A DNA stretch of 64,000 bases, from NCBI RefSeq assembly GCF_900142125.1, contig NZ_FQZT01000002.1, forward strand, positions 62,001-126,000. Direction: 5' to 3'. Positions within the stretch are counted from its first letter, which is position 1. The number at the start of each line of letters is the position of its first letter. Of the stretch, positions 1-64,000 are shown one piece after another. Source of the stretch: Malonomonas rubra DSM 5091. GTDB taxonomy: Bacteria > Desulfobacterota > Desulfuromonadia > Desulfuromonadales > Geopsychrobacteraceae. The notes below the pieces were generated by a model. That model was not told where the DNA came from. It saw nothing but the letters and a program-made list of their open reading frames with translations, and made no database searches. The translations under genes were made by a program, and so were the position numbers.

Positions 1-760
1 CATCCCGGCTGCAGGTCGCAATCAGTGTTTTTGCCTGAGACTCCTGGCTCAACATCTTTGCTTCTAACGGCATTCGCAGCTGACTATCAACCACCACCCG
101 CAACGGATCACGGCCGCTGCTTTCCGGCAGTCTGGTATTTAACAAAGGATCATCTGCCAGCACGGTACCGATACCGACCATGATCGCTTCAACCCGGTCG
201 CGCAGCTGGTGTACCAGCAAACGGCTTTGCTCCCCGGATATCCACTTGGAATCGCCGGACGAGGTTGCAGTCTTGCCGTCGAGAGTCATGGCCGTTTTAT
301 AGATACAATAAGGCAGACCGGTCGTGATCTGCCGTGCAAAAGGCGCCAGCAGGCGGCGGCAATCAGCCCCTTCGACACCAGTGACAACGTCGATACCGGC
401 CTGCCGCAGCTTTTCAATGCCACGCCCTGCAACCTGCGGGTTGGGATCCTGGACACCAATAAAGACCCGCTTGACCCCGGCAGCGATCAGGGCATCGGCA
501 CAAGGACCGGTTTTCCCCTGATGGGAGCAGGGTTCTAGAGTGACATAAACATCGGCGCCCTTGGCCCGCGCGCCGGCGTGGATCAAGGCGAAAACCTCAG
601 CGTGCGGTTCCCCCGCCTTCGGATGAAAGCCTTTACCGACGACAGCACCATCACGCACGATAACCGCTCCGACCGGAGGGTTCGGCGCTGTACGACCGAC
701 GCCGTTCTGTGCTAACTGCAGCGCCAACTGCATATATTCACGATTTTGTTCTTCCACCAC
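1..760 (-). CDS. ribD: Bifunctional riboflavin biosynthesis deaminase/reductase RibD, 3' end cut by window edge
   Basis: RibD deaminates the pyrimidine intermediate of riboflavin synthesis and then reduces its ribosyl side chain. Reading from GTG at 760, the deaminase domain has zinc ligands H53 (in HAE, with catalytic E55), C78 (in LEPCSH) and C87. A reductase domain follows, recognised by KTAMTLDGKTA and SKWISG. About 253 codons are present, against a usual length near 360-370, so the reductase C-terminus lies outside the window. Two GTG codons are adjacent. GGAG lies 4 nt before the one at 760 and 7 nt before the one at 757, so either may be used. It is the last visible gene of the glyA-comEB-nrdR-ribD series, and nrdR next to ribD is a common bacterial arrangement. 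Confidence 0.93.
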   Translation of the reverse strand, partial: MVEEQNREYMQLALQLAQNGVGRTAPNPPVGAVIVRDGAVVGKGFHPKAGEPHAEVFALIHAGARAKGADVYVTLEPCSHQGKTGPCADALIAAGVKRVFIGVQDPNPQVAGRGIEKLRQAGIDVVTGVEGADCRRLLAPFARQITTGLPYCIYKTAMTLDGKTATSSGDSKWISGEQSRLLVHQLRDRVEAIMVGIGTVLADDPLLNTRLPESSGRDPLRVVVDSQLRMPLEAKMLSQESQAKTLIATCSRD

Positions 761-791
761 GGGACTCCGCAAATATGGTCTAAAACGGTCA

Positions 792-822
792 ACAGCCGGA
801 ATATGTACCATATTCCGGCTGT
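792..822. repeat. Perfect 14-bp inverted repeat between nrdR and ribD
   Basis: The arms ACAGCCGGAATATG and CATATTCCGGCTGT are exact reverse complements around the 3-nt loop TAC. Transcribed on the minus strand, it would form a strong hairpin in the nrdR-ribD spacer about 30 nt upstream of the ribD start. The sequence after it has only a short TTTT, so it is not a textbook terminator. It may be an attenuator, an RNA-processing or mRNA-stability hairpin, or a protein-binding palindrome. Confidence 0.75.
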
Positions 823-845
823 CATAAGTCTAATTCATCACACTG

Positions 846-1304
846 TTAATTCGAGTTTTTCAGCAGATCAGTCAACTCTGACATAAACTCGTTGATGTCT
901 TTGAACTGCCGGTAGACCGAGGCAAAACGGACATAGGCGACCTCATCAACATTGTGCAGCGTTTCCATCACCGCCTCGCCGATCAGGCTGGCATCGATCT
1001 CTTTATCGCCACACTCCTGAAACTTGCGCTCCAGCTGATCGACCATTTCCTCGATCTGTTCAACCGAAACTGGTCGCTTCTCGCAGGCTCGCTGCATTCC
1101 GGAAATTATCTTGGCACGATCGAAGGCTTCGCGGCGACCATCTTTCTTGATCACCCAGGGCAGGATCTCTTCAACCCGTTCATAGGTGGTAAAGCGGCGT
1201 TCGCAGGCCGGGCATTCCCGCCGCCGACGAACATTATTACCTTCTTTGCCGAGCCGGGAATCGACCACCCGGGTGTCGTCATGCTGACAGAAAGGGCACT
1301 TCAT
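846..1304 (-). CDS. nrdR: Transcriptional repressor NrdR
   Basis: NrdR is a zinc-ribbon/ATP-cone repressor that senses nucleotide status and represses ribonucleotide reductase genes. The 152-residue product has the family's usual length. The N-terminal zinc ribbon has C3, C6, C31 and C34 followed by RRFTTYE, and the ATP-cone domain spans roughly residues 49-139. The start overlaps the comEB stop as ATGA, indicating translational coupling, with GAGG just upstream. No ribonucleotide reductase gene is present here, so its targets lie elsewhere. Its position beside dCMP deaminase and ribD suits nucleotide and cofactor housekeeping. Confidence 0.96.
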
Positions 1305-1759
1305 GCGTCCTCACTTTGCTTAAACTGAACGTATTCGATTCCGGCCTCTTCCAGCATCTGCAGGGAAAGCTTGTCCGGATAACCACGTCTGAAAACAACA
1401 CCGGTCACCCCGGCGTTGATCAACATCTTCGAGCAGATAATACAAGGGGAATCAGTACAGTAGACGGTGGAGCCGTCGATATTGATGCCGTGGCGAGCCG
1501 CCTGAATGATTGCGTTCTGCTCAGCATGCAAACCGCGGCAGAGTTCGTGCCGCTCGCCAGACGGAACCTTCAGCTGATCACGCAGGCAGCCGGTGACATC
1601 ACAATGGGTGATGCCACTCGGCACGCCGTTGTAACCGGTTGCCAGAATATTTTTATCTTTTACCAGGATAGCACCAACCTTGCGACGCATACAGGTCGAA
1701 CGACTGGCAACCAGCTCGGTGATCTGCATGAAATATTCGTCCCAACTCGGTCGGTCCAT
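1301..1759 (-). CDS. comEB: Deoxycytidylate (dCMP) deaminase, ComEB family
   Basis: This zinc-dependent enzyme deaminates dCMP to dUMP, feeding dTMP synthesis. The 152-residue protein carries the deaminase signature: H78-A-E80-Q, then P105-C106-I-I-C109 as the remaining zinc ligands. It follows glyA by 9 bp and overlaps nrdR by 4 bp, so the three genes are probably co-transcribed. GlyA supplies methylene-tetrahydrofolate for thymidylate synthase, which makes the pairing biochemically sensible. A competence role, implied by the Bacillus name, is not suggested here. Confidence 0.93.
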
Positions 1760-1768
1760 GGTGATTCC

Positions 1769-3022
1769 TTACTTCAAGCGGTGCGCATAAAGCGGGAACT
1801 GCTTGCAAAGTTCCTTGACTTCTGCACGGATTTTCGCCAGTTCTTCTTTGTTTTCAGCATTTTTGAAAGCGCGGTCGATCCAGTCGGCGACTTTGACCAT
1901 CTCCGGTTCTTTCAGGCCACGGCTAGTGGTTGCCGGGGTACCGATGCGGATACCGCTGGTGACAAACGGCGAACGAGTATCGAAAGGCACCGCGTTCTTG
2001 TTCACTGTTATACCCGCCTCTTCCAGCACCGCCTCGGCAACCTTCCCAGTAAGGTCAGTACCAGTGAAGTCCATCAGCATCAGGTGGTTATCGGTACCGC
2101 CGGAAACTAGCTTGTAACCTTTGGCGACCAGTTCGCTGGCCAGAGTCTGGGCGTTCTTGACCACCTGCTGAGCATATTCTTTAAACTCAGGAGACAGAGC
2201 TTCCTTGAAAGCGACCGCTTTGGCTGCAATGACATGCATCAGCGGACCGCCCTGAATACCAGGGAAGATGTTGCTGTTCAGTTTTTTGCTCCACTCTTCG
2301 GTACAGAGGATCATGCCGCCACGCGGGCCACGCAGGGTCTTGTGAGTGGTCGTAGTGACGAACTCCGCATATGGGACAGGGTTAGGATGGACGCCTGCGG
2401 CGACAAGACCGGCGATGTGAGCCATATCGACCATAACAACCGCGCCGACTTCATCAGCGATACGACGGAAAGCCGGGAAATCGAGTTCACGGGTGTAAGC
2501 GCTGGCGCCAACCACGATCAGCTTCGGCTTGTGCTCCTTGGCAAGGCGCTCGACCTCCTCGTAATCGATAGTCCCTGTTTCTTCTTTCACACCGTACGGG
2601 ACGATGTTGTAGAGCTTACCGGAAAAGTTGACCGGGGAACCATGTGTCAGGTGACCGCCATGAGCCAGATTCATGCCGAGGACGGTATCGCCAGGCTCAC
2701 AGACAGCCATATAAACTGCCATGTTGGCCTGGGAACCGGAGTGGGGCTGGACGTTAGCGTGCTCAGCACCAAACAACTCCTTGGCGCGATCAATGGCCAA
2801 CTGCTCTGCCTTGTCGACAACTTCACAACCACCGTAGTAACGCTTGCCCGGATAGCCTTCAGCGTACTTGTTGGTCAACACCGAGCCCTGGGCTTCGAGA
2901 ACGGCTTCGCTGACAAAGTTTTCCGAAGCGATAAATTCAAGGTTATATTCCTGACGTTCTGTCTCCTCATCTATGATATTGGCGATCTCGGCATCGGCTG
3001 CGACTAAATTCTTTTCGGACAT
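1769..3022 (-). CDS. glyA: Serine hydroxymethyltransferase
   Basis: GlyA is a PLP enzyme that interconverts serine and glycine with tetrahydrofolate, the main source of one-carbon units. It is recognised by [14 protein letters not shown] near the N-terminus, [27 protein letters not shown], and the PLP-lysine motif [14 protein letters not shown] at about residue 220-230. I chose ATG at 3022 (MSEKN) because GGAG lies 6 nt upstream. The ATG at 3025 would leave only 3 nt, and the TTG at 3043 has no site. This gives 417 residues, the length of the E. coli enzyme. A terminator hairpin lies just upstream, so expression depends on readthrough or on a promoter I could not place. Confidence 0.97.
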
Positions 3023-3056
3023 CATCTTCTCCGTATCTATCAATTACTGTATAAGC

Positions 3057-3082
3057 AAAAACGGGGCGGTTATACCGCCCCG
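3057..3082 (-). terminator. Rho-independent terminator after rpiB
   Basis: On the minus strand, the stem CGGGGCGGT/ACCGCCCCG (9 bp, 3-nt loop) is followed by TTTTT. It sits 15 bp past the rpiB stop and 34 bp before the glyA start, so it should end or attenuate fab-operon transcription ahead of glyA. Confidence 0.85.
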
Positions 3083-3097
3083 CCTGCAATGTGGTTA

Positions 3098-3538
3098 TTA
3101 GCCCTGTTCGAGAGCGGTAATCTTATCAAGGCGGCGCTGGTGACGGCCGCCCTCGTACTCGCTATCAAGCCAGATTTCCACCAGCTTGGTACCCTGTTCC
3201 GGCGTCAGAACCCGCCCCCCCATTGCAAGGACATTGGCGTTGTTGTGTTCTTTGGCCATTTGGGCAGTGAACTCATCATGAACGAGTGCGGCGCGAATTC
3301 CGGGAATCTTATTAGCGGATATCGAAATCCCGATACCCGTGCCACAGATCACAACTCCCAAATCCACCTCGCCGTTTGCAACCGCACGGGCAACTTTGGC
3401 ACCAAAATCGGGATAATCGACGGAATCATCGCTGAGAGTGCCAAAATCAGCCACTTCCAGCCCACGCTGCGTGAGCATTTCAGCGACCGCCTGTTTCAGT
3501 TCCAAGCCGCCATGATCCGAACCTACTGCTAACTTCAT
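3098..3538 (-). CDS. rpiB: Ribose-5-phosphate isomerase B
   Basis: RpiB interconverts ribose 5-phosphate and ribulose 5-phosphate in the pentose phosphate pathway. The 146-residue protein opens with the family pattern MKLAVGSDHGGLELK and contains the conserved VVICGTGIGISISANKIPGIRAA segment (the active-site cysteine is in CGTGIG) and HNNANVLAMGGR. It starts 3 bp after the fabF stop, so it is coupled to the fatty-acid operon. The weak ribosome site overlaps the end of fabF. A terminator follows. Confidence 0.96.
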   Translation of the reverse strand: MKLAVGSDHGGLELKQAVAEMLTQRGLEVADFGTLSDDSVDYPDFGAKVARAVANGEVDLGVVICGTGIGISISANKIPGIRAALVHDEFTAQMAKEHNNANVLAMGGRVLTPEQGTKLVEIWLDSEYEGGRHQRRLDKITALEQG

Positions 3539-3541
3539 TAT

Positions 3542-4774
3542 TTAAACCTTCTTGAACAACAGGGTGGCGTTAGTACCGCCGAAACCGAAAGAATTCGACA
3601 TGGCGATATCACACTTTGCCTGCCGTGCTTCGTTCGGTACATAATCGAGATCGCAGTCGGGGTCCGGCTCATCATAGTTGATGGTCGGCGGGATAACTCC
3701 CGTTTCAATTACCTTCGCCAAGAAAACGGCCTCGAAGCCACCTGCAGCACCAAGACCGTGGCCGGTCATACTCTTGGTTGAGCTGACCATCACCTTCTTG
3801 GCGTGGTCGCCCATGACTGTTTTGATCGCCATGGTTTCGTACAGGTCGTTAAAGTGGGTCGAAGTGCCATGGGCGTTAATGTAATCGACCTCTTCCGGAT
3901 TAATTCCGGCATTTTTCAGCGCCATCTTCATGCAACGAGCAGCACCTTCTCCGCCCTCTGCCGGTTGTGTCAGGTGATAAGCATCTCCACTCAGTCCGTA
4001 ACCGCCGACTTCACAGTAAATCTTGGCACCGCGGGCTTTTGCGGCCTCATACTCTTCAAGTATGACGATACCAGCCCCTTCTGCCATAACGAAACCATCG
4101 CGGTTCTTCTCGAACGGGCGGCTGGCCCCCTGCGGATCATCGTTACGTGTCGAAAGCGCTTTCATAACATTGAATCCGCCGATTGCGAGCGGAGTAATGG
4201 TCGATTCTGTACCACCAGCGAACATAGCATCAGCATCGCCACGAGCGATGATGTGATAAGCGTCACCGATCGAATGTGTTCCGGTCGCACAAGCTGTAAC
4301 AGAAGCGACGTTAGGCCCTTTTGCGCCGAACCGCATGGAAATATGCCCCGGTGCCAGGTTGATGATCAGCATCGGAATGAAGAAAGGAGAAATCTTCTTG
4401 TAGCCGCGCTCGTTCAGCACATCGTGGTATTTCTCCATGCTCGGCAGACCACCGAGACCAGAGCCGACCAGTACGCCGACACGATCCGCATTTTCATCGG
4501 TAATCTCCAGCCCGGAATCCTTGTATGCCATATCAGCAGCAGCCAGGCCGTACTGGATAAAGAGGTCCATTTTCTTGACCTCTTTCTTCTCGATAAAGTC
4601 GGTCGCTTCAAAATCCTTAACCTCGCCAGCAATCTGGCTCGGCAGTTCAGAAGCATCAAAACGGGTCACCGGACCAAGACCGGATTGACCGGAAGTAATG
4701 GCAGCCCAGTTTTTCTCAACACCGGTCCCGAGCGGGGACACGATACCGATACCGGTCACTACAACTCTACGCAT
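3542..4774 (-). CDS. fabF: 3-oxoacyl-[acyl-carrier-protein] synthase II
   Basis: FabF is a condensing enzyme that extends acyl-ACP with malonyl-ACP. The 410-residue protein shows the complete Cys-His-His triad: C162 in [12 protein letters not shown]302 in [11 protein letters not shown] and H339 in [10 protein letters not shown]. It is the last fatty-acid gene of the cluster, after acpP, separated from it by 172 bp that contain a terminator hairpin. Its level is therefore probably set by readthrough from the more heavily transcribed acpP. Apart from that hairpin, I see nothing in the acpP-fabF spacer. Confidence 0.98.
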
Positions 4775-4897
4775 AGCTCTCTCTTTTCGATAGTTATTCG
4801 GCGCACCGAATGAAAATCTTTTTGACTAAACCGGCGGGACACCGGCTTTTTACTTCGACCTGAGCCAATTTTTGCCACAGGTCCCAAACCACAGCTG

Positions 4898-4937
4898 AAA
4901 AAACAGAACGGTGGCAACGGAATCAACCGTTGCCACC
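4898..4937 (-). terminator. Rho-independent terminator/attenuator between acpP and fabF
   Basis: The stem GGTGGCAACGG/CCGTTGCCACC (11 bp, 6-nt loop TTGATT on the minus strand) is followed, after GTTCTG, by TTTTTT. It begins 10 bp past the acpP stop. Partial termination here would give the high acpP to fabF ratio usual for carrier protein. Confidence 0.82.
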
Positions 4938-4946
4938 GCATGGTAC

Positions 4947-5180
4947 TTAGGAAGCGTTGCTGATGTAGTCAACCGCGTCCTTGACTTTCTGGATCTTCTC
5001 AGCGTCTTCGTCAGAGATTTCGACGTCGAACTCTTCTTCCAGAGCCATGACCAACTCGACGGTGTCGAGAGAGTCTGCGCCCAGGTCGTCCATGAATGCT
5101 GCATCAGGAGTTACCTGATCTTCGTCAACACCCAGTTGCTCAGCAACAATCTGCTTTACACGTTCTTCAATAGAAGCCAT
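4947..5180 (-). CDS. acpP: Acyl carrier protein
   Basis: This 77-residue acidic carrier protein tethers growing acyl chains on a phosphopantetheine arm. The attachment serine is S37 in the canonical [17 protein letters not shown] motif. A strong AGGAGG site precedes the ATG, as expected for an abundant protein. It lies between fabG and fabF in the classical order and is followed directly by a terminator. Confidence 0.99.
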
Positions 5181-5225
5181 ATGCTTTCCTCCTGTGTGGT
5201 TTCGGCTGTAAAAAAGCCATTTTGT

Positions 5226-5963
5226 TTACATGTACATTCCGCCGTTGACCCCGAGAACTTGACCGGTAATGTATCCGGAGTTGTCGGAAGCCAGGAAAAG
5301 AACCGCGTTGGCGATATCATCCGCCGAACCGAGCCGCTCAAGCGGAATCTGGGCGGCCAGCTCCTGACGCTTGTCTTCCGGCAGCGCGTCAGTCATGGCG
5401 GTGGCGATAAAGCCAGGCGCAACCGCGTTGACGGTTACGTTACGTTTGGCCAGTTCGCGAGCATTGGAACGGGTCAGCCCCATCAGGCCCGCTTTGCTGG
5501 CACAGTAGTTTGCCTGACCGGCATTGCCCATCTGACCAACAACCGAAGCGATGTTGATGATTCGGCCGCTACGCTGTTTGGTCATAACTTTTGCTGCAGC
5601 ACGAGTGCACAAGAAGGCACCCTTCAGATTGACGGTAAGAACCGCATCCCAGTCTTCGTCCTTCATCCGCAGCAGCAGGCCATCGCGAGTGATTCCTGCA
5701 TTATTGACCAGAATGTCGACCGAACCGAAAGTTTCCTTGGCGACTTTGATCATGTTGTCGACATCAGCAGCATCGGTGACGTTACCGGTCACGGCTACAG
5801 CCTCAACACCATCTGCTTTGAGCTCGGTAACAAATGCCTCAGTTGCTTCAGGATCGATATCTACGGCGACAATCTTTGCTCCCTGACCTGCCAGCGCCAG
5901 AGAGATACTACGGCCGATGCCACGCGAGGCGCCAGTCACAACAGCAACTCTATCCTGTACCAT
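5226..5963 (-). CDS. fabG: 3-oxoacyl-[acyl-carrier-protein] reductase
   Basis: FabG is the NADPH-dependent reductase of the fatty-acid cycle, a classical short-chain dehydrogenase of 245 residues. Visible features are the nucleotide-binding glycine motif GASRGIG (residues 11-17), NNAG at 87-90, catalytic S140, Y153 and K157 (YCASK), and the C-terminal NGGMYM. AGGAG precedes the ATG. It sits between fabD and acpP in the usual order. Confidence 0.98.
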   Translation of the reverse strand: MVQDRVAVVTGASRGIGRSISLALAGQGAKIVAVDIDPEATEAFVTELKADGVEAVAVTGNVTDAADVDNMIKVAKETFGSVDILVNNAGITRDGLLLRMKDEDWDAVLTVNLKGAFLCTRAAAKVMTKQRSGRIINIASVVGQMGNAGQANYCASKAGLMGLTRSNARELAKRNVTVNAVAPGFIATAMTDALPEDKRQELAAQIPLERLGSADDIANAVLFLASDNSGYITGQVLGVNGGMYM

Positions 5964-5999
5964 AACTGTTCTCCTTATTTGTACGTAAAAATTTAACTT

Positions 6000-6914
6000 T
6001 TAAAGCTTTTTCAGGCTGTCGACGTCAGCGATATTCTGCACTGTGGAACCTTTGGCAATCCGCTTGGCCAGCCCAGACAGCACTTTGCCGGGACCGATTT
6101 CGATGTAATTGGTAACGCCCAGCTCTTTCATTTTCAGCACTGATTCGTCCCACCGAACTGCCGCACAGACCTGTTCGACAAGCAACGGCTTGACCCGCTC
6201 AGTCTCCTGATACGGAGCTGCTTCGACATTACCTACGACCGGGCATTTGAGCTCACCGACGCTTACCCCAGCCAATACTTCAGCCAGGCGTTTGGCGGCC
6301 GGTTCCATTAGCGCAGAATGAAAAGGAGCACTGACCGGTAGCGGCAAGGCACGCTTGGCTCCTGCTTCTTTCGCCAATGCCATGGCCCGCTCGACAGCAG
6401 TTGCATGCCCGGCAATAACGATTTGTCCCGGGCTGTTAAAGTTAGCCGGTGCAACCACATCACCTTCTGCTGCTTTCTCGCACAGTGCAGCCAACTCGGG
6501 AGCATCGATCCCCATGATCGCCGCCATGGCACCGACACCGACAGGTACAGCCTCCTGCATGAAGGTCCCGCGTTGACGTACTGTTTTGACTGCATCTGCC
6601 AGCGATAATGCACCAACAGCGACCAACGCCGAATATTCACCGAGGGAATGTCCTGCGGCAAAAGCAGGTTGCAGATCGGTCTCTTGCTCGAGCACACGCA
6701 ACGCTGCAACACTGGTCGCAAGAATTGCAGGCTGGGTATTGGCTGTCAGCTTCAATTCGTCATCGCTACCACTGAAGCACATAGCAGCCAAATCAAAGCC
6801 GAGGGCGTCATTCGCCTCTTCAAAAACCAACTTAGCAGCATTGAAGTTCTCCGCCAGGTCTTTACCCATCCCTGTATACTGTGAGCCCTGACCGGGAAAC
6901 AGAAAAGCATTCAT
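6000..6914 (-). CDS. fabD: Malonyl-CoA:ACP transacylase
   Basis: FabD loads malonyl groups from CoA onto ACP. The 304-residue protein begins with the conserved AFLFPGQGSQ segment and has the nucleophile S90 in GHSLGEYSAL and the catalytic H199 in PVSAPFHSALM. The C-terminus contains YIEIGPGKVLSGL. The ribosome-binding site is weak. The spacers to fabH and fabG are 37 bp and 36 bp, consistent with one operon. Confidence 0.97.
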   Translation of the reverse strand: MNAFLFPGQGSQYTGMGKDLAENFNAAKLVFEEANDALGFDLAAMCFSGSDDELKLTANTQPAILATSVAALRVLEQETDLQPAFAAGHSLGEYSALVAVGALSLADAVKTVRQRGTFMQEAVPVGVGAMAAIMGIDAPELAALCEKAAEGDVVAPANFNSPGQIVIAGHATAVERAMALAKEAGAKRALPLPVSAPFHSALMEPAAKRLAEVLAGVSVGELKCPVVGNVEAAPYQETERVKPLLVEQVCAAVRWDESVLKMKELGVTNYIEIGPGKVLSGLAKRIAKGSTVQNIADVDSLKKL

Positions 6915-6951
6915 ATCTTTATTTATCCGTCGTTATTGAGTTTACGGAACA

Positions 6952-7932
6952 TTACCAGCGGAGCAGAGTTCCACCCCAGGTAAAACCACCACCAAAAGCA
7001 GTCAACAGCGCCAGATCACCCTCCTTCAGCTTACCGCCACGATTCGCTTCATCAATAGCGATCGGAATGGTCGCGGCCGAGGTATTACCATACTTGTTGA
7101 CATTGATAAAGCTCTGCTCTTCAGTCAGCTTCAGACGTTTGACGGTTGCTTCGAGAATACGAATATTGGCTTGGTGGGGGATGAATTGACCAACGTCTTT
7201 GCTGGTATAGCCGTTATGCTTAAGCGCTTCTTTCGAAACCTCCGTCATCATGCGGACGGCATGTTTGAAGACCTCGTTACCCTGCATTTTCAGGAACGGA
7301 AGCTTTGCCTCAATTCCTTCCTGCGAAGCCTGGTGCCTGACACCAAAGCCCGGCTGGTAAAGCAGCTCGAGATAGCTGCCGTCTGTATAGAGATGTGAAG
7401 AGAGGACTCCAGATTCGCTCTCCTGCGCTTCGAGCACTACGGCGCCAGCGCCGTCACCAAAAAGGACACAGGTATTGCGATCGGTCCAGTCGATGCATGA
7501 GCGGCTGAAAAGCTCCGCGCCGATCACCAGCGCCTTTTTTCCGCGCCCGGCCATGAGGAAATCATCTGCGCTCGCCAGGGCATAAAGAAAACCACTGCAG
7601 GCAGCCGACACATCGTAGGCGTATGCATTCTTAGCACCGATATTGTTCTGGACGATACAGGCCGTCGCTGGCCAGGGGTAGTCACCGGTGATGGTCGCCA
7701 GAACGATGACATCGATCTCATCAGCAGCAACGCCAGCCATTTCCAGAGCACGCTGCGCGGCTTTGGTGGCTAGATCGGATGTGAACTCATCATCGGCAGC
7801 AATGCGGCGTTCTTCGATGCCGGTGCGGGCGACAATCCAGTCATGGTTGGTTTCGACCATCTTTTCAAGATCGTAGTTGGTCAGAACCTTTTCCGGGGCA
7901 TAGGACCCAGTTCCGATAACACGTGACTTCAT
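6952..7932 (-). CDS. fabH: 3-oxoacyl-[acyl-carrier-protein] synthase III
   Basis: FabH starts fatty-acid synthesis by condensing acyl-CoA with malonyl-ACP. The protein has the active-site C112 in DVSAACSGFLYAL, the His motif FIPHQANIRI and the Asn motif YGNTSAAT. A longer frame opens at 7986 within plsX, but the ATG at 7932 (MKSRVIGTG) has GGAG 8 nt upstream and gives 326 residues, the family's normal size. I therefore chose it. Gene order plsX-fabH-fabD matches many proteobacteria. Confidence 0.97.
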   Translation of the reverse strand: MKSRVIGTGSYAPEKVLTNYDLEKMVETNHDWIVARTGIEERRIAADDEFTSDLATKAAQRALEMAGVAADEIDVIVLATITGDYPWPATACIVQNNIGAKNAYAYDVSAACSGFLYALASADDFLMAGRGKKALVIGAELFSRSCIDWTDRNTCVLFGDGAGAVVLEAQESESGVLSSHLYTDGSYLELLYQPGFGVRHQASQEGIEAKLPFLKMQGNEVFKHAVRMMTEVSKEALKHNGYTSKDVGQFIPHQANIRILEATVKRLKLTEEQSFINVNKYGNTSAATIPIAIDEANRGGKLKEGDLALLTAFGGGFTWGGTLLRW

Positions 7933-7982
7933 AGCCGGTTCTCCTTTTTCCAAGACATCGTCATTACAAAAAAATACAGAGA

Positions 7983-8969
7983 TCAACCAATGTCGATCAA
8001 ACGTTCTTCAATCTTGATCCGGGCAAACTCTGTTGCCTGCCGAATTGCAATACTGATCGCCACAGGATCAGAGCTGCCATGACAGATAATACCGGTTCCC
8101 GCAATGCCGAGTAGCGGTGCACCACCATATTCGGCCGGATTAATCTTCTTCTTGAATGCAGCAAACGCCGAACGGCTGAGCAGATACCCCAGCTTGGCCA
8201 ACGGCCGACTTTCGATTTCGCGCTTGAGCATAGTGCCAATGGCAACAGCCAGGCCCTCGGAAACTTTCAGCAGCACATTGCCGGTAAAACCATCACAAAC
8301 GACAACATCGACCGAACCATTATAAACGTCACCCCCCTCAACGTAGCCGACATAGTTCAGATCGGTTCCCTTGAGCATCTGATGAGTTTCGCGGGTCAGG
8401 TCGTTGCCTTTCTTTTCCTCTTCACCATTCGACAGCAAACCAATTTTGGGGCGGTTCTTGCCGAGCACCTGCTCGACATAGATGCTGCCCATGTAAGCAA
8501 ACTGGAACAGGTTGATCGGCTTGCACTCGACGTTGGCCCCCATGTCGAGAACCATAGTCTGCCCTTCCAGTGTCGGCACCAGGGTCCCAATTGCCGGGCG
8601 GTCAATCCCCTTGACTCTTTTCAGAACAGCCATCCCTGCTGCCATGGTGGCACCGGAATTGCCGGTACTGACAACCGCAGCGGCTTTACCTTCTTTGACC
8701 AGCTCGAATGCAACCCGGATCGACGAGTCTTTCTTTTTTCTGACAGCGTCGGATGCAGAATCGTGCATACCGACGACTTCGCTGGCGTGCTGGATTTCAA
8801 TGGCAAGGCCAGCGGTCTGATGTTTGGCGAGTTCAGCTTGAATCTTTTCGGTATCACCCACCAAAATGGTCTCACAACCATATTGCCGGGCAGCGGCAAC
8901 AGCACCGGCAACCTCGGCTGCCGGTGCTGTATCACCGCCCATAACATCAATAGCAATTTTAAGCGACAT
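7983..8969 (-). CDS. plsX: Phosphate acyltransferase PlsX
   Basis: PlsX makes acyl-phosphate from acyl-ACP, linking fatty-acid synthesis to phospholipid assembly. It is recognised by the N-terminal [20 protein letters not shown], the [12 protein letters not shown] segment, and [10 protein letters not shown] followed by [15 protein letters not shown] at 8969 gives [13 protein letters not shown] and 328 residues. A TTG at 8978 is possible but has no better ribosome site. It follows rpmF closely, as in E. coli. Confidence 0.97.
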
Positions 8970-8986
8970 GTTAAGCAATAACTGCT

Positions 8987-9169
8987 TTAGATTTCGTCGC
9001 TATCGAGGATCTCTTTACCTTTATAGGTACCGCAGCTTGCACAAACACGATGCGGCTGCTTCGGCTCCTGGCACTGCGGGCAAGTCGAAATACCGGGAGC
9101 AGAAATTGCGTCGTGTGCGCGGCGGGTGTGTTTTTTTGCTTTCGATTTTTTACTCTTAGGTACAGCCAT
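8987..9169 (-). CDS. rpmF: 50S ribosomal protein L32
   Basis: This 60-residue basic ribosomal protein begins [20 protein letters not shown] and carries a four-cysteine zinc ribbon, C-P-Q-C and C-A-S-C. AAGGAG precedes the ATG. It lies between the DUF177 gene and plsX, the order that co-regulates ribosome and lipid synthesis in many proteobacteria. Because it is a zinc-binding form, a zinc-free paralogue may exist elsewhere, but none is in this window. Confidence 0.98.
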
Positions 9170-9240
9170 CTGTTTTTCTCCTTGCAGCCGAACGTTTGCT
9201 CAGCAGGTTTTTTATTGATCAGGCGTTCGCCCGCTTATTT

Positions 9241-9795
9241 TTAGTCCTGGTTCGAATCGATCTTCAGACCGGCCAGGGCCGAAAACTTGTTATTGAAAAT
9301 CTTCTTTTCGCAGCCACACTGCGTTTCGTTGAGATTACAACCACATTCACTGCAGAGACCTGCACATTCATCCGAGCAGAGCGGGCTGATCGGCAATGCC
9401 ATCACGACTTGATCCTGTAGCGGATGAAGCAAATCGAGACAGTCGTCCCGGTAATAAACCAGCCCCAACTCATCGGTTTCCAGCTCGACCTCTTCCTCCT
9501 CTTCGTTACCCTCTTGCTCTTCAACGAAAGGGGTAAAGGTCAAAGCGAATTCACTCGCCAAATCGGCAGTATAGCGTTTCAGGCAGCGGCCACAACCAAG
9601 TTCGACACTGGTCGAGAACTTGCCATCCAACTCGACCAGCTGGCCCGACTGCTGGAAGCGAAGTTCAAACTGCAGTGGTGCTGTAATATCAACACCCTCT
9701 CCCAGCATCTCCCGCAATACCGGAAAATCACTCACTGAAAGACTTAAAGTTTGCTCCAAGCAACCGTTTTTTATATCTTTTAATTCAAGACGCAC
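9241..9795 (-). CDS. yceD: DUF177 (YceD-type) protein, 23S rRNA accumulation family
   Basis: The family, encoded directly before rpmF in many bacteria, is linked to 23S rRNA accumulation. The 184-residue protein has the family cysteine pair in CGRCLKRYTA, a very acidic middle (roughly residues 100-120), and a cysteine-rich C-terminus containing CSDECAGLCSECGCN. I chose GTG at 9795 (RLELKDIKNG) because GGGG lies 7 nt upstream. TTG at 9813 lies further up. It is the first gene of the fab operon. Confidence 0.85.
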   Translation of the reverse strand: MRLELKDIKNGCLEQTLSLSVSDFPVLREMLGEGVDITAPLQFELRFQQSGQLVELDGKFSTSVELGCGRCLKRYTADLASEFALTFTPFVEEQEGNEEEEEVELETDELGLVYYRDDCLDLLHPLQDQVVMALPISPLCSDECAGLCSECGCNLNETQCGCEKKIFNNKFSALAGLKIDSNQD

Positions 9796-9821
9796 AACAC
9801 TGCCCCAGAGCAAAAGTGAAC

Positions 9822-9849
9822 AGTATAAAGAGAGCCTTGATCATGTCAA
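9822..9849 (-). promoter_or_regulatory. Sigma-70 promoter of the yceD-rpmF-fab operon
   Basis: On the minus strand, TTGACA (9844-9849) and TATACT (9822-9827) are separated by 16 nt and lie about 27 nt before the yceD start. This is close to consensus and is the only strong promoter I see for the long downstream operon. Confidence 0.8.
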
Positions 9850-9851
9850 GG
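9835..9851. promoter_or_regulatory. Inverted repeat over the fab-operon -35 box, possible operator
   Basis: CCTTGA-TCATG-TCAAGG is a perfect 6-bp inverted repeat with a 5-nt centre that covers the -35 hexamer. The position is typical of a repressor site, and a fatty-acid-responsive regulator would be a reasonable ligand. The protein is not identified. Confidence 0.4.
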
Positions 9852-10026
9852 GAAAAGGGCCTTTTGCGCCGATTCAAAGCGGCGAGTTTACTTAGCCCAT
9901 AACAAGTTAATTTGCAAGGTTTTTTTTAATAAAGAAAATGGTAGTTGTAGGGCTGGTAAAAAATACCAGAAAGAAGCCTGATCATAGGCCCTCAGCTGGA
10001 TAAAATACAAACAGGACAAAAATGCA

Positions 10027-10725
10027 ATGAACCGCAACGAACAACTGAACAAGATCCATGAACTGCTCGACATCATGACTCAACTTCGCGCCGAAGACGG
10101 CTGCCCGTGGGACCGCGAACAGACCCCCTCATCATTGAAGAAACACATCCTCGAAGAAAGCTACGAGTTACTCGAGGCCCTCGACCGTGGTGATGCAGAT
10201 GAAATTTGTGACGAACTGGGTGATCTACTGCTACAGGTTGTCTTTCAGGCGCAGATCTTTTCGGAAAGCGGGACTTTCGATATGGGGGATGTTGCAGCAT
10301 CGATCAGCAGCAAACTGAAGCGGCGCCATCCACACATCTTTGGTGACGCAGAGCATGCAGGACACGAAGAGCGGTGGGAACGAATCAAACTGCAGGAGAG
10401 AAATGAACGTGGTCAATCGAACACATTGGCCCAGCGCATCCCGTCGGCACTACCGGCCTTGAAGCGTGCAACCAAATTCGCCAAAAAGAAAGGACCAGAA
10501 CCTCACTATGAGAGCTTGCAACAAATAGAGAACCAGCTTAAAGTCCTGCGACACAACCTATCGGAAAACAACAAAACAACTGCGGACATTGAGCAGGCGA
10601 TCAGTCTTTTACTGCAAAACACTTGTGAGCTCTGTGCCGCCACCGGCAGCGACCCGGAAGAACTATTGCGACAAAAGACCACCCAACTCATAGCGTCTTA
10701 TGACAGCAAAAATCAGTTCACCTGA
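10027..10725 (+). CDS. mazG: Nucleoside triphosphate pyrophosphohydrolase MazG
   Basis: MazG hydrolyses (d)NTPs to monophosphate and pyrophosphate, cleaning abnormal nucleotides and modulating stress alarmones. The N-terminal MazG domain contains RAEDGCPWDREQT, the metal-binding EESYELLEAL and the ELGDLLLQVVFQAQIF helix. A second, less conserved MazG-like half follows RVPSALPAL-type sequence (here RIPSALPALKRATKFAKKKG). At 232 residues it is slightly shorter than the E. coli enzyme (263). It is divergent from the fab operon. Only a weak possible promoter precedes it. Confidence 0.93.
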   Translation: MNRNEQLNKIHELLDIMTQLRAEDGCPWDREQTPSSLKKHILEESYELLEALDRGDADEICDELGDLLLQVVFQAQIFSESGTFDMGDVAASISSKLKRRHPHIFGDAEHAGHEERWERIKLQERNERGQSNTLAQRIPSALPALKRATKFAKKKGPEPHYESLQQIENQLKVLRHNLSENNKTTADIEQAISLLLQNTCELCAATGSDPEELLRQKTTQLIASYDSKNQFT

Positions 10726-10776
10726 GGTCACAATTTACAAACTCGGCGAAAAACAAACACTTTTGGACATCGTCCA

Positions 10777-10842
10777 CAACAACTGTTGAAAAGTTGTTGA
10801 AAAGCCTGTTGATTATTTGATAAGTGCGGCAACAACCGCACT
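10777..10842. repeat. Stem-loops and phased TGTTGA repeats in the mazG-fxsA spacer
   Basis: The 255-bp spacer 10726-10980 has no gene. It holds three copies of TGTTGA at 10784, 10795 and 10807, spaced 11 and 12 bp, and an 8-bp inverted repeat CAACAACT/AGTTGTTG (10777-10784, 10792-10799). It also has a hairpin AGTGCGG-CAACAA-CCGCACT (10823-10842) that could end mazG transcription, although its T-rich stretch is about 12 nt downstream. The phased repeats could be a protein-binding array. Confidence 0.45.
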
Positions 10843-10980
10843 ACCCTACATGTTGCCTATTTTTTAGACATTTTTTTAACCTAGTATTTTCAGCAACTTA
10901 AGACTATGGGGAATTCAACAGCGACAAATACCAGATAACGAACCTACTTAATTTACATTTTTTTATGAAAGGCGAAAAAA

Positions 10981-11379
10981 ATGTTTATAAGACTGCTATT
11001 TCTCTTTACTTTAGTCCCAATACTTGAACTTTACGTGTTGATTGAAGCCGGGAGACAGATTGGCCTGGGAGCAACGATCGCGATGATTTTTTTTACTGGA
11101 ATCGCCGGAGCCTACCTAGCCCGAAGCCAAGGCTTCGACTTGATCAACAGGATGCAAAAAGACCTCAATGAAGGGCGTGTTCCGGCAGGTGAAATGATGA
11201 ATGCTGCCATGATTCTGGCCGGAGGCCTGTTGCTGCTGACCCCCGGATTTTGCACTGACCTGCTCGGTTTCTGCCTACTGACCTCGATAACACGCGACGT
11301 TTTCAAAGCTTGGGTGCAGAAATGGTTGGAAAAAAAGATCGCCAATGGGGAGATTCACATCTCCCGCTTTCCCGGCTAG
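10981..11379 (+). CDS. fxsA: FxsA family membrane protein
   Basis: FxsA is a small cytoplasmic-membrane protein whose E. coli member relieves F-plasmid exclusion of phage T7. Its normal role is unclear. The 132-residue product has an N-terminal membrane helix pair (roughly residues 3-45, LLFLFTLVPILELYVLIEAG and GATIAMIFFTGIAGAYLA), then a third hydrophobic stretch MILAGGLLLLTPGFCTDLLG near residues 78-100 with the family's TPGFxTD motif. The start has AAAGG upstream. Its end overlaps the convergent murJ end by 4 bp. Confidence 0.9.
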   Translation: MFIRLLFLFTLVPILELYVLIEAGRQIGLGATIAMIFFTGIAGAYLARSQGFDLINRMQKDLNEGRVPAGEMMNAAMILAGGLLLLTPGFCTDLLGFCLLTSITRDVFKAWVQKWLEKKIANGEIHISRFPG

Positions 11380-12953
11380 CTTTTAGATGCTGCTTTGCGG
11401 TTCTTCAGCAACTGTAACCCTCTACCAAACTCATCTACACGCAACAACAGGCAAGCAGCGACAAAGACAATAACTCCAGCGGCAACCGCAGCAAAGAGCA
11501 CAGAACCGCGCAACCAGATATCTGATCCCTGTTGCCAATCGGTTGTTGCCAGAATTGAGTGGACCACAGCAGCCATCAACAGACAGGCCGGAACAACTTT
11601 CAGCAAAGGCCTCCAGAGACTGTTGCTCAACAAAGAACCAACCCGCCCGCGCAGCAGCCAAAGCAGCAAACAGGCATTAAAAAACGACGCCAGCGTTAAT
11701 GCAACCGCCAACCCCAGATGCTGAAAAGACTGCATCAGCACCAACCCGAGAACCAGATTGACCAGCAATGTCCATAAAGACACCCAAACCGGCGTACGGG
11801 TATCTTTCAGAGCATAAAAGGTCTGCGCAGCAATCCGGCTGTAACCGACAAAAAGGAGGCCGGGCGCGTAACAAATCAACGCCATTGCCGTGTTCTGTAA
11901 AGCGGCCTGGTCGAACTCCCCACCAAGAAAGAAGAGAGAGTAGATCGGCGTGGCGCAAAGCATCAAACCGACAATTGCGGGCAGGGTAAAGATAGTGATC
12001 AGCGACAAGGCAAACCGAAGCGATTGACGCATGCCATCGATATCATCCTCAGCAACCTGCTGACTCATCAGAGGCAAGGCCGCCTGTGCTAGCGAAACAA
12101 TAAAAATCCCCTGCGGAAACTCGAACAGTCGCTGCCCGTAATAAAGATAGGATACGCTGCCTTCAGGTAAAAATGAGGCCAGCAAACGTGTCACGATAAC
12201 ATTAATCTGATAGATCGCCACGCCGGCAATACCTGGCAGCATCAAAGTCATCACCCGATGCAGGTTCTCATCATGGCGAAAGGAAAAATCGAGCCGTAGG
12301 CGAATGCGGTACCTGAATAACACCGGTACCTGCAGCAACAACTGCACAACCCCTCCGAGAAGCACCCCAATCGCCAGAGCGAAGATCGGCTGATCAAACA
12401 GTGTACCCAGCGTCAACGCGCTGAGAATCATCGACAGGTTAAGAAACAGAGGTGAAAGAGAAGGCAAAAAGAAATGCCCGCGCACGTTGAGGATACCAGT
12501 CAATAAAGCGAGAATCGAGACCAGCCCGATATACGGAAACATTACCCGGTTCAGCTGGTCGGTTAACCTGAGCTTACCGGCTACCTCACCGAATCCATAA
12601 CCGATCCCCTGCACTATCCAGGGCGAACAAACAACGCCGACACTGACAACCAGCAGCATCACCAGCAAGAGAAGAGTTATACAGCGATTGGCCAAACGCT
12701 GGGCCTCTTCTTCCCCCCGCCGATGAAAAACCTCTGAAAAAGTCGGAACAAACGCTGCTGTCAATGAGCCTTCACCGAAAAAACGACGCAGCAGATTGGG
12801 AATCGTAAAAGCCATAAAGAAGGCATCGGTAACGAAACCAGCCCCGAACAAACGGGCAACAACCACATCCCTGACCAGTCCAGCAACACGGCTGAGCGAG
12901 GTGGCAAAAGCCATAACCAATGTTGCTGCTGCAATTTTTCGTCGACCAAACAT
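11376..12953 (-). CDS. murJ: Lipid II flippase MurJ
   Basis: MurJ moves the peptidoglycan precursor lipid II across the cytoplasmic membrane. The 525-residue, highly hydrophobic protein fits the 14-helix MVF fold. It starts with TLVMAFATSLSRVAGLVRDVVVARLFGAG and has AFFMAFTIPNLLRRFFGEGSLTAAFVPTF, the arginine-rich signature of the family. It is convergent with fxsA and divergent from rpsT. The ribosome site is weak and no convincing promoter was found. Confidence 0.96.
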   Translation of the reverse strand: MFGRRKIAAATLVMAFATSLSRVAGLVRDVVVARLFGAGFVTDAFFMAFTIPNLLRRFFGEGSLTAAFVPTFSEVFHRRGEEEAQRLANRCITLLLLVMLLVVSVGVVCSPWIVQGIGYGFGEVAGKLRLTDQLNRVMFPYIGLVSILALLTGILNVRGHFFLPSLSPLFLNLSMILSALTLGTLFDQPIFALAIGVLLGGVVQLLLQVPVLFRYRIRLRLDFSFRHDENLHRVMTLMLPGIAGVAIYQINVIVTRLLASFLPEGSVSYLYYGQRLFEFPQGIFIVSLAQAALPLMSQQVAEDDIDGMRQSLRFALSLITIFTLPAIVGLMLCATPIYSLFFLGGEFDQAALQNTAMALICYAPGLLFVGYSRIAAQTFYALKDTRTPVWVSLWTLLVNLVLGLVLMQSFQHLGLAVALTLASFFNACLLLWLLRGRVGSLLSNSLWRPLLKVVPACLLMAAVVHSILATTDWQQGSDIWLRGSVLFAAVAAGVIVFVAACLLLRVDEFGRGLQLLKNRKAASKS

Positions 12954-13036
12954 TTAGATAAACTTAATCCCAGGATTAAAAGTCATAACCTGCTGAAGAA
13001 ACGTAACAAAAAGGACACCCATTGGCAAATTCTAAC

Positions 13037-13065
13037 TTGACAGAAGGACAGCTGATGACTATTAT
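13037..13065 (+). promoter_or_regulatory. Sigma-70 promoter of rpsT
   Basis: TTGACA (13037-13042) and TATTAT (13060-13065) are separated by exactly 17 nt. They imply a leader of about 40 nt before the rpsT start, containing the palindrome CGAAGCTTCG (13069-13078). Confidence 0.85.
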
Positions 13066-13110
13066 CCCGAAGCTTCGATTAGCATATTCAACAAAACAAG
13101 GAGAAACAAG

Positions 13111-13374
13111 GTGGCCAATCATAAATCGGCAGTAAAACGTAATCGCCAAAATGCAGTTCGCAACGCCCGTAACACCCATATCCGCTCGACTATGCGTACC
13201 CTGGTCAAAAACGTTCGTGAAGCTGCTGCTGCAGGCGACAAAGATGCAGCAACGACAGCTCTGCAAAAAGCAGTTCCGTACATCGACAAAACTGCGACCA
13301 AAGGTGTTATCCACAAAGCGACTGCCAGCCGTAAGATTTCCCGTCTGACCAAGCTGGTTAACAGTATCGGCTAA
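13111..13374 (+). CDS. rpsT: 30S ribosomal protein S20
   Basis: S20 binds 16S rRNA early in 30S assembly. The 87-residue lysine- and arginine-rich protein starts with ANHKSAVKRNRQNAVRNARN and ends near HKATASRKISRLTKLVNSI, both family hallmarks. The start is GTG with AAGGAG 7 nt upstream. The E. coli gene also uses a non-ATG start (UUG), which contributes to its autoregulation. It is a single-gene unit with its own promoter and terminator. Confidence 0.98.
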   Translation: MANHKSAVKRNRQNAVRNARNTHIRSTMRTLVKNVREAAAAGDKDAATTALQKAVPYIDKTATKGVIHKATASRKISRLTKLVNSIG

Positions 13375-13395
13375 ATCAATTTATTGAAGAACAGA

Positions 13396-13422
13396 AAAGG
13401 GGCTCTCACAGCCCCTTTTTTT
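13396..13422 (+). terminator. Rho-independent terminator of rpsT, possibly shared with holA
   Basis: The stem AAAGGGGCT/AGCCCCTTT (9 bp, 5-nt loop) is followed by a run of seven T. The preceding A-run also gives TTTT on the minus strand, so it may end the convergent holA transcript too. Confidence 0.9.
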
Positions 13423-13426
13423 ATAT

Positions 13427-14422
13427 CTAATTCTTGCGGCACAAACGCAATAATAAACTTTCCAGTAACGCTTCAGCATCCGCACCACTCGACTTCATTG
13501 CCAAATCGGTTTCCAGAAAAAGCTCATACGCGCGCCGGAAATCAACCCGCGAAAAACGTTTTCCCTGCGCAATCATCGGCTGCACGACGAAAAATGGCAC
13601 ACCGGCCGTTCCGGCAATATCGCGCGGACTGCAGTTCTGCACCTGCAATTCGCGCACTTTCCACAGCTGACGGAAATGGCGCACCAGCAGCGACAGAATC
13701 TTCAGCGGAGCCTCCCCCCCATCGGTCAACTGTTTCGCCAGACTGAGAGCCCGTGCGACGTCTCCCCGGCCGACAGCGTTGCCCAGTTCGAAGATATTCT
13801 CACTGCGGCTTTTGGATACCACCGCCTGAACATCACTGACATCGACCAATGTCCGCTCACCAAGGTAAATCAGCAGTTTTTCCAGTTCGCCATGGACTTC
13901 ATGCAGACTGTCGCCGACCATGCTGCAAAACAGCTCCAGGGCGTCAGCAGAGATGCGGTAGTCACGTTCATCCAGGAAAGACCTGATGTGCCCCGGCAGT
14001 TCACGTTCTGTCAGCGGCTTGAACTCGATCAGGGTTCCTGATTTTTTGAATTGCTGGAAAAATTTACGACGGCTGTCGATTTTGTCGGCTACAAGCAGCA
14101 GGCAGGTTTCCGGCACAGGATTTTTCAGATAGCTCAGCAATCCGTCCATCTCTGAGGCAGGAAGCAAGTGAGCATCTTTAATGGTTACCAAACGATGGCT
14201 GGCGAAAACTGGAAGGGTCTGAGCGGCGTCAATAATAGTCACCGCAGTCGCTTCTTTGCCAAAAAACTGATTATCGTTGAAATCATCCTTTTCCGCCAGC
14301 AATACAGCCTTGCGCACTTTACGTACAGCGCGTTGAAGCAGAAAAGGTTCTTTTCCGTAAAGAAACAACAGAGCAGGAACTTCGCCTGCATTCAGGTCGC
14401 GAAACAGCTCATTCGCAGTCAT
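13427..14422 (-). CDS. holA: DNA polymerase III delta subunit
   Basis: Delta opens the sliding clamp ring within the clamp loader. The family pattern is visible in ELFRDLNAGEVPALLFLYGKEPFLLQRAVRKVR near the N-terminus, the LPVFASHRLVTIKDA strand, and the C-terminal helical collar with the SLLVRHFRQLWKVRELQ segment. I chose ATG at 14422 (MTANELFRD), 11 bp after the lptE stop. A TTG at 14428 is an alternative. The order leuS-lptE-holA is common in proteobacteria. Confidence 0.94.
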   Translation of the reverse strand: MTANELFRDLNAGEVPALLFLYGKEPFLLQRAVRKVRKAVLLAEKDDFNDNQFFGKEATAVTIIDAAQTLPVFASHRLVTIKDAHLLPASEMDGLLSYLKNPVPETCLLLVADKIDSRRKFFQQFKKSGTLIEFKPLTERELPGHIRSFLDERDYRISADALELFCSMVGDSLHEVHGELEKLLIYLGERTLVDVSDVQAVVSKSRSENIFELGNAVGRGDVARALSLAKQLTDGGEAPLKILSLLVRHFRQLWKVRELQVQNCSPRDIAGTAGVPFFVVQPMIAQGKRFSRVDFRRAYELFLETDLAMKSSGADAEALLESLLLRLCRKN

Positions 14423-14433
14423 CGGCAAACCCG

Positions 14434-14937
14434 CTAAAAATCGTCCAGCATGCGGGTAAGGATCTCTTCCGACAACCGCAGGCTAATTTCCTCAATCGCT
14501 TCCTTTTCATTGTCATTCTGCAGGTTTTTGTCATCAGCCGCGAGATAATCTTCCGACCATGAAACACTCCCCTGCCACAGCAGCCGGCCGTCAGCAATCG
14601 AGCGCAAAGAGACCTGTGCCACCATGGTTGCACGATATTCGCTGATATCATCATCGGAGTCGTAAGACAGCGCCCGGGTACGGTAATCACTCACGGTCCC
14701 TTCAAGAATGGCTTCTGCCTGCTGTTTGTCTTCAACTAATGAAATATTGCCATTGCGGGCAAAGACGTAACTGATATCGTTGCTCACGCGGTTTTCCAGC
14801 CGAGCCTCGGAGGTTCGATTGGTAAACAGGGGAGCATAAACCCTCGTTACTCCCCCCGGCAAAGATTCTCCCTTACCTGGGAAATGATAACCGCAAGCGG
14901 TTACCAACAACAGCAATGTCAGCAGCAGCCAACGCAT
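14434..14937 (-). CDS. lptE: LPS assembly lipoprotein LptE
   Basis: LptE is the outer-membrane lipoprotein plug of the LptD LPS translocon. The 167-residue protein has a signal peptide ending in a lipobox, LLLVTAC with C15 as the lipidated cysteine, followed by GYHFPGKG, the usual family opening. Its start overlaps the leuS stop by one base (TGATG). It supports a Gram-negative cell with LPS. Confidence 0.93.
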   Translation of the reverse strand: MRWLLLTLLLLVTACGYHFPGKGESLPGGVTRVYAPLFTNRTSEARLENRVSNDISYVFARNGNISLVEDKQQAEAILEGTVSDYRTRALSYDSDDDISEYRATMVAQVSLRSIADGRLLWQGSVSWSEDYLAADDKNLQNDNEKEAIEEISLRLSEEILTRMLDDF

Positions 14938-17492
14938 CAGGACACCACGATATTGATCAGGCGGCCGGGCACAACGATAATCTTGCGCACCTGCTTGCCC
15001 TCGACAAAACGCTGCACGTTCGATTCGGCCAAAGCTGCCTTTTCGGCCGTTTCTTTATCTGCATCGACAGCGATTTCAACCTTGCCGCGCACCTTACCGT
15101 TAACCTGAACCACCAGAGTGATCTCATCAGCCACCAGCGCAGCATCATCCCACTTCGGCCAACCAGCCTTTTCAATGCTCTCATTGTGTCCGAGAACTTC
15201 CCACAGCTCTTCACAGGCATGGGGAACAAAAGGATTGAGCAAGCGGACCACAGCCTCCAACGCCTCGCGCAGCACTCCCGGGTTCTGCTCTCCATCCTTG
15301 AAAGCATAGATAGCGTTAACCAGCTCCATAACCGCCGCTATGGCCGTATTGAAGTGGAAGCGGCCATCGACATCTTCGGTGACCTTTTTAATCGTCTGAT
15401 GGGTTTTACGCCGCAGGTCGGCCGCACTACCGGAAGCGTCACTTGGAATCTCAGCAGAACCGATCAGCTCCATATTGTCGAGCACGGCACGCCAGACGCG
15501 CCCGAGGAAACGGGAACAGCCTTCAACTCCCTGCTCGTTCCACTCCAGATCTTTCTCCGGCGGTGCTGCAAACAGGGAGAACAGGCGCGCTGTATCGGCG
15601 CCATACTGGTCGATCAAAGCGTTCGGGTCGATGACGTTCTTCTTCGACTTACTCATCTTCTCGGTACGGCCCAACTCGGCAGTCTTGCCGCAGAGAGTGC
15701 ATTTGCCGTCTTTGATCTGCTCAGGGTAGAGCCAGCCATGCTCGGCACAGCGTTGGGTTTCCATGCAGACCATGCCCTGGGTCAGCAGGTTGGTGAAGGG
15801 CTCGTCGACATCAATCATGCCAAGATCACGCAGAACCTTGGTAAAGAAGCGTGCGTAGAGCAGGTGCATGACCGCGTGCTCGATACCACCGATGTATTGA
15901 TCGACCGGCATCCAGTAGTTGGCTGCCTCTTTGTCGAGCGGACCATCGGTGTAATCGGGGCAGGCATAGCGGGCGAAGTACCAGGAACTCTCAACGAAGG
16001 TGTCAAAGGTGTCGCTCTCACGTCGGGCGGCCTTGCCGCACTTCGGGCAGTCGACCTTGAGGAACTCTTCGTGACGGGCCAGCGGTGAGCCACCCTCGCC
16101 GGTCAGCTCAACATCATCCGGCAAAATAACCGGCAGGTCTTTTTCAGGAACCGGCACTGCACCACAGCTGTCGCAGTAGATAACCGGAATCGGAGTGCCC
16201 CAGTAGCGCTGACGGGAAACACCCCAGTCACGCAGACGGAAGTTAACGGTCTTGCGACCTTCGCTACGCTCATCGAGATAGGCGGCGATCTTCTCTTTCG
16301 CCGATTCATTATCGACACCGTCAAACCGGCCTGAGTTGACCAGCGAGCCCGGGCCGACATAGGCCTCTTCCATCTGCTCAGCGATCAGCTCATCTCCTTC
16401 AGGCTGAATAACCACGGTGATCGGCAACTCGTACTTGCGGGCGAACTCGAAATCACGCTGATCATGGGCCGGAACCGCCATGACCGCGCCGGTACCATAA
16501 TCCATCAAGACGAAGTTGGCGAGGAAGACCGGAATCTTGTTGCCGTTGAGCGGGTTGATACAATAGGAACCGGTGAAGACACCCAGTTTCTCCAGATCGC
16601 CGCTGGTGCGTTCGATTTTGTCCTGGCGTTCAACCTTGGCGACGAACTCGTCGACGGCAGTTTTTTGCTCAGCAGTCACCAGCGTTTTGGCCATCGGGTG
16701 TTCCGGTGCCAGACTCATGAAGGTCGCACCAAACAGGGTGTCGGGACGGGTGGTGAAAACCTTGACCTGCTCTTCGCTGTCGGCAACCGGGAACTCGATC
16801 TCGCAGCCGTAGCTCTTGCCGATCCAGTTGCGCTGCATCGCCAGCACCCGTTCCGGCCAGCCGGGCAGTTTGTCGGTCCAGTCGAGCAGCTCGTCAGCAT
16901 AATCAGTAATCTTGAAAAACCACTGCTCCAGCTCTTTCTGCTCAACCAGGTTATGGCAACGCCAGCAGCTGCCATCTTCAACCTGCTCATTAGCGAGAAC
17001 GGTCGCACAATCCGGGCACCAGTTGACTGAAGAGCCTTTCTTGTAGGCCAGTCCTTTCTCGTACATTTTCAGGAAGACCAGCTGTTCCCAGCGGTAGTAA
17101 TCGGGATGGCAGGTTGCGAACTCGCGTTGCCAATCATAGGACAGGCCGATCCGCTCGAGCTGCTGACGCATGCTGTCGATATTTTCGTAAGTCCATTTGG
17201 CCGGATGGGTTTTGTTTTCGATCGCGGCGTTTTCCGCCGGCATGCCGAAAGCATCCCAGCCCATGGGGTGCAGCACATTGAATCCCTGCATCCGTTTGAA
17301 ACGGGCAACCACATCACCGATGGCATAATTACGAACGTGCCCCATGTGAATTCGTCCGGAAGGATACGGGAACATTTCCAGCAGGTAATATTTTTCCTTG
17401 GAGGGATCTTCGGTCACCCGAAATGCTTGATCCTGCCGCCACTTCTCCTGCCATTTACGTTCAACGTCTTTTGGGATGTACTGCTTTTCCAT
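14937..17492 (-). CDS. leuS: Leucine-tRNA ligase
   Basis: LeuRS charges tRNA-Leu. The 851-residue class I synthetase shows the HIGH-type motif ([12 protein letters not shown], about residues 49-60), [12 protein letters not shown], the CP1 editing domain with [12 protein letters not shown], zinc-binding cysteines (CHNLVE and [18 protein letters not shown]), and the KMSKSKKN loop. A GGAGG-type site precedes the ATG. The 170-bp spacer from infA holds a hairpin and no T-box. Confidence 0.98.
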
Positions 17493-17561
17493 ATATCCTC
17501 CGTAACGGGGCTTTTCACCGTCACTTTTCGCATCTTGAATTCAGTGAGTATATACACGAAA

Positions 17562-17577
17562 ACCGGCACAAGCCGGT
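17562..17577 (-). terminator. Hairpin between infA and leuS, weak terminator
   Basis: ACCGGC/GCCGGT (6 bp, 4-nt loop) is followed on the minus strand by TTTCG. The T-run is short, so it may only attenuate. Confidence 0.4.
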
Positions 17578-17662
17578 ATCGAGTTTTAACAATTATTGTC
17601 GGAGTCTACACCGTAGAGGCGGCAGCAGCTTGTTCTCTTCTGCAGCAGCCACAATCGCAACC

Positions 17663-17881
17663 TTATTTGGCCCGATAGGTGATTCTTCCGCGAGTCAGAT
17701 CGTAGGGAGAAAGTTCTACCGTCACCCGGTCACCAGGCAGAATACGGATGTAGTATTTACGCATTTTACCGGAAATATGGGCCAGAACGACATGATCGTT
17801 ATCCAGCTTAACGCGGAACATGGCGTTCGGCAGTGGTTCGACAACGGTACCTTCTACCTCGATTGCTTCTTCCTTGGACAA
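17663..17881 (-). CDS. infA: Translation initiation factor IF-1
   Basis: IF-1 occupies the ribosomal A site during initiation. The 72-residue OB-fold protein matches the family throughout: [61 protein letters not shown]. The start codon is TTG, supported by GGAGG 5 nt upstream and by the length. A TTG start on an initiation factor is unusual. It lies downstream of the chemosensory genes on the same strand with its own probable promoter. Confidence 0.97.
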
Positions 17882-17929
17882 GGGATCCTCCTGAGCTTGC
17901 TTCGTTACAAATTTATCTGGAATGGCGAC

Positions 17930-17957
17930 TTATTACATGTTCGCAGGCAACTGTCAA
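17930..17957 (-). promoter_or_regulatory. Probable promoter of infA
   Basis: TTGACA (17952-17957) is followed after 16 nt by TAATAA (17930-17935) on the minus strand. The -35 is consensus and the -10 is poor. It lies about 50 nt upstream of the infA start. Confidence 0.5.
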
Positions 17958-17980
17958 GTTTACAACAACAGTTACCAGCC

Positions 17981-18361
17981 TTAACTTTCTTTCTGCAATA
18001 ACCGTTTGGTGACATCGACGACCTGCGCTGTCTGAATCGGCTTACAGAGATATTCCGTGGCACCGAGAACCGTTGCCCGTTCCCGGTCAAGGGCCGCTCC
18101 CTCTGTGGTGATAACAACAATCGGCAGATCACTGTACTGCTGATCGTTACGTAGCAGGCTGATCAGCTTCAAGCCATCCATCAGCGGCATATTGATATCT
18201 GTCAGCAGCATGTCGTAACGCTCGCTCGACATCAACTTCAATGCGGCAATGCCATCTCCCGCTTCATCAATCTGCAAACCGGGAATCCTGCGCAGGGCAA
18301 AAACGATCAATTGACGCATGGTCGGCGAATCATCTACCACCAGTACTCTTGCAGTTTGCAT
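17981..18361 (-). CDS. Single-domain response regulator (CheY-like)
   Basis: This 126-residue receiver-only protein has the acidic pair D10-D11, phosphoacceptor D55 in LTDINMP, a conserved T in VVITTEG and K in YLCKP. It has no output domain, so it should act by protein contact, probably as a phosphate acceptor for the CheA encoded in the same operon. It is the last gene of the chemosensory cluster. GGGGAG precedes the ATG. I do not assign cheY itself because three similar receivers occur here. Confidence 0.92.
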   Translation of the reverse strand: MQTARVLVVDDSPTMRQLIVFALRRIPGLQIDEAGDGIAALKLMSSERYDMLLTDINMPLMDGLKLISLLRNDQQYSDLPIVVITTEGAALDRERATVLGATEYLCKPIQTAQVVDVTKRLLQKES

Positions 18362-18423
18362 AATCTCCCCTCTTCATATCCGTGGCCACCCGTCGCATTC
18401 CGGGCAAACAAAATGTAACGATT

Positions 18424-19482
18424 TCAATCCACCGGAGCAAAAGGCCGGCAACGATATTCAATCTCCTGCAACATTTTTTTCAGTGGGACCACCTTCTCGA
18501 CCAGCCCAGTCAGCATCGCCTCTTTGGGCATACCGTAAACCACACAGGATTCTTCCGCCTCGGCCAGCACGCGACCGCCCCGCTCGGCAATTTCTTTCAC
18601 CCCTGCGGCACCATCGTTGCCCATCCCGGTCAAAACGACCCCGAGGGTCTTTGCACCGTAAATCCGCGCACCGCTGCGAAACAGAACATTGGTCGAGGGG
18701 GTATAAATCTGATCATCCGGAGGATCGACAATACGAACCCGAACATCGTCAGATGTCTCCTCTAGCTCAATATTTTTGTTGCCTGGACAGATCAGAACCC
18801 GGCCGGACTCCAAGCGATCCCCGTCAGCAGCCTCCTTAACATCCATCACCGAATACTCGTTCAGACGCTGGGCAAAAGAGAGGGTAAAACCCGGTGGCAT
18901 ATGCTGAGTGACAACCACCGGCACCGGCAATTTTTCATGCAGATTGGAGAGCAAATGATGCAGTGCAGGTGGGCCACCCGTTGAGCACCCGATCAACAGC
19001 ACAGACGATTTATAGTCGGTTGATCTGCGCGGAAAGCGAGGCTCAACCGGGGCTTCCTGCTTCAGCTCCAGGCGTCGGCGAATTTTTTCACCGCTCAACT
19101 GTGCCGCGCTGGCAACCTTTGCGATCAAATCGTCCTGTATATTGTAAAGGTCGGAGCTTTTTGCCCGCGCCGGCTTAGCAATAAAGTCGATCGCACCCAG
19201 GTCAAGGGCCTTAAAAACATCCTGCCGGTCGCTCTGTGAAGAGATCACAATAACCGGCACAGGGTAGTTCTGCATGATCAGGCGCAGTAGTCCGAACCCG
19301 CCCATGCGTGGCATCTCGAGATCGAGGGTGACCACGTCAGGCTTCAGGTCGATAATCTTTTTCAACCCCTCTTCGCCATCAATGGCATAACCGACAACAC
19401 GAGTATCCGAATCGGATTCCAGCATTTTACCAATCGACACGCGACTGAACGCAGAATCATCCACCACCAGCACCCGGGTCAC
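18424..19482 (-). CDS. cheB: Chemotaxis protein-glutamate methylesterase CheB
   Basis: CheB demethylates and deamidates chemoreceptors to reset adaptation. Residues 1-120 form a receiver domain (D9-D10, phosphoacceptor D54 in TLDLEMPRMGG). The C-terminal methylesterase has the serine motif GCSTGGPPALHHLL, histidine in THMPPGFTLSFAQRLN-type sequence (here QHMPPGF) and the aspartate motif GMGNDGAAG. The start is GTG, overlapping the cheR stop by 4 bp, so the adaptation pair is translationally coupled. Confidence 0.97.
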   Translation of the reverse strand: MTRVLVVDDSAFSRVSIGKMLESDSDTRVVGYAIDGEEGLKKIIDLKPDVVTLDLEMPRMGGFGLLRLIMQNYPVPVIVISSQSDRQDVFKALDLGAIDFIAKPARAKSSDLYNIQDDLIAKVASAAQLSGEKIRRRLELKQEAPVEPRFPRRSTDYKSSVLLIGCSTGGPPALHHLLSNLHEKLPVPVVVTQHMPPGFTLSFAQRLNEYSVMDVKEAADGDRLESGRVLICPGNKNIELEETSDDVRVRIVDPPDDQIYTPSTNVLFRSGARIYGAKTLGVVLTGMGNDGAAGVKEIAERGGRVLAEAEESCVVYGMPKEAMLTGLVEKVVPLKKMLQEIEYRCRPFAPVD

Positions 19483-20354
19483 AGAACACCCCCTGCGCGC
19501 TTCCGTTCGGGACGCTGATAAACCATATCATGGGTAAAATGACGCAGATCGAACTCGGTGCTGATATTCATCAACGACTCAGAATGTCCGAGCAATAAAA
19601 AACCGCCGCTGTGCAACTGATCATGCAAACTGGAGATGACTTTCTTTTTCGCTTCACTGTCAAAATAGATAATGACATTTCGGCAGAAAATCGCATCCAT
19701 CTTGCCGAGAAGAGAAATGCGCTGCTGATCGAGAAGATTCAGGTGACTGATGCTGACAAGTTGCTTGACCTGATCCGATATCCGCAGTTTGCCATCCTGA
19801 TCGGTAAAATATCTGTCGATATAAAAATCATCGGTGCTGCGGAAAGACCCCTTACCGTAAATCCCTTCACGCGCCAGAGACAGAATCTGCTTGCTGATAT
19901 CAGTACCAATGATCTCGACATTCCAACGCCGGATCTCCGGGTTCTGCATCAGTAACATGGCAATCGTGTAAGGTTCTTCTCCCGACGAACAGCCGGCACT
20001 CCAGATACGCAGGCTGCGATCACCGCTGCCACGCTTCTTCTGCATAATCTCCGGGATGATTTCATCGGTGAAGGTTTTCAGCTGAAAATCCTCGCGGAAG
20101 AAATAGGTTTCATTGGTCGTCAGCAGGTCGATGACTGTGGAAAGCTCTTCATCCCTGTCGCGACTGTAACGTAGTTGATAATAGTAATCCTTGAAGCTCT
20201 CCAGGTTCAGCTGAGTCAGACGACGATTCAGGCGCTTTTCCAACATGTATTTTGATTCAATGTCGAAATGCAGACCGCAGTGATCGTAAATAAAATCACG
20301 AATCTGGCGGAATTCATCTTCCGACATTTTTATGTCAGGCTTAAAAACAAACAT
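19479..20354 (-). CDS. cheR: Chemotaxis protein methyltransferase CheR
   Basis: CheR methylates receptor glutamates using S-adenosylmethionine. The 291-residue protein has the N-terminal helical domain (FRQIRDFIYDHCGLHF), TTNETYFFRE, the SAM-binding WSAGCSSGEEPYTIAMLL, EIIGTDIS, and the CRNVIIYFD motif. There is no tetratricopeptide extension. It sits between the HEAT-repeat protein and cheB. Confidence 0.97.
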   Translation of the reverse strand: MFVFKPDIKMSEDEFRQIRDFIYDHCGLHFDIESKYMLEKRLNRRLTQLNLESFKDYYYQLRYSRDRDEELSTVIDLLTTNETYFFREDFQLKTFTDEIIPEIMQKKRGSGDRSLRIWSAGCSSGEEPYTIAMLLMQNPEIRRWNVEIIGTDISKQILSLAREGIYGKGSFRSTDDFYIDRYFTDQDGKLRISDQVKQLVSISHLNLLDQQRISLLGKMDAIFCRNVIIYFDSEAKKKVISSLHDQLHSGGFLLLGHSESLMNISTEFDLRHFTHDMVYQRPERKRAGGVL

Positions 20355-20360
20355 AACCGT

Positions 20361-22349
20361 CTAAATGCCCACCACACCGTTACGCAAAACGATTTCAATT
20401 GCCTGACAAACCGCCGGGTCGGCTTCTTCAGCCAAATACTCTTCGAGCTGCAAAAGAGTCTGCCGATCGGCTTTTTTCCCAATTTCACGCACCGCCTGCA
20501 GTCGAACTTCTGCACGTGCATGGGTGAGCAGCTCCTCAGCAGGCTTCTGAGCACACAAGAGACGAACCGCTGTTACATAAACTTCCTGATCTTCGTGCTC
20601 AAGCGCCTGCTGCAACAGAGGCCCAGCCTCGTCACCAAGCAATCGCTGCGCAGCCTCCAACGCAGCGATAGTGACAAGACCGACCGAATCCATATACCCA
20701 GTCTCAATAATTCCCTTTACATCAACCTGGCCATCTGCCGGCAAAGCACGCAGCGCTTCCATCCGCACCCAGGGATCCGAATCTTGCAGGGCGTGCTTGA
20801 GAACAGGAATTGAGCGCTCAGCAGGGAAAAATCCGATCGCCGCAGCAGCCAGTCGTCTGACATCGGCAACTTCATCGGTCAACGCAAGGGAGAGTCCTGA
20901 GAAAAGATGAGCGGACCGTTGTCCGGTTAAACCACGCAACGCCTCGCACCGCACCTGCGCATCAGCATCTTTAAGCGCCAGCAACAGCTGCTGATCGGTC
21001 GACTTCGGTGGCAATCCACCGAGGGTCTTCACTGCCAACAAACGCATTTTCGGGGTTGTTGCTTCCAGGAACGGCGATACCGTCTTGATAATCCCAGTCG
21101 CATCCAACCTGCCGATCAATGCCAGGGCCGCTGAAGCGGCTTCGCGCACTTCGGCGACGTCATCTTCCAGCAGATCACCGATTGCGGCGATAGAAGCTGT
21201 CGCCCCAATCTTGCCCAAAGCAGTCACACCAGCGTAGCGGAACTGGGGATCCTTAGAGGCTAGCGCAGCTGTTGCCAGTTCGCACACCTTGTCATCCATC
21301 AGTTCACCGAGCAGGAAGATCAAAAACAGGGCGTTCTCATCATCCAACGATGTTTCGTCCACCAGGGCGCGCCAGATAACGGCGGGAATTAGCCTCGCAG
21401 CATGAACAACATCGGCCCGCAACTCTTCTTCAGCTAGCAGCGGTAGAATGCGATTAACGAGATTAACATCGGGGAAGAGACTGAGAATATAGCAGGCAGA
21501 ACGGCGGAAGTTAATATCCTCATGCTGCAGATAATCGAGCAGTTGACCAATCACCTGGTCCGGCTGCTGATTAACGTCCGGACATTTCCCATCGACCAAT
21601 GACTGGATCAACTGACCGCACGCCAACAATGCCGACTCACGATTTTTACGGATCGGGTCGGAAAGGCCTTTAAGCAAAACGGTAATTCCCGCTTCGTCCG
21701 CCAGCTGTCCCAGACATTTGAAAACTGAACGTCGCAGAAGAACGTTCTCACTGTAAGGCAGGACCTGGGACGCCGGAACGCCTTTGCCGATGGAGGTCAA
21801 AGCTTCAAAAATAGCAAATTGCAATCCGGTATCAGACGACTCAAGCAACACCAGTAGAGAATCGATAGCAACATCCGACCCGATCTTGCCCAGAGTCTCC
21901 ACAACAGCATAACGAACGTTTTCATCCTCGTCGTGCAGGAACGGAAGCAGTTTGTCAGCGCAACCTGCGTGACAGATTTCTCCCAGGATATCGACGATAA
22001 ATTTACGCACTTCTGCGTCTTCGGACGAGAGCCGCTCGACAAGGAACCTGCTGATTTTATTTCCCAGGGCGATAAGAATTTCGATAGCCGCGTTACGCAA
22101 GCCGGCGTTATCAGGATGTTTGAGTTGATCGATGACCAGCTCAACACGCGACACGGCATCGGGCTGTTGCATAAAATAGCCGATCGCTTCTTTACGTACC
22201 CGCCAGTCTTCGTCGCCGAGCGCCTGCAGGAAAAGCCTATCTTCAAACGTTGATAAAGCCGCTAAACTACGCGCAGCCTGCAAACGGCTATCGACGTGAG
22301 CATCCAGCAACATTTTTTCCAGTTCCGACAAATCCACTCTTTGCTCCAT
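20361..22349 (-). CDS. HEAT-repeat protein of the chemosensory operon
   Basis: This 662-residue protein is built almost entirely of about 30-residue alpha-helical repeats of HEAT/PBS-lyase type. Recurrent examples are DEDWRVRKEAIGYF, DEDENVRYAVVETLGKIGS, DDVAEVREAASAALALIG and DSDPWVRMEALRALPADG. No catalytic motif, signal peptide or membrane segment is visible, so it is probably a cytoplasmic protein scaffold. Lying between the zinc-ribbon/receiver gene and cheR, it may organise or regulate the signalling array. Its exact function is unknown. Confidence 0.85.
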   Translation of the reverse strand: MEQRVDLSELEKMLLDAHVDSRLQAARSLAALSTFEDRLFLQALGDEDWRVRKEAIGYFMQQPDAVSRVELVIDQLKHPDNAGLRNAAIEILIALGNKISRFLVERLSSEDAEVRKFIVDILGEICHAGCADKLLPFLHDEDENVRYAVVETLGKIGSDVAIDSLLVLLESSDTGLQFAIFEALTSIGKGVPASQVLPYSENVLLRRSVFKCLGQLADEAGITVLLKGLSDPIRKNRESALLACGQLIQSLVDGKCPDVNQQPDQVIGQLLDYLQHEDINFRRSACYILSLFPDVNLVNRILPLLAEEELRADVVHAARLIPAVIWRALVDETSLDDENALFLIFLLGELMDDKVCELATAALASKDPQFRYAGVTALGKIGATASIAAIGDLLEDDVAEVREAASAALALIGRLDATGIIKTVSPFLEATTPKMRLLAVKTLGGLPPKSTDQQLLLALKDADAQVRCEALRGLTGQRSAHLFSGLSLALTDEVADVRRLAAAAIGFFPAERSIPVLKHALQDSDPWVRMEALRALPADGQVDVKGIIETGYMDSVGLVTIAALEAAQRLLGDEAGPLLQQALEHEDQEVYVTAVRLLCAQKPAEELLTHARAEVRLQAVREIGKKADRQTLLQLEEYLAEEADPAVCQAIEIVLRNGVVGI

Positions 22350-22358
22350 CCGATAACG

Positions 22359-23153
22359 CTACGAGTTCCGCTGGTAGTCCTGGCAAGCGGAAATAAATGC
22401 CTGTCGCAAAAGCTCACCCGCCATCTCTTTTGCCTGTGGCAGGCGCGAAACCAAAACCCTCTCCCCTTCCGCCAACGGCTCCCTGAGCAGATGCAGCTGT
22501 GTCGTGGCATCCGCTCTTTTTTGCAATCGATCATGGTGGTAAAGCAGGATATCTGCCACCAGCAGCTTGGCCAAGGCAGATGCTCGCTCGGTCACCGCCT
22601 CATCGGCCAAAGTTCTTTCACCAGCATCAGTCCGAATCTGTTCGACTCGCGCAACCTGCTCCGTCAGCGATGGGAAATACTCCGCCAACTGTGGCAACAA
22701 ACGATCACCGATATGGTGCAACTCCAGGTAAGCATCTGCGCCGTACAAGGAATCTGGTCGTTTTTTATAGGCCGTGCGGTTATAAACCGACGACAGTAGA
22801 ATAATTCTGCAGTCGCCCGGCCCTTTTGTTGTAAGCTCATCTATCAACTGGAAAGGGAATATTCCCTCAAAAGCAACGTCGACCAGAAGAACCAGTTGCC
22901 TTTTGTTCCTTAGCGCCAAAACCTCTTCTCGGCTAGAGCAAATTTCAACCTCAACCGTCAGGTGAGACAAACGCTCCTGCAGCAGGTGGCAAACGATTTC
23001 GTCTTCGTGAGCAATAGCAACGGTCAACTTTTCAGTCGGCCTGCGAACCTTGAACCTGGTGCCGCATTGCGGACACTTGAGCAGCAGGCTGTCTATCGGT
23101 TTGCCTGAGCGATACCGTAACCGGCGATTGCATTGCGGACAAACAACAAGCAT
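22359..23153 (-). CDS. Zinc-ribbon protein with degenerate receiver-like domain
   Basis: The N-terminus is a compact zinc ribbon with C5, C8, C27 and C30 (VCPQCNRRLRYRSGKPIDSLLLKCPQC). It is followed by a receiver-like alpha/beta region around residues 43-170, in which LLVDVAFEG places D92 where a phosphoacceptor would be. The acidic pocket pair is replaced by HED, and the threonine/lysine motifs are unclear. The C-terminal third is helical. It is encoded between cheW and the HEAT-repeat gene, so a signalling role is likely. I recognise no named family for the whole protein. Confidence 0.7.
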   Translation of the reverse strand: MLVVCPQCNRRLRYRSGKPIDSLLLKCPQCGTRFKVRRPTEKLTVAIAHEDEIVCHLLQERLSHLTVEVEICSSREEVLALRNKRQLVLLVDVAFEGIFPFQLIDELTTKGPGDCRIILLSSVYNRTAYKKRPDSLYGADAYLELHHIGDRLLPQLAEYFPSLTEQVARVEQIRTDAGERTLADEAVTERASALAKLLVADILLYHHDRLQKRADATTQLHLLREPLAEGERVLVSRLPQAKEMAGELLRQAFISACQDYQRNS

Positions 23154-23160
23154 CGATTCG

Positions 23161-23676
23161 TCAGTCGCCCGCTACCAGGGTTCCGGATTCCAGCTGACTC
23201 ATGTCGATAGTCGCCTCAAAAGCCAGTAATTTGCGCGGATCGAGCAGCATCATAAGCTGGTCCCCTTTGCGGCAAACACCAGGAAAAAACTCAGCTTCCG
23301 GCCCGGACAGGTAATAGGGGGTCGGGCGCACATCGGCCGGGGAGCAAGCAACAACTTCTGTCACCTCATCGGCCAGTAAACCAACAATCCGGCCATCAAT
23401 CGCGCAGATAACAATCCGTTGTTTCTTTTCTTTTTCGGCGAGAGCCGGCAGCCCGAAGCGCCGCCGCAAGTCGACAACAGGAATAACGGCTTTGCGCAGG
23501 TTGATCACGCCATCGACGTAGGCAGGTGCTTTTGGCACAGCCACGATCGGCAAGGTGCGGATGATCTCCTTGATACACATGATATCGAGCGCATAAAATT
23601 GCTGCCCGACCCGCAGGCAAGCAACCTTGATCGGCTTGACTGCACGTTCAGCTGTATCTGTAGCAAAGTCGTTCAT
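23161..23676 (-). CDS. cheW: CheW-like coupling protein
   Basis: CheW couples receptors to CheA. The 171-residue protein is a single CheW domain: FYALDIMCIKEIIRTLPIVAVPKAPAYVDGVINLRKAVIPVVDLRRRFGL, followed by VICAIDGRIVGLLADEVTEV and a C-terminal MLLDPRKLLAF. It is one of two CheW proteins in the operon, separated from the other by a receiver gene. Confidence 0.94.
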   Translation of the reverse strand: MNDFATDTAERAVKPIKVACLRVGQQFYALDIMCIKEIIRTLPIVAVPKAPAYVDGVINLRKAVIPVVDLRRRFGLPALAEKEKKQRIVICAIDGRIVGLLADEVTEVVACSPADVRPTPYYLSGPEAEFFPGVCRKGDQLMMLLDPRKLLAFEATIDMSQLESGTLVAGD

Positions 23677-23688
23677 GACAAGTCGCGA

Positions 23689-24057
23689 TTAGCCCTTCAC
23701 CAACTCGGCAATGGTTTCCATGACTTTGGCGGATTTGAATGGCTTGGTGATATACTCGTCTGCCCCAACTTCCTGCCCACGGTTGAAATCCTCCGGGGTC
23801 TTTTTTGCCGTCAGCAGCACAACCGGAATATGCTTGGTTGCAGGGTTCTGTTTAATCCGCGAGCAGACTTCGAAACCGTCCATCTTCGGTAGCATGACAT
23901 CGAGCAAGACAAGATCCGGCATCTCTTCATCGATCGCCTCCAAAGCCGCCAGGCCGGATGTTACTCCCTGCACCAGGTAACCTTTGGTTGTCAGCAGGAT
24001 GCTCTCCAGTTTCAACAAGCTTTCTTCATCCTCAACAATGAGAATTTTCTTCTGCAT
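23689..24057 (-). CDS. Single-domain response regulator (CheY-like)
   Basis: This 122-residue receiver domain only has acidic D10 region (VEDEE), phosphoacceptor D53 in LLDVMLPKMDG, T in VLLTAKK and K in YITKPF. AGGAG precedes the ATG. It lies between the two cheW genes. Its sequence is closer to PilH/FrzZ-style receivers, with MLPKMDGFEVC, than to motor CheY, but this is only an impression from sequence. Confidence 0.92.
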   Translation of the reverse strand: MQKKILIVEDEESLLKLESILLTTKGYLVQGVTSGLAALEAIDEEMPDLVLLDVMLPKMDGFEVCSRIKQNPATKHIPVVLLTAKKTPEDFNRGQEVGADEYITKPFKSAKVMETIAELVKG

Positions 24058-24144
24058 GATAGCTTCTCCTGAGATCCCGACCTTTAGCCTGTCGGACAGT
24101 ATCCGCAGCCCCCTCGGGCCACCAATTGAATGACAATTACAGGC

Positions 24145-24804
24145 TCAAACCTGCAAAACTTCATCCGGGTTCAATAATATCAGCATGCGCCCCTGGTAGC
24201 GGCCGACTCCGGAGACATAATTATCCCCTTCGTTGACGACCAGGGGAGCCTGTTCAATGGCTTCCTTGGGAATCCGAACAACCTGGGTGATACGATCAAC
24301 CAGCAAACCGATCGATTGTTCTTTCCCTTCGCAAACAACAATCCGTTGATAACCACCCTCGCTGCTACAGCCCAGCTTCAATCGACGGCACAAATCGATC
24401 ACTGGGACGACTTCTCCGCGCAATGACAAAATCCCTCTGACATAATCGGGGACATCTGGCAATTCAGTGTAGGCACGTGGCTTGATCAACTCCATGACAA
24501 CGTCAAGGTTAAGCGCATACTCTTCCTTTCCGAGTAAAAACGTCAGCCACTGGACGGTTTCAACCTCTTGCCCTTTGTCACCACCAGATATGCCCTGAAT
24601 GTAGTCTTCTTCAGACGCAAAATTCAGATCGGGAAAAAACTGTTGCAAGCCGGGAGCAGCAGAACTCTTTGGTGGTGCTACGGGTTCGAGCTCCGACTCT
24701 TCTGCGGCAAAAAGTTCCGCAGCCAGAGTAGGCTCGAGCAATGCCTGCTCTTCAACGGCCACATCTTTTTTCTGCGCTTTTTTTCTGATTTCGGCTAAAT
24801 CCAT
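24145..24804 (-). CDS. CheW-domain protein with N-terminal extension
   Basis: A CheW domain occupies roughly residues 75-219 (YALNLDVVMELIKPRAYTELPDVPDYVRGILSLRGEVVPVIDLCRRL; IGLLVDRITQVVRIPKEAIEQAP; MLILLNPDEVLQV). The first 75 residues are acidic, low-complexity and probably disordered. The extension could bind another component. It is encoded next to an ExeA-like ATPase and cheA, so a second coupling protein or adaptor for a different input is plausible. Confidence 0.88.
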   Translation of the reverse strand: MDLAEIRKKAQKKDVAVEEQALLEPTLAAELFAAEESELEPVAPPKSSAAPGLQQFFPDLNFASEEDYIQGISGGDKGQEVETVQWLTFLLGKEEYALNLDVVMELIKPRAYTELPDVPDYVRGILSLRGEVVPVIDLCRRLKLGCSSEGGYQRIVVCEGKEQSIGLLVDRITQVVRIPKEAIEQAPLVVNEGDNYVSGVGRYQGRMLILLNPDEVLQV

Positions 24805-24881
24805 AAGGCGTCCGTTTCCATCGGATCAAACTATAGCAAAAAACAGTTCTAACTGGTTATAAATAGTTCAAAAAGCCCGAT

Positions 24882-25685
24882 TCACAAGCCTTCAAGTTCA
24901 TCTTCAACAGCAGCAATCACAGCCGCGTCGATCTGGCGCACACCGCGACCGAAACCTTCCAGCAAGGCAAGGGACGCCAACTGATTGATCCGCCTTGGAA
25001 TTCCAGCTGAGATCTGGGCGATTTTTTCGGCGGCATCTGCACTGAAGAGATTTTCATCCCCTCCCGAGCATACCAGCCGATGCTTTAAATAGTCAGCGAC
25101 TTCAGCGCTTGCCAGTGGTTTCAAATTGAACTGGATACCGATCCGTTGTCGCAGAGGTTCATAAACCTGATGCCCCAAACGCTTGACCAACTCCGGTTGG
25201 CCAAGCAGGATTACGCTGATCAGGTTGACATCATCCAATTGATAATTGGTCAGCAGGCGGATTTCATCGAACACATCCTTGTGCGGGATCAACTGCGCCT
25301 CATCGACAATCAATACAGGATGAACCTGCTGCTGATAAAGCTGATAGAGCTGAGTTCCGAGTTGTTCCAGGAGTTCCGATTTATTGTCAGCAGGAGGTTC
25401 AATGCCCAACCGCAGGGCCAACGCTTGAAGAAATTCCAGGGGAGACATACGCGGATTGGTCAGCAGGACTATCCGGTAGTTCTCGCCAAGTTCATCCATC
25501 AATGCCCGGGAGAGGGTCGTTTTGCCACAACCGATACCACCGGTCAGCAACACCATGTCCCGCTCTTCAACGGCATGCAACATCCGGGCAAGGGCCTCGC
25601 GGTGACTTCGCGACAGGAAAAGAAACTGCGGATCGGGGGTTTTGGCAAACGGCCGAGTGCGCAGACCGTAAAAACTTTTATACAC
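24882..25685 (-). CDS. ExeA/GspA-like AAA ATPase inside the chemosensory operon
   Basis: The 267-residue protein opens MYKSFYGLRTRPFAKTPDPQFLF, the signature of the ExeA/GspA and related ATPases. It has Walker A GGIGCGKTT (residues 49-57), Walker B VLIVDEAQ (about 122-129), an arginine-rich sensor region LRQRIGIQFNLKPL and a C-terminal SAGIPRRINQLASLAL. The usual periplasmic peptidoglycan-binding half of ExeA is absent and there is no membrane segment, so it is cytoplasmic. The start overlaps the cheA end by 8 bp, so it is coupled to cheA. Its role in signalling is not known. Confidence 0.85.
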   Translation of the reverse strand: MYKSFYGLRTRPFAKTPDPQFLFLSRSHREALARMLHAVEERDMVLLTGGIGCGKTTLSRALMDELGENYRIVLLTNPRMSPLEFLQALALRLGIEPPADNKSELLEQLGTQLYQLYQQQVHPVLIVDEAQLIPHKDVFDEIRLLTNYQLDDVNLISVILLGQPELVKRLGHQVYEPLRQRIGIQFNLKPLASAEVADYLKHRLVCSGGDENLFSADAAEKIAQISAGIPRRINQLASLALLEGFGRGVRQIDAAVIAAVEDELEGL

Positions 25686-27795
25686 CGACGCCGCCCTCCC
25701 GCTGCAGGGCCTCGCCGATCAAGCCGCTGACATCTAGCACCAGTATTGTTTTCTGATTGCCGAGGTCGGCCGCGCCGGCAATCCCCTTAACAAAATCGAG
25801 CGCTTTACCGAGCGACTTGATGACCACATCTTGTTGTCCGCGCAACTCATCGACAACAATACCGAGGCGCTTGTCGGCAAAACCGACGACAACAACAAAC
25901 CTGTTGCCTTCCTTCTCTTGTCCATCCAGCTTAAACAGCTCATCGATGCGCAACAACGACAGGGTCTGCTGTCGCAGCTCCATCACCTCCCGCCCTTCGA
26001 TCGTCTGCAGCATACCCGGTTCCAGCATCAGCGTTTCCAGCACCGAATTGAGCGGAATAGCGTAGTCCTTCTCCTTCACTCGCACCACAAGCGCCTTGAT
26101 GATGGCCAGGGTGATCGGCAGGGTCAGCGACATCACCGTCCCCTTGCCAACCTCACTGGACATATCGATCATGCCGGAGAGAGCTGAAATATTACTTTTG
26201 ACCACATCCATGCCAACGCCGCGACCGGAAAATTCGCTCACCTGCTCTTTAGTCGAGAAACCGGGATGGAACAGCAAACCGAACAGGTCCTGACGGGTAA
26301 GGTTGGCATCGGCCGAAATCAGTCCTTTTTCAATTCCTTTTTTACGCAACACATCCGGATCGATTCCGCGACCATCATCATGCACTTCGATAACAACATG
26401 ATTGCCACGTTGCGAGGCAATCAGTGATACTGTCCCAGTCTCCGCTTTTCCAGCGATCAAGCGCTCGTCCGCAGCTTCGATACCATGGTCGAGCGCGTTC
26501 CGGATAATGTGCATCAGCGGATCAGCCAGTTCCTCAACAATCAACTTGTCCAGCTCAGTATCGCCACCCCGTACCTCCAAGCGGACCTTCTTACCCAAGT
26601 CCTGAGCCATGCGGCGGATAATTCGGTTCATCTTGTCGAACAGCTGACGAACCGGCACCATGCGCACATCCATAACCCCAAGCTGCAGTTCGTTCAGCCG
26701 ACGTTCCAGCGCATGCACAGCTTTATCCAGCTCGCGAGCGATCGGCAGCCCCGCCGAATGCACCTCGCTGCAGAGCTGGGCGATCGAGCCTTTTGCCAAA
26801 GCCAATTCACCGACGATAGTCATCAGATAGTCGAGCTTGCCGATATCAACCCGCACTGTGCTGGTAAAGGATTTCGCCGAACTGCTTTCACCGTTCTGTT
26901 GCGGAACCGTTTCCGGCTCTTCCTGTGGCTGCGCGTCAATAGCAGGTTCAGCCATCGGGTCTTCGATAAACGAGGGAGGTTCGGAAACCTTTGGCTGCGG
27001 CTCAATTTTCGGCGGCGGAGCGACCGGTTCAGGCTCCGCAACAGGTTGAGAAGCAGCGGCGCCTCCAGCCTCTCCAAGCAAGACCTCAATTGCAACATCG
27101 TCGCGACCAAGCTTGCCGGTAAGGTCCTGCTGATCAACGCTGACTCCGCAAAGAATACGGAAAGCAAGCATCTCCGGATCGTCGTTTTCGGTTCCAGGTA
27201 GAGTGCTGATCACTTCACCGAGACTTTTGATCTTTTCGGTCACATCAGTCAGCTCTGTATCGAAAGTCATCAGCGAAAAAGCGACCTTGACCAGATATAT
27301 GGTTTTGCCCTGGGAAATATTCTCTTGCAGTCGATGTTCTTCATATTCGGTCAACACATCGAGAAGCGACTGGTCGATATTGAGCGAACCTTCATCTGCT
27401 GTGACAGGTCCTGTCAGCAAGTGCTCGATACGGTCGAGATAAGGAGTGAGGTCCTGGGTGTAATCGGGGCTGTCGGCTTTACCACGAATGAGTCCGGACA
27501 CACCTTCTAGGGTATCGAAAAGACAATCGAGCAAAGCTTCGGAGAGAGCGACTTTACCCATGCGCAGATGATCAAGCAGATTTTCAAGATGGTGGGCCAA
27601 CTCAGAGACGTCGTTGAATCCGAACATCCCGGCCAGGCCCTTTATGGAATGGGCATCACGGAAAATACCGTTGAGCAGATCCGGACTACTTCCGCCATCG
27701 GCAATACCATCACCGAGCTTCGCCAGATCCTGGTTCAGTTTATCGAGTAGTTCTTCTGATTCAGCGAGAAAATCGTCAATTGCCTGATCGGCCAT
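25678..27795 (-). CDS. cheA: Chemotaxis histidine kinase CheA
   Basis: CheA is the central kinase of the array. The 705-residue protein has an N-terminal phosphotransfer domain with H49 in FRDAHSIKGLAGMFGF, and a variable region with proline- and glutamate-rich linker (about residues 245-305). The dimerisation and ATPase domains follow (VRLEVRGGDTELDK, HIIRNALDHGIE, VHDDGRGID, GFSTKEQVSEFSGRGVGMDVVKSNI, GKGTVMSLTLPLT-type), then a C-terminal CheW-like domain. Only one phosphotransfer domain is evident. AAAGGA precedes the ATG. It lies directly after a receiver gene. Confidence 0.97.
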   Translation of the reverse strand: MADQAIDDFLAESEELLDKLNQDLAKLGDGIADGGSSPDLLNGIFRDAHSIKGLAGMFGFNDVSELAHHLENLLDHLRMGKVALSEALLDCLFDTLEGVSGLIRGKADSPDYTQDLTPYLDRIEHLLTGPVTADEGSLNIDQSLLDVLTEYEEHRLQENISQGKTIYLVKVAFSLMTFDTELTDVTEKIKSLGEVISTLPGTENDDPEMLAFRILCGVSVDQQDLTGKLGRDDVAIEVLLGEAGGAAASQPVAEPEPVAPPPKIEPQPKVSEPPSFIEDPMAEPAIDAQPQEEPETVPQQNGESSSAKSFTSTVRVDIGKLDYLMTIVGELALAKGSIAQLCSEVHSAGLPIARELDKAVHALERRLNELQLGVMDVRMVPVRQLFDKMNRIIRRMAQDLGKKVRLEVRGGDTELDKLIVEELADPLMHIIRNALDHGIEAADERLIAGKAETGTVSLIASQRGNHVVIEVHDDGRGIDPDVLRKKGIEKGLISADANLTRQDLFGLLFHPGFSTKEQVSEFSGRGVGMDVVKSNISALSGMIDMSSEVGKGTVMSLTLPITLAIIKALVVRVKEKDYAIPLNSVLETLMLEPGMLQTIEGREVMELRQQTLSLLRIDELFKLDGQEKEGNRFVVVVGFADKRLGIVVDELRGQQDVVIKSLGKALDFVKGIAGAADLGNQKTILVLDVSGLIGEALQREGGVGV

Positions 27796-27809
27796 CTAAA
27801 GTCGGTCCT

Positions 27810-28175
27810 TTATTTGAGCAGCTCAGCAACCAATTGTTGGAGTTCTTCCGGACTGAAAGGTTTCACCAGGTAAGCATCCGCACCAAGAGCGAGCCCTTTC
27901 TCGCGATCCCGCTGGCTACCCTCGGTGCTGATAATCACCAACGGGGTCTCTTTATACAAAGGGTTATTACGCACAAAACTGACCAACTCCAGACCGTTGA
28001 TGTCTGGCATATTGATATCGGTCAAAACCAGATCGACCTTTTCCCGGGGCAAAATTCGCAATGCTTCGAATCCATTAGCCGCTTCGAACACCTCAAAGTC
28101 ATCCATCGCGTCCAGAGTCGACACGATGAGTGAACGCATGGTCGGTGAGTCATCGGCTATCAGTATCTTTTTCAA
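27810..28175 (-). CDS. Single-domain response regulator (CheY-like)
   Basis: This receiver-only protein of about 121 residues has D8-D9, phosphoacceptor D53 in LTDINMPDING, VIISTEG and K in YLVKPF. I prefer the TTG start at 28175 because GGAG lies 5 nt upstream. The GTG at 28181 would sit on the ribosome site itself. It closely resembles the receiver at the other end of the operon (both have LTDINMP, TEG and an RDRE/DRER stretch), suggesting duplication. It is the likely partner of the adjacent CheA. Confidence 0.9.
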   Translation of the reverse strand: MKKILIADDSPTMRSLIVSTLDAMDDFEVFEAANGFEALRILPREKVDLVLTDINMPDINGLELVSFVRNNPLYKETPLVIISTEGSQRDREKGLALGADAYLVKPFSPEELQQLVAELLK

Positions 28176-28229
28176 AACCACTCCTCAAAAAATAACAACT
28201 CCCCTCCCAGGCGTCCTGCCAAGACCATA

Positions 28230-29291
28230 TTACACATCCTGCAGAGCTTGCTCCATAGCAATCCCAGCTTTGGACAAAAACAGCTCAAAAGCCTGCGCAG
28301 AACGAATCGGCCCACTGTCCGGAAAGTTGTCGCCATAAAGCATCGCAACAACTTTGCCGTCGCTCACCAGCGGGGCCAGAAAAACGCTATCCGGTGCGCC
28401 ACCGAGAATTTCGATCAGGGTTCGCTCCGAGCGTGCCCCACCAAGTGGGGCCATCAGCGATTCTTTCTCACTCAGCACCCGGCCAAACACTGAACCGTTT
28501 TCCGCCGTCAACCGCATTTTGCGAACAATCTCATCCGCAGCTGACGACAGGCTGTCCAAACCAAATTGACCAAGCCCAACCAATTGGCGATCTCGCACGT
28601 CGAAGATAATCGCCCGATTCATGATCTCGCTGGCGTAGCGCAAAATCAGCATGATGATACCGCCACCGATATAAGGGTTATCCAACTCGGCCAGCATCCC
28701 CTTGAGCAGAAACAAGCTCTGGTCATCTAGGCGGCTTTCAAGCTGGGCAACCTCCTTCTCAAGTTCACCGTCATCAGCAACGACTTCGCCGCTGCTTGCT
28801 AACCGCTCCCCCTTGACCACCAACCGCTGAGATGAAATCCCTTTTTCCAGCATAAAATCAAAAGGGTTCAGGGCCGCACTGCCAAAAGCCTGTGGCTCAC
28901 CCAGTTCGAACGAAAAAAAACCTTTCGACCAAGTAAAAAAGCTGGAGACAATGGCCTCTATCTGACGGCCGACGACCTCTTCAACCTGCTGCGGATCGAG
29001 TTGGCAACTTTCAACCAGCAAGGCGCCAACAGGTTTATGCTCATCCAGCGATTTTTGTCGGGCGAGCGCGGCATCAATCTGTTCTTCTGCAACCAAACCG
29101 TTTGCTTTGAGCAGTTGCCCAAGAGTCTGTGGATACTCGGAAGACGTCGCCCGCACCACCTGCCCCTGTAAAAAAGTGATGGACCCCTTTTTTCCGTTTT
29201 TTAAAAAAAGAGTTCCCGATTTTTTACTCAGGCTGACAATCTGCAGGATGTCGCCAATCCCCAAATCTTCGAGATAGCCTTCCAGGCCCAT
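28230..29291 (-). CDS. DUF4388 (PatA N-terminal-like) protein with GAF-like C-terminus
   Basis: Residues 1-110 form a DUF4388/PatA-type domain (GYLEDLGIGDILQIVSLSKKSGTLFLKNGKKGSITFLQGQVVRATS). The family is widespread in signalling proteins of delta-type bacteria. After a coiled linker (about 170-190), the C-terminal half reads like a GAF-type sensory fold (MNRAIIFDVRDRQLVGLGQFG; SVFLAPLVSDGKVVAMLYGDNF). It is the first gene of the chemosensory operon. Its function is unknown, but a scaffold or modulator is likely. The 121-bp spacer upstream shows no convincing promoter. Confidence 0.8.
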   Translation of the reverse strand: MGLEGYLEDLGIGDILQIVSLSKKSGTLFLKNGKKGSITFLQGQVVRATSSEYPQTLGQLLKANGLVAEEQIDAALARQKSLDEHKPVGALLVESCQLDPQQVEEVVGRQIEAIVSSFFTWSKGFFSFELGEPQAFGSAALNPFDFMLEKGISSQRLVVKGERLASSGEVVADDGELEKEVAQLESRLDDQSLFLLKGMLAELDNPYIGGGIIMLILRYASEIMNRAIIFDVRDRQLVGLGQFGLDSLSSAADEIVRKMRLTAENGSVFGRVLSEKESLMAPLGGARSERTLIEILGGAPDSVFLAPLVSDGKVVAMLYGDNFPDSGPIRSAQAFELFLSKAGIAMEQALQDV

Positions 29292-29412
29292 AATATTGAG
29301 ATCCGGACGAAAAAATGCTGGTCAACAGCTAAGGTTCTGAATACTCTTCAACAATTTCTTTTTATAAAGATAGCTTAAGATAACGAAGAAATCTTCACGA
29401 GTAAAGATTTTG

Positions 29413-30738
29413 TTACTTATCAGCCTGCTTGCCGCGTCCTTTGAACTGAATTCGCACCGGCACTCGATCGAAACCGAATTTCTCCCGAAAACAGTTCGTC
29501 AGGTAACGCTGATAAGAGAAATGCACATCCTTCGGCCGACTGGTGAATAGCACGAATGTCGGCGGCCTCACCGCCCCCTGAGCAGCGTAGTAGAACTTGA
29601 TCCGCTGGCCACGCACCATCGACGGCGGATTCTTCTGTAGAAACTCTTCCAGCCCTTTATTCAGCTGAGCGGTCGGAATGCGGCGGTTGAATTCTTCGAA
29701 CACTTCAGCAACGATCGGCAGAATTTTATTGACCCGCTGCCCAGTCAGCGCCGAAACGAAAATCAGTGGTGCAAACGGCAGGTACTTGAAGCGGCGACGC
29801 ACCTCTTCCACGTACTTGCCCATGGTCTTTTCATCTTTTTCCGGCAGATCCCACTTGTTCACCACCAGGATCAGTGCCCGCCCCTTTTCGTAAGCGTAAC
29901 CAGCCACCGCCAGATCCTGATCGGTCACTCCTTCTTCGGCATCAATCACCATCAGCACCACGTGTGCCCGGTCCATCGCTTTGAGTGCATTGACTGCACT
30001 GTATTTCTCCAGCGTCTGGCTGACCTTGCCTTTACGCCGAATCCCGGCGGTATCGATTAACACATAACGCTTGCCATCATGCTCGAAAGGCGTATCAATA
30101 CTGTCACGCGTGGTTCCCGAGGTCGGGTTGGCAACCACACGCTCAAAACCGAGCAACTTATTAACCAGCGACGACTTACCAACATTCGGTCGGCCGATCA
30201 CCGCCATCCGAACCTCGTCTTCCTGTTCAGCCTTTTCCGGTGCAGGCGGTAGTAACTCGGAGAGGTCCTCGATCAGTTCACTGACACCACGACCATGCTC
30301 AGCGGAAACCGAATAAATTTTCTCGATGCCGAGGGCGTAAAATTCGCTGGCCCCCATTTCCTGCTTATCGCCATCCACCTTGTTGACGATGAAGAAAACC
30401 GGCTTGTCGATCTTGCGCAGCATCTTCGCGACTTCTTCGTCGGAAGCGGTCAAACCATCGCGCACATCCATCAAAAAGAAAATGATATCCGCCTCTTCCA
30501 ACGCCAACTGCGACTGTTCACGCATCTGGGTCAGCAGCCTATCTTCGCTGGCCGGCTCGAAACCACCGGTATCGATGAGCAGAAACGGACTGCCGTACCG
30601 GGTCACTTCAGCGTAGTGCCGGTCGCGGGTGACCCCGGGAAAATCCTCAACGATCGCCTTGCGCTGACCGAGCAGGCGGTTAAACAGGGTCGACTTACCA
30701 ACGTTCGGACGACCGACTAATGCAACAACTGGTAACAT
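29413..30738 (-). CDS. der: GTPase Der (EngA), ribosome assembly
   Basis: Der is an essential double-GTPase needed for 50S maturation. Two G domains are present: the first P-loop GRPNVGKST lies at residues 9-17, with DTGGFEP and NKVD. The second has [12 protein letters not shown] near residue 180, [10 protein letters not shown] and NKWD. A C-terminal KH-like domain follows ([26 protein letters not shown]). I chose ATG at 30738 (MLPVVALVG). An upstream frame to 30804 would run into the folded spacer. Length is 441 residues. Confidence 0.97.
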
Positions 30739-30782
30739 AATTTCTACTTCTATTCTTTTATTCGTATAACACAACCGTCGAC

Positions 30783-30896
30783 GGTGGGTTCTCCCGGTCG
30801 ACACGCAAAGGATATCTGACGCCCGGACGGCGTCAGCTAAGCCCCAAGGATGGGTTCAGGCGGCCTTTGTGGGTCGGCCGGGAGAACCCCTCCACC
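30783..30896. ncRNA. Candidate structured RNA or palindromic element between era and der
   Basis: The era-der spacer folds strongly on either strand. GGGTTCTCCCGG (30786-30797) and CCGGGAGAACCC (30878-30889) are perfect complements. The helix continues inward through 30799-30811 pairing with 30864-30876, with 12 of 13 positions paired including wobble. Inside is a hairpin CTGACGCC-CGGAC-GGCGTCAG and a second small hairpin with AAGGAT in its loop (plus-strand sense). The length of about 115 nt, the missing GGAAGCAGC-type loop and the overall shape do not match SRP RNA, 6S RNA or tRNA as I know them. It may instead be a dispersed palindromic repeat. Confidence 0.45.
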
Positions 30897-30903
30897 AAAA
30901 AGG

Positions 30904-31797
30904 CTACTCGTACCCCAATTCCCTGAGCATCCGTTCGCTCTGGCTCCAATCCTTATCAACCCGGACAAACAGCTCCAAAAACACTTTGGTGCCGAGGAAC
31001 CGCTCGATCTCCATGCGCGCTTCCTTGCCCAAAGTCTTGATCATCCTTCCAGCTTTACCAACGATGATCTTTTTGTGACTGTCCCGCTCAACATGGATGG
31101 TCGCCTGAATCACCACCAGATTCTTTTCCGGTTTCTCCTCGAAAGTTTCCACCCGCACAGCAACACCGTAAGGAATCTCCTCGCTCATGCGGCGCATCAC
31201 CTTCTCACGCACCATCTCGGCAACAATAAAACGTTCCGGCTGGTCGGTCAGCTGATCTTCCGGGTAGTACTGCGGGCCCACCGGAAGATAGGGTTCCAGC
31301 GCATCCAACAATTGCGGCACACCGTCACCGTTTTCAGCACAAATCGGCACCACTTCCTTGAAATCGAAACGCTGAGAATACTCGTCAATCAATGCCAGCA
31401 GACTGGTCGGTTCAACCATGTCGATCTTATTGATCACCAAACAAACCGGCGTAGCTGTTTTCTCCAGCAGCTTGAGGATAAACTCGTCTCCGCCACCCGG
31501 CTTGTCGTTCGCCTCGACCAGGAACAGGACCAAGTCGACATCATTGCAGGCGCCGACCGCCTGATCGACCATGTAGCGGTTCAACTTACCTTTCGGCTTG
31601 TGGATACCGGGAGTATCGACAAACAGCGCCTGTCCACCTTCAAAGTTGTGAATACCGAGAATCCGGTTGCGTGTCGTTTGCGGCTTGTTCGAGGTAATCG
31701 CAATCTTCTGCCCCAGAATCTTGTTCAGCAGCGTCGACTTTCCCACGTTCGGTCGACCGACAATGGCAACGAACCCCGATTTAAAATCTTCCGTCAT
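30904..31797 (-). CDS. era: GTPase Era
   Basis: Era binds 16S rRNA and helps 30S assembly. The protein has the P-loop GRPNVGKST (residues 14-22), the effector region SNKPQTTRNRILGI, DTPGIHKPKG and NKID. A C-terminal KH domain follows with HVERDSHKKIIVGKAGRMIKTLGKEAR. The ATG at 31797 overlaps the rnc stop as TGATG, the classical coupled rnc-era pair. Length is 297 residues. Confidence 0.98.
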   Translation of the reverse strand: MTEDFKSGFVAIVGRPNVGKSTLLNKILGQKIAITSNKPQTTRNRILGIHNFEGGQALFVDTPGIHKPKGKLNRYMVDQAVGACNDVDLVLFLVEANDKPGGGDEFILKLLEKTATPVCLVINKIDMVEPTSLLALIDEYSQRFDFKEVVPICAENGDGVPQLLDALEPYLPVGPQYYPEDQLTDQPERFIVAEMVREKVMRRMSEEIPYGVAVRVETFEEKPEKNLVVIQATIHVERDSHKKIIVGKAGRMIKTLGKEARMEIERFLGTKVFLELFVRVDKDWSQSERMLRELGYE

Positions 31798-32504
31798 CAA
31801 AACATCTCACACTTCCTGACCAGAGCATGGTCGAGTGCCGCTGCAGCGGCCTGTTGCTCGGCCCGTTTTTTACTCGGCCCGCTACCGCTGCCAAGCAGTT
31901 TACCGTCAAACCGTACCTCCATCGAGAACACCCGCTCATGGTCCGGTCCGGAAACCTTGCATAATTTATACTCAGGCAAACGCCCGTAACCGGCCTGCAA
32001 CCGTTCCTGCAGACAGGTTTTGTAATCAGTCCCGTAACGCGATTTTGCCGTTACATCGATCGCTTTACCAAATATCCGTTCTACCACAGCGCAGGCAGCA
32101 TCGAAACCGCCATCGCAATACACCGCACCGAGGAGAGCTTCCAGCGCATCCGACAGCAGGCTTTCTTTTTCCCGCCCGCCGCTTTTCTCTTCCCCTTTGC
32201 CGAGCCGTAACCCGTTCCCGAGGTTGAGCTTGCGGGCAATTCTCGCCAGACCGCCCTCACAGACAACCTCAGCGCGGATACGGGTCAAACCACCCTCCGG
32301 GATGTCCGGGTAACGGCGGTAAATCCGTTCGCTGACCGCCAATTCCAGCACTGCGTCACCAAGAAATTCCAGCCGCTCGTTGTGCAGGGTCGGGTCAGAC
32401 TGTTCATTGCTGAACGATTTATGGGTCAACGCCTGCAGCGGCAGATCGGCATTTCCAAACCGGTAATCGAGCGCCGCTTCAAGTCCGGCGATGTAATCCG
32501 ACAC
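31797..32504 (-). CDS. rnc: Ribonuclease III
   Basis: RNase III cleaves double-stranded RNA, processing rRNA and some mRNAs. The nuclease domain has the signature HNERLEFLGDAVLEL with catalytic E46 and D50, and the second acidic pair in LLSDALEALLGAVY. A C-terminal double-stranded RNA-binding domain follows (CLQERLQAGYGRLPEYKL; GSGPSKKRAEQQAAAAAL). The start is GTG, with GGAG 6 nt upstream. Length is 235 residues, and a strong promoter lies just upstream. Confidence 0.97.
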   Translation of the reverse strand: MSDYIAGLEAALDYRFGNADLPLQALTHKSFSNEQSDPTLHNERLEFLGDAVLELAVSERIYRRYPDIPEGGLTRIRAEVVCEGGLARIARKLNLGNGLRLGKGEEKSGGREKESLLSDALEALLGAVYCDGGFDAACAVVERIFGKAIDVTAKSRYGTDYKTCLQERLQAGYGRLPEYKLCKVSGPDHERVFSMEVRFDGKLLGSGSGPSKKRAEQQAAAAALDHALVRKCEMF

Positions 32505-32539
32505 GAAAAACTCCGTACTTAGGGGGGTGATTGTTGCGG

Positions 32540-32568
32540 AGTATAGCCAAAAGGCTCGGACAGTTCAA
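32540..32568 (-). promoter_or_regulatory. Sigma-70 promoter of rnc-era-der
   Basis: On the minus strand TTGAAC (32563-32568) and TATACT (32540-32545) are spaced by 17 nt, about 36 nt before the rnc GTG. Confidence 0.8.
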
Positions 32569-32612
32569 ACCATTTGCCGAGGCAAGCAGGCGAAAAAGAA
32601 ATGATTTCAACT

Positions 32613-32641
32613 TGATTCATCAACTCCGCTTTTTCTATAAT
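32613..32641 (+). promoter_or_regulatory. Sigma-70 promoter of tmk-holB
   Basis: TTGATT (32613-32618) and a perfect TATAAT (32636-32641) are spaced by 17 nt, giving a leader of about 53 nt before tmk. It is divergent from the rnc promoter in the 196-bp spacer, which has no other feature. Confidence 0.82.
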
Positions 32642-32700
32642 GTTTTGTTTTTCAGGTGAAAATCTACTCAATGATCAATTTTCTACGGATATTTATATAG

Positions 32701-33351
32701 ATGGCGCCATTTATCACCTTCGAGGGAATCGAAGGCTCGGGCAAAACAACCCAGATTCAACGACTGACAAAACTCCTGCACCAGCAAGGACACAGTGTAC
32801 TGCAGACTCGCGAACCGGGTGGCTGTTCCATCGCCGATCAGATCCGTGGCATTCTGCTGCATCCGGACAATGCAGAAATGGATTCACGCGCCGAGCTCCT
32901 GCTCTACGCCGCTGCACGTGCCCAGCACATCGAACAGATCGTGCGCCCGGCCCTGAACGACAATAAAGTCGTAATTTGCGACCGTTTTACTGACGCCACT
33001 ATCGCCTACCAGGGAGATGGTCGTGGGCTCGACCGCGACCTGATCAGTCAGCTTAATCATCTGGCTGCAGGAAATTGTCGCCCCGGTTTGACGTTGCTGT
33101 TCGATCTGCCGGTCGAAACTGGACTCAGCCGTGCACTGCAGCGTGAAAGCGAACAGCAGAATTGTACCGAAGGGCGCTTCGAACGTGAAAAAACTGAATT
33201 CCATCAGCGCATTCGTAACGGTTATTTACAGCTGGCCAAAAGCGAACCGCAACGGGTCAAAATTATCCAAGCAGATCGATCACCTGAGCAGGTTTTTGAA
33301 CAGGTGCGTGGATTTGTTGATTCTTTTCTGCAGGCAGAAGACGAAAAATAG
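32701..33351 (+). CDS. tmk: Thymidylate kinase
   Basis: Tmk phosphorylates dTMP to dTDP. The 216-residue protein has the P-loop FEGIEGSGKTTQ (residues 8-19), TREPGG, and the DR motif CDRFTDATIAYQGDGRGLD. A lid region follows, with an arginine-bearing RFE segment. No clear ribosome-binding site precedes the ATG at 32701, but this start gives the family's normal N-terminus. holB follows with no gap, a conserved proteobacterial pairing. Confidence 0.96.
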   Translation: MAPFITFEGIEGSGKTTQIQRLTKLLHQQGHSVLQTREPGGCSIADQIRGILLHPDNAEMDSRAELLLYAAARAQHIEQIVRPALNDNKVVICDRFTDATIAYQGDGRGLDRDLISQLNHLAAGNCRPGLTLLFDLPVETGLSRALQRESEQQNCTEGRFEREKTEFHQRIRNGYLQLAKSEPQRVKIIQADRSPEQVFEQVRGFVDSFLQAEDEK

Positions 33352-34323
33352 ATGACCTTCGATTCCATCATCAGCCATGAACGGCAGAAAAATATCCTGC
33401 GCCGCGCTCTGCAGAACCAACGGGTTGCCCACGCCTATTTGTTTGAAGGTCCTGACGGCATCGGCAAACGGCTGATGGCCCTGGCTTTGGCTCGTGCCCT
33501 GCTTTGTGCAACCGGAAAGGGCTGCGGCACTTGCGCCGCCTGCCGCAAAGTCGACCATAACAATCACCCGGATGTTCATCTTCTCGACGCAGAAGGAACC
33601 ACCATCAAAATCGATCAGATTCGCGCGCTCCAACAACAGCTATCCCTCAAACCACTGGAGGGCGAATACCGCATCTGCCTGATCGACGGTGCCGAGCATA
33701 TGAACCCGGCAGCAGCCAACGCTTTACTGAAAACGCTGGAAGAGCCGCAACCCAATACGGTCATTGTGCTACTCAGCAGTCGACCGGAAGCGCTACTGGT
33801 GACTATTCGCTCGCGCTGCCAGCGACTTCCCTTCCAGCGCCTGCCGAAACAGCGACTGACCGAGATTCTGGCTGATCGGCTCGATTTGCCGGAAACCGAG
33901 GCTGCTGTTCTGGCTGCGCTTTCAGACGGCAGTTTCAAAAAAGCTCTCGGCGACAACAGGGAGCTGTACTTGCAACAACGGCGTGAACTGCTGCGGTCGC
34001 TGCTGGCACTTTCTCCCGGCAGCACTGTGCCCCTGTTCAAGCTGGCAGAAACCTTGAATGCCGAAAAAGAACACTTAACGGAAATCCTCGATATCTTTCA
34101 GGCTTTTTTTCGTGATTTACTACTGTTGAAAAATGGCCGACCAGAAACCGAGCTGGTCAACCTGGACATGAAAGAAACCCTTTTCCGGCAGTTGCCGCAG
34201 GAAAGCACGCAAAGTCTGCTGCAAAAGCTCGACGCGCTCGATGCCGGACGCTATTATTTACAACGCAACGTCAACCGTCAGCTGGCGATGGAGATCATGC
34301 TGATGCGAATGAACGCTGCTTGA
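33352..34323 (+). CDS. holB: DNA polymerase III delta' subunit
   Basis: Delta' is the stator of the clamp loader. The 323-residue protein has AHAYLFEGPDGIGKRLMA at the nucleotide-binding position and zinc-binding cysteines C52, C58, C61 and C64 (CATGKGCGTCAAC). Other features are the SRC motif in TIRSRCQRLPFQRL, EHMNPAAANALLKTLEEPQPNTV and a helical C-terminal collar. It begins at the base after the tmk stop. Confidence 0.95.
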   Translation: MTFDSIISHERQKNILRRALQNQRVAHAYLFEGPDGIGKRLMALALARALLCATGKGCGTCAACRKVDHNNHPDVHLLDAEGTTIKIDQIRALQQQLSLKPLEGEYRICLIDGAEHMNPAAANALLKTLEEPQPNTVIVLLSSRPEALLVTIRSRCQRLPFQRLPKQRLTEILADRLDLPETEAAVLAALSDGSFKKALGDNRELYLQQRRELLRSLLALSPGSTVPLFKLAETLNAEKEHLTEILDIFQAFFRDLLLLKNGRPETELVNLDMKETLFRQLPQESTQSLLQKLDALDAGRYYLQRNVNRQLAMEIMLMRMNAA

Positions 34324-34348
34324 CAGATAAGGATACAGATTTTCTCTT

Positions 34349-35545
34349 ATGGATAAATTACGTTTAGTCAGTATTTCTTTTCACACCGCTGGAAAAGTAT
34401 TCGATTTTGATGCGAAGAACTTCACGCTAGAACCGGGCGACACAGTCGTGGTGGAAACCGAACGTGGCCGCGCTCTTGGCAAAGTGGTGCGTGAAATACG
34501 TGAAATCGACCCGGAAGATGCACCACCGAAGCTCAAAGCAGTGTTGCGGCAGGCGGAAGAAAATGATCTGGCAATGGCGGACGCTAACGCGGACAAAGAA
34601 GCGGAAGCCTTGAAGTTCTGTCAACAGCGGGTGCTCGATCGCAAAATGGAGATGAAGCTGGTTCGTGCCGAATATCTGTTCGATGGCTCCAAAATCATCT
34701 TCTATTTTACCGCCGATGGTCGCGTCGATTTCCGTGAACTTGTCCGTGATCTGGCCCAGCACTTCCGCACCCGCATTGAAATGCGTCAGATCGGGGTCCG
34801 TGACGAAGCCAAGCTGGTCGGCGGGCTCGGCGTCTGTGGTCGAGAGCTCTGCTGTGCCAGCCACCTGCGCAGCTTTGCTCCCGTCTCGGTGAAAATGGCA
34901 AAAGCACAAGGTCTTGCACTGAACCCGTCGAAAATTTCCGGACAATGTGGTCGCCTGCTGTGCTGCCTGGCCTACGAATACGAAACCTACAACGATCTGC
35001 GTAAAAACCTGCCGAAGTGTGGCAAGAAGATACAACTTGAATCTGGTACCGCAGAAGTGATTGCACTCGATGTGCTAGCGCAGAAAATGACCGTTTGCTG
35101 TGCCAACGGCGATCGCTGTCAAGTGCATGTCGACGAACTGAAAAAAGGCTTTGACAAAGCTGCTGCTGACAAAGCAAAGTCTGGTGAAAAGGACGATAGT
35201 AGATCCAGCAAAGAACAGCAGAAACCACGTCGCCAGGACTCTCAGGAGCGACAAGAAAAGCAGGATACCGGGGACGACAACAAGCAGGAAGAGCGCCGTA
35301 GCCGGCGACCGCGCAATCGCAACCGCAACCGCAAACCGAAAAATCCGCAACAGCAGTCGGGTGAGCAGCAGAAACAGGAACGCCCGCCTAAAACTGAAAA
35401 GCCGACGGCTCAAACCCAGCAGACCCAAAAGCCATCGCAGGATAAAAGCGAGCAGGATAAAAACCAGCAGCGCAAACGCAGGCGGCGGCCACGGCGGCGT
35501 ACTAACAAGCCGAAGCAGCCAGAAAACAACAGCCCACAAAGTTAA
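34349..35545 (+). CDS. PSP1-domain protein, RicT/YaaT-like, with long basic tail
   Basis: In Bacillus, YaaT (RicT) belongs to an Fe-S-bearing complex that affects RNA processing and development. Residues 1-250 hold the PSP1 domain and the cysteine clusters GLGVCGRELCCASHL and SGQCGRLLCCLAYEYE, matching the proposed Fe-S ligands. From about residue 265 the protein becomes a 130-residue tail of K, R, Q, N, E and S, probably disordered and RNA- or DNA-binding. The gene lies between holB and metG, next to holB as in many bacteria. The tail is much longer than usual. Confidence 0.85.
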   Translation: MDKLRLVSISFHTAGKVFDFDAKNFTLEPGDTVVVETERGRALGKVVREIREIDPEDAPPKLKAVLRQAEENDLAMADANADKEAEALKFCQQRVLDRKMEMKLVRAEYLFDGSKIIFYFTADGRVDFRELVRDLAQHFRTRIEMRQIGVRDEAKLVGGLGVCGRELCCASHLRSFAPVSVKMAKAQGLALNPSKISGQCGRLLCCLAYEYETYNDLRKNLPKCGKKIQLESGTAEVIALDVLAQKMTVCCANGDRCQVHVDELKKGFDKAAADKAKSGEKDDSRSSKEQQKPRRQDSQERQEKQDTGDDNKQEERRSRRPRNRNRNRKPKNPQQQSGEQQKQERPPKTEKPTAQTQQTQKPSQDKSEQDKNQQRKRRRRPRRRTNKPKQPENNSPQS

Positions 35546-35587
35546 TTGATCGAATGATAGATGCAATCCCTGTTTTCAAGGAGAGCC

Positions 35588-37123
35588 ATGAACATGAGTA
35601 AAACATTTTACATCACCACACCGATCTACTACGTCAACGACGTCCCGCATATCGGCCATGCTTACACTACCCTGGCCTGCGATGTCATGGCGCGCTACAA
35701 GCGTTCACGCGGCTTCGAAGTTGCCTTTTTGACCGGCACGGACGAGCATGGTCAGAAAGTTGAAACGGCAGCCAAGGCCAACGGCGAAACTCCGCTGGAA
35801 TTGGCCGACCGCGTAGTCAAACGCTTTCAGGCCTTGTGGGAGAAGCTCAACTGCTCACACACCGACTTCATCCGCACCACCCAGGAGCGGCACAAGCACA
35901 CCGTCTCGGAGCAGTTCAAGACCATCATCGAAAAAGGCGACATTTACCTCGGCTACTACGAAGACTGGTACTGCACCCCCTGCGAGACGTTCTGGACAGA
36001 GACCCAGCTGATCGACGGTACCTGCCCCGATTGTGGTCGCGAGACCACCAAGCTGAAAGAAGAGTCCTACTTCTTCAAGATGAGCAAGTACCAGGATCAA
36101 CTTCTCAAGCACATCGAGGAGAACCCGGATTTCATCCAGCCCAAAACGCGCCGTAACGAGATTCTCAGTTTCGTCAAAGAGGGCTTGCGTGATCTGTCGA
36201 TCTCGCGCACATCTTTTTCCTGGGGCATCCCGGTCCCCGGGAATGACAAACACGTCCTTTACGTCTGGTTCGACGCTCTGACCAACTACATCTCCGCTCT
36301 CGGCTACCCAGAAGACAAAGAAGGTAAGTTCGAGAAATTCTGGCCGGCAATTCACGTTATCGGTAAGGACATCCTGCGCTTTCACACCGTCTACTGGCCA
36401 ACGTTCCTGATGGCCGCGGGGGTTCCCCTGCCGAAGAAGGTTTTCGCCCACGGCTGGTGGACCGTTGAAGGGCAGAAGATGAGCAAGAGCCTGCGCAACG
36501 TGGTCGAGCCGAACATGCTGATTGACAAATATGGCGTAGACGCAATTCGCTACTTTCTGCTGCGCGAAGTTCCCTTCGGTCTTGATGGCGACTTCTCCCA
36601 CAGCGCGCTGATCAACCGGGTCAACTCCGACCTGGCCAATGACATCGGCAACCTGGTCAGCCGCTCAACTGCGATGCTTGGCAAGTACTTTGGTGGCAAG
36701 CTACCGAAACCGGGCGCAGCGACCGATCTCGATCAGGCGTTGATTGACTTGGCTCCGGCGACTCTGCAGAAGGTTGATAATCTGCTCGAAGAGATGGCTT
36801 TCAACAAAGCGCTGATGGCGATCTGGGAAATGATTTCGGCCGGCAACAAATACATTGACGACACGGCCCCCTGGGCGCTGGCCAAAGACCCGGAACAACA
36901 GGAACGTCTCGCTACCGTCATGTATAACCTGCTCGAATCGATCCGTATCGTTGCCCTGCTGGTGGCGCCTTTCATGCCGGATACCGCAGCAAAAATCATC
37001 GAGATTCTCGGAGGCGACAGCAACAACCTCAACCTTGAAGGACAGGATCAGTGGGGCGGGCTGCAACCCGGTATTCAGATCGAAAAGGCCAAGCCCCTTT
37101 TCCCACGGATCGAAATCGAGTAA
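35588..37123 (+). CDS. metG: Methionine-tRNA ligase
   Basis: MetRS charges tRNA-Met for initiation and elongation. From ATG at 35588 the protein has ITTPIYYVNDVPHIGHAYT with the HIGH motif near residue 21, a zinc knuckle (CTPCETFWTETQLIDGTCPDCG), HGWWTVEGQKMSKSLRN with the KMSKS loop, and an anticodon-binding helical domain. It ends without the C-terminal tRNA-binding/dimerisation domain. AAGGAG lies 4 nt before this ATG and 10 nt before the ATG at 35594, so the start could be either. Confidence 0.97.
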   Translation: MNMSKTFYITTPIYYVNDVPHIGHAYTTLACDVMARYKRSRGFEVAFLTGTDEHGQKVETAAKANGETPLELADRVVKRFQALWEKLNCSHTDFIRTTQERHKHTVSEQFKTIIEKGDIYLGYYEDWYCTPCETFWTETQLIDGTCPDCGRETTKLKEESYFFKMSKYQDQLLKHIEENPDFIQPKTRRNEILSFVKEGLRDLSISRTSFSWGIPVPGNDKHVLYVWFDALTNYISALGYPEDKEGKFEKFWPAIHVIGKDILRFHTVYWPTFLMAAGVPLPKKVFAHGWWTVEGQKMSKSLRNVVEPNMLIDKYGVDAIRYFLLREVPFGLDGDFSHSALINRVNSDLANDIGNLVSRSTAMLGKYFGGKLPKPGAATDLDQALIDLAPATLQKVDNLLEEMAFNKALMAIWEMISAGNKYIDDTAPWALAKDPEQQERLATVMYNLLESIRIVALLVAPFMPDTAAKIIEILGGDSNNLNLEGQDQWGGLQPGIQIEKAKPLFPRIEIE

Positions 37124-37152
37124 TATATTCAAGAATACAGATACAACCCTGT

Positions 37153-37182
37153 CGGGGCGCTTTTACGGCGCCCCGCTTTTTT
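37153..37182 (+). terminator. Rho-independent terminator after metG
   Basis: CGGGGCGC/GCGCCCCG (8 bp, 7-nt loop) is followed by six T. It ends 13 bp before the next start codon, so transcription of the following genes depends on readthrough or an internal promoter. Confidence 0.87.
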
Positions 37183-37195
37183 GGAGCATTTTAAA

Positions 37196-38584
37196 ATGTC
37201 TGCACAGCTTCCACTGCTGGTCGACAGCCACGCGCATCTCGATGGCGGCCAGTTCAACAACGACCGTGATGAAACCATTGCACGTGCTCACGACAACGGC
37301 ATCAGCCACATCCTGACCATCGGCTGCGATATGGAGAGCTCGGCAGCCAGCCTGGCCCTGGCCACCAAGCACGAGTATATCTACGCTGCTGTCGGGGTTC
37401 ATCCCCACGACGCTACGGAAATCAACGATGACACCCTGAAACAGCTTGAAGAGCTGCTTGGCCGTCCCAAGGTTGTCGCCCTCGGTGAAATAGGCCTCGA
37501 CTTCTTCCGTGATCGCTCGCCGCGTGACGTTCAACGGGAAGCTTTCCGTAAGCAGATCCGCCTTGCACGTAAAGTCGGCAAACCGATTATCGTGCATGAC
37601 CGCGATGCCCACGACGAGGTCCTGCAGATCCTCGAAGAAGAGAACGCGGCTGAAGTCGGCGGCGTGCTGCACTGCTTCAGCGGCGATGTGGCAATGGCGA
37701 AAAAATGCCTGGAGATGGGCTTTTACCTCTCTTTTCCCGGAACTATCACCTATCCGAAGAATGAAGCGGCTCGCGATGTTGTCCGCGCGGTCCCGATCGA
37801 CAAGATTCTGGTCGAGACTGACTGCCCTTACCTGTCTCCGCAAAAGTTTCGCGGTAAACGAAATGAACCGGCTTATGTGCGTTACACAGCGGAGAAGGTT
37901 GCCGAAATCAAGGGGCTGACAATAGAAGATGTCGCCCGCGTCACCAGCCGCAACTGTTTTGACCTGTTTGGTTTCGGAGAGGTCGACCAGAGCACCAAGA
38001 TCGCCTACCAGATCCGCAATTCGCTTTACCTGAACATCACCAACCGCTGCACCAACCACTGTATCTTCTGTGCAAAGTTCAGTGACTACGTGGTCAAAGG
38101 GCACGAACTCTTCCTCGAGCGGGAACCGACGGTCGGAGAAGTCAAACAGGCAATCGGTGACCCGAGCAGCTACGATGAAGTGGTTTTCTGCGGCTACGGT
38201 GAACCGCTGCTGCGCCTCGATCTGATCAAAGAGATCGCCGGCTGGCTCAAGCAACAGGGCGTTAAGGTCCGTATCAACAGTGACGGTCAAGCCAATCTGG
38301 TTCACAAGCGCAACATCCTGCCGGAGCTGGCTGGACTGGTCGATGCGATCTCGGTTTCTCTTAACGCGCCGAACGCTGATGAATACCAGCGCCTTTGCCA
38401 ATCGGGTTTCGGTAGCGACGGTTATCAGGCAGTAAAAGATTTTATCCGCCAGGCTCCTGAATTCATCCCGGATGTTACGGCAACAGCCGTCACCGTTCCC
38501 GGCGTCGATATTGCGGCCTGCGAGCAGGTAGCGAAAGAGCTGGGCGTGCAGTTCCGCGTTCGCGAATACCAGGAAGTCGGCTGA
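37196..38584 (+). CDS. Fusion of TatD-family hydrolase and TatD-associated radical SAM protein
   Basis: Residues 1-258 are a complete TatD-type metal-dependent DNase/hydrolase: H12 and H14 in DSHAHLD, E98 in GEIGLD, H134, H159 and D209 in VETDCPYL. Residues 270-462 are a radical SAM domain with the iron-sulphur motif C285-TNH-C289-IF-C292 and FCGYGEPLLR. Separate adjacent genes of this pair are known, and here they are one frame with no internal stop. I chose ATG at 37196 with GGAG 9 nt upstream. The TTG at 37181 lies in the terminator. The substrate of the radical SAM half is unknown. Confidence 0.92.
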   Translation: MSAQLPLLVDSHAHLDGGQFNNDRDETIARAHDNGISHILTIGCDMESSAASLALATKHEYIYAAVGVHPHDATEINDDTLKQLEELLGRPKVVALGEIGLDFFRDRSPRDVQREAFRKQIRLARKVGKPIIVHDRDAHDEVLQILEEENAAEVGGVLHCFSGDVAMAKKCLEMGFYLSFPGTITYPKNEAARDVVRAVPIDKILVETDCPYLSPQKFRGKRNEPAYVRYTAEKVAEIKGLTIEDVARVTSRNCFDLFGFGEVDQSTKIAYQIRNSLYLNITNRCTNHCIFCAKFSDYVVKGHELFLEREPTVGEVKQAIGDPSSYDEVVFCGYGEPLLRLDLIKEIAGWLKQQGVKVRINSDGQANLVHKRNILPELAGLVDAISVSLNAPNADEYQRLCQSGFGSDGYQAVKDFIRQAPEFIPDVTATAVTVPGVDIAACEQVAKELGVQFRVREYQEVG

Positions 38585-38611
38585 TTACTTAATAAAAACA
38601 GGGAGGAACAG

Positions 38612-39979
38612 ATGTCCAGTTACGACTACGATCTGTTTGTTATCGGTGCAGGCTCCGGCGGTGTTCGCACTGCGCGGATGGCAGCCGCAGAAGGCATCAA
38701 GGTTGCGGTGGCCGAGAAAAGCAAACCGGGCGGTACCTGCGTCAACCTCGGCTGCGTGCCGAAAAAGCTCTACGTTCACGCCGCTGAATATGGTGCCGGT
38801 TTTTTGCAATCCCCCGGTTTCGGTTGGCAGAGCCAGGCGCCACTGTTCGACTGGCCAACCCTGCGCGACAACAAATCGGAAACAATTACCAGGCTCAACG
38901 GCATGTACACTGAAATCCTTGGTAAGGCTGGTGTAGAAATGATCGACGGTCATGCCCGCGTTACCGGACCGAACGAGGTTGACGTTGCCGGCAAGAGATA
39001 CAGTGCCGAACGAATTCTGCTCGCGACCGGCGGACGTCCATCCCTACCGGAGATTCCGGGCAGCGAGTATCTCCTTTCCTCCGATCAGATTTTCGACCTA
39101 CCCGAGTTGCCGAAAAGAATGCTGATTGTCGGCGGTGGCTACATCGCCACCGAGTTCACCGGCATCTTTCACGGACTCGGTGTTAACGTCACCCAGATCT
39201 ATCGCCGTGAACTGTTCCTGCGCGGGTTCGACACAGATATCCGTGAGTTCGTCGCCAAGCAGATGCGTGAAAGTGGCATCGACCTGCGTTTCAATTGCGA
39301 CCTGAAACAGGTTGTTAAAAACGCTGACGGCAGCCTCAACGTGACCCTGAAGGATGGTAGTAATCTGCAAACGGATCTGATCCTGGCGGCAACCGGCCGT
39401 GTGCCGAACACGGAAAATCTCGGTTTGGACGAGGTTGGCGTGAAACTGGGAGAAAATGGCCGGGTTCTGGTTGACGATTTCTACCAGACCAATATTCCAT
39501 CAATCTACGCCCTCGGCGACTTGATTGATCGCATGCAACTGACACCTGTTGCGCTGGCGGAAGGAATGACACTGGTTCGCCATCTCTATAAAGGCGGAGC
39601 TGAAAAGCTCGATTATTCTTTGGTTCCAACCGCGGTGTTCAGTAAACCGAACATCGGCACCGTCGGCCTGACAGAAGAAGAAGCGATCGAGCAATATCCA
39701 CAAATCGATGTTTACAGCGCCAACTTCCGTTCGCTCAAACACGCCCTCTCTGGTAGCAGCGAACGGGTACTGATGAAACTGCTGGTCGACCCGGCAACCG
39801 ACAAAGTGGTCGGCGCCCACATGGCGGGAGAAATGGCAGGCGAAACCATCCAGGGAATCGCCGTCGCATTGAAGGCCGGAGCAACCAAAACGAATTTCGA
39901 CAAAACCATCGGTATCCACCCGACCAGTGCCGAGGAATTTGTCACCATGCGCACGAAAACCCGAACCGTTTCAAAATAG
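38612..39979 (+). CDS. gor: Glutathione-disulfide reductase-type flavoenzyme
   Basis: This 455-residue pyridine nucleotide-disulfide oxidoreductase has FAD motif GAGSGGVRTA (residues 12-21), redox cysteines C43 and C48 in GGTCVNLGCVPKK, and NAD(P)-site GGGYIATEF followed by YRRELFLRGFD. The paired arginines favour NADPH. The C-terminal catalytic histidine is in GIHPTSAEEF. The whole pattern fits glutathione reductase better than dihydrolipoamide dehydrogenase or mercuric reductase. It ends 10 bp before a SelW-like selenoprotein, suggesting one redox unit. Whether the host makes glutathione cannot be seen here. Confidence 0.88.
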   Translation: MSSYDYDLFVIGAGSGGVRTARMAAAEGIKVAVAEKSKPGGTCVNLGCVPKKLYVHAAEYGAGFLQSPGFGWQSQAPLFDWPTLRDNKSETITRLNGMYTEILGKAGVEMIDGHARVTGPNEVDVAGKRYSAERILLATGGRPSLPEIPGSEYLLSSDQIFDLPELPKRMLIVGGGYIATEFTGIFHGLGVNVTQIYRRELFLRGFDTDIREFVAKQMRESGIDLRFNCDLKQVVKNADGSLNVTLKDGSNLQTDLILAATGRVPNTENLGLDEVGVKLGENGRVLVDDFYQTNIPSIYALGDLIDRMQLTPVALAEGMTLVRHLYKGGAEKLDYSLVPTAVFSKPNIGTVGLTEEEAIEQYPQIDVYSANFRSLKHALSGSSERVLMKLLVDPATDKVVGAHMAGEMAGETIQGIAVALKAGATKTNFDKTIGIHPTSAEEFVTMRTKTRTVSK

Positions 39980-39989
39980 GAGCAGAGTG

Positions 39990-40208
39990 ATGAAAATCAG
40001 CATCGAATACTGCGGCCAGTGAAACTACCGCGCTCGTGCTGCCAGTCTGGCAGAGAGATTTAAAAAAGAACTGAACGCCGAGGTTGAAGTTATTGAATCC
40101 CACGGCGGCGCATATGAGATCACCGTCGATGGAGAACTGATCTATTCGAAAAAAGAAACCGGCCATTTCCCGAATGAAAATCGGATATTGAAAGACTTGG
40201 CAGAATAA
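39990..40208 (+). CDS. SelW-like (Rdx family) selenoprotein, in-frame UGA read as selenocysteine
   Basis: Read through one TGA at 40020-40022, the frame gives 72 residues: MKISIEYCGQ-U-NYRARAASLAERFKKEL and on to a TAA at 40206. C8-G-Q-U11 is the CxxU redox motif of the thioredoxin-like Rdx/SelW family. The length, beta-alpha-beta layout and GAYEITVDGELIYSKKETGHFPN segment also match that family. GGAG lies 7 nt before the ATG. A hairpin with a GTC loop sits just after the UGA (separate entry). Conservation of frame on both sides of the TGA argues against a pseudogene. It probably works with the flavoenzyme upstream. The selenocysteine machinery is not in this window. Confidence 0.93.
40039..40053 (+). 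promoter_or_regulatory. Bacterial SECIS hairpin of the SelW-like gene
   Basis: CTGCCA-GTC-TGGCAG forms a 6-bp stem with the loop GTC. The loop G is the 23rd base after the UGA, inside the window used by SelB, and bacterial SECIS loops typically carry a G-U at the apex. Confidence 0.85.
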
Positions 40209-40213
40209 ACAAG

Positions 40214-40245
40214 AAAAGGCGGAACCGCTAACGGCTCTGCCTTTT
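40214..40245 (+). terminator. Bidirectional terminator between the SelW-like gene and the AsmA-like gene
   Basis: A 14-bp stem (one A/C mismatch, one wobble, CTAA loop) has AAAA on one flank and TTTT on the other. It serves both convergent transcripts. Confidence 0.8.
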
Positions 40246-40269
40246 CCTCGTCAATCCCTTCATTGCTCA

Positions 40270-42645
40270 TCAGTTACCGAACAACTTGTTCAAGGTCCCT
40301 TCCAGCAACTGTTTCACCGGCTTCTGCTGTTCGCTGTCACCGCCAAGTTTATCCAGCAGTCTTTGACTGGCTTCCTGCTTCAGTTTCTCCGCTGCTTGCT
40401 TCTGCAATGCCTCGCTATCGAAACCAACCCTTGGCCGGCTCAGGGTTCCCTGAATGGCTAACGGCAAAACTCCCCAGCCGTATTGGTCGGTGACAACCTG
40501 TTGCAAGCCGCTTTTCACCCCCAGCTTGCTCATCAACTCTGGAGCAAGGCGGGTGTCCAGTGTCATATTGACGGCTCCGTCAACGCTGACAGTTCCTTTC
40601 TGCGTAATCCGGGTTTTTGAACTGTCCAGATTACCGGTCAGGCTTGCCAAACCGTTGCGCATATCATAATGGCTTTCCAGCGAATTGAAGCTGAGCACTT
40701 TCAAATCTGCTAGACCGAGAAACTGGGAAATAGAATTAAGCACGGGCGAACCCGCAATCTGGCCGCGCTGCAACTGCACCCTACCGTTTAGCTGCAGTGA
40801 ACGCAAAAGAGTATCAGGGATGGTGCCACGGCCGGAAAAATTATTCTCAACCTGCAGCAACCCGCTAACGGTCTGTTGAGCTTGTGGCAGCAGTCCGCCG
40901 GCCAATGTCATCAGGTTCGATTGATCAAGCTTGGCATTCCCCTGGTACTGCAACCCACGCACAGCAAGGTTGACATCAGCGTTGATCTGGATGTCACCCC
41001 CGGCAACATCAGCACGCAGTGGCTCGATGCGCAGCCGGTTGTTGCGCAGGCTCATCACTGCTTGCACCCGATCCATTTCCAACTGCTTGTAAATCATCTT
41101 GCCGATCAACATCTGGCCGGTCATGTCGAGAGGCAGGTCGAAGGGGCCGATCTCCTCGGCAACCGTCGGCTGGTGTTCAACCTTTGTGCCCCCATTGCTA
41201 ACCGCCGGGGGGAGTGGTGCCTCCGGAATAATGGCATTCACGTCGAGACGCTCGGCGGTCAACTGAAAATCACCGCGTATCAGGTCACTCATCACATTAT
41301 TGGCGTTAAAATCAAGGAGCAGCCGCTGATCGGCCATTTTCAGAACCATCTGCCTGGTCGAAGCGTTATCGTCGCGGTAATTGATGGTTCCGTCCAGACC
41401 GGCCCGCTTACCGGCAACCGTTGCCTGCACATCGAGCAATTGCAGTTCTGCCGATTGCAGCAACTTTGCGCCGTCACTCGCTTTTCCCGCAAGGTCGATC
41501 CGCCCGTTCAACTGACCGGCCAGACTGTAGCTTTGCAGATCACTGCCGACCCCTTTCGGCAGGCTGTCCATCAGAGAACGCAGGTCAAGATGATCAAGCA
41601 GCAAAGCCATCTTCAGTTCAGGGTCTTTGTTCTCCAGGTCGAAATCGCCTTCCAAACCGAGCTTTGCGCCATTGAAATCGACAAGCAGAGTAGACAGTGC
41701 CAGCTTCTGTTTCTGCAGATTGAAGTTCAGCGAGTAATCAAGCGCTATCTTCGCTTGATTCAAAACAGCTTGCGGCAGATCATTCAGGCGCATATCGAAT
41801 TTATCGAGTAACAGCTTACCTTTAGAGGTAATTTGCTCAGGCTGCAGTTGAACCTCCAGGTTGAGAGTCAGCTCTCCGGAGCCAAGCTTCCCTGGCAACG
41901 CGCCACGATAATAGGGAGCAAACTGCAGCAGATCGACTTTGTCGAGTTGCAGATCGAGATCGCCCTTTTGAGTCGAAACATCGTAACGACCAGAAAGATC
42001 GATTTTACTGCCATTGAGTTCGACGGAAAGGTTGATCGGGAAAGCTTTGTTTAGCTGGATATTTTCTGCATTAAAGTTCAGTCTCTGCAGATTGTAACGA
42101 TAAGGCGTTTGCGGACTCTGCATACGATCGACAAAAAGCAGATCTCCATCTTTAACGGTTACTTTTCTGATCAACAGATCAAAGACTGCTGAAGCCGCAG
42201 AACCAGCCTTATCTGCAACTACTGATTTGCTTGGCTGCTGCTTTTCGCCGCTTTTGTCCGGTATCAGATCAGTAAAATTAAAACTGCCATCCTGGTTGCG
42301 CACAACTTCGATACGAGGATTTTCCAACAAAACCTGGTCGATAACCACATCCCCGGTCAGCAAAGCGAGAAGCTTATAGTGCAACGCAACCAGTTTGACA
42401 CTGATAAAATCGTCCGGTGTCAGCTTTTTCTGTACCCGCAGGTCGGAAATCGTGACCCCCGAAAAAATGCCGATATCGATGGCACCAATCTCAACTTCAC
42501 GCTGTAGCGCATCTTTCGCTAATGGCAATAAAGTTTCCCGCACCTTTTCAGGCGTGATTACAACTTTGACCAATAGAGAGAAAGAAACCAGGATAAAAAC
42601 CAGGCTCACGCCCAACGCTATCCAAATTTTGCCAGACTTGGACAT
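40270..42645 (-). CDS. AsmA family protein
   Basis: The AsmA family are large envelope proteins of the bridge-like lipid-transfer type. The 791-residue protein has one N-terminal membrane anchor (residues 8-30, IWIALGVSLVFILVSFSLLVKVV), then the family start PEKVRETLLPLAKDALQREVEIGAI. A long beta-rich periplasmic body follows, and a C-terminal AsmA-2 region with TVSVDGAVNMTLDTRLAPEL. GGAGG precedes the ATG at 42645. A TATAAT box lies at 42690-42695 on the minus strand, without a clear -35. The exact lipid or outer-membrane target is unknown. Confidence 0.85.
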   Translation of the reverse strand: MSKSGKIWIALGVSLVFILVSFSLLVKVVITPEKVRETLLPLAKDALQREVEIGAIDIGIFSGVTISDLRVQKKLTPDDFISVKLVALHYKLLALLTGDVVIDQVLLENPRIEVVRNQDGSFNFTDLIPDKSGEKQQPSKSVVADKAGSAASAVFDLLIRKVTVKDGDLLFVDRMQSPQTPYRYNLQRLNFNAENIQLNKAFPINLSVELNGSKIDLSGRYDVSTQKGDLDLQLDKVDLLQFAPYYRGALPGKLGSGELTLNLEVQLQPEQITSKGKLLLDKFDMRLNDLPQAVLNQAKIALDYSLNFNLQKQKLALSTLLVDFNGAKLGLEGDFDLENKDPELKMALLLDHLDLRSLMDSLPKGVGSDLQSYSLAGQLNGRIDLAGKASDGAKLLQSAELQLLDVQATVAGKRAGLDGTINYRDDNASTRQMVLKMADQRLLLDFNANNVMSDLIRGDFQLTAERLDVNAIIPEAPLPPAVSNGGTKVEHQPTVAEEIGPFDLPLDMTGQMLIGKMIYKQLEMDRVQAVMSLRNNRLRIEPLRADVAGGDIQINADVNLAVRGLQYQGNAKLDQSNLMTLAGGLLPQAQQTVSGLLQVENNFSGRGTIPDTLLRSLQLNGRVQLQRGQIAGSPVLNSISQFLGLADLKVLSFNSLESHYDMRNGLASLTGNLDSSKTRITQKGTVSVDGAVNMTLDTRLAPELMSKLGVKSGLQQVVTDQYGWGVLPLAIQGTLSRPRVGFDSEALQKQAAEKLKQEASQRLLDKLGGDSEQQKPVKQLLEGTLNKLFGN

Positions 42646-42750
42646 CACTCCTCCACCGAGAGATTTAAATTAGCTTTGCAAATTTTAACATTATATAGAA
42701 ATTCCGCTAGTTAGAATAAATAAAACCATTCTTGTCCACATAATTCAATA

Positions 42751-42779
42751 TTGATTAAATAGATATTTTTGCATATATT
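42751..42779 (+). promoter_or_regulatory. Promoter of the FmdB-type gene
   Basis: TTGATT (42751-42756) and TATATT (42774-42779) are separated by 17 nt, close to the start codon (leader about 15 nt). Confidence 0.7.
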
Positions 42780-42800
42780 GAATCGCAAAAGGAGAAAACC

Positions 42801-42986
42801 ATGCCAATCTTTGAATATCGTTGTACAAAATGTGAAAAGATCACCGAGAAAATTTGCAGTTCAACTGTCACCGAGATTGAATGCCCTGAGTGTCACTCCC
42901 CTGCGAAAAAAACTGTTTCCATTTTTTCCGGACAAACCGATTCTGCTTCAGCTGGTGGCTGCATGCCGAGTTCAGGATTTTCCTGA
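42801..42986 (+). CDS. FmdB-family zinc-ribbon protein
   Basis: This 61-residue protein begins MPIFEYRCTKCEKITEK, the FmdB signature, with zinc ligands C8, C11, C28 and C31 and a flexible glycine/serine C-terminus. Family members are putative regulatory zinc ribbons, and their biochemical role is unsettled. AAAAGGAG lies 6 nt before the ATG. The 238-bp spacer downstream has a short GC hairpin (CAGGCA/TGCCTG near 42998-43012) and regulatory-looking AT-rich sequence. Confidence 0.85.
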   Translation: MPIFEYRCTKCEKITEKICSSTVTEIECPECHSPAKKTVSIFSGQTDSASAGGCMPSSGFS

Positions 42987-43134
42987 GCCTGATGCACAGG
43001 CAGCGTGCCTGCCTGAAGACTGAACGATTAAAACCTCAAGTTTAAAATGTGCCATATATTCATACGCTTACTCACTCATGAAATATATTAAAATGAAAAA
43101 CTGCTTGATAATACAGGGAAGAAAGTGGAGAGCG

Positions 43135-43181
43135 ATTCTAATATTAGAATAATTTACTTTAACTAAGGCAACCGATAGAAT
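43135..43181 (+). promoter_or_regulatory. 16-bp palindrome and promoter of the RimB-like gene
   Basis: ATTCTAATATTAGAAT (43135-43150) is a perfect palindrome. It directly precedes a plausible promoter, TTTACT (43153-43158), 17 nt, TAGAAT (43176-43181). The palindrome ends 2 bp before the -35 box, a position typical of an activator site. Confidence 0.5.
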
Positions 43182-43224
43182 TTACAACATTAAATATCTC
43201 ACATCATTTTGGAGATGGCTGCCT

Positions 43225-43710
43225 ATGAAGAAGAATAAGAACTCTCTGCTGATAGACATCGGATGGTGCGAATGGGTTTCTTTTCCCGCGCTGAAAATCC
43301 CGGCAATTGAGGCCGAGATAGTCAACGAAGCTCGTCAATCAATCCTCAACGTTTTCGACTTTTCAACGTTTAAGGAAGGCGAAGACCTGATGATCAGTTT
43401 CGGCGTTCATCCGATTCAAAATTCAGACGAGGTTGAAGTTTACTCTGTCATGCCGGTCAAGACCAGGCGCCTGGTCAACACCCCGGATGGTGACCGCGAG
43501 TGGTGCTACGTTATAGAGACCGAGATGCGGATCGGCTCGATGAAGAAAAATATCGAATTGACCCTGGTAAAAAGCGAGGACTCCCTCTTCCGTCTGCACC
43601 TCGCTCCCAAAACCATCAAAAGCCTGGTGCGGATCAATCCGCAAAAGAGCTACCTCACGGGTCAAATCCTCGGTAATTTTTCCGAGCGTGCCGCGCTGGG
43701 CGCGACCTGA
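43225..43710 (+). CDS. RimB/RimK-associated protease-domain protein lacking the catalytic motif
   Basis: The 161-residue protein matches the retropepsin-like family often called ATP-dependent zinc protease or RimB. Matching segments are IGWCEWVSFPALKIPAIEAEI, VMPVKTRRLVNTPDGDREWCYVIETEMRIG, ELTLVKSEDSLFRLHL and a C-terminal KSYLTGQ. In active members the first block continues DTGAxTS with a later LHA. Here the same positions read V33-N34-E35-A36-R37-Q38-S39 and L41-N42-V43, so the catalytic aspartate and glycine are gone. It is probably a non-catalytic binding or regulatory protein. GGAG lies 10 nt before the ATG. No RimK glutamate ligase gene is nearby. Confidence 0.72.
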   Translation: MKKNKNSLLIDIGWCEWVSFPALKIPAIEAEIVNEARQSILNVFDFSTFKEGEDLMISFGVHPIQNSDEVEVYSVMPVKTRRLVNTPDGDREWCYVIETEMRIGSMKKNIELTLVKSEDSLFRLHLAPKTIKSLVRINPQKSYLTGQILGNFSERAALGAT

Positions 43711-43730
43711 TTCGAACTTTGATAAAAAAG

Positions 43731-43768
43731 AAAAAGCCGGTTTCACAATTGTGAAACCGGCTTTTTTT
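43731..43768 (+). terminator. Bidirectional terminator, perfect palindrome
   Basis: A stem of up to 18 bp centred on CACAATTGTG, with AAAAA on one side and TTTTTTT on the other, lies between the convergent RimB-like gene and the selenoprotein glutaredoxin gene. It should end both transcripts. Confidence 0.92.
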
Positions 43769-44100
43769 CATTCCTCCAACGCCATTTCGTACAGCTTCTG
43801 CGACCAACCGCTAATTTTCTGGCCGTTGATTACCGCAAAAGGAACACCACGCCCAGTATCCAGCTGCTGCTTACGTTTCGCCGCAGCGGCATCTTCTTCA
43901 ATATCGTAGACCGTTACCTCAACCCCCCGACTGGCCAAAAAACTTTTGGCCTGGATACAGTAGGGTCACCAACTGGTCACATAGAGTTCGGCAACATCTT
44001 TTTTCTCGTTCTCAGCTGCCATGGTCTCCAGCGGGGCAAGAGTCAGGAGCAAAACGGCGACCAACATCAAGCCCAGGATTTTCTTTAATTCTCGATTCAC
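43768..44100 (-). CDS. Exported glutaredoxin-like selenoprotein with UPYC motif, in-frame UGA
   Basis: From GTG at 44100 (GGAG 6 nt upstream) to TGA at 43768-43770, the frame is 110 residues with one internal TGA at codon 45 (43966-43968). Residues 1-29 look like a signal peptide (hydrophobic 8-24, then ETMAA). The mature part is glutaredoxin-like: AELYVTSW-U45-P-Y-C48, the cis-proline P87 in GVPFAVINGQKISGW, and the VEVTVYDIEED strand. Selenocysteine replaces the first active-site cysteine of the CPYC motif. A GTT-loop hairpin follows the UGA. An export signal on a selenoprotein glutaredoxin suggests periplasmic redox work. Read as ordinary stop, it would lose the fold. Confidence 0.9.
43933..43951 (-). 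promoter_or_regulatory. Bacterial SECIS hairpin of the glutaredoxin-like gene
   Basis: On the minus strand GGCCAAAA-GTT-TTTTGGCC forms a perfect 8-bp stem with a GTT loop. The loop G is the 23rd base after the UGA, the same distance as in the SelW-like gene. Confidence 0.83.
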
Positions 44101-44146
44101 TTTCGACTCCAGATCGATATGAGCTGACAATTAACCGATAGGCAGG

Positions 44147-44911
44147 CTACCGGTCTGTAGAATAGGATTGAAAAAATTGACGAGCGGTCCGTCCGCTATG
44201 GGTCGCCCGCGCTAGGGCAAAAAGTTTCGCTGCTTCATGCAGTTTTTTTCGATCACCGGAATAATCGGAAAACAGGCTATCGACGATTGCCAGATACTGA
44301 TCCATTGTGCCGGGATAAAATGAGAGCCAGAGTCCAAACCGATCCGACAGGGAGATCTTCTCTTCGACCGCATCGGTGTAGTGAAGTTCCCCATCCACAA
44401 CTTTTGTCCCAAGGTTTTCTTTCGCCATCTCCGGCAACAAATGGCGTCGATTGGAGGTCGCATAAAGCAAAACATTACTCGGTGACACCTCGACCGACCC
44501 CTCCAGCACACTTTTTAAGTGTTTATAGTTTCTTTCTTCCTCACTAAAGGAAAGGTCATCGCAGAAGATAATGAACTTTTGCGGTAGGTCGCGAATCTCA
44601 TCGACAATCTCCGGCAAATAAATCAGGTCGTCTTTATCGACTTCGATCAAGCGCAGTCCCTGGTCGACGTAAGCGTTAAAAATCGCTTTGACCAGCGATG
44701 ATTTTCCTGTCCCTCGCGCACCCCAAAGCAACGCGTTGTTGGCCGCTTCACCATTGAGAAAACGTTCTGTATTTTCCTGCAGTTTCTGCTGTTGCTCTTC
44801 AATACCAAGCAAATCCTGCAAACTGACAGGATCACAGTTTTTGACCGGGCGAAGATATTCTTTACGCTGCCGCCAGATAGCAGCATAGGTGGTTGTCCAA
44901 TCAAGTTGCAT
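44147..44911 (-). CDS. DUF815-family AAA ATPase
   Basis: The 254-residue protein has Walker A GARGTGKSS (residues 64-72), Walker B FIIFCDDLSF (about 113-122), YATSNRRHLLPE and a C-terminal RTARQFFQSY segment, all diagnostic of the DUF815 family of AAA-type ATPases. The cellular role of the family is not established. It lies downstream of the helicase-nuclease genes with a 92-bp spacer that contains only a weak hairpin with a T-run (44974-44987). There is no signal peptide. Confidence 0.88.
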   Translation of the reverse strand: MQLDWTTTYAAIWRQRKEYLRPVKNCDPVSLQDLLGIEEQQQKLQENTERFLNGEAANNALLWGARGTGKSSLVKAIFNAYVDQGLRLIEVDKDDLIYLPEIVDEIRDLPQKFIIFCDDLSFSEEERNYKHLKSVLEGSVEVSPSNVLLYATSNRRHLLPEMAKENLGTKVVDGELHYTDAVEEKISLSDRFGLWLSFYPGTMDQYLAIVDSLFSDYSGDRKKLHEAAKLFALARATHSGRTARQFFQSYSTDR

Positions 44912-45003
44912 GTAAAAATATTCACTTTCTATGGCAGCTGCAGCAGGGAATGCTCCACCACGTGAAGTATAGCAAAAAGCTCAGCTTTCTGGATAGTCTT
45001 CAG

Positions 45004-48000
45004 CTAAAGCTCACACCAGCCATCAAATAAGGGAAAATAGAGTGCGCTGCGGACCTTCCGCCCCGGTTCCAGTTGCTGCAGTAGAAGCTGATAACTTAGC
45101 AGCTGACCTCGGTACTGCTCCCTTTTTTCTGCATAAAAACGCTCATGGGTTTCTGTCTTTTTCGGTGCACTCACCTTGTAGTCAATAACCCAGCGCACCC
45201 CGTGCTCATCGATAAAAGTACGATCGATGACACAATGCAGCAGGGCTCCATCGACCACCCCGGTCAGGGGCAGTTCACACGCTGATTCAGTGTGGGGCTG
45301 TAACAACCAGCGGCCCTTCTGGCCCTGCAGAGTATTTTCAACTGCTGACATGATCGTAGCAATTGCCGAATCATGTTCCGCAACAGGGACCCCCATCACG
45401 GCCAATTGACGCGAAAAAGCTTCAGATCGTTGGTCTGCGGCATCAGGCCGCCAAGACTCAGCCCCCTGCTTCACCAACTGCTCAAGCTGATTATGAACAA
45501 TTGTGCCGATGTGGCGCTGAACCTGACTTTCCCAACCGCTGAACGGCACGTCTTCATTGTCGAACTCTTCGAGATCTGAAGCCCGACCGACATCTATCGT
45601 CTGCGGCAAGGGGGCTGCCTGCAATTCCGGATGTTGCCAGTAAAGAGGTAAGCGCTTTAAGGCCAGCTGCATCATTTGTGGTTCCGCTTCCGGAGAAACC
45701 ACAGCGCAGACGCCGAACTGCTCACCAAGTACCGGCCAGAGAGTTTCCAGTAATGAATCCTTCTCCGGCTTCAACTCTCCACGGCTGTTTTCTTTCGCAT
45801 GGCCGAACAGATGCAATCGTTGCCGGGCGCGGGTAGCAGCAACGTATAGCAGGCGGCCGGTTTCAAGTTGCTGCTTTTCCTGCTCCAACTTGCCGATCAA
45901 GCGATAGATCGGATCCTGCTCACTGCCATCGCGGGGAGCGATCGGCGCCAGCAGCAAGCCGTGCTCAGGATGTTCCAGCCAGCGCAGCAGAGGGCTATCA
46001 GCTCCGCGCGGTCTGCGTCCAAGACCGGGCAGGATCACCTGGTCGAACTCCAATCCCTTCGCTTTGTGGATGGTCATCACCTGCAGGCGCCCATCCGCTG
46101 TGCTGTCAGCAGCGGAAAAAAGTTGCGACAGCCCTTTCTCCAGCAGATCAAGCGCGGGCAGATCAGAACCCTCCTCCAAACGTTCCAGCAGGTCGAAAAC
46201 CAGCGCCGCATTGTCCAGAGCTTCAGCCGAATAGCAAGCGGCGCCACCCAGCGCCAGCCAGCAGCCCTCGACCAATTGGCGTAAACCGAAACGACCACGT
46301 TTATCGATAGCAGTCTGCAGAATCGGCCAGATGCGAGCCAGGTGTTGTCGCCCTTCATCCGAAAGCGACGCCAACCGTTGTTCATCCTGCAGCAAGCTCG
46401 GCAGTGTCGCGTAAGGCGCATCCGCCACCAAGGCATGCAGATCATGCAAGCTCAAGGCCGCCCAGGGCGCACGCAGCACTGAAAGCCAGGCGAGCCGATC
46501 GCCACGGTGCAGTAAAGCACGGGTCAGTGAAATGATATCAAGGGCGACCGGCTGTTCCCCCAGCAGGTCGATATCCTGGGCCTGAAACGGAATCTGCTGT
46601 TGTCGCAATAGTTGCAAAATCTGCGGCAGATGGGTGCGGCTGCGCACCAGAATCGCGACGGTCTGTTGCGGATCATCCTGCTGGGCCTGCCGGACAAGTT
46701 GCAGTACCTGTTCCGCTTCGGCCAGATCGTCGCGGCCATTGAACGCATGAAGTTCGCAGGCGCCGCCTGGCAACGGAGGCAACACGGCATCTGCTTCTGC
46801 CAGGGGAACCGCCCCGCTGGCGACATCGACTTTGGCTGGAAACACACCGGCGAAACTGCAATTCACCCAATCGACGATACCCTGCTGCGAACGGAAATTA
46901 CAGCTGAGCCGCAGCGGCTCCAACTGAGTGCCATCGTCGCCCAGCCGCCCGGCAAAGGTTTTCAGAAACAGGCCGACTTCGGCTTCACGGAAGCGGTAAA
47001 TCGACTGCATCGGATCGCCGACCAGGAACAAGGTGCGGCCATCCCCTTGCTGCCAGCCAGAGGTTAAAGTTTCCAGCAACTGATATTGCAGCCAGGAGGT
47101 GTCCTGAAATTCATCAACCAGAATATGCTCCAGCTGACTGTCCAGTTTCAGCAACAGGTCGCTCGGATCGGTGGCGCTCGCCAAAGCCTCTTTCGCCTTC
47201 AGGGCAATTTCGGCAAAGTCGGCCTGCCCCTCGGCCCGGAACACCAGCCAGAGTTCAGCCACCAGCAACGGCAGCAACTCAATCAATGCCTGCAGGATCT
47301 GCCATTGCTCGGCGATGTATTCAGCGCGCGGTAGTTCACGGCAGGCTGACAGCAAAGAAATAAAGGCCGGTGAACTTTCCAATTCGTCCAGCAACGACTG
47401 CATCCGTATTTTGGCGTCTTTGTGCCCGTCACCGGTGGGGAACCCACAATTTTTATTGATCCCACGCGGCTTACGCAGATCCCCCCCTGAAGTAAGCAGC
47501 AGATCGGCCACTCCCTGCCAGATCGGCAGGTGCTCGACAACAGCCTGCGGCATCCAGTCGAGATCGGTCAGTGTCAGTATTGGCCGCTCGCCTTTATCCC
47601 ATAATTGCGCCGCCGCATAGCGCCCGCAGAAAAGAATCTCCTCTTTGCATTCTGCTGGGCAGGCAGCCGACAACTGCTGCAGTTTATCCGCAACCAGATT
47701 CTCCAGCGCCGATTCCAACGGCTGGCGTGACTCCTCGCCCCGGACACCGAGCAGATGACGCAGCCACTGGTCCCGCTTGCTCAACATGTCGACCAACATT
47801 TGCTGTAGACGATCCATGCGGTTATCCAGATGCGTCAGCAAACGCCCGATCTGATCACTGCCCTGCTGACCACGCATAAAACGTTGCAGCAGGTTTTCTG
47901 CTGCCTGCTGGTAAAGCGTATCAGCATCTTCGGCCAGCTCTGGCACACCGCCGAAACGACTGAGCCAGGGCATTTTGTTGACCAGCCCGGCATTGAAGCT

Positions 48001-48366
48001 GTCGATCGTCTGAATCGACAACAACGACGGGTTCTGCAACAATTCCCAGCCCTGCTTGCGATCCTGCTCCATCGCATCTCTGGCCAGCTGCCAGGTCTTT
48101 TTTTTGTGAGCTTCCTCGGGGCTGTCCTGCTGTGCAGAAACCAAGGCATCGAGCAGGCGGATACGCATCTCCGCTGCAGCCTTGCGGGTAAAGGTGATGG
48201 CGAGGATCTGCTGCGGTCGCTCGACGCTGCCGAGCAGAGCAAGAAACCGCTGGATCAGCAGCTCGGTTTTGCCTGAACCGGCCGGTGCCTGAACGATAAA
48301 CGATCTGTCCGGATCGATGGCAGCCCGACGCTGTTCGGCATCGGCAATCGGCATAACTGCGCTCAT
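45004..48366 (-). CDS. UvrD/RecB-type helicase-nuclease, AddA-like
   Basis: The 1120-residue protein has Walker A QAPAGSGKTELLIQR (residues 26-40), LAITFTRKAAAEMRIRLL, LVDEFQDTSWLQYQLL, the SCNFRSQ motif and MTIHKAKGLEFDQVIL (superfamily 1 helicase). The C-terminal PD-(D/E)XK nuclease has WVIDYKVSAP and QLLSYQLLLQ. It starts 4 bp inside the preceding AddB-like gene, so the two are coupled and probably form a two-nuclease complex for double-strand end processing. I call it AddA-like rather than RecB because no RecC or RecD gene is present and the partner is AddB-like. Confidence 0.88.
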   Translation of the reverse strand: MSAVMPIADAEQRRAAIDPDRSFIVQAPAGSGKTELLIQRFLALLGSVERPQQILAITFTRKAAAEMRIRLLDALVSAQQDSPEEAHKKKTWQLARDAMEQDRKQGWELLQNPSLLSIQTIDSFNAGLVNKMPWLSRFGGVPELAEDADTLYQQAAENLLQRFMRGQQGSDQIGRLLTHLDNRMDRLQQMLVDMLSKRDQWLRHLLGVRGEESRQPLESALENLVADKLQQLSAACPAECKEEILFCGRYAAAQLWDKGERPILTLTDLDWMPQAVVEHLPIWQGVADLLLTSGGDLRKPRGINKNCGFPTGDGHKDAKIRMQSLLDELESSPAFISLLSACRELPRAEYIAEQWQILQALIELLPLLVAELWLVFRAEGQADFAEIALKAKEALASATDPSDLLLKLDSQLEHILVDEFQDTSWLQYQLLETLTSGWQQGDGRTLFLVGDPMQSIYRFREAEVGLFLKTFAGRLGDDGTQLEPLRLSCNFRSQQGIVDWVNCSFAGVFPAKVDVASGAVPLAEADAVLPPLPGGACELHAFNGRDDLAEAEQVLQLVRQAQQDDPQQTVAILVRSRTHLPQILQLLRQQQIPFQAQDIDLLGEQPVALDIISLTRALLHRGDRLAWLSVLRAPWAALSLHDLHALVADAPYATLPSLLQDEQRLASLSDEGRQHLARIWPILQTAIDKRGRFGLRQLVEGCWLALGGAACYSAEALDNAALVFDLLERLEEGSDLPALDLLEKGLSQLFSAADSTADGRLQVMTIHKAKGLEFDQVILPGLGRRPRGADSPLLRWLEHPEHGLLLAPIAPRDGSEQDPIYRLIGKLEQEKQQLETGRLLYVAATRARQRLHLFGHAKENSRGELKPEKDSLLETLWPVLGEQFGVCAVVSPEAEPQMMQLALKRLPLYWQHPELQAAPLPQTIDVGRASDLEEFDNEDVPFSGWESQVQRHIGTIVHNQLEQLVKQGAESWRPDAADQRSEAFSRQLAVMGVPVAEHDSAIATIMSAVENTLQGQKGRWLLQPHTESACELPLTGVVDGALLHCVIDRTFIDEHGVRWVIDYKVSAPKKTETHERFYAEKREQYRGQLLSYQLLLQQLEPGRKVRSALYFPLFDGWCEL

Positions 48367-51029
48367 GATGCCCCCTCCTCGCTGCTATCTATCAGGTCCG
48401 CTTCTCCGATGCGGCAAAGACCACGCAGATCGCAAAAGGCACAGGCGGTTTCAACATCAACCGGACTAACCGTTGCTTCACCGGCGACATAATCGGTCGC
48501 CAGCTGTTCCAGTTGGGTACGCCAGTGAACAAGCAGCTGCGACCAATCCTCAATTTCCAGCTGCTGCGCCTGTTTGCTGTCAGCAACCCCGGAAACTTTC
48601 GGCAGCATGTCACCCTCGCCAGCGACACCAACCAGCTTACAGTCTCCACGCCGTACCTGGGCAAAAGCAACCGCATCGGCTCGGGATTGCCGATCAGCCG
48701 TGGCATAAATCGGCAGTTGCGGCTCCAGCAGTCGCTCCGCCAGCAAACTATCGCTTTTCACCCAACCAGTTTTGTAATCGATGATCACTTTTCGCCCGTC
48801 AACCAACTGATCGACCCGGTCGACGATGGTTTTGATCTGCAGGGGTCCAATCTGTTCAAAGTGCTCCTGCTCCATTTCGGTCACCGTGAATGGCAAGCGT
48901 TTGAACTCCACCGCAGCAATCCACTCCTTGAGCAAACCGAGCAGTCGGCTTTTTTCGATGTCCAGAAGAGCTGCTGGTGGGGCCGCCTGCCTGGCGAAAT
49001 ACTCTGCCAGCGCAGCATCGATCTGCTGCTGCAGCGACTGATCGCAGCGTTGCTCATTCATCTCCAGCAACGCCTGCTGACTACCGATTTCCCGCCAGAA
49101 CAGCTCCAGGGCTTTATGCACCAGGTTGCCCCGCGTGATCGGATCAATCCCTGGTTGAGGCGAATCAAAACCGGAAGCCTGCAAACGGAAATGGGCAAAA
49201 GCACGGAAGGGACAGAGCGCCTGATCACGCAGGATTGCGGTCCCCCCGCTGCCGGTGCCACCTGCCAGCGGCGGCCCTTGCCGATCAAAAATTTGTTGCA
49301 GTTGCAGCTTTTCCTGCTGTTGCCGGCTGAGAAGGTCCTGCCGCTCGGCAAGCTCTGGCTGACGTAGCGGAAAATCGAGAATCAGCGGGCTGGGGCGTAA
49401 ATCGCAATCGCCGCCACGCAACGGGTAGCTGATAACCATATCCCGGCTGGCCCCCTGCAGCCGTTGCAGAACATTGCGGGCGAACTGAAGTTCCCGCTCG
49501 GCACTGGCATGCGGCATCCCCTTTTCGACCTGCACGCCAACCGGCAAAAAAGGATTGGGACGAGCGGCCGCAGGAAAAATTTCTTCGCTGAGGCTCATCA
49601 ACCAGAGATGATCGAATTCCAGTCCAGCCGATTCGAGCAGGCCGACCACCTGCACCGGTCCGGTTGGCGCTTCCAGCTGGAATTCGATTTCACCGGCCAG
49701 CCGCCGCAACAGAGCAAGAGCCTGCATCCGGTCGAGTGGTTGTGAAACCGGGTCGAGGGCGGCAAACTCCGGCAGCAGTTTCTCCTGCCAGACGCTGACC
49801 ATCTGGTACTCGCTGCTCGACAAAGAGCGTTCACCGGGCCACCCGACAGACTGCAACTGCTGGGCAAAATAGCCTGCCCATTCACCCGGTAGCAAGCGTT
49901 CTGAATTTTCCACATCCTGCTGCAGTTTACTGAAAATGGCTGCGGCTTTTTCAGCTCGTTCATCTTTTGCAGCAAGATCAGCAAGATTTTTCAGCCCGAT
50001 CTGCTGCTGGCGAAAAGAGCGAAGACGAGTATCGAACAGTGCGCGTTTATCCGCCTCGCTGCGGCTACCACCGAGATATGGTGTTCGCAGCAGAAAGCTC
50101 ACCTGCTCGATGGTCAGGCGATAACCGACCGCCAATATCTGCAACGCGGCATGCACAGGCCCCTGTTCGGCCAGTGGCGAGCCAAGCGACAGGCTGAACC
50201 TCGATTCCTGCTCCTGCAGCCCGAGCACGGCTGCCGGATCGATCTGACTGCGAAAAACCCGCTCAACCTCTTTACGCCGCTTCTGCAGGTCGGGAACCAC
50301 GACACCGATGGAGGTCGCGCCCTGTTCCAGCAACTTGCGCGCCCAGCGCGCGGCCGCCAGCACTTCATGCTGTGGATCGATTGCAGCGTAACGGCCAATG
50401 ACGGCACCTTCTTTCATCGCCTGCTGCGGTTGTACCACCTTCCCGCCTTGCTCTTTGACCAGGCACGTCAAAGCATCCAGTTCTGGGGCCTGCTGATCGA
50501 AACCAACGAGCAATAAGCTCTGCGGCAGCGGAAGCTGGCCATTTACCATTGCCTGAAAAACCACAGCCGGCAACTCGGCCCGGTCGAGCCAGTTGTGCCG
50601 GCGACATTCATCCTGGTATTTCTGCTGCCAGCGACTGAAAACCTGCTGATCTTCGGTCAACTGGGAGAACACCGGTTCAGCGTCATAAGCAACCGACAGC
50701 TGATGCGCTTTCAATGCCTCTCGTGCAGTTGCGGAAACCTGTAGCAACTCCCGTTCACTCCCAACAGAATCAGCTTCAATCAAGCGCTCCCACAAACGCC
50801 GGGCACGAAAACCCTCGAGCAGTCGCCAGCCCTGACCAAGCTCTGCCAGGCAGCGATGCAGCCAGCCTTCAAAGCTGATGATCTGCGGTGTCGGCCAGAC
50901 CTGCAACCCATTCCCCTGCATCTGTTGGTCGAAGGCTGCCATCAAGTGGCGAGCCAGGCGCTTGTTCGCGGTCAGAACCAACGCCCCTTTTTCCGCTGCA
51001 CCGATTATTGAATGGTAAAAATCGGACAA
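48363..51029 (-). CDS. PD-(D/E)XK nuclease protein, AddB-like
   Basis: The 888-residue protein has an inactive helicase-like N-terminus (VLTANKRLARHLM, no intact Walker A) and a RecB-family nuclease near the C-terminus: RGNLVHKALELFWREIG, VDQLVDGRKVIIDYKTGW. Iron-sulphur-type cysteines CPFRAF upstream and CAFCDLRGLC downstream of the nuclease resemble AddB. It also resembles a family annotated only as probable DNA repair protein. The start is TTG at 51029 with AGGAGG about 6 nt upstream. The spacer upstream holds the divergent porin promoter and nothing else I can support. Confidence 0.85.
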   Translation of the reverse strand: MSDFYHSIIGAAEKGALVLTANKRLARHLMAAFDQQMQGNGLQVWPTPQIISFEGWLHRCLAELGQGWRLLEGFRARRLWERLIEADSVGSERELLQVSATAREALKAHQLSVAYDAEPVFSQLTEDQQVFSRWQQKYQDECRRHNWLDRAELPAVVFQAMVNGQLPLPQSLLLVGFDQQAPELDALTCLVKEQGGKVVQPQQAMKEGAVIGRYAAIDPQHEVLAAARWARKLLEQGATSIGVVVPDLQKRRKEVERVFRSQIDPAAVLGLQEQESRFSLSLGSPLAEQGPVHAALQILAVGYRLTIEQVSFLLRTPYLGGSRSEADKRALFDTRLRSFRQQQIGLKNLADLAAKDERAEKAAAIFSKLQQDVENSERLLPGEWAGYFAQQLQSVGWPGERSLSSSEYQMVSVWQEKLLPEFAALDPVSQPLDRMQALALLRRLAGEIEFQLEAPTGPVQVVGLLESAGLEFDHLWLMSLSEEIFPAAARPNPFLPVGVQVEKGMPHASAERELQFARNVLQRLQGASRDMVISYPLRGGDCDLRPSPLILDFPLRQPELAERQDLLSRQQQEKLQLQQIFDRQGPPLAGGTGSGGTAILRDQALCPFRAFAHFRLQASGFDSPQPGIDPITRGNLVHKALELFWREIGSQQALLEMNEQRCDQSLQQQIDAALAEYFARQAAPPAALLDIEKSRLLGLLKEWIAAVEFKRLPFTVTEMEQEHFEQIGPLQIKTIVDRVDQLVDGRKVIIDYKTGWVKSDSLLAERLLEPQLPIYATADRQSRADAVAFAQVRRGDCKLVGVAGEGDMLPKVSGVADSKQAQQLEIEDWSQLLVHWRTQLEQLATDYVAGEATVSPVDVETACAFCDLRGLCRIGEADLIDSSEEGAS

Positions 51030-51163
51030 AAAGTCCTCCTGTCGATAGATTTATTTAAGTGACAAAAAGCTACAGGGAAAGCATGTCAAAATAAGTCATT
51101 GCTGTAGAAGAATCTTACCTGTCACTGTCGCCTGATGATATCACCAATTACCAAGCTTTACGC

Positions 51164-51192
51164 TTGACAGCTTAATTATCACTAACTAGTAT
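51164..51192 (+). promoter_or_regulatory. Sigma-70 promoter of the porin-like gene
   Basis: TTGACA (51164-51169), 17 nt, TAGTAT (51187-51192). It lies about 45 nt before the start codon. Confidence 0.85.
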
Positions 51193-51237
51193 CCCTATAA
51201 AAATAAGGGGAATAAGATCCACATACTCGGAGCATTC

Positions 51238-52455
51238 ATGCGGAAATCCATATTCAACGTCACTGAAATATTCTTCTGCCTTTGCCTGCTGCTGGTGCCA
51301 TTACCAAGCTTCGCATACGATCTTGGTGATTACTTGAGCATCAACGGCTTCCTTTCGCAAGGCTATATTCATAGCTCTGACAATAATATTTTCGGTGAAT
51401 CGAAGGACGGATCTTTCCAGCTCAACGAGTTCGCCCTGACCCTGAACTCAACGCCGATGGAAAAACTGCGTTTAAGCCTTCAGCTGCTCTCGCGTGATCT
51501 CGGCAAAGAGGGGGATAACGATATCCTCATTGACTGGGCGATGGCCGACTACCGGCTGACCGATTCATTCGGTGTGCGCCTCGGTAAAGTCAAACTGCCT
51601 GTCGGCCTTTACAATCAGCACCGCGACTCTGACTTTCTGCGCCCGATGGCATTTCTGCCGCAAAGCGTCTATACGGAAAATAAACGAACCATGCATGTCG
51701 GCGCCTGGGGTGGCAGCATCTACGGCAACATTTCGCTCGGCCACGCAGGTGATTTAGACTATCAGGCTTACTACGGAAAAGTCGATTTCCGGGATGACTC
51801 CGGCCAGGCGGTGGGCATGGAAAGCCTGATCAAAAAAACCAGTATGCAGCAAGGCTGGGGGCCGGTTACCAGTTTCGACTCTGAAAACGAATATGTGACA
51901 GGCGGTTCGCTGATCTACAATCTGCCGGTTGATGGCTTACGTCTTGGGTTCTCCTACTTCACGGGAAAATCGGAATTCGATTTCACTGCCGGTGGTTTTG
52001 ATGGAAAAGCAAGCGGCAACAGCAAAGATTTTGTAGTTTTCTCCCTCGAATACACTGGTCCAAACTGGACCTTCGCCAGTGAATACACTGAGTTTACCGG
52101 TGACCGCAAAGTCGCTTCGATCGATGTTTATGACGGTCGCTCTCAGGGTGGATATGTTCAGCTCTGCTATCACCTGCACGAATCTGTCGCGGTCTCTGTG
52201 CTTTACGATGTCGTTTACGCCGACAAAGATGATCGTGACGGTGATCGACTGGAAGCCAGTGGCCTACCCGACTATTTCGGCTGGCGTAAAGATTTCGGTA
52301 CCGCGATCCGCTGGGACATCACCGATCGCTGGATGGTCCGCGCCGAATACCACAACATTGACGGCGCCGGGCTGGGGTTGTCGATTTACAACAGCCCATC
52401 AGTCCCAGATCGTTACTGGGACTACTACGTGCTGAAGACATCCTACAACTTCTAG
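51238..52455 (+). CDS. Outer-membrane porin-like beta-barrel protein
   Basis: The 405-residue protein has a signal peptide (residues 1-26, ending PLPSFA before YDLGDYLSINGFLSQGY). Alternating beta-strand segments then run throughout, ending in YYVLKTSYNF with the terminal phenylalanine typical of outer-membrane barrels. GLYNQHRDSDFLRP and GVRLGKVKLPVG are reminiscent of porins linked to phosphate or anion uptake, but substrate specificity cannot be read from sequence. The next gene, 15 bp on, is a small periplasmic phosphate-binding-like protein, which suggests joint function. Confidence 0.8.
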   Translation: MRKSIFNVTEIFFCLCLLLVPLPSFAYDLGDYLSINGFLSQGYIHSSDNNIFGESKDGSFQLNEFALTLNSTPMEKLRLSLQLLSRDLGKEGDNDILIDWAMADYRLTDSFGVRLGKVKLPVGLYNQHRDSDFLRPMAFLPQSVYTENKRTMHVGAWGGSIYGNISLGHAGDLDYQAYYGKVDFRDDSGQAVGMESLIKKTSMQQGWGPVTSFDSENEYVTGGSLIYNLPVDGLRLGFSYFTGKSEFDFTAGGFDGKASGNSKDFVVFSLEYTGPNWTFASEYTEFTGDRKVASIDVYDGRSQGGYVQLCYHLHESVAVSVLYDVVYADKDDRDGDRLEASGLPDYFGWRKDFGTAIRWDITDRWMVRAEYHNIDGAGLGLSIYNSPSVPDRYWDYYVLKTSYNF

Positions 52456-52470
52456 GCAGAGGGGGAATCG

Positions 52471-52905
52471 ATGTTTAAAACAAGATACCTCCTGCTGCTC
52501 TTTTTGAGCCTGACGCTTGCGCAGGAGAGTTTGGCTGCCGATTACATACTGGTGGTCAACAAAGAAAATCCGGTCCATACGCTGGATAGCGAAATGGTGA
52601 AAAAAATCTTCCTCGGCAAACGCAACTTCTGGGAGGATGGCCACCGGATCGAAGTTTTCCTGCAGCCGGAAAATGAGCTGCATGAAAAGTTCATCAAAGA
52701 CGTACTGAAAAAATCGACCCGACAATTCAAAATGTACTGGCGCCGCGAGCTCTATTCCGGAACAGGCCTTCCGCCACAAAAACTGGAGGATGACGCGAAG
52801 ATAAAAGAAGCGGTCGCATCCGACCCACGGGCCATTGGCTACATCGCTGCCGACAGTTTCGATGACAGCGTCAAGTGGGTCCGAATTACCAAAGAAACCA
52901 ACTAG
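52471..52905 (+). CDS. Small periplasmic phosphate-binding-like protein
   Basis: The 144-residue protein has a signal peptide (LLLLFLSLTLAQESLAA) and a short PstS-like domain, with VVNKENPVHTLDSEMVKKIFLGKRNFWEDGHRI and IKEAVASDPRAIGYIAADS. It is much shorter than a true PstS, a class often annotated as phosphate ABC transporter substrate-binding protein and found without permeases. It is coupled to the porin-like gene and followed by a terminator. A ligand-binding or sensory role is more likely than transport. Confidence 0.78.
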   Translation: MFKTRYLLLLFLSLTLAQESLAADYILVVNKENPVHTLDSEMVKKIFLGKRNFWEDGHRIEVFLQPENELHEKFIKDVLKKSTRQFKMYWRRELYSGTGLPPQKLEDDAKIKEAVASDPRAIGYIAADSFDDSVKWVRITKETN

Positions 52906-52910
52906 CAAGA

Positions 52911-52945
52911 AACGGAGCTGAGTATCGAACCGGCTCCGTTTTTTT
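52911..52945 (+). terminator. Rho-independent terminator after the porin operon
   Basis: AACGGAGC/GCTCCGTT (8 bp) with a 14-nt loop, followed by seven T counting the end of the stem. Confidence 0.82.
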
Positions 52946-52993
52946 CATCTTGAAATTCTAACACGATAATATGAACACAAACATTCAATGCTT

Positions 52994-53022
52994 TTGACAG
53001 AAGTACACCTTTTCAGTTAATC
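52994..53022 (+). promoter_or_regulatory. Possible promoter of the membrane sensor gene
   Basis: TTGACA (52994-52999) followed after 17 nt by TTAATC. The -35 is consensus and the -10 is poor. Confidence 0.4.
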
Positions 53023-53084
53023 TAGATTCCCTCCCAGAAAACGTGACTTACTATTACAGGGCCTCCCCCAAAAGTATTCGAACA

Positions 53085-54260
53085 ATGAAGAATAATCAGA
53101 ATCAGAAGCTTGGCTTACAGCAGAAGCTCTTTTACTTCAGCATGCTTGGCGTCTTCGTCGTCTCCATCCTGGTTGCAGCGGCAGCCATGTTTCCACTTTC
53201 AAAAGCGCTTTTTGAGCAGGAATATCAAAGTCTCAAGTTTTCGCACCAACTGCAGACGGCACAGGTTTCTCAGCACTTCCGCGAAATTAAAAGCATAGCT
53301 GAGCAAATCACCAGCCGCTCCCGGATAAGACAAGAGCTGGAAAAGTATAATGCCGGAAAAATTTCACTGCAGGCCTATCAAGACTTCACCCGACCAAAAC
53401 TTGAAGATGCCTTGAAAACATCTCCTGATGTCAAAACCATTTGTCGTTTTGACCAGACGGGAACTCGTGTCGTCTCAGTCGGCGTTGCTTTCGATTGTGT
53501 TCTCTACAAAAATTCAGCCTGGCGGGAAGGCAGAACAACTGTCACCGGACCGATATTTGTCAACGACAGTCCCCACTTTCTGGTTGTCGCCCCAATCCGA
53601 AATCGCCAAGACCTTGTGGTTGGCAAAGACGAAGTCCTGTTCAGCAGTGATGGCTTGAAGCATATCGCGATGCAGCATAGCCAAGATAAAGCAGAATCAC
53701 TCTTCCTGCTGGGATACTCCTCAGACAACGATCGTGCCTGGCTCAACCTGCGAAACAACTCGGAAGTCAAAAAAACCACAAGTCGTGAAATAGACAGGCT
53801 TCTAGTCGATGTCGGATCCGGAGAAACAATGCTGGCCGAGACAGAAGCAACTCTTTTCGGGATTGAAAAACCGATTACAACCTACAGCCAACTCCCGGAC
53901 AGCAGCTACCTGGTCCTGATCATCAATCAATCCAAAGGGATTCTCGACAAGGTCAGATCAACTCTCATCAAAGTTTCCGGCGCAATTCTGGCCCTTTTAC
54001 TCGTCTCCGCAGTGGTTCTCGCATTTTTGCTCAAACCTCTTGAAGTCCAGGCCCTTGAGTATCAGAAAGAGCTCGAAAAAGACATTGCAGAGCTACAACA
54101 AATCATTCCGATTTGTATGTATTGCAAAAGCGTAAGAAATGATGAAGGCTACTGGAACCGGATTGACCATTACATTGAAAACATGTCTGAAATCCGTTTT
54201 TCTCATGGTATCTGTGAAGCCTGCATGGAGGAAAAGTATCCTGACGTCGAGAAATCGTAA
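53085..54260 (+). CDS. Membrane sensor protein with extracytoplasmic domain and Cys-rich C-terminus
   Basis: Two membrane segments (residues 17-40 and about 295-320) flank a periplasmic sensory domain of roughly 250 residues that resembles a double-CACHE fold. The cytoplasmic tail has ICMYCKSVRNDEGYWNRIDHYIE and FSHGICEACMEEKYPD, a cysteine motif common at the ends of PAS and receiver signalling proteins in delta-type bacteria. There is no kinase, cyclase or methyl-accepting domain. I chose ATG at 53085. A GTG at 53043 would lie only about 13 nt after the likely transcription start. Confidence 0.75.
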   Translation: MKNNQNQKLGLQQKLFYFSMLGVFVVSILVAAAAMFPLSKALFEQEYQSLKFSHQLQTAQVSQHFREIKSIAEQITSRSRIRQELEKYNAGKISLQAYQDFTRPKLEDALKTSPDVKTICRFDQTGTRVVSVGVAFDCVLYKNSAWREGRTTVTGPIFVNDSPHFLVVAPIRNRQDLVVGKDEVLFSSDGLKHIAMQHSQDKAESLFLLGYSSDNDRAWLNLRNNSEVKKTTSREIDRLLVDVGSGETMLAETEATLFGIEKPITTYSQLPDSSYLVLIINQSKGILDKVRSTLIKVSGAILALLLVSAVVLAFLLKPLEVQALEYQKELEKDIAELQQIIPICMYCKSVRNDEGYWNRIDHYIENMSEIRFSHGICEACMEEKYPDVEKS

Positions 54261-54291
54261 CACCTGACGCCGCAGCAAAGAACAGACAAAA

Positions 54292-56736
54292 TCAATCTGT
54301 CGCCAGATCAACAATCTGATCGGTCACTTCGGTGAATGCTACATCGTGACTGATCAAAAACAGCTGATCGTACCAGTGCTCGGTCACTTCTTCACGGCCG
54401 ACATCAATAGCGCGAAACGCGTGAGCCAGATTTTCCCGTCGCTCTGCATCCAGGTTGGAAGTCGGCTCATCGAAAAACGCCACCCGCGCACCAATGGTCT
54501 GTAACAAAGCGAGACGCAGGGCGACAACGGCACTCATGGTTTGACCACCGGAAAGCTGATCATCGACCCGCTCGCGAAGGTCGCCATCAACCATATCCCG
54601 CAGCACGATCTGATAGTTCTCCCCCCAGCACAGCTCCTCTTCCTGCTCGGAAATCGTCCGATAAATCCGTTCCGCACGTTGACTGATCTCGCTGCGAAAG
54701 CGTTCCGACAGCTGTGCTGAAACGTTACGAAAAACCTTGTTCCGCAGAAATTTGAGCAGCTGTTCCTTTTCCTGATATTGAGCCACCTGGGCCTGTTTTG
54801 ACGCAATCTCGACCTGCACCTGCTGCAACTTTTCCAGTTCTCCCTGCAAACGGATGATTGCCGCTGCCAATTCTTTCAGCTTCTGCCGCCCCGTGCCAAG
54901 AGTTTCACGCAGGTTATCGTTCTGCTGCTTTAACTGCTGGTGTTGCTCCGGTTGATACTCCTGCTGCAGTTGCTGTAACTGGTGCTGCAGTTCCTGCTGT
55001 TCACCCTGCAACTGCGTGAGCAGAGACTGATACTTCCGCAACTCCTGCTGCCGGGCCTCCATTTCCACAGCAGCCTGCTGGTTGGCAAGAAAAAGATCGC
55101 GCGCCTGCTGATTCAACTGCTTCTGTTCTTCTGCGGCAGCAATATCCTCCTGCAGGCTTGTGAATGCTGAGAGTTGCCTGTGTTTTTCCGATAGCTGCTG
55201 CTCCTGCTCCTTCTGCTGCTGGCGGGAAACTTCCAACTGGTTTCGCCGCTGCTGATTTGCCTTCCGTCTAGCGCCCAGTTGCCGCAACTGCTGTTCAATC
55301 CCCTGCAACTTGATCTGTTCGGTTTTCTGCTGCTGCTCAGCAGCAACCATCTGTGCCTCTTTTGCCGTGGCCCTGCTCAACTCTTCCTGTAGCGTTGCAG
55401 TATGTTGATCAAGATCGGCAAGCTTGCCCGCGAAAAGATCTGTGGTTGGCACATCTCCGAGATTTTTGCATTCCTCCTGAAAAAATGGACAAATGCCGTC
55501 AGCCAATTTTTCCTGCCCTTCAGAAAGTCCGGCCCGCCGACCATCAAGTTGACCAAGCTGGCGGCGCAGATCATCAAGCAACCGGCGCTGCTGTGGCAGC
55601 TCGCCTGCTAACTTGGCAATTACTGGATCGACTCCCAGCTTCTGTTTCTCCTCAGCCAGCTGTAGATCCTGTTGCTGCAGCTCTTTTTCAGTTTCCTCGA
55701 TCGTCTGCTGTTCAGCTCGATAACGACTCTCAGCAGCAGCCTGCTGCTTTTCCCGTTCGGCAATGTCAAGCTCCAGTTGTCGCTGTTGTTGCTGCTGCTG
55801 TCGCAACGACTGCAAACGAGCCTCAGCCTTTTCAAACTCGTGCTTCCCGCCTTCGTTCGCCCGAACGATCTGCTCTGCCTGCTGGGCGTCATCGACCCGC
55901 TGCTTTTGCAAGGCAATCTTCTCCACACCATTTTGCAGACGTTGCTGCAGTGTGGCGATATCTGTCCGCAGCTGCTGCAACCGGTGCTGCTGACTCTCGT
56001 ATCGCTGGAGATCCTGCTGCAGCCGGGCCAGCTCCTGCTCCTGCTGTATGACCACGCCTTCCACCTGCTTCTGTTGATCTGTTACTGCAACCAGTTCCGC
56101 CTGTTTCTGTGGCAGAACGTCCAGCTGCTGCGTAAGTGGCTGCAACGCCGCCTGCAATTCGCGCAGTTTTCCTTCAATTGCTTTGCCCAGGTGTTTGGTT
56201 TCGTTGAAGGTTTTGCGCCAGGCGTCAATACCGAGAATTTCATCGAACTTGTCGCGGCGCTTGGTTGCCTGCTTGATGACAAAAGGACCGAGGAAATCGT
56301 GCTGAAAGGGGCCGATTACCAGCTCAAACTGCTCCGCCAGTGAACGACCGTTATCAAGGTTAAGCAGTTTTTTCAGACGGGATTCGGTCTCTTTACCATC
56401 CTTGTGCTCTTCGACCTCAAAGTCACCGCCGACCTGTTTTTCCAGCAGCCATTTCCCGGCGCCACCCACGGTTCGACAGACACGATAGTCATTCCCATCC
56501 GCTGGGCGAAAAACGAGTTTGATCTCGCCCCGTTTCGCCCCGATAGAGACAAAGCGGTCAACATTACCGACGAAGCTCTGGGCATCGACCCCGAACAGGG
56601 CGTAACCGATCGCTTCGAAAATAGTGCTTTTACCGATGCCGTTAGCACCGACCAGCACGTTGATGCCGGGAGAGAACTCCAGCTTGGTATCACGGTGCGA
56701 TTTGATATTTTTCAGCTCAACAGAAAGGATCTGCAT
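54292..56736 (-). CDS. sbcC: SbcC/Rad50-type SMC ATPase
   Basis: SbcC works with the SbcD nuclease to open hairpins and blocked DNA ends. From ATG at 56736 the 814-residue protein has Walker A GANGIGKST (residues 30-38), two long coiled-coil arms rich in Q, L, E and R (about 180-410 and 430-690), the signature QLSGGQTMSAVVALR and Walker B FFDEPTSNLD. At the centre of the coil, C416 and C423 (CPFFQEEC) replace the usual CxxC zinc hook. It starts 1 bp after the sbcD stop. An upstream frame to 56802 overlaps sbcD and was not used. Confidence 0.88.
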   Translation of the reverse strand: MQILSVELKNIKSHRDTKLEFSPGINVLVGANGIGKSTIFEAIGYALFGVDAQSFVGNVDRFVSIGAKRGEIKLVFRPADGNDYRVCRTVGGAGKWLLEKQVGGDFEVEEHKDGKETESRLKKLLNLDNGRSLAEQFELVIGPFQHDFLGPFVIKQATKRRDKFDEILGIDAWRKTFNETKHLGKAIEGKLRELQAALQPLTQQLDVLPQKQAELVAVTDQQKQVEGVVIQQEQELARLQQDLQRYESQQHRLQQLRTDIATLQQRLQNGVEKIALQKQRVDDAQQAEQIVRANEGGKHEFEKAEARLQSLRQQQQQQRQLELDIAEREKQQAAAESRYRAEQQTIEETEKELQQQDLQLAEEKQKLGVDPVIAKLAGELPQQRRLLDDLRRQLGQLDGRRAGLSEGQEKLADGICPFFQEECKNLGDVPTTDLFAGKLADLDQHTATLQEELSRATAKEAQMVAAEQQQKTEQIKLQGIEQQLRQLGARRKANQQRRNQLEVSRQQQKEQEQQLSEKHRQLSAFTSLQEDIAAAEEQKQLNQQARDLFLANQQAAVEMEARQQELRKYQSLLTQLQGEQQELQHQLQQLQQEYQPEQHQQLKQQNDNLRETLGTGRQKLKELAAAIIRLQGELEKLQQVQVEIASKQAQVAQYQEKEQLLKFLRNKVFRNVSAQLSERFRSEISQRAERIYRTISEQEEELCWGENYQIVLRDMVDGDLRERVDDQLSGGQTMSAVVALRLALLQTIGARVAFFDEPTSNLDAERRENLAHAFRAIDVGREEVTEHWYDQLFLISHDVAFTEVTDQIVDLATD

Positions 56737-56737
56737 A

Positions 56738-57982
56738 TCACCGATCCCCTTCCAGCAGTGCGAGCAATTCATCGCCGTCATTGACACCCTGCTGAACGGC
56801 ATCGCGCAGTCGCAGTGCCAGTTTGCAGAGTTCGTCCTCCTGCCCCTGGTAGTGGCTGTCGGCAGAAATCAGCTCGTGCAAAACATCCTCTTCGATCTCG
56901 CTCAAACTTTTCTTTTCATCATCAGCAGAAGCCGATTTCGTGTGTAGGCTGAGTTGATTTTTCACTTCCAGGTGCAACGGATTCGCGAAGTCCGCCAACG
57001 CGGCCTGTAATCGTTCACGTCCCAGCTCGAAAGGATGAAATTTCACCCGCCCGGTCAGTTTCAACTCCAATAGCGGTTGACGGGAATCTTCGTTGTCGGC
57101 CAACAGCGCAGTGACCTGTTCAACCACCCGTTGCAAAGCCTCTGCTGCGTTCGTTGTTCCGTCCAGATCGACCTTTTCAACATGCATCGGCCGGGGGTCG
57201 GTGGGAATAAATGCAGGGGTAAAGCCGCCGTCTTCAACCTCCACCAGGTAGTAGCCTTTATCATACTTCTGCTCACCGAAATTGACCCGCTCCGGCGAAC
57301 CGGGATTGTAGGCATACCCGTTGCCTGCAGGTGTTTCGACAACATAAGGTTTGTGGCCGTGACCCAGCGCGACATAAGAAAAAGTCTCAGCCAGCGGGTG
57401 GGCCTCTTCCGGCTTCATGTTACCGATTTCGACCGGCGAATAAGTCCAGACGCCAACGTGAAACAGCAGCAGGTTGTTCTGGGTCTCGACGGCCTTACAG
57501 ATCCGCTCGACATGATTTCCGGCCTGGGCGCCGATGTAGCCAACACCATAGATATTCAGGTCACCGATCTGTAAATGGCCACCACAGCCTTCTTCAACAT
57601 CAAAAGGAGCAAAATGATAGCCCCCCTCTTCCGTACGCTGCGGCCTTAGCAGGCAAATGTAACCGAGCTGTGAAAGGGCTTCCATCCAGGAGACATTGTC
57701 GCGCCGATGCACCCAGTCATGATTTCCTTCGATGGCGATGCAGGGAATCCCGGCGTCCTTGAGTGGCTGCAGTGTCTCGATGGTCCGGGCGAACGTTTTT
57801 GGCAGAATCTGGCCGACGTGGAACAAGTCACCGCCGATCAGCATGAAATCAACCTGCTTATCGACGGCGTCGGCAACGATACCGGACAACATCTGAAAGA
57901 AATCTTCGTAACGTTGCTTTTCTGCAAAAACGCTGCGATAGGTTTTACCGAGATGAATATCTGAACAGTGGATAAATCGCAT
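56738..57982 (-). CDS. sbcD: SbcD/Mre11-type DNA exonuclease
   Basis: This 414-residue metallophosphatase-fold nuclease shows all family motifs: CSDIHLGKTYR, GGDLFHVGQ, EGNHDW, FHVGVWTYS and GHGHKPYVVET. It is the partner of the SbcC-type ATPase encoded directly after it. ATG at 57982 has GAGAG a few bases upstream. TTG at 57985 is an alternative. Its C-terminal helical part probably docks on the SbcC coils. The pair and the AddAB-like pair together make this a double-strand-break repair neighbourhood. Confidence 0.9.
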   Translation of the reverse strand: MRFIHCSDIHLGKTYRSVFAEKQRYEDFFQMLSGIVADAVDKQVDFMLIGGDLFHVGQILPKTFARTIETLQPLKDAGIPCIAIEGNHDWVHRRDNVSWMEALSQLGYICLLRPQRTEEGGYHFAPFDVEEGCGGHLQIGDLNIYGVGYIGAQAGNHVERICKAVETQNNLLLFHVGVWTYSPVEIGNMKPEEAHPLAETFSYVALGHGHKPYVVETPAGNGYAYNPGSPERVNFGEQKYDKGYYLVEVEDGGFTPAFIPTDPRPMHVEKVDLDGTTNAAEALQRVVEQVTALLADNEDSRQPLLELKLTGRVKFHPFELGRERLQAALADFANPLHLEVKNQLSLHTKSASADDEKKSLSEIEEDVLHELISADSHYQGQEDELCKLALRLRDAVQQGVNDGDELLALLEGDR

Positions 57983-58092
57983 CAATTCTCTCTTTAGAGT
58001 TTATTGCTTCGAGATGAGGAACAATAACAACTTGTCTTGACTCGGCAAAGTACAAACTGACTCTGCTTTCCTGGAACAAACCGCAAAACCCA

Positions 58093-58122
58093 CTTGTTTA
58101 AACAAGCAAACTCAAGTACAAT
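58093..58122 (+). promoter_or_regulatory. Promoter of the lipoprotein-kinase operon with overlapping palindrome
   Basis: TTGTTT (58094-58099), 17 nt, TACAAT (58117-58122). The perfect 14-bp palindrome CTTGTTTAAACAAG (58093-58106) covers the -35, so a repressor site is plausible. It lies in the spacer divergent from sbcD. Confidence 0.6.
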
Positions 58123-58150
58123 ATTTGCAAAATTTAATAAATGGTATTTT

Positions 58151-58930
58151 ATGCTTAAACAAATCCTCTTGATCATACTTTGTTTTTTTCTTCTCGTTGC
58201 TTGCGACATGCAAGAGTACCCGGCCCCACCCGGATCTGACCGCAAAGAAATTCTGATTTACAGTGGCATGACCATGATCAAACCTTTGCTCGAAGTCAGT
58301 AAACTTTTCGAGCAGCAGGAAAATTGCGTGGTGAAAATCACCTACGGCGGCTCAGGGCATATCATGAGATCGGTGCAGATCAACAAGATCGGCGATCTTT
58401 TTTTCCCGGGCAACAAATTGTACATCGATGAACTGGCTGAGCAAGAGATGATCGAGGAAACAGCACTGGTTGGCTACAACCAGGCAGCTCTCTTTGTTCA
58501 ACCAGGCAACCCGAAACAGATCACTCCCGACCTGCATAATCTCACCGACGCCAGGTTCAATGTCGTCATCGGTAGCGAAACATCTGGAGCCATCGGCCGC
58601 GAGACCAAACGGATACTGGACAATTTCGGCATCTACCAACAGGTGATCGACAATGCTCTCTATTTGACCACCGACTCAAAAGGCTTGAACAGGGCAATGA
58701 GGAGTCATGACGCCGATCTGGTGATGAACTGGAAAGCGGTCGGCTATTTTCCCGAAAACAAAGGGAAAATGGAAATATTACCGCACCCTGAGGAGCCGCT
58801 GCACCGGCGCCCATTAGTGATTGGCACTTTGCGCTACAGCCAGAACCCAAAACTGGCGGGTAAATTCCTGCGACTGATCTCTTCCGAGACCGGTCAACAG
58901 ATTTTCCAGAAATTCGGCTTCCTGGACTGA
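58151..58930 (+). CDS. Periplasmic solute-binding lipoprotein
   Basis: From ATG at 58151 the 259-residue protein has a lipoprotein signal (LLIILCFFLLVAC, lipidated C18). A type II solute-binding fold like ModA/PstS follows: EILIYSGMTMIKPLLEVSKLFEQQENCVVKITYGGSGHIMRSVQ, LFVQPGNPKQITPDL, GSETSGAIGRETKRIL. No permease or ATPase gene is near. The next gene, 7 bp on, is a hybrid kinase with a periplasmic domain, so it is probably the ligand-sensing partner of that kinase. An upstream in-frame start at 58094 lies within the promoter and was rejected. Confidence 0.82.
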   Translation: MLKQILLIILCFFLLVACDMQEYPAPPGSDRKEILIYSGMTMIKPLLEVSKLFEQQENCVVKITYGGSGHIMRSVQINKIGDLFFPGNKLYIDELAEQEMIEETALVGYNQAALFVQPGNPKQITPDLHNLTDARFNVVIGSETSGAIGRETKRILDNFGIYQQVIDNALYLTTDSKGLNRAMRSHDADLVMNWKAVGYFPENKGKMEILPHPEEPLHRRPLVIGTLRYSQNPKLAGKFLRLISSETGQQIFQKFGFLD

Positions 58931-58937
58931 GAACGTT

Positions 58938-61900
58938 ATGTTGAGAAATTTACAGAAGCATATCGTTGCCCAGATAGTCCTGCTGCTTATCTTTGTTTTT
59001 GTCGTTTTTTTCGGTCTGCGCACCAGCAACTATCTCCTCCAGAAACGCAGTCATTACCTGAGCAGTTTGGTTGCCAATGAACAAACCAAGCTGGAAATTT
59101 CCCACCTTTTGCAGAAGAAATTGCTGCAGCTCAACATAAAGCTGCACGACATGTCCAACGCGAACAGCGGTTCGGAACTAAACAGAATCGTTGACAGTTT
59201 CCAGCAACTGAGAATACAGATCGACCATATCCTGAAAGTTCTTGAAGCTGGGGGTATCTGGGAAGAGATTTATCCTGTCAATTTTGGTGACGAAGAGCTG
59301 ATATCCAGGAAACTTAATTATATCAATTATCAGCAGCAAAAAATCGATCTTCAGATCATCGAAATGCGGGCCAAACTCGTAGAGCTGGATACAATCGTTA
59401 CAAATTTCCAAGGTCTGGTGGAAACAAAGATTGCGGCATTCAGTAACTCCAACGCTCTGAGCTTTTCTGCCGTTATCAGTAAAGTCGGTCATTATTACAA
59501 AGGCGTTGAGCCTTTCTTTGTCCGCATTCTTGAGAATTCCAACCGGTTGCATTTTGAAAGCAAGCAGGAAATGGAGCGGATTCACCAGATTCATACAAAC
59601 TTCACCAGTAATTATAGAAAAATTGAGATATCTACCAGAGTAGCTGCCACCCTGATGTTGCTACTTATGGGCTGGCTAGTGGTCCGTTCGAGTCGCAGCA
59701 TTCTTCGTGAGAGAGACCATTTCCAGAACCTGCTGCTTGAGACAAACGAAAACCTCGAGCAGTTGGTGCACGACCGTACACAAAAACTGGAAAAGGAAGT
59801 CGAAGACCGCAAACTGGCAGAAATCCAGCTCACCGAACAGGCGGAATTTCTCCTCAGCACCATTGAGTCGCTGGCCCATCCCTTTTATGTCATCGATGTT
59901 GCAAGCTTCGAGGTTGTCATGGCCAACTCAGCCACTGGATTGGCTCATGATACCGCCGGAATTACCTGCCATGCCTTGACCCATGACAGCTCGACTCCTT
60001 GCGACAGCAAAGAGCATCCATGTCCACTACAGTTGGTCAAAAAGACCGAGAAACCTGTCGTCGTTGAACATACCCATGTCAATCTACAGGGAGAAAAAAG
60101 GATTGTTGAAGTCCATGGGTACCCGATTTTCGACACCAATGGACAGCTGGTCCAGATGATCGAGTATTCACTTGATATCACCGATAAAAAAGAGGCTCAG
60201 CAGGCCCTGCAGGAAGTAAACGAGCAACTCGAAGATAAAGTCCGTGAGCGCACTGCCGAGCTGGAGGAAGAAGCTCGTCAACGCCGGGATGCCCAACTGA
60301 AGCTGGCCCAGAGCGAGCTGCACTTCCGTCGCTTGATCGAAAATGTTTCCGACCTGATCGCGATCGTCGATGCGGCAGGCACAGTCACCTACATCAGTCC
60401 TTCGGTCGAAACTCTGCTCGGCTACAAACAACAGCAGGTCATCTCCCGCAACGTACGCGAACTTGTCCACCGGGAAGACCTGAAAAACATTGCGATTGAG
60501 CAGCTGCACAAAGACTATGGTGTGACATCCCCCATGACCCATCGCATCCTTGCCAGCAACGGGGGGTATCGCGTCATGGAAACCTCAATCCGTAAATTCG
60601 ATCAGATCGACGGCAATGACGAATACATCCTCACCTCACGGGATATCACCGCCAGAAAAGAAGCGGAAGAGGAAAACCTGAAGCTGCAGATGGTGGTCGA
60701 GCAATCCCCCAGCAGCGTGGTCATGACCGACATCGAAGGGAATATTGAGTATGTCAATCCTGCTTTCGAAAAGATTACCGGCTACCGTTTTCAGGAAGTG
60801 GCCGGGAAAAATCCTAACCTTCTAAAATCAGGCCGAACAGATCCAGTCAAATTTACCGAACTCTGGCAAACCATCAAAGCAGGGAATATCTGGCAGGGTG
60901 AGTTCATCAACCGCAAAAAGAATGATGAGCTGTACGAAGAGTCTGTGCAAGTGATTCCGATCCTCGACTCCTGGGGTGAAATCAAACATTTTGTCGCCGT
61001 TAAAGAAAATATTTCTGATCTAAAGAGAGCCCAGCAGCAAGCGGAGAGTTCGAACCGGGCAAAGTCAAAGTTCCTCTCGCAGATGAGCCACGAACTGCGT
61101 ACGCCGTTGAACGCGATTAACGGGTTTTCCCGACTGATGCTGACAAGCAAAAAGAACCCGCTCAACGATAAACAACGGGACATGACGGAGCAGATCAACT
61201 CCGCCGGTAAACACCTGTTGCAACTGATCAATGAGGTCCTCGATCTGGCAAAGATAGAAGCAGGTGAATTTTCTCTGAACATTGAACCGCTTGATCCGGG
61301 CCCTGCCATCGAAGAATCGCTGTCATTGATAAAGCCGCTGGCTGATGAACAGAACATCCGTATCGAAGCTGACGACCCAAATCATTTACCACTGGTCAGA
61401 GCTGACATGATTCGTCTGAAACAGATTCTCCTTAATCTGTTGTCGAACGCCGTCAAATACAACAAACAAAACGGCACTGTGACAATTCGCCTCAATGAAG
61501 AAGTCCCTGGCCTGCTTTGCTTCGAAGTCACCGACAACGGAATTGGCATTGCCGAAGAGAAAAAAAGGGACATTTTCACCCCCTTTGCCCGCGTTGTCGA
61601 CAACCAGGAGGCCATTGAAGGGAGTGGTATCGGCATGACCATTACCAAGCAACTGGTCGAAGCTATGGGCGGCACTATCGATTTTGAAAGCACTCTCGGA
61701 AAAGGTAGCAGCTTCTGGTTTACTCTGCCGCTGGCAGCAACAGAAAGCGTTCAGTTAAAACCGCAGGAGATAAAGCAAGAAGCTCCTCAGAGCCTCCCCG
61801 TCAGCACTAAAAAAGAACAGAATGTCCTCTATATAGAGGACACTCCTGTCCACACCGATTTAATGCGTGTTTATTTTTCCAAGTTAGCCGGATTCAAATT

Positions 61901-62198
61901 ACAGGTTGCGGAAACGGGTGAAGATGGCATGGAGCAGGCTCTGGCTGATCCGCCCGATCTGATTCTACTTGACCTGTACCTGCCGGGTATCGACGGTTTT
62001 CAGGTTTACCGTAAGTTGAAAGGGCACAGCTCCACCGAATTCATCCCGGTTATTGCTGTGACAACAATAATCGGTGAGGAGGGTGAACCTCTCCGAAGCA
62101 AGATAGAAAAGCTCGGTTTCAACGGCCTTCTGCCCAAACCGTTCGATTTTGACAAACTGATAAAAGTGCTGCAAAAGAATCTGGAGATAGAGATATGA
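58938..62198 (+). CDS. Hybrid histidine kinase with PAS domains
   Basis: The 1086-residue protein has two membrane helices (about residues 10-32 and 234-254) around a helical periplasmic sensor domain. A coiled-coil follows, then three PAS domains (about 300-420, 455-575 and 580-700). The dimerisation domain has phosphorylated H718 in SQMSHELRTPLNAINGFSRL, and the ATPase has LLSNAVKYNKQNG, EVTDNGIGIAEE and GSGIGMTITKQLVEAMGG. A C-terminal receiver carries D1012 in LLDLYLPGIDG. It lies between the solute-binding lipoprotein and the HD-GYP regulator, overlapping the latter by 4 bp, so signal flow lipoprotein to kinase to regulator is likely. Confidence 0.9.
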   Translation: MLRNLQKHIVAQIVLLLIFVFVVFFGLRTSNYLLQKRSHYLSSLVANEQTKLEISHLLQKKLLQLNIKLHDMSNANSGSELNRIVDSFQQLRIQIDHILKVLEAGGIWEEIYPVNFGDEELISRKLNYINYQQQKIDLQIIEMRAKLVELDTIVTNFQGLVETKIAAFSNSNALSFSAVISKVGHYYKGVEPFFVRILENSNRLHFESKQEMERIHQIHTNFTSNYRKIEISTRVAATLMLLLMGWLVVRSSRSILRERDHFQNLLLETNENLEQLVHDRTQKLEKEVEDRKLAEIQLTEQAEFLLSTIESLAHPFYVIDVASFEVVMANSATGLAHDTAGITCHALTHDSSTPCDSKEHPCPLQLVKKTEKPVVVEHTHVNLQGEKRIVEVHGYPIFDTNGQLVQMIEYSLDITDKKEAQQALQEVNEQLEDKVRERTAELEEEARQRRDAQLKLAQSELHFRRLIENVSDLIAIVDAAGTVTYISPSVETLLGYKQQQVISRNVRELVHREDLKNIAIEQLHKDYGVTSPMTHRILASNGGYRVMETSIRKFDQIDGNDEYILTSRDITARKEAEEENLKLQMVVEQSPSSVVMTDIEGNIEYVNPAFEKITGYRFQEVAGKNPNLLKSGRTDPVKFTELWQTIKAGNIWQGEFINRKKNDELYEESVQVIPILDSWGEIKHFVAVKENISDLKRAQQQAESSNRAKSKFLSQMSHELRTPLNAINGFSRLMLTSKKNPLNDKQRDMTEQINSAGKHLLQLINEVLDLAKIEAGEFSLNIEPLDPGPAIEESLSLIKPLADEQNIRIEADDPNHLPLVRADMIRLKQILLNLLSNAVKYNKQNGTVTIRLNEEVPGLLCFEVTDNGIGIAEEKKRDIFTPFARVVDNQEAIEGSGIGMTITKQLVEAMGGTIDFESTLGKGSSFWFTLPLAATESVQLKPQEIKQEAPQSLPVSTKKEQNVLYIEDTPVHTDLMRVYFSKLAGFKLQVAETGEDGMEQALADPPDLILLDLYLPGIDGFQVYRKLKGHSSTEFIPVIAVTTIIGEEGEPLRSKIEKLGFNGLLPKPFDFDKLIKVLQKNLEIEI

Positions 62199-63319
62199 CA
62201 AGCAACAACGATCTGGACGATCTCGTCCTGAGCAGTTCGCTGAGCGATATCCATAACGCAAAAATACTGATCGTCGACGACAATCCTTCCAATGTTGCTT
62301 TGCTGGAAGCGGTACTGGAAGAAGATGAGTACGAAAACATCTACACCACGACAGATCCGTTTCAGGTTCTACCTCTGTACATGCGCCATCGCTTCGACCT
62401 GATCTTGCTCGACATCCGTATGCCCGGCATGTCCGGAATCGAGGTGCTGGGGCAGTTTGCCGATATTATGCAGGAGGAATACCTTCCGATCATCGTTCTT
62501 ACCGCACAGACCGATCAGGAAACCCGTCAGCAGGCGCTCTCCGCCGGGGCGAAGGATTTTCTCACCAAACCGTTCGAGGATTGGGAGGTCCTGCTGCGCA
62601 TCCGCAACACCCTGCAGACCCGCCTCTACTACACACGTCAGGTTATCCGTGCGGACCTGCTGGAGAGCGAGGTTCGCGAACGGACCAATGAAATTCGCCG
62701 GACACAATTCGAGATCGTCCGTCGCCTTGGCGCAGCCGGGGAACTTCGCGACAACGAAACCGGCGCCCATGTCCAGCGCATGAGCCACACCTGCAGCCTG
62801 CTCGCTGCCAAGCGTGGGCTGGGGCAGGAGTTTTCTGAACTTCTACTGCACGCCAGTACCATGCATGATGTCGGTAAAATCGGCATCCCCGATGACATTC
62901 TACTCAAACCGGGAAAACTGACTGATGATGAATGGGTCCTGATGCGCGAGCACCCACGAATCGGGGCGAGGATCATCGGCGACAACCCTTCAAAAGTCAT
63001 GCAGTTGGCACGGGAGACTGCTCTCTACCATCATGAAAAATGGGACGGAAGTGGCTACCCCAATGGAATATCTGGAGAACAGATACCGATTGCAGCACGT
63101 ATCGCCGCGGTCAGTGACGTTTTCGACGCACTCACATCAGAACGCCCCTACAAACATGCCTGGCCAGTTGAAAAAGCAGTCACCCTCCTTAAAGAGGAGT
63201 CCGGAAAACATTTCGAACCGGTCTCTGTCGATCTGTTCATCGACAACCTGCCAGAAATATTACAGATCAAAGATCGTTTCCTCGATCAGGAAACTTTTAA
63301 CAGTCCGGCACCGGCGTAA
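62195..63319 (+). CDS. HD-GYP response regulator, cyclic-di-GMP phosphodiesterase type
   Basis: The 374-residue protein is an N-terminal receiver (D28-D29, phosphoacceptor D73 in LLDIRMPGMSG, K in FLTKPF) joined by a coiled linker to an HD-GYP domain: HASTMHDVGKIGIPDDILLKPGKL, then HHEKWDGSGYPNGISGEQIPIAARIAAVSDVFDALTSERPYK. HD-GYP and metal-binding histidines are intact, so cyclic-di-GMP hydrolysis is expected. It is the likely output of the preceding hybrid kinase. Confidence 0.92.
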   Translation: MTSNNDLDDLVLSSSLSDIHNAKILIVDDNPSNVALLEAVLEEDEYENIYTTTDPFQVLPLYMRHRFDLILLDIRMPGMSGIEVLGQFADIMQEEYLPIIVLTAQTDQETRQQALSAGAKDFLTKPFEDWEVLLRIRNTLQTRLYYTRQVIRADLLESEVRERTNEIRRTQFEIVRRLGAAGELRDNETGAHVQRMSHTCSLLAAKRGLGQEFSELLLHASTMHDVGKIGIPDDILLKPGKLTDDEWVLMREHPRIGARIIGDNPSKVMQLARETALYHHEKWDGSGYPNGISGEQIPIAARIAAVSDVFDALTSERPYKHAWPVEKAVTLLKEESGKHFEPVSVDLFIDNLPEILQIKDRFLDQETFNSPAPA

Positions 63320-63402
63320 ACTTTCTCCTATTCCGGCCTTGCTGTCGCAGCGGTTCTCCCCTATGATCAGCAGCGACTTTTAACTGACGGAAAGGCAATA
63401 TC

Positions 63403-63861
63403 ATGGCGACCAAGCTGGATGAGGCATTGGCTCTCGGCGCAAAGGATCCGAAAGCACAACCACTCTATTACGATCTGTTTCTGAACTCACTCTTCTTCAT
63501 TCCTGTCATCGAAGAAAAAACTGCAGAGAATGATGAAACAAAAAATGATGTGAATGAAGATGACGGCTCGCTACCGCTGCTGGTACAGGCGAACGGCAAT
63601 GAATACCTGATGCTGTTCGACACCATAAAGCGGCTACAGGATTGGGCGGACGATTCAGTGAAATACGCCGCACTGCCCGGTCATGCCGTCACTGAGATGT
63701 CTCTTCCGAATCTTTACTGGGCTTTGAACTATGGAACCGAGCATCAGAAGATGTTCGAGCCGAAAGAGATCGCCTGGCTTAAAGAAATCGTCCGCCAGAC
63801 CAAGGACGCAAGCGAAGAGCAGGAAAAGCAGGAAGAACCGAACCAACAGGACACAGAATGA
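63403..63861 (+). CDS. SseB N-terminal-domain protein
   Basis: This 152-residue acidic protein resembles the SseB N-terminal domain (LYYDLFLNSLFFIPVIEE; LPLLVQANGNEYLMLFDTIKRLQDWAD; PNLYWALNYGTEHQKMFEPKEIAWLKEIV), with a charged, probably disordered tail. The family includes proteins of unknown function and regulators in other bacteria. It ends overlapping the next gene by 4 bp, so the two are coupled. There is no signal peptide. Confidence 0.75.
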   Translation: MATKLDEALALGAKDPKAQPLYYDLFLNSLFFIPVIEEKTAENDETKNDVNEDDGSLPLLVQANGNEYLMLFDTIKRLQDWADDSVKYAALPGHAVTEMSLPNLYWALNYGTEHQKMFEPKEIAWLKEIVRQTKDASEEQEKQEEPNQQDTE

Positions 63862-64000
63862 TCACTGACAAGCTGACCTGTATCGAGCTTGACCAAACGC
63901 AACTGGAGGGTTTCCGTAAATTCATCAGCTGCTGGTTGTATCAGGACAGCTCGCTTAACTTCATCGTCGATCCAGGTCCGCTCTCAACCATTCCGGTTCT
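63858..64000 (+). CDS. MBL-fold metallohydrolase, 5' part only
   Basis: Only 47 codons are in the window. The start (ATG overlapping the previous TGA) reads MITDKLTCIELD and then FISCWLYQDSSLNFIVDPGPLSTIPV. The pattern of a hydrophobic strand ending in VDPGP is typical of the opening of metallo-beta-lactamase-fold hydrolases. The zinc motif lies beyond the edge, so the subfamily is unknown. Confidence 0.7.
   Translation, partial: MITDKLTCIELDQTQLEGFRKFISCWLYQDSSLNFIVDPGPLSTIPV

Follow-up and report, generated by a model that had tools for sequence, protein, structure and literature searches.

A probable exported selenocysteine glutaredoxin-like protein in Malonomonas rubra

Does Malonomonas rubra DSM 5091 export a glutaredoxin that carries selenocysteine (Sec) in its active site? 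The question is raised by a small gene in the window, the whole 64,000-nucleotide stretch of DNA analysed here, in which a TGA stands in frame at the first position of a glutaredoxin motif. By computation we describe the frame of this gene, the Sec machinery of its host, the hairpin behind the TGA, and the conservation, fold and hydrophobic N terminus of the product. We conclude that the gene very probably encodes a small exported redox protein with an active-site Sec.

The gene, its frame and its product

The gene runs on the minus strand from a GTG start (44100-44098) to a final TGA stop (43770-43768); the plus-strand reading of 43768-44100 gives no sensible protein and was rejected. The features of the locus are these:

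43768..44100, minus strand: predicted coding sequence of an exported selenocysteine glutaredoxin-like protein, 110 codons plus TGA stop; PF00462 at 46.1 bits (cut-off 22.9)
44107..44110, minus strand: GGAG, a Shine-Dalgarno-like site 6 nt 5' of the GTG start, read directly
44014..44100, minus strand: predicted signal peptide, codons 1-29 (MNRELKKILGLMLVAVLLLTLAPLETMAA), from hydropathy, with the cleavage site placed by eye; the structural model has a helix and then a low-confidence stretch
43966..43968, minus strand: UGA, putative Sec codon, codon 45; TGA also in two relatives (G075 and G084), a Cys codon in 37 exported relatives
43957..43968, minus strand: U-P-Y-C active-site motif, codons 45-48
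43840..43842, minus strand: codon of Pro87 in a VP motif (Val86-Pro87), by homology the cis-proline of the thioredoxin fold; the column (P53) is invariant in 15 homologues
43731..43766, no strand assigned: perfect 16-bp inverted repeat with a 4-nt loop and A and T runs at its ends, likely a terminator between this gene and a convergent RimB-like gene, which it could serve too

A preliminary description of the locus had named an internal TGA at codon 45 that opens a UPYC motif, a proline at position 87 and a signal-peptide-like N terminus. All three are borne out: the TGA (43968-43966) is followed by CCC TAC TGT, Pro87 (43842-43840) comes directly after Val86, and R and K residues precede the hydrophobic stretch ILGLMLVAVLLL.

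Translation of the frame with Sec at the internal TGA gives MNRELKKILGLMLVAVLLLTLAPLETMAAENEKKDVAELYVTSWUPYCIQAKSFLASRGVEVTVYDIEEDAAAAKRKQQLDTGRGVPFAVINGQKISGWSQKLYEMALEE. The protein exceeds the gathering score of PF00462, the Pfam glutaredoxin family, and its fold is thioredoxin-like: the domain has [CU]xxC at its first helix, and a VP precedes the strand that comes next. The predicted structure, made from a two-sequence alignment, has a mean pLDDT of 80.6 (81-93 in blocks of the domain) and matches glutaredoxin-like chains, best 3zij and also cGrx1 (7c10, 29% identity). No NCBIfam model was reached at its cut-off: the best match, the YruB-type TIGR02196, scored 57.5 of 88.55 bits; the glutaredoxin 3 models TIGR02181 and NF007923 scored 42.9 of 90 and 35.2 of 129 bits; and the UXX-star selenoprotein models NF041212, NF041114 and NF047338 scored 34.8 of 66, 22.7 of 72 and 22.9 of 97 bits.

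Selenocysteine machinery of the host

Can the host read UGA as Sec? A profile search of the genome found selB at 352.7 bits (cut-off 242.25), and tRNA-Sec scored 69.9 bits (gathering 47), with anticodon tca according to ARAGORN. The selA and selD genes were recognised by reading the open reading frames beside selB rather than by profile; selA-selB-selD form one run (L003, 365-4798, minus strand). The selD frame itself runs on upstream through a UGA (SGUAAKIG), so that selD is apparently a selenoprotein gene whose listed start lies too late.

Two observations had been named beforehand as ones that would speak against Sec, a host without SelB and relatives whose active-site codon is TAA or TAG. 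The host has selB, above its cut-off, and no homologue that was read carries TAA or TAG at that codon. Three apparent matches of this kind were set aside: those of G517 and G310 are terminal stops, and the TAA of G122 lies five codons past a normal CPYC.

The window holds a second candidate:

39990..40208, plus strand: SelW-like selenoprotein gene, PF10262 at 71.5 bits; ATG at 39990, TGA at 40020-40022, hairpin at 40039-40053, TAA at 40206-40208

The hairpin behind the UGA

Is the UGA followed by a signal for Sec insertion? The candidate is this:

43933..43951, minus strand: bacterial SECIS-like hairpin GGCCAAAA-GTT-TTTTGGCC, bases 15-33 after the UGA, loop G at 43943

As first described, it has a GTT loop whose G is base 23 after the UGA, on an 8-bp stem. 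The same description called it identical to the hairpin of the SelW-like gene, which holds for the spacing (G at 23 in both) and fails for the sequence (CTGCCA-GTC-TGGCAG in the SelW-like gene). The two strands of the window together have 2,344 TGA triplets, and only that of codon 45 is followed by a stem of at least 8 bp with a 3-nt loop and G at 23. The folding energy taken alone is unremarkable (z = -1.92; 10 of 200 shuffles fold as well), and we discarded this weak z-score as proof of the hairpin.

The strongest support for the predicted hairpin is comparative. An unbroken stem of 7-8 bp with G at 23 was found in 11 of 12 UGA genes scanned, and the longest stem at the same place in 37 exported Cys relatives is 6 bp. 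The exception, G084, the third UGA gene of the host's family, has a longest unbroken stem of 4 bp and C as base 23, and folding gives it 8 pairs with one bulge; this imperfect hairpin counts against the selenoprotein explanation. When the UGA genes are aligned, 90.6% of the stem cells are paired. The percentage paired, the cells with double changes and the covariation score exceed all 500 shuffles. Two of eight stem pairs are changed on both sides (equalled in 59 of 500 shuffles and in two of six slid controls), and the number of further pair types was equalled in 429 of 500 shuffles. Covariation of the stem is modest.

Similar hairpins stand in cytoplasmic UGA glutaredoxins of other classes (L083-L097), and the hairpin GGCGAAAGAGTTTCTTTCGC recurs exactly in 4 of 14 other-class genes (G484, G468, G368 and G389). 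A conserved A-[KE]-S-F, six codons after the active site, may ease the evolution of a SECIS hairpin there.

Conservation in a same-genus relative

The same-genus relative G075 has the TGA, UPYC and an identical 19-nt hairpin. Between the host gene and G075, codons for shared residues are identical in 9 of 9 cases from the UGA to the hairpin and in 18 of 42 in the rest of the gene (Fisher p 0.002); for the hairpin codons alone the figure is 6 of 6 (p 0.022). Differences 3' of the UGA fall 17/8/30 on codon positions 1/2/3, which fits the expectation for translated sequence.

Could the TGA be a sequencing error, or mark a pseudogene cut short after 44 codons? A single base change, TGC or TGT to TGA, would suffice. 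However, the TGA recurs in G075 and G084, the hairpin of G075 is identical, the codons 3' of the TGA evolve as protein and the machinery is present; we regard error or decay as very improbable. The selenoprotein reading is thus upheld by the machinery in the genome, by the UGA and hairpin kept in G075, and by Cys in the 37 exported homologues. An in-frame UGA where homologues have Cys, a hairpin with a G in its loop soon after it and the machinery are all found here; Sec is presumably incorporated at codon 45.

The two loci share AsmA-like, FmdB-like, RimB-like, DUF815 ATPase and AddA genes as neighbours, and no neighbour gene at either locus names a substrate. The RimB-like protein (43225-43710, plus strand) scores 41.7 of 200 bits and is 90.7% identical to its G075 counterpart. 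Its gene lies away from both RimK genes found (L076, L077), one of which adjoins a RimB homologue of its own.

Distribution of exported and UGA-bearing forms

How common are such genes? Homologue matches at E 1e-8 were found in 30 of 136 genomes of the order and 77 of 277 of the class; among them the active-site TGA occurs in the host (G000), G075 and G084. The host's own family, with matches in 23 of 44 genomes, yielded the same three TGA places. A further match, G105, was rejected: its TGA is outside the domain and precedes an ordinary cytoplasmic-type glutaredoxin with CPYC. A Pfam search of family f25 found PF00462 in 56 of 76 genomes and nine further TGA places. In a phylum sample (133 of 395 genomes matching) there were at least 46 TGA rows, 6 in the host's class, where G160, G161 and G144 were added, and 40 in other classes. 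All 40 were read and 39 have UGA at the active site; the TGA of the other, G561, is only its final stop. One scan of genome contigs gave a single Nitrospirae homologue, which bears Cys.

The class as a whole thus holds at least 15 exported glutaredoxin-like genes with an active-site UGA, the counts from the class-wide PF00462 and phylum searches being lower bounds. The preliminary description had thought an exported selenocysteine glutaredoxin uncommon. That view does not survive: exported forms are ordinary in the class, and the 15 found with UGA all have a hydrophobic N terminus. The surprise of finding one here is moderate, since the class repeatedly has exported glutaredoxins, some of which carry Sec.

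Predicted export of the product

Signal peptides were judged from hydropathy and by eye, as a basic n-region, a hydrophobic core and a small residue before the cleavage site. The hydrophobic segment of the host gene has a mean Kyte-Doolittle value of 3.25 over 12 residues. The claim of export is strengthened by the relatives: all 15 in-class UGA genes have 12-residue means of 2.23-3.42, and of the 42 Cys homologues compared, 37 lie above 2.0 and the remaining five belong to the cytoplasmic type. Among 39 other-class UGA genes, the 31 measurable reach at most 1.57, and eight N termini are too short to measure. Within the genes read, then, Sec goes with export in the host's class and with the cytoplasm in other classes.

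In the host's own family, 0 of 20 places above 69 bits have an internal TGA (the host's own CPYC protein, which lacks a signal peptide, scores 79.4 bits). The best place in family f25 scores 58.5 bits and none exceeds 69, so the comparison with cytoplasmic types is limited to the host's own family. One exported UGA glutaredoxin (L080, from G160) has LLAC near its N terminus and is possibly a lipoprotein.

An internal ATG at 44022, with GGAG 3 nt upstream, could instead start a cytoplasmic protein (MAAENEKKDVAEL...), a short selenocysteine glutaredoxin like those of other classes, which were read without a strongly hydrophobic N terminus. Yet the GTG at 44100 also has a GGAG, 6 nt upstream, and the frame that it begins is open and hydrophobic; Cys relatives such as G065 begin MHPVKSILLLTLILLLFSG. 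The N terminus of G075 is hydrophobic though its sequence differs, and before its domain only GTG and TTG occur, no ATG. The internal start is unlikely, and export from the GTG start is the reading we keep.

Origin of selenocysteine in the host's branch

Did Sec arise separately in this branch? We built a tree of 55 rows and 77 columns, few columns, on which the bootstrap is not fully settled; in it the host groups with G075 (99/96), next to Cys forms from their own family (94/87), and the f25 UGA genes are a clade apart (100/100). At least three U/C changes are needed on the best tree. The place of the host and G075 among Cys forms suggests a Cys-to-Sec change of their own, most likely within the host's genus branch of the exported Cys glutaredoxins, a widespread family.

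Alternatively, Sec may have a single origin shared with the f25 UGA genes, the adjoining Cys forms being later reversions. A single clade of the 12 UGA rows is compatible with the AU test (p 0.0714), and the hairpins are alike (GGCCAAAAGTTTTTTGGCC and GGCGGAAAGTTTTTTCGCC), although this likeness may stem from the similar residues encoded there (A-[KE]-S-F). Against a single origin, the constrained tree is 19.7 log-likelihood units worse, the best tree with its three changes places the pair with Cys forms, and the 37 Cys relatives have no comparable hairpin. Holding the three own-family UGA rows together is likewise not rejected (p 0.17). We consider a single origin possible but the less probable course, and prefer a change within the genus branch. 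In 17 families, most of them thiol-based redox proteins, PMC1794560 reports 33 changes from Cys to Sec, a pattern that the host case fits.

Proposed mechanism and electron donor

The product is most likely a periplasmic selenol/thiol reductase. SelB and tRNA-Sec would read the UGA owing to the hairpin 15-33 nt downstream, and signal-peptide cleavage would leave a domain of about 80 residues as a reductant in the periplasm. There the nucleophilic selenolate of U45 would attack a disulfide or oxidised thiol, and Cys48 would resolve the mixed bond, giving an Se-S bond. That bond would be re-reduced, more likely by a CcdA-like protein than by glutathione. We infer the periplasmic location and the direction of electron flow, and the donor and substrates named here are likewise putative. 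A putative envelope redox role, as first proposed, is reasonable; the peroxide role proposed with it found no specific support.

What favours a CcdA-like donor? DsbD_TM exceeds its cut-off at four places in the host (the weakest 28.1 versus 27.1 bits). No GshB was found, the PF02955 matches to glutathione synthase turning out to be RimK ligases, and no GshF-type enzyme, the best match scoring 32.6 of 425 bits; these searches covered GshB and, of the GshA families, GshF alone. Four DsbD/CcdA-family membrane proteins, with no GshB- or GshF-type match above its cut-off, favour CcdA-like re-reduction over glutathione.

The window also encodes a Gor-like protein (38612-39979, plus strand), at 605.5 bits versus the NF004776 cut-off of 480 and below the cut-offs of TIGR01424 and TIGR01421. 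It argues that the host has some glutathione-like thiol, and counts against a CcdA donor. The product could on this evidence be a glutathione-coupled oxidoreductase, using glutathione that reaches the periplasm by export or uptake and is recycled by the Gor-like enzyme. The clostridial selenocysteine glutaredoxin cGrx1 is described as GSH-reduced (PMC7642778), and glutathione is said to be the partner of an exported glutaredoxin in the periplasm of E. coli (Eser 2009, as cited in PMC7726332). The missing GshB and GshF-type matches count against such coupling, however, as do the glutaredoxin 3 equivalog models, whose cut-offs lie far above the scores of the product. We hold glutathione coupling to be rather doubtful. 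The reading we prefer, and consider likely, is a secreted glutaredoxin-fold selenoprotein (U45) acting as a periplasmic reductant, with a CcdA-like donor likelier than glutathione and with Sec having replaced Cys in the genus branch.

The SelW-like gene follows the Gor-like gene by 10 bp, an apparent gor-selW unit (38612-40208, plus strand) in a host without recognised GshB or GshF. Beside it lies a TatD-radical SAM fusion (37181-38584, plus strand; TIGR04038 at 296.6 bits), about 5 kb from the glutaredoxin-like gene.

Relation to known proteins

Among the closest parallels are the exported UGA glutaredoxins of family f25 (L066-L074), which resemble the host gene in their signal-peptide-like N terminus and hairpin G at 23. 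They differ in having UGYC, UTYC or USYC, 24-28% identity over the domain (four aligned), IVP versus GVP in the host, and a separate clade in the best tree. A TatD-radical SAM fusion adjoins the UGA gene at seven of nine f25 loci (L068-L074). Exported DUF4124-glutaredoxin proteins (such as G084 and L040) share an exported glutaredoxin domain, over which identity is 49%, and G084 also bears UGA (UGYC); unlike the host gene, in which DUF4124 is absent, they carry this extra N-terminal domain (50.9 bits). A literature search found no paper that combines DUF4124 and glutaredoxin. What looks distinct about the host gene is its branch, a UGA pair of its own genus among Cys forms.

Seven genomes of genus g80, which is probably Geobacter, bear a UGA gene, and none of them has another PF00462 match; if the genus is Geobacter, this selenoprotein is probably GSU2812 in G. 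sulfurreducens. PMC7726332 describes GSU2812 as an exported periplasmic glutaredoxin-family protein raised under cobalt stress, and like the host gene it combines PF00462 with a signal peptide. The word selenocysteine does not occur in that paper. The likeness suggests, by analogy with what is reported there, that the product may act where metals or oxidants damage thiols of the envelope.

Surveys of prokaryotic selenoproteomes list selenocysteine glutaredoxins, one of them from Geobacter sulfurreducens (PMC1794560; PMC13188914, with WP_010943784.1 as example; PMC1242214). The survey proteins (Grx, UxxC) resemble the host gene in PF00462, Sec in first position, a bacterial SECIS and Sec machinery; "periplasm" and "signal peptide" occur nowhere in PMC1794560 or PMC13188914. 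From Clostridium oremlandii, cGrx1 (7c10) shares the fold, the U(C)PxC motif and its nature as a native selenoprotein (PMC7642778), and differs in its 29% identity and a solved chain of 84 residues. Within the partial coverage of our literature search, no paper was found describing an exported selenocysteine glutaredoxin.

Implications

Across the class, we offer only as a tentative idea that Sec repeatedly replaced Cys in exported, not cytoplasmic, glutaredoxins, giving a glutathione-independent, CcdA-fed selenol reductase that would repair metal- or oxidant-damaged envelope thiols, whereas other classes of the phylum have Sec in cytoplasmic glutaredoxins. Annotation readily misses such UGA genes or breaks them into fragments. 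Selenium comes at a high cost and oxidises readily, so a redox family in which some exported proteins carry Sec and their sisters in close relatives carry Cys offers a natural Cys/Sec pair for studying the benefit of Sec in the periplasm. The finding also suggests that the envelope of these bacteria may have a reducing route free of glutathione, which can be tested.
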